DNA from: an uncultured Oscillospiraceae bacterium
GTDB lineage: Bacteria; Bacillota; Clostridia; Oscillospirales; Oscillospiraceae
DNA length: 22,226 bases
Assembly: GCA_934659445.1 (NCBI GenBank)
Contig: CAKUHV010000019.1
Span: forward strand, 1-22,226
Direction: 5' to 3'
Made by a program: the position numbers and the translations under genes. Below the pieces are notes generated by a model. The model did not search any database. It worked only from the letters and a program-made list of their open reading frames with translations, and was not told the origin of the DNA. This document shows, one piece after another, positions 1-22,226 of this stretch; the stretch's first letter is position 1, and each line of letters opens with the position of its first letter.

Positions 1-16
1 GGAAGGAAGATAGTTA

Positions 17-50
17 CGAAAGAAACCCAGGAAGGGTGTCTTTCGTTTTT
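17..50 (+). terminator. Rho-independent terminator of a + strand gene left of the window
   Basis: A stem of CGAAAGA-A-ACCC pairs with GGGT-G-TCTTTCG around an AGGAA loop, with one internal mismatch, and is followed directly by five T residues. This is the classical intrinsic terminator shape on the + strand. The gene it ends must lie before position 17, outside the window, so I cannot name it. Confidence 0.75.
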
Positions 51-59
51 AATCATAAG

Positions 60-126
60 ATTTTGGAACTTTTTCAAGGTTTCAAAATCTTTTTCAGCTT
101 GGCGAAAAGACTTTTTCGACAAGCTG
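60..126. repeat. Intergenic hairpin module carrying the GACTTTTT(C)GACAAGCTG motif
   Basis: Positions 60-88 form an AT-rich hairpin: ATTTTGGAAC at 60-69 pairs with GTTTCAAAAT at 79-88. Positions 95-126 form a second hairpin with outer arms CAGCTTG and CAAGCTG and inner arms CGAAAA and TTTTCG. The 105-126 stretch is nearly identical to 14722-14743 in this window. In both places a GC-rich hairpin follows at once. This looks like a dispersed intergenic module rather than a chance terminator. Function is unknown to me. Confidence 0.55.
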
Positions 127-160
127 AAGGGTCTCCCGGCCAGTGCCGGGAGACCCTTTT
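127..160 (+). terminator. GC-rich hairpin with T-tract
   Basis: AAGGGTCTCCCGGC at 127-140 pairs perfectly with 145-158 around a CAGT loop, and the arm ends in TTTT on the + strand. It may be a backup terminator for the + strand gene outside the window. It is also the GC-rich partner of the repeat module at 105-126. Confidence 0.5.
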
Positions 161-166
161 CGACAG

Positions 167-198
167 AAAACCGCTCCCGAATGGTCGGGAGCGGTTTT
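167..198 (-). terminator. Terminator of the OadA-type gene
   Basis: AAAACCGCTCCCGA pairs with TCGGGAGCGGTTTT around a 4-nt loop. The hairpin starts 15 bases beyond the stop codon at 213-215. Read on the minus strand the perfect GC stem ends in TTTT. It is symmetrical and could also work on the + strand. Confidence 0.8.
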
Positions 199-212
199 TA
201 GCTTATTCAGGC

Positions 213-2147
213 TCAGCCCAGAGTGACCAGCAGGTCGTCGGTGTTGACGGTGCTGCCCACGGTGGCGGAAACGGCCTTCACGGTGCCGTCCACGGGGGCG
301 GAGACCTCGATCTCCATCTTCATGGCCTCCAGCACCACCAGCACGTCGCCGGCCTTTACGGAGTCGCCCACCTTGCACTCGACCTTGAACACATTGCCGG
401 GCATGGGGCTGTTCACCGCGGTCTCGCCGGCGGCCACGGCAGCGGGAGCGGCCTTGGGGGCGGCGGCGGGGGCGGGGGCAGCAGCGGGAGCAGGGGCAGC
501 CGCAGGAGCGGGGGCGGCCACAGGGGCAGCCACGGGAGCCGCAGCCACGGGAGCGGCAACGGCAGGGGCGGCCCGCTCGATGGTCACGGCGTAAGCCTTG
601 CCGTCGATGGTGATGGTATAGGTACCGGCACAGTCACGGCCGCCCATCACCAGATGGGGGGGCTGATAGGTGGCGGCAAAGGGCTCGATGGGACGGGCGG
701 TATAGCCGCTGCTCTCGGGGGCAGCCACATCGGCTACATAAACATGGGGCGCATTGGCGCTGGTTTCCTTACTCACAGGGGGTTCCTCCTTTTTTGTTTC
801 AAACCCAGCAGCGCGCTCCTTAAAGAAGTTCATCGCCACCTGGGGGAATGCAATGTAGGACAGGACGTCTTCGTCACACTTGGCGACATCGCCCAGTTCC
901 TTCTTGGTCTTTTCAAACTCGGGCTCCAGGGTGTCGGCATAGCGGCCCTCAATCTGGGGGGTATCGCCCAGGATCTTCTTGAGCACCTCGGGGTCGATGG
1001 GGGCGGGAGTGCGGCCATACTCGCCGCGGCAGTATGCCTTGATCTCCTTGCCCACCACCTTGTAGCGCTGGCCGGACAGCACATTCTGCACGGCCTGAGA
1101 GCCCACCATCTGGCTGGTGGGGGTGACCAGCGGAGGATAGCCCAGGTCGGCGCGGACCTTGGGCGTCTCGGCCAGAGCCTGATCCAGCTTGTCGATGGCG
1201 TTCATCATCTTCAGCTGTGAGATCAGGTTGGACAGCATGCCGCCGGGGATCTGATAGGTCAGGCACTGGGTGTCGGTGGTCAGGGAGATGGGGTCCAGCG
1301 TGCCGTCCTTCAGGTAACCGGCGCGGACCTCCTTAAAGTGGTCGGCGATCTTAATCAGGGCCTTGTCGTCCAGATCCACCTGATAGCCGAACTGTCGCAG
1401 AGCGTAAGCCAGCGTCTCGGTAGCGGGCTGGGCCGTGCCGCCGGAGAAGGAGGAGATGGCGGTATCCAGCACATCGGCGCCGGCCTCCACCGCCTTCAGG
1501 CAGGTCATGAAGGCAAGACCGGTGGTGCAGTGGGTGTGGATGACCAGGGGCAGCTCAGGCACTGCGTCCTTGATGGCGGCGGACAGGTCGTAGGCCTCCT
1601 TGGGGCTCATGATGCCGGCCATGTCCTTGATGCAGATGGACTGCACGCCCATGCCCTTCAGGTCCTTCACCATCTCCACGTACTTGTCCAGGGTGTGAAC
1701 GGGGCTGGTGGTGTAGGAGATGGTGCCGGAGGCGATGGCGCCCTGCTTCAGGGTCTCGTCCACGGCGACCTCCAGATTGCGCACATCGTTCAGCGCATCG
1801 AAGATGCGGATGATGTCGATGCCATTCTTTACGGAGTATTCCACGAACTTGCGCACAACGTCGTCGGGGTAGTGCTTGTATCCCAGAATGTTCTGGCCGC
1901 GCAGCAGCATCTGCAGCTTGGTGTTGGGCATCTTGGCGCGGATCTTCCGCAGCCGCTCCCACGGGTCCTCATGCAGATAGCGCAGACACACGTCAAAGGT
2001 CGCGCCGCCCCAGACCTCGGCAGAGTAGTATCCGGCCTTATCCATGGTCTCCAGAATGGGCTCAAATTTCTCATAGGGCAGACGGGTGGCAATCAGCGAC
2101 TGGTTGGCGTCACGCAGAACAGTCTCGGTAAAATTGATCTTTCTCAT
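213..2147 (-). CDS. oadA: Biotin-dependent carboxyltransferase: oxaloacetate decarboxylase alpha subunit / pyruvate carboxylase subunit B type
   Basis: The 644-residue protein transfers CO2 between oxaloacetate/pyruvate and protein-bound biotin. The N-terminal carboxyltransferase barrel (about 1-450) shows the metal-site aspartate in LRDANQS (D13), the carbamylated-lysine motif ICIKDMAG (K174) and the metal histidines HTHC (H204, H206). A long Ala/Pro linker (about 520-570) leads to a C-terminal biotinyl domain with EAMKME, whose lysine is K610, 34 residues from the end as is usual. The ATG at 2147 is chosen because of the GGAGGT 10 bases upstream. The frame stays open to 3050, but that part overlaps the HTH gene in another frame and is not family-like. 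No beta or gamma membrane subunit and no biotin carboxylase lie beside it, so decarboxylase versus carboxylase direction cannot be settled here. The gene is monocistronic, with its own promoter and terminator. Confidence 0.93.
   Translation of the reverse strand: MRKINFTETVLRDANQSLIATRLPYEKFEPILETMDKAGYYSAEVWGGATFDVCLRYLHEDPWERLRKIRAKMPNTKLQMLLRGQNILGYKHYPDDVVRKFVEYSVKNGIDIIRIFDALNDVRNLEVAVDETLKQGAIASGTISYTTSPVHTLDKYVEMVKDLKGMGVQSICIKDMAGIMSPKEAYDLSAAIKDAVPELPLVIHTHCTTGLAFMTCLKAVEAGADVLDTAISSFSGGTAQPATETLAYALRQFGYQVDLDDKALIKIADHFKEVRAGYLKDGTLDPISLTTDTQCLTYQIPGGMLSNLISQLKMMNAIDKLDQALAETPKVRADLGYPPLVTPTSQMVGSQAVQNVLSGQRYKVVGKEIKAYCRGEYGRTPAPIDPEVLKKILGDTPQIEGRYADTLEPEFEKTKKELGDVAKCDEDVLSYIAFPQVAMNFFKERAAGFETKKEEPPVSKETSANAPHVYVADVAAPESSGYTARPIEPFAATYQPPHLVMGGRDCAGTYTITIDGKAYAVTIERAAPAVAAPVAAAPVAAPVAAPAPAAAPAPAAAPAPAAAPKAAPAAVAAGETAVNSPMPGNVFKVECKVGDSVKAGDVLVVLEAMKMEIEVSAPVDGTVKAVSATVGSTVNTDDLLVTLG
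430..590 (-). repeat. Low-complexity Ala/Pro linker-coding repeat inside oadA
   Basis: GCN/CCN codons repeat irregularly and encode APAPAAAPAPAA-like runs. Such flexible linkers are normal between the carboxyltransferase and biotinyl domains and let the biotin arm swing between active sites. The run is GC-rich and repetitive, so length variation between strains is likely. Confidence 0.8.
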
Positions 2148-2233
2148 CAAGTTCCTACCTCCATCATGATGAATCGCATTTCTGCCATTCTCGCTCGTCT
2201 CCGGCGCGGCCGGCCGGAATCCGCTCACCGTAT

Positions 2234-2262
2234 ATTGTAGTATAACTTTTATCTTCGCGCAA
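2234..2262 (-). promoter_or_regulatory. Sigma-A-like promoter of oadA
   Basis: On the minus strand, -35 TTGCGC (2257-2262) is separated by exactly 17 bases from -10 TACAAT (2234-2239). The leader to the ATG is about 80 nt and includes a GC-rich inverted repeat around CCGGCCGG. The -10 is strong (5 of 6) and the -35 weak (3 of 6). The rest of 2148-2380 shows no gene. Confidence 0.55.
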
Positions 2263-2380
2263 GTCTTTCCGTGCCCAGAATTATGAATATCTTGCTCTTT
2301 TTCTCCGCCCTGCTCCTCTATTTTTACGGGGTCTTGACGCACTGTCCCCTGCGAAGGAGAAAACTGGACCAAGATAAGAA

Positions 2381-2412
2381 GGGCCGGGTACAGGTCACCC
2401 TGCGCCCGGCTC
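2381..2412 (-). terminator. Terminator hairpin after the HTH-membrane gene
   Basis: GCCGGG at 2383-2388 pairs with CCCGGC at 2405-2410, with an inner CAGG/CCTG stem and a TCAC loop. It lies 5 bases beyond the stop codon of the HTH gene. The minus-strand tail is only U-rich (CUUCUUAUC). The + strand side has a stronger T-tract, so it may act both ways. Confidence 0.6.
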
Positions 2413-2416
2413 TTTT

Positions 2417-3169
2417 TTATCCCCGTTTCCCCGCCCAATAGATGGGCAGAAAGAACCCGCCCAGGATCAGGATCAGGCAGACTGGTCCCTCCGCTCTTGT
2501 CCACCAGAGGGGTGCCAGCCGTCCCATCAAAAGGCACAGAGCGGGCAGGCCCGCCGTAATGAGACAGGTGCCGAAGCGGCAGGCATCTACGATTTTCGGC
2601 CAATTTCGGTTGTTGAAGGTGACTCCGGGTATATTCATGCGCACCGGTCCGTCGCTGAACACATTCACAGAGTTTTCGTCGTAATAGGCGGGCAGCTTCA
2701 TCTGCACAAAGAATACGAAGTACGCTCCGAAGCTGCCCCCCAGCAGCAGTCCGCACCAGAGGGCATCGGTCGCCAGGCCCGCTCTCCCGCTCCAGACTGC
2801 GCACAGCGCCCCCAGCAGCAGAGACAGCACATAGACTGCTGTCCAGCGACTCTTTGTCTGATACGCCCGGGGCACATTGTCCGCAGAATACTGAATGGCC
2901 GTTTTCACCAGGCCCTCCACCTCTCCGGCGTCCATAGGGGCCTCGGACTGATTTTTCCGGCACAGCAGCAGTTCCGTCACGCTCACCCCCAGCAGCTCTG
3001 CCAGGGGGATCAGCAGCGCCGTGTCCGGGATGCTCGCCCCGGTCTCCCACTTGCTTACCGCCTTGTCAGAGAGGAACAGCCGCCGGGCCACCTCCTTCTG
3101 TGTGTAGCCCTTCTCCCGGCGCAGTTCCGCCACAAAGGCTCCGAATTTTCCCTTATCGATTTCAAACAT
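2417..3169 (-). CDS. XRE-family HTH regulator with C-terminal membrane domain
   Basis: The product is about 250 residues. Residues 1-65 form an XRE/Cro-C1 helix-turn-helix, recognisable from LRREKGYTQKEVARRLF and SDKAVSKWETG. After a linker come four hydrophobic segments (about 110-128, 136-155, 196-215 and 222-243). HTH proteins with a membrane tail are common in Clostridia and may sense envelope or membrane state, but I do not know its signal or targets. The ATG at 3169 is preferred over GTG at 3178, because GGGGTGATC just upstream matches the 3' half of the Shine-Dalgarno consensus. It is transcribed alone, with a terminator close behind. It reads the same way as oadA, but the terminator and the oadA promoter between them argue against one operon. 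Confidence 0.85.
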   Translation of the reverse strand: MFEIDKGKFGAFVAELRREKGYTQKEVARRLFLSDKAVSKWETGASIPDTALLIPLAELLGVSVTELLLCRKNQSEAPMDAGEVEGLVKTAIQYSADNVPRAYQTKSRWTAVYVLSLLLGALCAVWSGRAGLATDALWCGLLLGGSFGAYFVFFVQMKLPAYYDENSVNVFSDGPVRMNIPGVTFNNRNWPKIVDACRFGTCLITAGLPALCLLMGRLAPLWWTRAEGPVCLILILGGFFLPIYWAGKRG

Positions 3170-3258
3170 CACGATCACCCCGGCGGTATGATAACAAAAC
3201 CCGCCCCATTCCGCAACCGAACAGCGGTAGAGTTCCCCGAATACCTTCGGTCACAGCA

Positions 3259-3300
3259 CAAAAACCGGCCGGATGCAGGTCTTCCCGCACCCGGCCGGAC
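3259..3300 (-). terminator. Terminator of the uvrC-rsmD-coaD-coiled-coil transcription unit
   Basis: CCGGCCGG at 3265-3272 and 3291-3298 form the stem, with a partly paired interior. On the minus strand the stem is followed directly by TTTTTGTG. It lies about 25 bases beyond the stop of the coiled-coil gene at 3326. Confidence 0.85.
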
Positions 3301-3325
3301 AAAAGTCTGTGTGAGCTATGGCCGG

Positions 3326-3847
3326 TCAGTCCTCGTCCGCCGCAGCGTCGTACACCTTGGCCGCGCCGGCACTCTTTCCCTCGCCCACGGCGGAGGCCGC
3401 CGCCCGGAACCGGGCCCGGGACTGCTTGATCTCGTCATACGCCTCGGCCACCGCCTCCTCGGTGCGGCGCAGGGCGTCCTCGCAGTACTCGTTGGCGGAG
3501 CGCTTCAGCTCGCGGCTGCGCTCCTCCGCCTGACGCATCAGCTCGGCGGACTGCTGCCTGGCCTGGAGCAAAATGGGCTCCTGCGCCAGAGTGCGCTGGG
3601 CCTCGGCCTCGGCCTGCTTGCGGATCAGCTCCGCCTCCCGCTTGGCGGAGGCGATCACCTCTGCCCGGTTGGCCATCATCTTCTTGGCCTCGCCCAGCTC
3701 CACAGGGAACTGGGCGCGGATATCGTCGATCAGATCCAGGGTCTTGTCCCGCTCCAGCATACATTTATCGCCGGACAGGGGGACGCTCTTGGCGTCGTCC
3801 ACCATGTTGAACAGCATATCCAGCAATTCTTCTACTCCGGTCGCCAT
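3326..3847 (-). CDS. Coiled-coil protein of unknown function, downstream of coaD
   Basis: The product is 173 residues, charged, and rich in Ala, Glu, Arg and Lys. Residues about 50-150 have heptad-like spacing with many AEA and REA runs and should form a long coiled coil resembling the stalk subunit (b or H) of rotary ATPases. The N-terminus (about 1-45) is more globular, with the pattern VEELLDMLFNMVDDA. There is no signal peptide or membrane segment. The gene begins 3 bases after the coaD stop and has GGAAGGG upstream, so it is surely co-transcribed. Related proteins in Clostridia are often labelled 'ATPase', but I see no P-loop. DivIVA-like scaffolding is an alternative. The function is not known to me. 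Confidence 0.85.
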   Translation of the reverse strand: MATGVEELLDMLFNMVDDAKSVPLSGDKCMLERDKTLDLIDDIRAQFPVELGEAKKMMANRAEVIASAKREAELIRKQAEAEAQRTLAQEPILLQARQQSAELMRQAEERSRELKRSANEYCEDALRRTEEAVAEAYDEIKQSRARFRAAASAVGEGKSAGAAKVYDAAADED

Positions 3848-3850
3848 TGT

Positions 3851-4348
3851 TCAGCCCTTCCTTTCCTGTAGGGTCCTCAGCCGTTCCTGTACATCCTCCA
3901 CGATCTCGCGGGGGATAAATTCCTTCAAGTCTGCCCCATACCGCGCCATTTCCTTCACGATGGTGGAGCTGAGGTAGGTGTACTTCTCGCTGGAGGCCAG
4001 AAACATGGTCTCCAGATTGTGGTTGAGCTTGCGGTTGATCACCGCCATCTGGACCTCCTGCTCGTAGTCCGAGACGGCCCGCAGGCCCTTTACCACCACC
4101 TTTGCCCCCCTGCGGCGGGCATAGGCGGCCAGCAGCTCGTCGGAATAGTCCACCTCTACGTTGGGGAAGCGCTGGGTGGCCCGGCGCAGCAGCTCTACCC
4201 GCTCCGGCGGGGTAAACATGCCGTGCTTGCTGGAGTTGACCATCACACAGACAATCAGCTTGTCAAAGCAGTTGGCCGCCCGCTTGATGATGTTCAGGTG
4301 GCCCAGGGTGACCGGGTCGAAGCTGCCCGGATAAATGGCGATCTTCAT
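3851..4348 (-). CDS. coaD: Phosphopantetheine adenylyltransferase
   Basis: This 165-residue cytosolic enzyme catalyses the fourth step of coenzyme A synthesis, 4'-phosphopantetheine plus ATP to dephospho-CoA. The nucleotidyltransferase signature GSFDPVTLGH is at 8-17 with T14 and H17 of the T/HxGH motif. KGLR (87-90) and the SSTxxK motif (S127, S128, T129, K132) bind substrate and ATP. Length and motifs match the family throughout. The ATG overlaps the rsmD stop as ATGA, so translation is coupled. The rsmD-coaD pair is a common arrangement in Firmicutes. Confidence 0.97.
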   Translation of the reverse strand: MKIAIYPGSFDPVTLGHLNIIKRAANCFDKLIVCVMVNSSKHGMFTPPERVELLRRATQRFPNVEVDYSDELLAAYARRRGAKVVVKGLRAVSDYEQEVQMAVINRKLNHNLETMFLASSEKYTYLSSTIVKEMARYGADLKEFIPREIVEDVQERLRTLQERKG

Positions 4349-4905
4349 GGATGCAGTCCACTCCCAGCCCGGCGGAACAGAGTCAGCTTGATCTTTCCGT
4401 ACCGGTACTCTCTGCCCCTCTCATAGGGCCATGCCAGGTCGGGCAGCTGCCGTTCCAGAGCACTTTCACAAACTATTATACCATATTCCGACAGAATGTC
4501 AATTGAGGAGATGCTCTCCAGCGCCCGGTCCAGCAGGTCGGCGGCATAGGGCGGATCCAGAAAGATCAGGTCAAATTTTTCCCGGCAGGACTGCAGGAAT
4601 GCCAGAGAATCCCCCTGGATCACCTTTCCCCGTTCTGAGAGACCGGTGGCCTTCAGATTATCGCGGATCAGCTGGGCCGCGTCCCGGCGCTGGTCCACAA
4701 AGGTGCAGTGCTCCGCCCCCCGGGACAGGGCCTCGATGCCCAGCTGGCCGGTGCCGCCGAACAGGTCCAGCACCCGGCGGCCCTCGATGTCGAACTGGAT
4801 GATGTTGAACAGGGACTCCTTCACCTTGTCCGTGGTGGGGCGGGTCTCCATCCCCTTCAGCTCTCCAAGGCGGCGGCCCCTGGCCGTTCCGGATATAACG
4901 CGCAT
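4345..4905 (-). CDS. rsmD: 16S rRNA (guanine966-N2)-methyltransferase
   Basis: This 186-residue Rossmann-fold methyltransferase modifies G966 of 16S rRNA in the small subunit using S-adenosylmethionine. The N-terminal substrate patch RPTTDKVKESLFNII (22-36) is typical of RsmD. DLFGGTGQLGIEALSRG (47-63) is the SAM-binding motif I, and DPPY (117-120) is the N-methyltransferase catalytic motif. The ATG at 4905 has GGAAGG upstream. It overlaps coaD by 4 bases. The MITE-like element at 4955-5108 lies between it and uvrC. Before that insertion the uvrC stop would have been only about 40-50 bases from this start, consistent with an ancestral operon. Confidence 0.95.
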   Translation of the reverse strand: MRVISGTARGRRLGELKGMETRPTTDKVKESLFNIIQFDIEGRRVLDLFGGTGQLGIEALSRGAEHCTFVDQRRDAAQLIRDNLKATGLSERGKVIQGDSLAFLQSCREKFDLIFLDPPYAADLLDRALESISSIDILSEYGIIVCESALERQLPDLAWPYERGREYRYGKIKLTLFRRAGSGLHP

Positions 4906-4954
4906 GGCGGTCCTTCCTTTCTCTTTGGCTTGCCTGGTGGGAGGGTCTTACGGC

Positions 4955-5108
4955 AAATGTCATTTAGTTAAGCAAAACCTGTCATTCCGAGGCAGTGATC
5001 GATGTGTCACTGCCGTGGGAATCCGCATCTAAAACGTTAGAAAAGGCGGATTGCCGCGCCAGTCTGCGGACTGGCTCGCAATGACAAAGCCCTTAGCTTA
5101 ATGACATT
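4955..5108. mobile_element. MITE-like non-coding element, copy 1, with 11-bp flanking direct repeat
   Basis: This 154-bp element has terminal inverted repeats AATGTCATT (4956-4964) and AATGACATT (5100-5108), and nested subterminal repeats TGTCATT and AATGACA. Inside are three arms: GGCAGTGA/TCACTGCC, AATCCGC/GCGGATT and GCCAGTC/GACTGGC. GGTCTTACGGC occurs as a perfect direct repeat on both sides (4944-4954 and 5109-5119), as expected of a target-site duplication. The right copy contains the uvrC stop codon. There is no ORF, so movement would need a transposase supplied in trans. A diverged copy lies at 16512-16663 in the opposite orientation. Confidence 0.85.
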
Positions 5109-5112
5109 GGTC

Positions 5113-6951
5113 TTACGGCTCCTTCTTTTCCTCCGCCGACCGGTGAAAATACTGGTACACCGCCTGGGCGGTGTTTTTCGGCACGATCTTCTCCAGCTCC
5201 TCCAGCGGCGCGGCCCTGACGGCCTTCACGCTCTTGAACGCCTTCAGCAGCTGGGTGCGGCGCTTCTCCCCCACGCCGGGGATCTTATCCAGCTCCGACC
5301 CCTGCACCCGCGCCCTCCGCTGCTGGCGGTTGAACTCGATGGCAAAGCGGTGGGTCTCCTCCTGGATCTGGCCGATCAGGGCGAACAGGGCGGGCACGGA
5401 CTGGATGCCGATCTCCCGTCCGTCCGGGGCCACCAGCGCCCGGGTGCGGTGCCGGTCGTCCTTCACCATGCCGAAGGCGGGGATGTCCAACCCCAACCCC
5501 TCCACCACCCGGCGGGCCACCCGGACGTGCTCCAGGCCGCCGTCAATGAGCAGCAGATCGGGGGCGTCCGCAAATTTTTCGTCCCCGTCCAGCATCCGCC
5601 GGAACCGGCGGCGGAGCACCTGATCCATGCTGGCGTAGTCGTTGGGCCCGTCCATGTCCTTGAGCTTGAACCGGCGGTAGTCCCGCTTCAGGGGCCTGCC
5701 ATCCACATAGACCACCATGGAGGCCACCATGTCGTCCTTTCCGGTGTTGGAGATGTCGTAGGACTCCATCCGCCGGGGGGGCGCGTCCAAATTCAGCATC
5801 CGGCCAAGAGTCTCCAGCAGCCTGTTCTGCCGCTCCTGCCGGGTGGTGGCCCGCTCCACCTCCTCCCGGGCGTTCTGGTTGGCCAGACGGATCAGCTCGA
5901 CCTTGGCCCCCCGCTGGGGGGTGGTCAGCTCCACCCGGCGGCCCACCTGCTGACCCAGCAGGCGCTCCAGAGGGATGTGGTCGGGCAGCTCGCAGGGCAG
6001 CAGGATCTGCCTGGGCAGGCGGCTGCGGCCCACATAGTATTCCCGGACGAAGGAGGACACCGTGTCCCCCTCATCCTCCTCCACCGGCGTCTCCACCAGA
6101 TCGAAGTCCTTGGCGGCCAGATCGCCCCCAATATAGTGCAGCACCACAAAGCAGCTCTTGGCCTCTCCCCGGTAAAAGCCGCACACGTCGGTGTCCGCCA
6201 GGGATCCAGCCACCACCTTCTGCCGCTTGCCCAGCAGCTCGATGGCCCGCAGGCGGTCCCGGATCTGGGCGGCCTGTTCAAAGCGCAGCTCCTCCGCCGC
6301 CCGCTCCATCTCGGCGGTCAGTTCCTCCTGCACCTGCCTGAAGCGCCCCTCCAGCAGGCTCACCGCCTGAGCAACGGCCTGGTCATGCTGCTCCTTCATG
6401 GCGGTACTGCGGCAGTAGCCGTCGCACTTGCCCATGTGGAAATTCAAGCAAGGGCGCTCTTTTCCAATGTCCCTCGGGAACTTCTTCCGACAGGCGGGCA
6501 GATGCAGCGCATCCCGCAAGGCATCTATGATGCCTTGCGTCTCATGCCGCCCGGCATAGGGGCCGAAATATCGCGCTCCATCCTGGGCAGGCCGGTTGGT
6601 CAGGGAAAACCGAGGGTACTCCTCTCTGGACAGACGGATGTACGGATAACCTTTATCATCCTTCAACAGAATATTGTAATGGGGCTGGTGGCGCTTGATC
6701 AGGGAGCACTCCAGCACCAGGGCCTCGAACTCGCTGTCGGCGATGATCACATCGAAGTGATCGATCTGGGCCACCATAGCCCGGGTCTTCTCGTTGTGGC
6801 GGCTCTGGTCCTGAAAATACTGGCTGACCCGGTTTTTCAGCGCCTTGGCCTTGCCCACATAGATCACAGTGTTTCTGGCGTCCTGCATGATATAGACGCC
6901 GGGCTTCAGGGGCAGGGCGTGGGCCTTCTCCTTCAGTTCATCAAATGTCAC
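5113..6951 (-). CDS. uvrC: Excinuclease ABC subunit C
   Basis: This 612-residue nuclease makes both incisions of UvrABC nucleotide excision repair. Residues 1-95 form the GIY-YIG domain for the 3' cut (GVY at 18-20, YVG at 31-33). A four-cysteine group, CRKKF...CLNF...KCDGYC, matches the iron-sulfur ligand region of UvrC. A UVR domain that contacts UvrB follows (about 205-240). The RNase H-like domain for the 5' cut contains SYDISNTG and LLLIDGG. The C-terminal helix-hairpin-helix pair contains KIPGVGEKRRTQLLKAF. The start is GTG, supported by GGGGGG 6 bases upstream. Its stop codon sits inside the right-hand direct repeat of the MITE-like element. I see no separate promoter, so it probably depends on readthrough from ptsH. 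Confidence 0.97.
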   Translation of the reverse strand: MTFDELKEKAHALPLKPGVYIMQDARNTVIYVGKAKALKNRVSQYFQDQSRHNEKTRAMVAQIDHFDVIIADSEFEALVLECSLIKRHQPHYNILLKDDKGYPYIRLSREEYPRFSLTNRPAQDGARYFGPYAGRHETQGIIDALRDALHLPACRKKFPRDIGKERPCLNFHMGKCDGYCRSTAMKEQHDQAVAQAVSLLEGRFRQVQEELTAEMERAAEELRFEQAAQIRDRLRAIELLGKRQKVVAGSLADTDVCGFYRGEAKSCFVVLHYIGGDLAAKDFDLVETPVEEDEGDTVSSFVREYYVGRSRLPRQILLPCELPDHIPLERLLGQQVGRRVELTTPQRGAKVELIRLANQNAREEVERATTRQERQNRLLETLGRMLNLDAPPRRMESYDISNTGKDDMVASMVVYVDGRPLKRDYRRFKLKDMDGPNDYASMDQVLRRRFRRMLDGDEKFADAPDLLLIDGGLEHVRVARRVVEGLGLDIPAFGMVKDDRHRTRALVAPDGREIGIQSVPALFALIGQIQEETHRFAIEFNRQQRRARVQGSELDKIPGVGEKRRTQLLKAFKSVKAVRAAPLEELEKIVPKNTAQAVYQYFHRSAEEKKEP

Positions 6952-6972
6952 GGTATTCCCCCCTGACAGAGC

Positions 6973-7003
6973 AAAAAAGGCGCCGCGGTGGCGGCGCCTT
7001 TTT
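6973..7003 (-). terminator. Terminator after ptsH, just before uvrC
   Basis: AAGGCGCCGC pairs perfectly with GCGGCGCCTT around a 4-nt loop, and on the minus strand six T residues follow. It lies about 25 bases past the ptsH stop and only about 20 bases before the uvrC start. It therefore probably attenuates rather than fully blocks expression of uvrC. Confidence 0.85.
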
Positions 7004-7027
7004 CAATGGCTGGATCAAACTTGCTGC

Positions 7028-7291
7028 TTATTCAGCAAAATCGGAGGAGATCATCTTGGCAAGGGCTTCTACCGCTTCCTTTTCGTCGGGACCGTCAGCG
7101 ATCAGCTTGATCTGAGTGCCCTTTACGATGCCAAGAGAGAGAACGCCCAGCAGGCTTTTTGCGTTGACCTTACGTTCTTCCTTTTCCACCCAGATGGAGC
7201 TCTTGAATTCATTGGCCTTCTGGATGAAGAAAGTTGCAGGTCTGGCGTGCAGGCCGACCTGATTGTTCACAACAGCTTCCTGACTATACAT
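7028..7291 (-). CDS. ptsH: Phosphocarrier protein HPr
   Basis: This 87-residue protein passes phosphate from enzyme I to sugar-specific enzymes II. In Firmicutes it also signals catabolite repression through CcpA when phosphorylated by HPr kinase. With the ATG at 7291 the active-site histidine in GLHARPA falls exactly at residue 15 and the regulatory serine in AKSLLG exactly at 46, so both functions should be intact and it is not the His15-less Crh paralogue. GGAGGT lies 10 bases upstream. A longer start at 7315 would place the SD inside the coding region and shift His15, so I reject it. The gene has its own promoter and terminator. Enzyme I and other PTS genes are not nearby. Confidence 0.96.
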   Translation of the reverse strand: MYSQEAVVNNQVGLHARPATFFIQKANEFKSSIWVEKEERKVNAKSLLGVLSLGIVKGTQIKLIADGPDEKEAVEALAKMISSDFAE

Positions 7292-7329
7292 ATGGCCTCG
7301 TACCTCCATACTCATCGAATCGTATCCAT

Positions 7330-7359
7330 AGCATACCAGATTTATACCGCTCCCGTCAA
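7330..7359 (-). promoter_or_regulatory. Sigma-A-like promoter of ptsH
   Basis: On the minus strand, -35 TTGACG (7354-7359) and -10 TATGCT (7330-7335) are 18 bases apart, about 40 bases before the start codon. No catabolite-response element was obvious by eye. The stretch to the mutS2 stop at 7483 holds nothing else I can name. Confidence 0.65.
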
Positions 7360-7482
7360 TGGCAATTTACACAAATCTGTCTCATCAGCTTGAAAAAAAT
7401 GTCTGGAAACGTCTTGAAGGTTTTTGCCCGACAGGGATTTCAGGGGCGTGTTAAGATTTTGTCAAGCTCAGCGGCAGGGGGG

Positions 7483-9852
7483 TCACTTCAGCTCCGCGAC
7501 GGTCACGCCGTCTTCCCCTTCGCCGTAGCGGCCGGGGCGGAAGGACTTGACGTAGCGGCTGCGCTTGAGGTAGGCGCGCACGGCACTGCGCACAGCGCCG
7601 GTCCCCTTTCCGTGAATGATGGTCACGCTCTCCAGCTTGCCCATCATGGCTGTGTCCAGAAAGTTCTCCAGCGCGGCCACCGCCTCGTCGGTCATCATGC
7701 CCCGCAGGTCGATCTGGCTGGGCACAGCGGCGGTGCGCAGGGTGTGCTCCGCCCGGGCGATGATCCTCCGGGCCTGTTTTTGGGTGTCGGTCTCCCCCTC
7801 CACCACCCGGACCTCGTCCTGCTTGGCTGTGATGTTCAGGATCCCGGCCTGGAGTTGGAGCACGCCGTCCTTATTCACGGACAGCACCGTGGCCCGGGTG
7901 CCCATCTTCACCAGCTCCACCGTGTCCCCCTTCACCGCGGGGCGGGTGGCGGGGGGCGCCTGGATCTCGGGGCCGGAGCCGCCGATGTTCCGCTCCGCCT
8001 CGTTCAGCAGGCGGCGGGCCTCTGCCCGGCTGTCATTCACCTGCTGCCAATCCAGCCGGTCCTGGCGCTTCTGCACCTCCTTCAGCTCGGCCAGAGCCAG
8101 ATCGCTGGCCGCCCGGGCCTCGTCAATGATGGCCCTGGCCTCCGCCTGGGCCTTGGCCATGGCCTTGTCCCGCTCCTGTTCCAGCCTCTGGCGGTACTCC
8201 CGGGCCTTGGCGGCAGACTGCTCCATCTCCAGCTTCAGCTTGCGGGCCTGCTCCCGCTCCTTCTCCATCTCCTGCCGCTGCTGGTCCAGCTTAGTCAGTA
8301 CGTCCTCGAACCGCACGTTCTCCGCATCCAGCCGGGCGGCGGCCTTCTCGATGACATTCTCCGGCAGACCCAGCCGCCGGGAGATGGCAAAGGCGTTGGA
8401 CTTGCCCGGGATGCCCAGCACCAGACGGTAGGTGGGGGCCAGGGTGTCCACATTGAACTCGCAGGAGGCGTTTTCCACCCCCTTTGTGGTCATGGCGTAT
8501 ACCTTCAGCTCGGCGTAGTGGGTGGTGGCGGCCACCAGGGCCCCCAGACTGCGGGAGTCCTCGATGATGGCGGCGGCAAGGGCCGCGCCCTCCACCGGGT
8601 CGGTGCCCGCCCCCAGCTCGTCGTACAGGATCAGGGTGTTGTCGTCCGCCTCCTTCAGGATGGCCACGATGTTGGTCATGTGGGAGGAGAAGGTGGACAG
8701 GGACTGGGCGATGGACTGCTCGTCGCCGATGTCCGCCAGCACCCGGCTGAACACCCGGACGGCAGAGTCGTCCCTGGCCGGGATGTGCAGGCCGCACTGA
8801 GCCATCAGGGTCAGCAGACCCATGGTCTTCAGGGTCACCGTCTTGCCGCCGGTGTTGGGGCCGGTGATCACAAGGGTGTCGAAGCGCTCCCCCAGCTCCA
8901 GATCGTTGGCCACGGCCTTTTTCTGGTCCAGCAGAGGGTGCCGCGCCCCCCGCAGATGGAGATACTTGTCCGACAGCCGGGGCTGGGTGCAGTCCAGCTT
9001 CATGGACAGGCGGCCCCGGGCAAAGATCTCGTCCAGCCATACCAGAAGGCGGTAGTCCTCGCCGATGTCCTCCCTGTGGGCGGCGCACTCGGCGGACAGG
9101 GCGGCCAGAATGCGCTCGATCTCCTTTTTCTCCTTGGACTGCAGCTCCCGCAGTTCGTTGTTGGCCTTCACCACGCCCATGGGCTCGATGAAAAAGGTAG
9201 AGCCAGAGGAGGACACGTCGTGGACCAGACCGGGGATGGCGTTCTTGTGCTCCGACTTTACGGGCACCACATAGCGGTCCGACCGGATGGTGATGATGGC
9301 CTCCTGCAAATACTTGGACTGGTTGGATGAGATCAGCTTCTGCAGGATCTCCCGCACCTTGGCCTCAGTAGCCCGCATATGCCTGCGGATAGAGGCCAGT
9401 TCCGGACTGGCGGAATCGGCAATCTCCTCCTCCCCCAGAATGGAGTTGGTGATGGAGTCCTCCAGATAGCGGTTGGGGGTCAGACAGTTGAACAGATGAG
9501 AGATGGCGGTCTTGCCCTCAGCCTCGCCGTACTCCTGGGCAGTACGGGCGCAGCGCAGCACTCCGGCGATGTCCAGCAGCTCCCGGGTGTTCAGGCTGCC
9601 CCCCATGTCCGCCCGCTGTAAGCTGGCTGCGATGGGCCGCACCCCGGCAAAGGGGGGCGTGCCCCGCAGCACCAGCATCTTCACGGCGGCGGAGGTCTCC
9701 TCCTGGGCCCGCTGCACGTCGTCCGAATCGGTCATGGGCCGCAGGGCGCGGCAGCGGTCCTTGCCCTCGTCGGTAACGGCACAGGCGGCCAGCAGCTCCA
9801 GCACCCGGGGCAGTTCCAGAGTCTGAATGGATTTTTCAAACAGTTCGCTCAT
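7483..9852 (-). CDS. mutS2: Endonuclease MutS2 (ribosome/recombination-associated MutS family ATPase)
   Basis: The 789-residue protein has the usual MutS2 length. In order it has a MutS core/clamp region (about 1-300), an ABC-type ATPase with Walker A GPNTGGKT (331-338) and a Walker B region with LILYDELGAGTDP, a long charged coiled coil (about 515-620), a KOW-like region with KGDTVELVKMGTRATVLSV, and a C-terminal Smr domain with DLRG at 715-718 and HGKGTG at 747-752. MutS2 proteins suppress homologous recombination and, in Bacillus, act in ribosome rescue by splitting collided ribosomes. The mismatch-recognition domain of MutS is absent. The ATG has AGGAG 9 bases upstream. No terminator is evident before ptsH. 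Confidence 0.97.
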   Translation of the reverse strand: MSELFEKSIQTLELPRVLELLAACAVTDEGKDRCRALRPMTDSDDVQRAQEETSAAVKMLVLRGTPPFAGVRPIAASLQRADMGGSLNTRELLDIAGVLRCARTAQEYGEAEGKTAISHLFNCLTPNRYLEDSITNSILGEEEIADSASPELASIRRHMRATEAKVREILQKLISSNQSKYLQEAIITIRSDRYVVPVKSEHKNAIPGLVHDVSSSGSTFFIEPMGVVKANNELRELQSKEKKEIERILAALSAECAAHREDIGEDYRLLVWLDEIFARGRLSMKLDCTQPRLSDKYLHLRGARHPLLDQKKAVANDLELGERFDTLVITGPNTGGKTVTLKTMGLLTLMAQCGLHIPARDDSAVRVFSRVLADIGDEQSIAQSLSTFSSHMTNIVAILKEADDNTLILYDELGAGTDPVEGAALAAAIIEDSRSLGALVAATTHYAELKVYAMTTKGVENASCEFNVDTLAPTYRLVLGIPGKSNAFAISRRLGLPENVIEKAAARLDAENVRFEDVLTKLDQQRQEMEKEREQARKLKLEMEQSAAKAREYRQRLEQERDKAMAKAQAEARAIIDEARAASDLALAELKEVQKRQDRLDWQQVNDSRAEARRLLNEAERNIGGSGPEIQAPPATRPAVKGDTVELVKMGTRATVLSVNKDGVLQLQAGILNITAKQDEVRVVEGETDTQKQARRIIARAEHTLRTAAVPSQIDLRGMMTDEAVAALENFLDTAMMGKLESVTIIHGKGTGAVRSAVRAYLKRSRYVKSFRPGRYGEGEDGVTVAELK

Positions 9853-9886
9853 ATGTGTACGCTCCTAAAGCAGGTTCGTTTTCCCT

Positions 9887-9915
9887 ATTTTCGCACAAAC
9901 CGCGCCATTTTACAA
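9887..9915 (-). promoter_or_regulatory. Possible promoter of mutS2
   Basis: On the minus strand TTGTAA (9910-9915) lies 17 bases from GAAAAT (9887-9892), about 35 bases before the start codon. The boxes are imperfect, so this is tentative. The region is the divergent control region shared with the sugar kinase. Confidence 0.35.
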
Positions 9916-9951
9916 GGGGTATTCCCACAGCCCTGTTCTTACCGCTTACAG

Positions 9952-9980
9952 TTGACTTTTTCCCGAAATCTCTGTACCAT
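9952..9980 (+). promoter_or_regulatory. Sigma-A-like promoter of the PfkB kinase gene
   Basis: -35 TTGACT (9952-9957) and -10 TACCAT (9975-9980) are separated by 17 bases and lie 33 bases before the start codon. It is divergent from mutS2. Confidence 0.7.
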
Positions 9981-10013
9981 AGAGACAACAACTTTGCGGA
10001 AGGATGATCCTCT

Positions 10014-10910
10014 ATGCCCCGTATTTTGTGCTACGGTTCTCTGAATCTGGATTACGTCTATCAGGTCCCCCACTTTCTTCAGCCGGGGGAGACACTGGCC
10101 TCTACCCGCCGGGACGTGGTCTGCGGCGGAAAGGGGCTGAATCAGGCCATCGCCGCCGCCCGGGCGGGGGCGCAGGTTTTTCAGGCCGGAAAGACCGGCG
10201 CCGAGGGGCAGATCCTGCGGGACACCCTGGTGGACAGCGGCGTGGACGTGACCCTGCTGGCCAAAAGCGACGGCCCCGGCGGCCACACCTTCATTCAGGT
10301 GGACCCCAGCGGCCAGAACTGCATCCTGCTGTATGGCGGCAGCAATCAGGATATTCAGCGGGACGAGGTGGACAAGGTGCTGGACTGGTTCCGCCCCGGC
10401 GACTGGCTGATGCTGCAAAATGAGATCAACCAGCTGGACTACATCATGGAGGGAGCCGCGAAGCGCGGCCTGTCCATCGTCCTGAACCCCTCCCCCATCG
10501 ACGAAAAGCTGATGCAGCTGCCCCTGGAGCTGGTGGACCTGTTCGTGTTCAACGAGATCGAGGGGGCCGCCCTCAGCGGCACGCAGGACGAGGAGGAAAT
10601 TCTGAACACCCTGCGGAAGAAGTGGCCCCGCAGCAGGCTGCTGCTCACTCTGGGCAGCCGGGGCTGCATCTATGACGACGGCCGGCGCCGCCTGCGTCAG
10701 GGCATCTATCAGGCCCACGCCGTAGACACCACCGCCGCGGGAGACACCTTCACCGGCTATTTCGTGGCCGCCATGGCCGGCGGGCAGCCGGTGGAGCGGG
10801 CCCTGGACCTGGCCTCCAAGGCGGCGGCCATCGCCGTCACCCGTCCGGGCGCCGCCCCCTCTATCCCCACTATGGATGAGGTGCTGGCCTCTTCCCTCAC
10901 ACTGGCGTAA
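10014..10910 (+). CDS. PfkB-family carbohydrate kinase, ribokinase-like
   Basis: The 298-residue cytosolic sugar kinase has the ribokinase fold. GSLNLDY near the N-terminus starts the sugar-binding sheet. GGKGLNQA (38-45) is PfkB signature 1 in its ribokinase form. DTTAAGDTF (238-246) is signature 2, with anion-hole glycine G243 and catalytic base D244. The ATG is preceded by GGAAGG about 10 bases upstream. No sugar transporter, ribose mutarotase or LacI regulator lies beside it, so the substrate cannot be read from context. Ribose is the best guess from the signature, and nucleoside or other pentose kinases are alternatives. It is transcribed alone and converges on the glycosyltransferase gene. 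Confidence 0.9.
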   Translation: MPRILCYGSLNLDYVYQVPHFLQPGETLASTRRDVVCGGKGLNQAIAAARAGAQVFQAGKTGAEGQILRDTLVDSGVDVTLLAKSDGPGGHTFIQVDPSGQNCILLYGGSNQDIQRDEVDKVLDWFRPGDWLMLQNEINQLDYIMEGAAKRGLSIVLNPSPIDEKLMQLPLELVDLFVFNEIEGAALSGTQDEEEILNTLRKKWPRSRLLLTLGSRGCIYDDGRRRLRQGIYQAHAVDTTAAGDTFTGYFVAAMAGGQPVERALDLASKAAAIAVTRPGAAPSIPTMDEVLASSLTLA

Positions 10911-10916
10911 GAGACA

Positions 10917-10952
10917 CAGAGTCCCCCTCCGCATCAGCGGAGAGGGACTCTG
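10917..10952. terminator. Hairpin between convergent genes
   Basis: A 16-bp stem, CAGAGTCCCCCTCCGC against GCGGAGAGGGACTCTG, has one mismatch and an ATCA loop. It sits between the kinase stop and the glycosyltransferase stop at 10962. Neither side has a proper T-tract, so it is a probable but imperfect bidirectional terminator. Confidence 0.55.
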
Positions 10953-10961
10953 CTTATGTAT

Positions 10962-12212
10962 TCATTTCTTGACCAGTACGGCCTCGGCCCGGATGCTGCG
11001 GGTGTGGCGGATCTGCTCCCAACTGGTGGTGCCCTTGACCAGGCTGGCCGCTGTGATGGGCAGCCAGGTGAGCAGGAACAGCCAGTAGACCCCCACCGCC
11101 TTCCACAGGCGGCGGTCCCACTTGCCCTCCACCGTCAGCACCAGCACCACGCTCAGGGTGGTCACCAGGGCGGTAAAGGCGAGACTGCTGCCCCCGTAGG
11201 CCAGCAGGCGGCCCATCCCCTCCTGGATCGTGCTGCCGCCAAAGAAGGCGGACAGCGCCCCCACAGTCAGGTTCAGCAGCATGGCCAGCTGATAGGCCGG
11301 CAGCAGCAGCGTTATGCCCATGTCTGCAAGGGACAGCGCCGGGCGCAGGGTCAGCCCCTGCCCCACCCGGGGCAGATAGGCCTGCGCCACCTGGAAGGTG
11401 CCGCTGGTCCACCGGCGGCGCTGGCAGTTGGACTGGGCCAGGGTGAGGGGCTGCTCGTCAAAGGTGCGGGCAAGGGGCACCCAGTGCACCTTTACATCTG
11501 CCAGTGTGCACAGCACGGTCATCTCCATGTCCTCGCTGATGGTGCCGGTACACCAGCCTCCCAGCTTCTTCAGCGTGCCGTCCGCCACCATAAAGCCTGT
11601 CCCGTTGATCATGGCGGACAGGCCCAGACCGTTCTTGCCGCCGTTATAAAAGCGGTCCATCATCCAGTAGTAGATGGAGCAGCAGCCGGACACGGCGGTG
11701 TCAAAGGGGTTCTTGCTGTCCCGGTAGCCCTGGGCCGCCCGGGCGCCGCAGCAGTAGGCGTTGTTCATCTCCTGAAGAAAATCCGGGGCAGCCACATTGT
11801 CCGCGTCGAACACGCAGTAGGCGTCGTAGCCCTTGTGGCACAGGCGGCTGTATGCGAACCGGAGCACCTCGCCCTTGCACTTGACAGGCACGGTGCACTC
11901 CATCACCCTGGCCCCTGCGGCTCTGGCGGCCCCGGCGGTGTCGTCGGTGCAGTTGTTGGGGATGACCCACACATCATACAGCTCTTTCGGGTAATCCTGC
12001 CGCAGCAGGCTGTCCACCAGGGGGCCGATGACTTCCTGTTCGTTCCGGGCGGCGATGAGCACCGCAAAGCGGGTGCGCGCCGGATGGCGGCCATAGTCCA
12101 TGGGCCGCCGCCAGGACATCAGTCCGGTGATTAGATACCAGGCGCCCCACAGGGACAGCCCCGCACCGATCAGCGCCGACAGCACCTCCAGGATCTTCGT
12201 TGCAGTTTCCAT
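10962..12212 (-). CDS. Membrane-anchored family-2 glycosyltransferase (processive, IcaA/NodC/cellulose-synthase-like)
   Basis: The 416-residue protein probably adds sugars from a nucleotide-sugar donor to an exported or cell-surface polymer. One N-terminal membrane helix (about 8-32) precedes a GT-A catalytic domain with LIAARNE, the DxD metal motif D136-A-D138, the SED catalytic-base motif (E227, D228) and QRRRW (264-268), the processive-GT2 signature. Three or four membrane helices follow (about 285-310, 325-350, 355-380 and 385-405). The start at 12212 is chosen because AGGAGGAGG lies 8 bases upstream, rather than ATG at 12254. No other polysaccharide genes are adjacent, and the polymer is unknown. 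An 11-bp-phased repeat array lies just upstream. Confidence 0.9.
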   Translation of the reverse strand: METATKILEVLSALIGAGLSLWGAWYLITGLMSWRRPMDYGRHPARTRFAVLIAARNEQEVIGPLVDSLLRQDYPKELYDVWVIPNNCTDDTAGAARAAGARVMECTVPVKCKGEVLRFAYSRLCHKGYDAYCVFDADNVAAPDFLQEMNNAYCCGARAAQGYRDSKNPFDTAVSGCCSIYYWMMDRFYNGGKNGLGLSAMINGTGFMVADGTLKKLGGWCTGTISEDMEMTVLCTLADVKVHWVPLARTFDEQPLTLAQSNCQRRRWTSGTFQVAQAYLPRVGQGLTLRPALSLADMGITLLLPAYQLAMLLNLTVGALSAFFGGSTIQEGMGRLLAYGGSSLAFTALVTTLSVVLVLTVEGKWDRRLWKAVGVYWLFLLTWLPITAASLVKGTTSWEQIRHTRSIRAEAVLVKK

Positions 12213-12244
12213 AGCGAAGTCCTCCTCCTGTGTTTTTCGCCCCG

Positions 12245-12250
12245 AGTTTA
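12245..12250 (-). promoter_or_regulatory. Possible extended -10 element of the glycosyltransferase gene
   Basis: On the minus strand TGA-TAAACT reads as an extended -10 (TGN followed by TAAACT), about 35 bases before the start codon. There is no recognisable -35. A TTAAG-type repeat (12262-12266) sits close to where the -35 would be, as at activator-dependent promoters. Confidence 0.35.
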
Positions 12251-12261
12251 TCACAGGTTCT

Positions 12262-12311
12262 TTAAGAGTACACCGCTGTCCGGATTAAGTTTTTCTTAAG
12301 CCTTCTTTAAC
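12262..12311. promoter_or_regulatory. Phased TTAAG/TTAAC direct-repeat array, candidate regulator binding site
   Basis: On the + strand TTAAG occurs at 12262, 12285 and 12296, and TTAAC at 12307. The last three are spaced exactly 11 bp apart and the first lies 23 bp away. In the glycosyltransferase direction the units read like (C/G)TTAA(A/G)NAA. One-helical-turn direct repeats of this sort are typical of OmpR/PhoB-family response regulators, for example PhoP boxes with TTAACA units. The array sits in the divergent region between the glycosyltransferase and malic enzyme. Confidence 0.45.
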
Positions 12312-12371
12312 ATTCTGTTTCGGTAAGGCGCGGCAATTCCGCCGTTTCGTCGGAAAACTCCGTGCAAATGC

Positions 12372-12400
12372 TTGCTGGACCGGCCCAGGCGTAGTATAAT
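12372..12400 (+). promoter_or_regulatory. Sigma-A-like promoter of the malic enzyme gene
   Basis: -35 TTGCTG (12372-12377), exactly 17 bases, then a perfect -10 TATAAT (12395-12400). The start codon is 48 bases beyond the -10. Confidence 0.8.
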
Positions 12401-12415
12401 AGCCGGGAATACGAC

Positions 12416-12434
12416 CCCGCCGCCCGGCGGCGGG
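12416..12434 (+). promoter_or_regulatory. GC-only leader hairpin abutting the malic enzyme ribosome binding site
   Basis: CCCGCCGCC at 12416-12424 pairs fully with GGCGGCGGG at 12426-12434. The hairpin ends 3 bases before the AAGGAGG at about 12436-12442. It begins soon after the predicted transcription start, so it may stabilise the 5' end of the mRNA or tune translation. Confidence 0.5.
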
Positions 12435-12448
12435 CAAGGAGGAACACT

Positions 12449-13618
12449 ATGGATTACGCAAAGGAGTCGCTCCGCCTGCACGGCGAGTGGAGGGGCAAGA
12501 TTGAAATGGTGAACCGCGTGCCGGTGAAGACCAAGGACGACCTGTCCCTGGCCTACACCCCCGGCGTGGCCCAGCCCTGTCTGGAGATCCAGAAGGACAT
12601 CAACAAAAGCTATGAACTTACCCGCCGCTGGAACATGGCGGCGGTCATCACCGATGGCAGCGCCGTCTTGGGTCTGGGCGACATCGGCCCCGAGGCCGGT
12701 ATGCCCGTCATGGAGGGCAAGTGCGTGCTGTTCAAGGCCTTCGGCGGGGTAGACGCCTTCCCCATCTGCGTCAAGACCAAGGACGTGGATGAGTTTGTCC
12801 AGACCGTGTACAACATCTCCGGCTCCTTTGGCGGCATCAATCTGGAGGACATCGCCGCCCCCCGCTGCTTTGAGATTGAGCGCAAGCTGAAGGAAAAGTG
12901 CGACATTCCCATTTTCCACGACGACCAGCACGGCACCGCCGTCATCACGCTGGCAGGCCTGACCAACGCGCTCAAGGTCGTCGGCAAGAAGAAGGAGGAC
13001 GTGAAGGTCGTCACCTCCGGCGCGGGCGCGGCGGCCATCGCCATCACAAAGCTGCTGCTCTCCGCGGGCTTCCGCGACATCACAATGTGCGACCGCAAGG
13101 GCGCGATCTATGCCGGCCGCGAGGGGCTGAACTGGATTAAGACCGAGATGGCTGAGGTCACGAACCTGAGCCGCAAGGCGGGCACGCTTGCCGATATGCT
13201 GGCGGGCGCGGACGTGTTTATCGGCGTTTCCGCGCCGAATACCGTCACGACCGAGATGGTCAAAACGATGAACAGGGACGCCATCATCTTCGCCTGCGCC
13301 AACCCCACGCCGGAGATTTTCCCCGACGCGGCAAAGGCGGGCGGCGCGAGGGTCGTCTCCACCGGCCGCAGCGACTATCCCAACCAGATCAACAACGTGC
13401 TGGCCTTCCCCGGCATCTTCCGGGGCGCGTTCGATGTGCGGGCCAGCGACATCAACGAGGAGATGAAGGTCGCGGCAGCGGAAGCGCTGGCGGGCCTTGT
13501 GGGCAGCGAGCTCAGCGAGGACTATATCATCCCCGCGGCGTTCGACCCGCGCGTCGGCCCCGCAGTGGCGAAGGCGGTCGCCGAGGCTGCGCGCAGAAGC
13601 GGCGTGGCCCGAATCTGA
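12449..13618 (+). CDS. Malic enzyme (NAD(P)-dependent, oxaloacetate-decarboxylating)
   Basis: The 389-residue enzyme converts malate to pyruvate and CO2 with reduction of NAD(P). It belongs to the short bacterial form without a phosphotransacetylase tail. YTPGVA carries the catalytic tyrosine (Y36). GKCVLFK (from G90) carries the conserved lysine region. INLEDI (E133, D134) and FHDDQHGTA (D158, D159) supply metal and substrate ligands, and SGAGAAA (about 190-196) is the dinucleotide loop. Cofactor preference is not clear by eye. The ATG has AAGGAGG 6 bases upstream. The desulfhydrase gene follows 58 bases later without a terminator between, so the two are probably co-transcribed and both yield pyruvate. 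Alanine codon choice shifts from mostly GCC to mostly GCG after about 13015. Confidence 0.95.
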   Translation: MDYAKESLRLHGEWRGKIEMVNRVPVKTKDDLSLAYTPGVAQPCLEIQKDINKSYELTRRWNMAAVITDGSAVLGLGDIGPEAGMPVMEGKCVLFKAFGGVDAFPICVKTKDVDEFVQTVYNISGSFGGINLEDIAAPRCFEIERKLKEKCDIPIFHDDQHGTAVITLAGLTNALKVVGKKKEDVKVVTSGAGAAAIAITKLLLSAGFRDITMCDRKGAIYAGREGLNWIKTEMAEVTNLSRKAGTLADMLAGADVFIGVSAPNTVTTEMVKTMNRDAIIFACANPTPEIFPDAAKAGGARVVSTGRSDYPNQINNVLAFPGIFRGAFDVRASDINEEMKVAAAEALAGLVGSELSEDYIIPAAFDPRVGPAVAKAVAEAARRSGVARI

Positions 13619-13676
13619 TCTCCGCTTTGTCTGACCACGACCTTAATCCACCTGTCAGCGAGAAAGGAAGCAAACC

Positions 13677-14633
13677 ATGAAACAGCTCAATGAATTCCCC
13701 CGCATCTCCCTGGGCCTTCTGCCCACCCCCATGCACCGTCTGGACAACATCAGCCGCATTCTGGGCACCAACGTGTGGATCAAGCGCGACGACCTGACCG
13801 GTATCGGTCTGGGCGGCAACAAGGTCCGCAAGCTGGAGTTTCTGCTGGCCGATGCCAAAAACAAAGGCGCTGAGATCGTCTTTACCACCGGCGGCGCCCA
13901 GTCCAACCACGCCATGCTCACCGCAGCCTGCGCCAAAAAGCTGGGCATGACCCCTATTCTCATTCTGAAGAAGCGGGGCGTGACCGACCGGAAGGGCAAC
14001 CAGCTGCTGGAGTATCTGATGGACACCGATGTGCGCTTTATGGACACGGACAGCTACGACGACATCTATGCCGAGATGGACCGGGTGGGTAAGGAGCTGG
14101 GCAGGCCCTATTACAAGATCCCCTGCGGCGGCTCCAACGCCATCGGCGCCTTGGGTTATGTCAGCTGCATGGAGGAGGTCGCCCGGTCCGGCGTCCACTT
14201 CGACCACGTCATCTGCGCCGAGGGCAGCGGCGGCACCCACGCCGGCGTGGCCCTTGGGGCCAAGCTGTTTCTGCCCGGCACTAAGACCATGGGCGTCATG
14301 GTGGACAGCGACCCCTTTGACGTGATCACTCTGGGCATCATGCGGGAAACTGCCGCCCTGCTCCAGACCGATGTGCAGGTGGGCCCGGAGGACATCCACC
14401 TGCTGAACATGTGCGGCCCCGGCTACGCCATCCCCTCTGCCGAGGGCAACGCCGCCATCCGCATGATGGCGGAGAACGAGGGTCTGTTCCTGGACCCCGT
14501 GTACACCGGCAAGGCCTTCGCCGGTCTGGTCAAGCTGGCCCGCGAGGGCGCTTTCAAGCCCGAGGACAACGTGCTGTTCCTCTACTCCGGCGGCGCCGGC
14601 GGCCTGTTCGCCGTGGATGTGGATCTGGGCTGA
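13677..14633 (+). CDS. D-cysteine desulfhydrase / ACC deaminase-family PLP enzyme
   Basis: The 318-residue fold-type II pyridoxal-phosphate enzyme has the PLP lysine in GGNKVRK (K49) and the typical TTGGAQSNHA phosphate/substrate loop (about 71-80). It also has IPCGGSNAIGALGY and EGSGGTHAGVALG, the latter binding the PLP phosphate. The family turns D-cysteine into pyruvate, H2S and ammonia, while close relatives are ACC deaminases and L-cysteate sulfo-lyases. Motifs alone do not separate these, but D-cysteine desulfhydrase is the most likely in an anaerobic gut bacterium. The ATG is supported by GAAAGGAAG about 8 bases upstream. It is the second gene after malic enzyme. Its codon use is GCC-biased like most of the window, unlike the 3' half of the preceding gene. 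Confidence 0.88.
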   Translation: MKQLNEFPRISLGLLPTPMHRLDNISRILGTNVWIKRDDLTGIGLGGNKVRKLEFLLADAKNKGAEIVFTTGGAQSNHAMLTAACAKKLGMTPILILKKRGVTDRKGNQLLEYLMDTDVRFMDTDSYDDIYAEMDRVGKELGRPYYKIPCGGSNAIGALGYVSCMEEVARSGVHFDHVICAEGSGGTHAGVALGAKLFLPGTKTMGVMVDSDPFDVITLGIMRETAALLQTDVQVGPEDIHLLNMCGPGYAIPSAEGNAAIRMMAENEGLFLDPVYTGKAFAGLVKLAREGAFKPEDNVLFLYSGGAGGLFAVDVDLG

Positions 14634-14681
14634 GTCCCCGGCCACTTTTCGTTTTCGTTTCAAACAAATACCCGCAAATTC

Positions 14682-14710
14682 GCCCCCCTTGTCCGTTGGA
14701 CAGGGGGGGC
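14682..14710 (+). terminator. Terminator hairpin after the desulfhydrase gene
   Basis: A 13-bp stem, GCCCCCCTTGTCC against GGACAGGGGGGGC with one G-U pair, closes a tight loop 48 bases beyond the stop codon. The tail TTGAGACTGT is only weakly U-rich. The next hairpin (14719-14737, GTCAAAAA/TTTTTGAC) may help. Confidence 0.6.
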
Positions 14711-14718
14711 TTGAGACT

Positions 14719-14743
14719 GTCAAAAAGACTTTTTGACAAGCTG
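14719..14743. repeat. Second copy of the GACTTTTTGACAAGCTG intergenic motif
   Basis: The stretch 14722-14743 matches 105-126 apart from one A/T-tract length difference and an extra C. It also folds as GTCAAAAA/TTTTTGAC (14719-14726 and 14730-14737). As in the first copy, a GC-rich hairpin follows immediately on the right. Confidence 0.6.
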
Positions 14744-14744
14744 T

Positions 14745-14766
14745 CCCCCGTGCCTTGGCACGGGGG
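14745..14766 (-). terminator. Hairpin after sigE
   Basis: CCCCCGTGCC pairs with GGCACGGGGG around TT, 14 bases beyond the sigE stop codon. On the minus strand it is not followed by a plain T-tract but by the CAGCTTGTC repeat hairpin. The convergent genes here appear to share a composite terminator. Confidence 0.55.
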
Positions 14767-14779
14767 CGACGCGTCTTCA

Positions 14780-15487
14780 TCACATCATTTTTACGATCTC
14801 CTTTTTCAGCCGGGCCATGATGCGCTTTTCCAGCCGGGAGATATAGGACTGGGAGATGCCCAGCCGGTCGGCCACCTCCTTCTGGGTGCGCTCCCCCCTG
14901 CCGTCCAGACCGAAGCGCAGGGTGATGATCTCCCGTTCCCGGCCGCCAAGGCGCTCCATGGCCTGCCGCAGCAGCTGGCGGTCCACGTCGGCCTCGATGG
15001 GCCGCATGACCATATCCCCGTCGGTGCCCAGCACGTCGGACAGCAGCAGCTCGTTGCCGTCCCAGTCCACGTTCAGCGGCTCGTCGAAGGACAGCTCCAG
15101 CTTCTGGGACGAGGTCTTGCGCAGGTGCATAAGGATCTCGTTTTCAATGCAGCGGGAGGCATAGGTGGCCAGCTTGATGTTCTTGGCGGGCTGATAGGTG
15201 CCCACCGCCTTGATCAGGCCGATGGTGCCGATGGAGATCAGATCCTCGATGTTGATGCCCGTATTTTCAAACCGCCGAGCGATGTACACAACCAGACGCA
15301 GGTTGTGCTCGATGAGCACCGCCCGCGCCCCCTCGTCCCCCGCGCCAAGGCGGGCGATCAGCTCCCCCTCCTCCTGCCGGGAGAGGGGGGCGGGCAGCGT
15401 GTCGCTGCCCGCGATATACATGACCTTCCCCGGCGGGGGCATACATTCCCTTAAAAACGCCAGCACCCGGCGCAGCAGCTTTTTCAT
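14780..15487 (-). CDS. sigE: RNA polymerase sporulation sigma factor sigma-E (pro-form)
   Basis: The 235-residue factor directs early mother-cell transcription during endospore formation. The N-terminal pro-sequence (about 1-25) begins [15 protein letters not shown], basic and amphipathic for membrane attachment. It is followed by [15 protein letters not shown], closely resembling the processing region of Bacillus sigma-E where SpoIIGA cleaves. Region 2 includes [16 protein letters not shown] and the -10 recognition helix around [20 protein letters not shown]. Region 4.2 contains [22 protein letters not shown]. The ATG at 15487 has GGGAAGGG upstream. The gene lies 41 bases after spoIIGA, as in Bacillus, so the inactive precursor and its protease are made together. 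The usual downstream partner sigG is not here. Confidence 0.96.
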
Positions 15488-15528
15488 GACCCTTCCCCTT
15501 CTCCCTTCCGGTCCTTTGTCCTTCCGCG

Positions 15529-16374
15529 CTACAGCAGCGCCCCATAGCCCCCGCCGTCCGACACCGGCGTGGGGGACAGGGCGGCCAGCATGTCCACCCT
15601 CTCGCCCCCCACCCAAAGGCCGTCTGGCCGCAGGGCCAGCAGAAGGCCGCGCTCCACCCCCACCGCCCGATAGGGCAGCAGCCGCGCCCGGCCCGCCAGC
15701 GGACCGTCCCGCAGCTTCTCCAGACAGGCCACGGGGTCGGCCAGCTCGCGCGGCTCCAGCGTCCCCGGGGGCAGCAGGGGCAGCAGCCGCACCCCCTCGG
15801 CCACCAGCACCGGAACTCCGCTTACCGGATCGGTCAGCGTGTTCCCCGTATCCCGCAGGGCGGTCAGCTCCACGCTGCGGCCGCCCAGTGTCAGACGCAC
15901 CGCCGTCAGCTCCCCCGCCGAAGCGGTGTGCCGGGCCAGTCCGCGGAACACCAGCGTCACCCCGCCCCAGCACCCGGCGGCGGACAGCAGCACCGTTTTG
16001 ATATCCATGGCGGAGTACACCACGCCCCCGGACAGGGACATCCCCCGCCCGCCCAGAAGGGACACCGCCAGCACCCCGCCCCCCAGGGCGCAGGACAGAG
16101 CCAGAAACAGCAGGCTCTGCCGCAGCAGCCGGCGGCTGCCCCCATAGGCGGCCACACTCATCAGGGCCAGCACCGCCAGACGGCAGGGCAGCGCCTGCAA
16201 AAAGCCAAGACCGGGCAGAAAAATGGCCGCGGCATACCCGCCGCCCAGCGCGGCCCCCAGAGCGAAGCGCAGCCGGCGCAGCCGCTCCCCCGCCAGCCGG
16301 GCCGCCCCCAGCAGCAGCAGATAATCCACCAGAGCGTTGAGCAGAAAGAGGGTATCCACATAGATGACGGTCAT
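15529..16374 (-). CDS. spoIIGA: Sporulation sigma-E factor processing peptidase
   Basis: The 281-residue membrane aspartic protease cleaves pro-sigma-E at the sporulation septum after a signal (SpoIIR) from the forespore. Five hydrophobic segments fill the N-terminal half (about 2-24, 35-55, 61-76, 86-107 and 117-136). The C-terminal cytosolic protease domain carries [11 protein letters not shown] with catalytic aspartate D165. The family usually acts as a dimer with one Asp per chain. The ATG at 16374 ([18 protein letters not shown]) is chosen over the upstream ATG at 16413, because GGAGGAGG lies just before it and because the family starts there. The region is strongly GC- and Leu/Ala-rich. 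It is transcribed with sigE. Confidence 0.95.
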
Positions 16375-16411
16375 GGCCGGCCCTCCTCCCGCAGCTTCAG
16401 CAGCAGGTATC

Positions 16412-16444
16412 ATTATAGGGGCGCCGCACCGAGAATAGAGTCAC
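16412..16444 (-). promoter_or_regulatory. Candidate spoIIG-type promoter with over-long spacing
   Basis: On the minus strand a perfect -10 TATAAT (16412-16417) is preceded, 21 bases upstream, by GTGACT (16439-16444). No box fits at 17 bases. The Bacillus spoIIG promoter is known for a similar 22-bp spacing that makes it dependent on Spo0A~P. A GGTCGAGA further upstream is a poor match to a 0A box. Confidence 0.45.
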
Positions 16445-16511
16445 ATCGGCGGGCAAACTTTTCTTCTTCTCTCGACCCGCCCCCCGTTTTTCCGCATTTC
16501 TCCCGGCAGTC

Positions 16512-16663
16512 AAATGTCATTCAGTTCAGGACTTTGTCATTGCGCGCCAGTCCGCAGACTGGCGCGTTGATCCGTTCTCTCAAACCTTGGGGATACAGAT
16601 TCCCACGGCAGTGACATCGGTCACTGCCTCGGAATGACAGGTTTTACTTTACTTGATGGCATT
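16512..16663. mobile_element. MITE-like non-coding element, copy 2 (inverted relative to copy 1)
   Basis: Read on the minus strand it aligns along its whole length with 4955-5108: an imperfect terminal repeat, CCTGTCATTCCGAGGCAGTGA, a matching TCACTGCC arm, a variable middle, GCGCCAGTC/GACTGGCGC, and CAATGACA before the end. The + strand left end is AATGTCATT and the right end the degraded GATGGCATT. I see no flanking direct repeat, so this copy is older or its right flank has been rearranged. It lies at the border of the AT-rich island. Confidence 0.8.
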
Positions 16664-16737
16664 GTGCTGTATTTCGCTGTTCTCTGTAAATATCTTGTCC
16701 CAATTTCAGTTCGTGTTTCCTTGCGGAAGGGATGCCT

Positions 16738-16769
16738 GGGTTCTCCGCCCCCGCGGGGGCGGAGAACCC
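16738..16769. repeat. Perfect 32-bp GC-rich palindrome
   Basis: GGGTTCTCCGCCCC at 16738-16751 is the exact reverse complement of 16756-16769, with CGCG between. On the + strand six A residues follow instead of T residues, and on the minus strand the T-tract precedes the stem, so it is not an orthodox terminator in either direction. Confidence 0.7.
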
Positions 16770-16813
16770 AAAAAAGAATCGGGATATATTTTCATTATTT
16801 TTCACATTTTTTC

Positions 16814-16842
16814 TTGAATGTTATTGATCTTTATAGTACGAT
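16814..16842 (+). promoter_or_regulatory. Promoter of the AT-rich island
   Basis: -35 TTGAAT (16814-16819), 17 bases, then -10 TACGAT (16837-16842). It is followed by about 60 nt of leader and the Shine-Dalgarno at about 16895. It would drive the thioredoxin-like remnant and the two small membrane-protein genes. Confidence 0.5.
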
Positions 16843-16987
16843 TTGTATGCAAAGATTCTTTTGGGGTAACTGGTATCTGCATATATGGTCAAGCAGGGGG
16901 TGATTATCATGCAGACAATCTAAAGATCCTATCAGAAACAGGGCCTAAAAAGTCCACCTAACCGTCTCTTGTTTCCTTATCATCATA

Positions 16988-17284
16988 ATGTGTGTCTTAC
17001 TAAAGTCACCTTCAACGAGCCAACTAATTGCCATTGACGACCCCGCTTCACTTTATGAAGGCGAAAATCTTACCGTTTACTTTGGCCGAGATTCGTGCTT
17101 TAGTTGTAGTGAAACAACCAAGTATCTCTTAAGTATTTTACCCGAACTATCCTCAAATATCTATTACTTTGACACCGATGCTTTTCGTCATTCTCCAGAG
17201 TTTCAACGTATTTTAAGTGACTTTCAGGTTAATGGGACATTAGCCAAAGCAAATATTCGAAACTTTTTGGAGGGTTCACTATGA
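16988..17284 (+). CDS. Thioredoxin-like CxxC protein, probably the surviving part of a broken gene
   Basis: The open frame gives 98 residues. LTVYFGRDSCFSC followed by a helix (ETTKYLLSILPEL) and NIYYFDTDAFR has the strand, CxxC, helix, strand order of small thioredoxin-fold proteins, with cysteines at about 36 and 39. This ATG has no ribosome-binding site. The same frame upstream of it encodes a hydrophobic run (LTVSCFLIIIMCVLL) that looks like a membrane anchor, preceded by a stop at 16946-16948. The true start was probably ATG 16909, with a strong SD, and reaching this frame needs removal of one base. I therefore suspect a pseudogene with a frameshift and a stop. The gene ends ATGA-overlapping the next start. 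A thiol-redox helper of a peptide or transport system is possible but unproven. Confidence 0.5.
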   Translation: MCVLLKSPSTSQLIAIDDPASLYEGENLTVYFGRDSCFSCSETTKYLLSILPELSSNIYYFDTDAFRHSPEFQRILSDFQVNGTLAKANIRNFLEGSL

Positions 17285-17466
17285 GAAAGAATATAAATAC
17301 TATAATAAGCATCTTAATCACTCTTCCTCATTTCACCGCGTATTACGAGTTGCAATATTTTTGTACCGAAATTTATGAAAGTGATCCCTCTTATCCCAAT
17401 GGCGGCTTCTGGTTCCTTGGCTATGTAGTCAGTAACAACTACTACTCGGGTCGAATCGGGTCATAA
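17281..17466 (+). CDS. Small membrane protein of unknown function
   Basis: The 61-residue product has a basic start (MRKN), a hydrophobic stretch of about 8-25 and a second weakly hydrophobic patch (FWFLGYVVS, about 43-51). GGAGGG lies 6 bases before the ATG, and the start overlaps the previous stop as ATGA, so translation is coupled. The gene is AT-rich, unlike the host background. It may be truncated at its C-terminus, because the next frame opens 3 bases after its stop and also encodes hydrophobic sequence. I do not recognise the family. Confidence 0.5.
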   Translation: MRKNINTIISILITLPHFTAYYELQYFCTEIYESDPSYPNGGFWFLGYVVSNNYYSGRIGS

Positions 17467-17468
17467 AA

Positions 17469-18020
17469 ATGAAAATTTACCTTTTCATTTTAATGCTTGT
17501 AACCATCCTCGACCCGATACACAACTATCTTAACTGGGGAAAAAAGCCGCTGGTACTGTTCGTCCCCCTGCTGCTTCAGCTGATCGCCTATCTGTTCTGG
17601 TTCAGGCTCATCCGGCCATGGATCGCCGGAAGGACAAAGGATCATCCGGAGCAGAAGACTGTGATCCAGAGCTGCTTTGGGATATTTCTGACCTTCTGCA
17701 TCATCGACTTCCATTACATTCTGCCCTTCTGTCTCCAGCGGGAATACCCGATGGATGGCAGAACACTCGTGCTGATCATCGGATTTGCCCCTTCGATCTG
17801 GTCTGTGCTCTTTTGCACGACCTTTTTTCAAGAGGTACTGGGAATCGACCATTCTCCACGCTGGGGCAAGCTGCTGCCGCTGACCGCTTCCGCCCTGATC
17901 GGCTGGCGTGTTTTCTTCGCCCAGTGCGACAGGGCCATCATGGTCGCCCTTGTCTACTCTGTCTATACGCTGGAATGTGCCGCCGCGCTTTGGTACAACT
18001 TCAAAAAATACGGAACATAA
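17469..18020 (+). CDS. Multi-pass membrane protein of unknown function, mosaic composition
   Basis: The 183-residue product has about five hydrophobic segments (1-15, 27-48, 67-88, 99-120 and 133-175 in parts), basic cytosolic loops (RPWIAGRTKDHPEQK) and no catalytic motif I can see. It starts 3 bases after the preceding stop, with only a weak ribosome-binding sequence, so it probably relies on coupling. The first 60-70 bases are AT-rich like the island. From about 17535 the base and codon use is GC-rich like the host, so the reading frame crosses a composition boundary. A good terminator follows. The membrane part may be a resident gene that acquired a new 5' end. Confidence 0.6.
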   Translation: MKIYLFILMLVTILDPIHNYLNWGKKPLVLFVPLLLQLIAYLFWFRLIRPWIAGRTKDHPEQKTVIQSCFGIFLTFCIIDFHYILPFCLQREYPMDGRTLVLIIGFAPSIWSVLFCTTFFQEVLGIDHSPRWGKLLPLTASALIGWRVFFAQCDRAIMVALVYSVYTLECAAALWYNFKKYGT

Positions 18021-18023
18021 GAG

Positions 18024-18053
18024 AAGCCCTCCGACTCTCGTCGGAGGGCTTTT
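18024..18053 (+). terminator. Terminator after the membrane protein gene
   Basis: AAGCCCTCCGA pairs with TCGGAGGGCTT around CTCTCG and is followed by TTTT. It lies just past the stop codon at 18018-18020. It may also serve trmD, which converges on it and stops at 18073. Confidence 0.85.
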
Positions 18054-18072
18054 CCCGCTTCTGTTTTCTCTC

Positions 18073-18831
18073 TCACTTCATTGGGTGGCCCGTCTCCTGC
18101 TCCAGCTCGGCCAGCAGCTTCTTATCCTCCTTAGAAGAGAGGTCCAGCTTTGCATACAGGTCGGGCCGCCGCTGCCAGGTGCGCAGCAGAGACTGCTTTC
18201 TCCGCCATTTCTCCACATTCACATGGTGGCCGGACAGCAGGATAGGGGGCACCGCCCTTTCATGCCACACCTCGGGCCGGGAGTACTGAGGAGCCTCCAG
18301 CGTGCCGTTCCAGTGGCTCTCATTCTCATAGCAGCTTGGGTCGGACAGCACCCCGGGCACCAAACGGCACACCGCGTCCGCCACCGCCATGGCCGGGATC
18401 TCCCCGCCGGTAAGCACAAAGTCGCCGATGGAGATCTCCTCGTCCACGCACTCCTCAATGAAGCGCTCGTCGATGCCCTCGTAGTGGCCGCACACCAGGA
18501 TGATCCGGTCGTAGTCGTCCCGCAGCCGCCGGGCGTCCGCCTGACAGAAGGTCTTGCCCGCGGGGGACATATAGATGGTGTGCACCCGCTGCCCCGCCTG
18601 GTCGCAGATATGCTTCCAGCAGCGGTAGAGGGGGTCGGCCTGCATCACCGCCCCCCGGCCCCCGCCGTAGGGGTAGTCGTCCACCTGCCGCTGTTTATTC
18701 ATGGTGTAGTCCCGGATCTGGTGACACTCCACCCGGATATAGCCCCGCTCCTGCCCCCGGCCCAGCACAGATTCGCACAGCATGTCCCCCACCACATCTG
18801 GGAACAGCGTCATAATGTCGATCCAATACAT
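18073..18831 (-). CDS. trmD: tRNA (guanine37-N1)-methyltransferase
   Basis: The 252-residue SPOUT-class enzyme methylates G37 next to the anticodon, using S-adenosylmethionine, and prevents +1 frameshifting. The N-terminus IDIMTLFPDVV, the GGGRGAVMQADP loop, LVCGHYEGIDERF and IGDFVLTGGEIPAMAVADAV, which forms the trefoil knot binding SAM, are all clear. The ATG at 18831 is preferred over those at 18843 and 18870, because GAGGGAT sits right before it and the family begins there. It has its own strong promoter. The usual rpsP-rimM-trmD-rplS neighbours are absent on both sides. Confidence 0.97.
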   Translation of the reverse strand: MYWIDIMTLFPDVVGDMLCESVLGRGQERGYIRVECHQIRDYTMNKQRQVDDYPYGGGRGAVMQADPLYRCWKHICDQAGQRVHTIYMSPAGKTFCQADARRLRDDYDRIILVCGHYEGIDERFIEECVDEEISIGDFVLTGGEIPAMAVADAVCRLVPGVLSDPSCYENESHWNGTLEAPQYSRPEVWHERAVPPILLSGHHVNVEKWRRKQSLLRTWQRRPDLYAKLDLSSKEDKKLLAELEQETGHPMK

Positions 18832-18848
18832 AATATCCCTCATTTTCA

Positions 18849-18864
18849 GGGCGGCGCACCGCCC
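18849..18864 (-). promoter_or_regulatory. Leader hairpin in the trmD 5' untranslated region
   Basis: GGGCGG at 18849-18854 pairs with CCGCCC at 18859-18864 around a 4-nt loop, between the promoter and the ribosome-binding site of trmD. There is no T-tract, so it is not a terminator. It might affect mRNA stability or access to the start site. Confidence 0.4.
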
Positions 18865-18881
18865 GGTCATTCCAAAAGGAT

Positions 18882-18910
18882 ATTATAAGATATATCCCGC
18901 CGGTTTTCAA
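18882..18910 (-). promoter_or_regulatory. Sigma-A promoter of trmD
   Basis: On the minus strand -35 TTGAAA (18905-18910), 17 bases, and a perfect -10 TATAAT (18882-18887). It sits between the stop of the upstream unknown gene (18919) and trmD, so trmD can be expressed alone. Confidence 0.85.
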
Positions 18911-18918
18911 TGCCGATT

Positions 18919-19443
18919 TCACACCGGCCACCCCCGGCGGTCGAAGCTCCAGACCAGAAGGGGGCGCTTCCCCTCCTGGGCCGCCCGGGCCAGACAGAAC
19001 AGCGGGGCCAGGGCCACAGGCTGTCCGCCCCCGAAGGACTGGGCCAGTTGGAACCCCTCTCCCTTGCGGCGGAAGAGCAGGTCCTCCCCCCTGCTCAGGC
19101 ACCCACGGAGCACCGGGTCTTCACTGCGGACCTCCCCCCCGCTCAGGGGCTGCCACCCGCCGGCGGGCCGCCGGAAGGGAAAGGCCAGCAGCCGCTCCCC
19201 GCCTGCGGCGGGCCAGCAGCCCGCCCGCTCCAGCTCCTCCCGAAAAAGGGTGCGGGTCAGCGTCTGTGCGGAGCCGTCGGGCGTCAGCGTTCCAAGCAGG
19301 GTGCGGCCGCCCGCCCTCCCCCGCAGCCACACCTTATAGAGCCCGTCTGATGCCGCGGGCCCGCGGGCCCGAAAGTGCAGCCGCCCGTCCTCCTCCCGGC
19401 AGAACAGCTCACCGCCCCCCTCCAGCGTCCAGCGTGTCTCCAT
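18919..19443 (-). CDS. Uncharacterised 174-residue protein upstream of trmD
   Basis: The product has no signal peptide or membrane helix. It looks beta-strand-rich, with alternating hydrophobic residues in GRLHFRARG, LYKVWLRGR and LLGTLTPDG, a tryptophan-rich middle (GCWPAAG, GGWQPLSGG) and a C-terminal LLVWSFDRRGWPV. Three cysteines are scattered and no catalytic motif is visible. The ATG has GGGGAGGGGAG upstream and codon use matches the host, so it is very likely a real gene. It may be co-transcribed into trmD in addition to trmD's own promoter. I do not recognise the family and propose no function. Confidence 0.75.
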   Translation of the reverse strand: METRWTLEGGGELFCREEDGRLHFRARGPAASDGLYKVWLRGRAGGRTLLGTLTPDGSAQTLTRTLFREELERAGCWPAAGGERLLAFPFRRPAGGWQPLSGGEVRSEDPVLRGCLSRGEDLLFRRKGEGFQLAQSFGGGQPVALAPLFCLARAAQEGKRPLLVWSFDRRGWPV

Positions 19444-19534
19444 TCAGCTCCCCTCCCCGTTTTCAACCCTTCGCCCTTAAAGCAGGCGTTAACAATGGTT
19501 TTTCCCTGTTTTTCGGTTTTTGTCGGTTTTTGTA

Positions 19535-19563
19535 TTGCCTTTCCAGCCGAATTAGAGTATACT
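19535..19563 (+). promoter_or_regulatory. Sigma-A-like promoter of the phosphoketolase gene, with phased T-tracts upstream
   Basis: -35 TTGCCT (19535-19540), 17 bases, and -10 TATACT (19558-19563). Four GTTTTT tracts start at 19498, 19508, 19516 and 19526, roughly one helical turn apart. They should bend the DNA and could act like an UP element to raise promoter strength. Confidence 0.7.
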
Positions 19564-19599
19564 TAACGCACATCAAAACTTTTCAAGGAGGCCGTTCCC

Positions 19600-22038
19600 A
19601 TGTCAAAAGTGATCGAGCAGCCGCCCAAACCGGCGGCCAAAGCGCCCGCCCGCATGTCCAAGAAGGACCCGCTGACCCGGGAGCAGCTCCTTCTGATCGA
19701 CGGGTGGTGGCGAGCCGCCAACTATCTGTCCGCCTGCCAGCTCTATCTGCTGGACAACCCCCTTCTGCGCCAGCCCCTGAAGATGGAGCACCTGAAGCGG
19801 GATATTGTGGGCCACTGGGGCACCTGTCCCGGGCAAAACTTCATCTACACCCACCTGAACCGGGCCATTGTGAAATACGATCTGGACATGATCTATATCT
19901 CCGGCCCGGGGCACGGGGGCAGCGCCATGGTGGCCCAGGACTATCTGGACGGCTCCTACAGCGAAATCTACCCCAACATCAGCCAGGACGCCGTGGGCAT
20001 GAAGCGGCTGTTCACCCAGTTCTCCTTCCCCGGCGGCATCCCCAGCCATGTGGCGCCGGAGACCCCCGGTTCCATCAACGAGGGGGGCGAGCTGGGCTAC
20101 TCCCTGGCCCACGCCTTCGGTGCGGTGATGGACAATCCCGGACTGATCGCCGCCTGCGTAGTAGGTGACGGCGAGGCGGAGACCGCCTGTCTGGCCACCG
20201 CGTGGCACTCCAACAAGTTCCTGAATCCCATCACCGACGGGGCCGTGCTGCCCATCCTGCACATGAACGGCTTCAAGATCGCCAACCCTACGGTGTTCGC
20301 CCGCATCTCCCATGAGGAGGCGGAGATGTTCTTCAAGGGCTGCGGCTGGGAGCCCCGGTTCGTAGAGGGCAGCGAGCCCATGTCCATGCACCAGAAGATG
20401 GCAGCCGCCCTGGACTGGGCGGTGCGGGAGATTCAGCGCATTCAGGAGTATGCCCGCACCAGCGGCGACACCACCCGCCCCCGCTGGCCCATGATCGTGG
20501 TGTCCTCCCCCAAGGGGTGGACGGGCCCGGAGGAGGTGGACGGCCAGCCCTCCGCCGGCAGCTGGCGGTCCCACCAAGTGCCCATCCCCGTCCACGACGG
20601 GAAGCCCGGCCGAGTGCAGGAGCTGGAGCGCTGGCTGAAAAGCTACCGCCCCGAGGAGCTGTTTGATGAAAACGGCACCCTTGTGCCCGCCCTGCGGGCC
20701 CTGGCCCCCGTAGGCACCCGCCGCATGGGGGCCAACCCCCACGCCAACGGCGGGCTGCTGCTGCGTGACCTGCGCACTCCCGACTTCCGGGACTACGCCG
20801 TTCAGGTGCCCCAGCCCGGGGCCGTAGAGGCGGAGGATATGTCCATTCTGGGGGAGTATATCCGCGACGTGATCACCCTGAATCAGGAGAACCGGAATTT
20901 CCGCCTGTTCAGCCCGGACGAGGCGGCCTCCAACCGCCTGTCCGCCGTGTTTCAGGCCACTGGCCGCCGATGGATCGACCCCATCGAGCCGGGGGTGGAC
21001 GATCACCTGTCCCCCAACGGGCGGGTGATGGATTCCATGCTGTCGGAGCACCTGTGTCAGGGCTGGCTGGAGGGCTATCTGCTCACCGGGCGTCACGGCT
21101 TCTTCAGCAGCTACGAGGCGTTCATCCGCATCGTAGACTCCATGGTGGCCCAGCATGCAAAGTGGCTGAAGGTGTGCCGCCAGCTGCCGTGGCGGCAGTC
21201 CATCGCTTCGCTGAACTATATCCTCTCCTCCAACGTGTGGCAGCAGGACCACAAGGGCTTTACCCATCAGGACCCTGGCTTTTTGGACCATGTGGCCAAC
21301 AAGAAGGCGGATGTGGTCCGTCTGTACCTGCCGCCGGACGCCAACTGCCTGCTGTCCTGCGCCGACCACTGCGCCAAAAGCCGGAACTATGTGAACGTCA
21401 TCGTGGCCTCCAAGCATCCCCGCCCCCAGTGGCTGACCATGGATCAGGCGGTGAAGCACTGCACCCAGGGCATCGGCATCTGGCAGTGGGCCTCCAATGA
21501 TCAGGGGATGGAGCCCGACGTGGTCATGGCCTGCTGCGGCGACACCCCCACGCTAGAGACTCTGGCCGCCGTGACCATCCTGCGCCACTATCTGCCGGAA
21601 CTGAAGATCCGGGTGGTGAACGTGGTGGATCTGATGAAGCTACAGCCCCATACGGAGCACCCCCACGGCCTGACGGATGAGGACTACGATGCCCTGTTCA
21701 CCCGGGACAAGCCCATCATCTTCGCCTTCCACGGCTACCCCACCCTGGTGCATGAGCTGACCTACCGACGGAACAATAAGAACCTCCACGTCCGGGGCTA
21801 TAAGGACGAGGGCACCATCACCACGCCCTTCGACATGCGGGTGCAGAACAATCTGGACCGGTATGACCTGGTCATCGACACGGTAAAGCGCCTGCCCCAG
21901 CTGGGGAACACCGCCGCTTACCTGATTCAGGAGATGAAGGACAAGCTGGTGGAGCACCACCAGTACATCACCTCTTACGGACTGGATATGCCCGAGATCC
22001 GGGACTGGACCTGGAACGAGGGCCGGGGCATCTACTGA
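19600..22038 (+). CDS. xfp: Phosphoketolase (xylulose-5-phosphate / fructose-6-phosphate)
   Basis: The 812-residue thiamine-diphosphate enzyme splits xylulose-5-P (or fructose-6-P) with phosphate, giving acetyl-phosphate and glyceraldehyde-3-P (or erythrose-4-P). The N-terminal half has YISGPGHGG and GDGEAETA (G189-E192), the thiamine-diphosphate Mg site, then [11 protein letters not shown]. Later come [22 protein letters not shown] and HQDPGF, characteristic of the family. Full length and motifs suggest an active enzyme. Specificity for one or both substrates cannot be read by eye. AAGGAGG lies 8 bases before the ATG. It gives a route from pentoses to acetyl-phosphate and ATP without pyruvate. 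The next gene follows after 39 bases with no terminator, so they may be co-transcribed. Confidence 0.97.
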
Positions 22039-22077
22039 TCCCGCCGCCCGCCACTTTACCTAAAAGGAGAACTACCC

Positions 22078-22226
22078 ATGGAGCATTCCCCCCAGCCCGT
22101 CGGCCGGCAGCAGCTGGTACAGGCCATCCGCGATCTGCAAGCCGGAGATACTCAGGTGCGGGTGGCCATCGACGGCCCCTGCGCCTCCGGCAAATCCACT
22201 CTGGCCCAGTGGCTGGGGCGGCAGCT
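22078..22226 (+). CDS. P-loop kinase, N-terminal fragment cut by the window edge
   Basis: Only the first 49 codons are visible. VRVAIDGPCASGKSTLAQWL (about 28-47) is a Walker A P-loop (GxxxxGKS) of the small-molecule kinase type, seen in uridine kinase-like, cytidylate kinase-like and adenylylsulfate kinase-like proteins. AAAAGGAGA lies 7 bases before the ATG at 22078. It is 39 bases downstream of the phosphoketolase gene in the same direction. The substrate cannot be assigned from this part. Confidence 0.75.
   Translation, partial: MEHSPQPVGRQQLVQAIRDLQAGDTQVRVAIDGPCASGKSTLAQWLGRQ

Follow-up and report, generated by a model that had tools for sequence, protein, structure and literature searches.

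Between uvrC and rsmD in an uncultured Oscillospiraceae bacterium lies a short sequence, here called e1, that is flanked by two perfect copies of an 11-mer, one of which overlaps the end of uvrC. This raises the question of what e1 is, what kind of enzyme would have placed it there, and where its interior, a pair of hairpins, comes from. We addressed these questions in the whole of contig CAKUHV010000019.1 (GCA_934659445.1; 22,226 nt), hereafter the window, and in related genomes. The features are collected in Table 1.

Table 1. Coordinates of genes, element parts and related features. Positions refer to the window unless preceded by a locus handle.
Feature	Position	Strand	Remark
coaD-like cytidylyltransferase gene (PF01467)	3851..4348	-	165 aa
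rsmD (PF03602)	4345..4905	-	186 aa
Target duplication, left copy	4944..4954 (10-bp reading: 4945-4954)	.	perfect repeat; offset in related elements
e1, very probable IS4-type MITE	4955..5109	+	155 bp, with a single base beyond AATG and CATT
Left terminal repeat	4955..4972	+	A-AATGTCATTTAGTTAAG; published IS4-subgroup ends
Hairpin unit 1	4981..5023	+	GTCATTCCGA...GTGGGAATC
Spacer separating hairpin units	5024..5048	.
Hairpin unit 2, inverted	5049..5085	-	GTCATTGCGA...GCGGCAATC
Right terminal repeat	5092..5109	-
Target duplication, right copy	5109..5119 (10-bp reading: 5110-5119)	.	contains uvrC stop codon TAA (5115-5113)
uvrC	5113..6951	-	612 aa, UvrC domains found
e2, second copy of the element	16512..16664	-	worn ends, duplication none seen
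Further genes beside transposases	L112:1514-2434, L163:5790-7532, L166:6028-6753, L168:3429-4025, L169:5829-6515, L170:2562-3464, L172:5171-5962, L167:6091-8337
Transposase frame split by a stop	L166:3924-5296		two pieces
Insertions within palindromes	L118:2847-2988, L178:3723-5205
Hairpin pairs whose spacer holds a long palindrome (G208)	L101:1502-1683, L101:1851-2031
Tandem hairpin pairs (G249)	L106:1502-1604, L106:1633-1735

The repeat and the uvrC-rsmD junction

The 11-mer GGTCTTACGGC occurs twice without a mismatch at a start-to-start distance of 165 bp, and it has no further match with up to one mismatch in the window. Both copies adjoin exactly the ends of one inverted-repeat element of the form N-AATGTCATT...AATGACATT-N, as the initial annotation had described. 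It had also called the element a MITE, and indeed e1 is short, has inverted ends, lacks coding capacity for a transposase and is present in two copies in 22 kb, the second, e2, lying in opposite orientation and being identical to e1 in 128 of 157 aligned columns (82%). Folded as single-stranded DNA, e1 forms nested hairpins (z -5.8; none of 200 shuffles was equally stable).

As the duplicated bases include the uvrC stop codon, both neighboring genes are intact, and the initial statement that the insertion preserved uvrC stands. Downstream of uvrC, on the same strand, rsmD is followed by the coaD-like gene, and judged by the spacing of these genes uvrC may once have been co-transcribed with rsmD-coaD. 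An rsmD query in named genomes yielded 344 relatives, of which the best 80 loci were taken (top rsmD 79% identical at the protein level); these belong to Pseudoflavonifractor, Flavonifractor, Intestinimonas and other Oscillospiraceae, all of them species other than that of the window. None of these best 80 of 344 rsmD loci matches e1, and none contains the 11-mer or its 10-mer part, GTCTTACGGC. Both uvrC and rsmD were on the expected strand in 77 of the 80 loci, and their aligned ends were 6-106 nt apart in 48 of the 77 and 144-2944 nt apart in the other 29; the junctions of 14 loci that we printed had short linkers. The relatives' loci, although from other species, thus support a short ancestral uvrC-rsmD linker. 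The junction comparison proposed initially therefore gave a partial answer: the element is absent from all 80 loci, and an exact empty site was not found among them, these other species being without the 10-mer.

Could the repeat be fortuitous, e1 being an old palindromic repeat of this junction that no IS4-type enzyme has moved? It would agree with chance that 5 of 100 shuffles gave two or more matches to the 11-mer (with up to one mismatch, anywhere in the window), that an exact empty site was not found and that e2 has no repeat; yet the two copies adjoin the ends of e1 exactly, sister elements carry different repeats at the same offset and the 80 relatives' loci are without the element, and we consider a chance repeat barely conceivable.

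Nor does e1 look like a working part of the junction, such as an RNA structure or an insulator. Its strong fold and the covarying foot pair of its hairpin units (see below) would suit such a role, but no promoter-like or terminator-like site was seen at 4850-5300, Rfam gave no match in the window at gathering scores and the relatives manage without the element. We regard a present function in the junction as very unlikely, and it would in any case describe a later use and not the origin of e1.

Ends, transposases and full-length relatives

De Palmenaer et al. (2008; PMC2266710) list in their Table 1 an IS4 subgroup within the IS4 family, with ends of the form -AATR--------WTW----, the first base being free, and with direct repeats of 10-13 bp. 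The ends of e1 fit this form (left A-AATGTCATTTAGTTAAG, right C-AATGTCATTAAGCTAAG, both with AATG); at positions 14-16 the left end reads TTA, which fits WTW, and the right end CTA, which fits at the last two of the three positions only. The perfect direct repeat, whether of 10 or 11 bp, is within the tabulated range.

Fifty-nine of 400 genomes of the family match e1 at E <=0.001 (blastn with the whole element, at most two candidates scored per genome), many of them in the interior only. In the 16 relatives' genomes that were searched first, 15 gave no match to the whole of e1 at E <=0.01 and the sixteenth matched over 23-24 bp only. Genome G402 matches e1 only in the last 22 bp (5087-5108; 22/22); at this locus (L112) the matching ends lie 3.6 kb apart, with the gene for a 427-aa transposase between them. 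The protein is assigned to the IS4 family by Pfam PF01609 and NCBIfam NF033592, both above cut-off. The YREK motif was present in 7/7 transposases checked, that of L112 included.

Transposases similar to that of L112 (E <=1e-30) were found in 24 of the 400 family genomes. We examined 24 transposase loci, two being repeats of another. Both ends were present at 12, and eight of these 12 were flanked by direct repeats 9-11 bp long, of which seven were perfect and one matched at 10/11 positions. At the remaining four (L167, L172, L176 and L181) both ends were present with no 9-11 bp repeat. Two genomes from the rsmD list, G014 (of L016) and G016 (of L024), also have related transposases, and a left end matching 16/16 lies beside that of G014 (L179). 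The initial guess of an IS4-like family is borne out by the fit of the ends and by these IS4 transposases, which elsewhere lie between such ends with 9-11 bp repeats.

Because seven of the eight full-length elements with direct repeats have one base between the repeat and AATG at both ends, the better reading of e1 is a 10-bp duplication, GTCTTACGGC, around a 155-bp element, the eleventh base, a G, being repeated by chance. The repeat reported initially is therefore upheld with its lengths amended; the original split, an 11-bp duplication around 154 bp, is a less favored possibility.

The group resembles the IS4 subgroup as described in PMC2266710 in the free first base of the ends, in the length of the duplication and, in the full-length relatives, in a DDE transposase with the YREK motif. 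Unlike members of that subgroup, e1 carries no gene and its interior is a hairpin pair; moreover, 6/8 of the full-length relatives with duplications are 3.4-4.4 kb long, compared to 1400-1650 bp in the table of that paper. Extra genes beside the transposase, as found in the long relatives, recall the IS231 subgroup, for which the same source mentions additional DNA beside the transposase gene, but the ends given there for IS231, CAT-------AA--TAA---, do not agree with those of e1, which itself has no gene. On plasmids the L112 transposase finds its best matches in IS1675, an IS4-like element of Lactococcus plasmids, and these are distant (37.9% identity over 94% of the L112 protein).

The long IS4-subgroup-like elements, with 3.1-5.1 kb between the ends, deserve mention in their own right. 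Beside the transposase they carry a further gene, the products being an SLH-domain protein, a hexapeptide-repeat transferase, two GNAT acetyltransferases, a LysM protein, a relative of that LysM protein, a type IIG-like methylase and one protein without a match above cut-off. PMC2266710 gives such extra genes for IS231 only. At L166 a stop splits the transposase frame in two pieces.

Sister elements and their target sites

Among the loci collected up to this analysis, nine elements combine IS4-type ends with the hairpin interior, namely e1, e2, L086, L087, L103, L117 and L118 as well as L185 and L186, which lie in viral contigs. A strict pattern for the whole MITE was found in 2/400 genomes only and was too strict, as it missed L086, L103, L117 and L118, which were found when mismatches were allowed. 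Plasmid and phage records gave no blastn match to e1 at E 1e-5, and uvrC was not found in viral contigs.

Repeats of 10-11 bp with no more than one mismatch flank seven of the nine elements, e1 being one of the seven. The flanks of the seven core-bearing elements outside the window are unlike those of e1, and six of the seven have 10-11 bp repeats (up to one mismatch) of their own. That the repeats vary between elements identifies them as duplicated target, and the possibility raised initially that the direct repeat belongs to the element does not hold, other copies having other flanks. The repeat of L118 matches at 8/11 positions, and one copy is the reverse complement of the other. In G114 two further MITEs with IS4-type ends are without hairpins, one with a repeat (10/11) and the other without.

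The analysis of targets covered 17 insertions: eight of full-length elements and nine of MITEs, including e1 and one element without a core. Left out were e2, the G114 MITE that has no repeat, and L167, L172, L176 and L181. The flanks were joined and palindromes centered on the duplicated bases were scored against other centers in the same flanks, the duplication lengths being set by hand. The combined p for palindromic targets was 4e-6; no single rank could fall below about 0.005. Seven of the 17 insertions (L103, L118, L185, L186, L169, L170 and L178) are at hairpin-like sites, several of which are long terminator-like hairpins; the IS4-type group prefers such targets. The other ten, e1 among them, are not distinguished from other centers.

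We also considered targeting of a hairpin loop as the cause of the e1 insertion and rejected it, the site of e1 being at background (rank p 0.57).

At L118 and L178 the elements are inserted in palindromes and both target copies are 11 bp long and mutually reverse complementary; those of L178 differ at the middle base only. These copies look as if a quasi-palindrome had been corrected after insertion.

The hairpin pair

The interior of e1 consists of two units in opposite orientation, each of the form GTCATTSCGAR-stem-YGTGGSAATC. The two S positions, which form the foot pair, are Watson-Crick in 51 of 52 distinct units (34 G-C and 17 C-G; the remaining one is G-T), and the change between G-C and C-G is a compensatory, covarying swap, though the 51 pairs are not 51 independent events, many copies being related and the search motifs having fixed the neighboring bases. 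In twelve genomes selected because they contain the interior, the number of matches ranged from 2 to 61 per genome.

A wide spread of the unit through the phylum was considered and rejected: the strict unit pattern was found in 0/299 genomes drawn from the phylum, whereas 59/400 family genomes matched, a comparison of a strict pattern with blastn that gives direction only and suggests a module centered on the family Oscillospiraceae. Literature searches on the unit strings, IS231 with a mobile insertion cassette, IS4 with terminators and MITEs, Faecalibacterium MITEs, shared interiors and Oscillospiraceae MITEs returned nothing on this repeat by title and start of abstract.

Two arrangements were seen along the way. 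In G208 two hairpin pairs, in series with other units, each have a further long palindrome in the spacer, so that one palindrome is nested in another, and in G249 two tandem hairpin pairs are nearly identical.

REP sequences are small imperfect hairpins that occur in inverted pairs and in many copies. The interior of e1 resembles REP/BIME repeats in its small imperfect hairpins, its inverted pairs and its tens of matches per genome, and it is conceivable that the units are moved as single-stranded hairpins by a RAYT, a Y1 transposase, the IS4-type ends being a secondary carrier. The inverted pairs with a covarying foot and the copy numbers in the twelve genomes would agree with this, as would the occurrence of matches to a RAYT model in 41/59 genomes with the element's sequence compared to 134/341 without it (odds ratio 3.5, p 2.7e-5, a hand tally that ignores kinship). 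Only 6/400 genomes, however, reach the cut-off of the model, 17 of 20 RAYT-like loci are without any unit foot, one of the other three having a convincing unit, and G208, rich in copies, has no match to the model at all. Unlike REP/BIME repeats, the pair sits inside transposon-like shells, and a RAYT leaves the 10-11 bp duplications unexplained. We think it highly improbable that RAYT movement of the units, with the IS4-type ends as a secondary carrier, accounts for e1.

The same pair in other shells

In 12 of 73 distinct hairpin pairs for which sufficient flank was available, the surrounding inverted repeats exceeded the 99th percentile obtained from mismatched pairings (means 11.9 and 6.9), and in 61 they did not; two of the 12 (L224) are due to neighboring hairpin units and three are IS4-type. 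Recurrent shells of other kinds were found by reading the flanks. Three such shell repeats were searched in the genomes where they had first been seen, inverted copies being paired within the fetched loci and not for every match listed. The GCAAAATG shell gave 15 pairs, six of them with hairpins and one of those without being a bare 39-bp palindrome; the TATCGGCTT shell gave 17 pairs, with hairpins in 12, half of the interior in two and none in three; and the GGCTGTAAAAA shell gave 13 pairs, 12 with hairpins and the thirteenth masked inside. An 8-bp duplication (at least 7/8) borders 13 of the 17 TATCGGCTT pairs, including 10 of the 12 with hairpins, compared to 14 of 272 mismatched pairings. 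In the GCAAAATG and GGCTGTAAAAA shells we noticed no direct duplications by eye, and made no count. Elements that carry the hairpin pair thus show two different signatures of transposition, and two further shells that contain it show no visible one.

The TATCGGCTT ends and the 8-bp duplications (L272-L301, in G187, G338 and G305) mark a MITE-like family.

One genome, G187, contains the hairpin pair in shells of two kinds. Its cores from the two are 0.68 identical on average, as against 0.72-0.73 for same-shell cores of G187 and G338 or G305, and the cores of the window are 0.80 identical to the GCAAAATG-shell cores of G187, as against 0.64-0.78 to other IS4-shell cores. As to whether shell and core may have descended jointly or been swapped, these identities point both ways.

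Discussion

Based on our data we propose that the sequence at 4955-5109 is very probably a non-autonomous element, a MITE belonging to the IS4 subgroup within the IS4 family, and that its insertion duplicated the target and left uvrC unharmed. A DDE transposase of the IS4 type, with its gene at another place in the genome, would recognize the ends, each about 18 bp long, and would join e1 to the uvrC-rsmD junction at a staggered cut; filling-in of the gaps would then duplicate 10 (or 11) bp. Movement would be by cut-and-paste, as in the IS4 family in general, and the hairpin pair would have entered an IS4-type shell at some stage. In this genome e1 would accordingly have been moved in trans, as supposed initially. 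The perfect repeat, which had been taken as a sign of a recent event, fits a recent insertion and gives no date. Counting against the assignment are e2, which has no duplication, the lack of a clean repeat at 4/12 full-length loci and at L118, the failure to find an exact empty site among the 80 loci, and the absence of a match to the whole of e1 in 15 of the 16 relatives' genomes searched first.

Taken alone, a MITE of IS4 type that duplicated its target at the end of a gene is nothing unusual and adds a further member to a known type. More unusual is that one hairpin pair is found in mobile shells that differ both in their ends and in their target duplications, so that small non-coding elements whose parent transposons seem unrelated have a module in common. 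It is tempting, though we hold it a little less than probable, to see in the hairpin pair a promiscuous module in MITEs of unrelated transposons (IS4-type, TATCGGCTT-type and at least two palindromic shells, GCAAAATG and GGCTGTAAAAA), either as a parasite riding on an active transposase or as an advantage to the MITEs, which could lie, for example, in hairpin extrusion during transposition or in insulation of transcription. If the module moves alone or helps its carriers, it would bear on the origin of MITEs and on why their interiors are kept.
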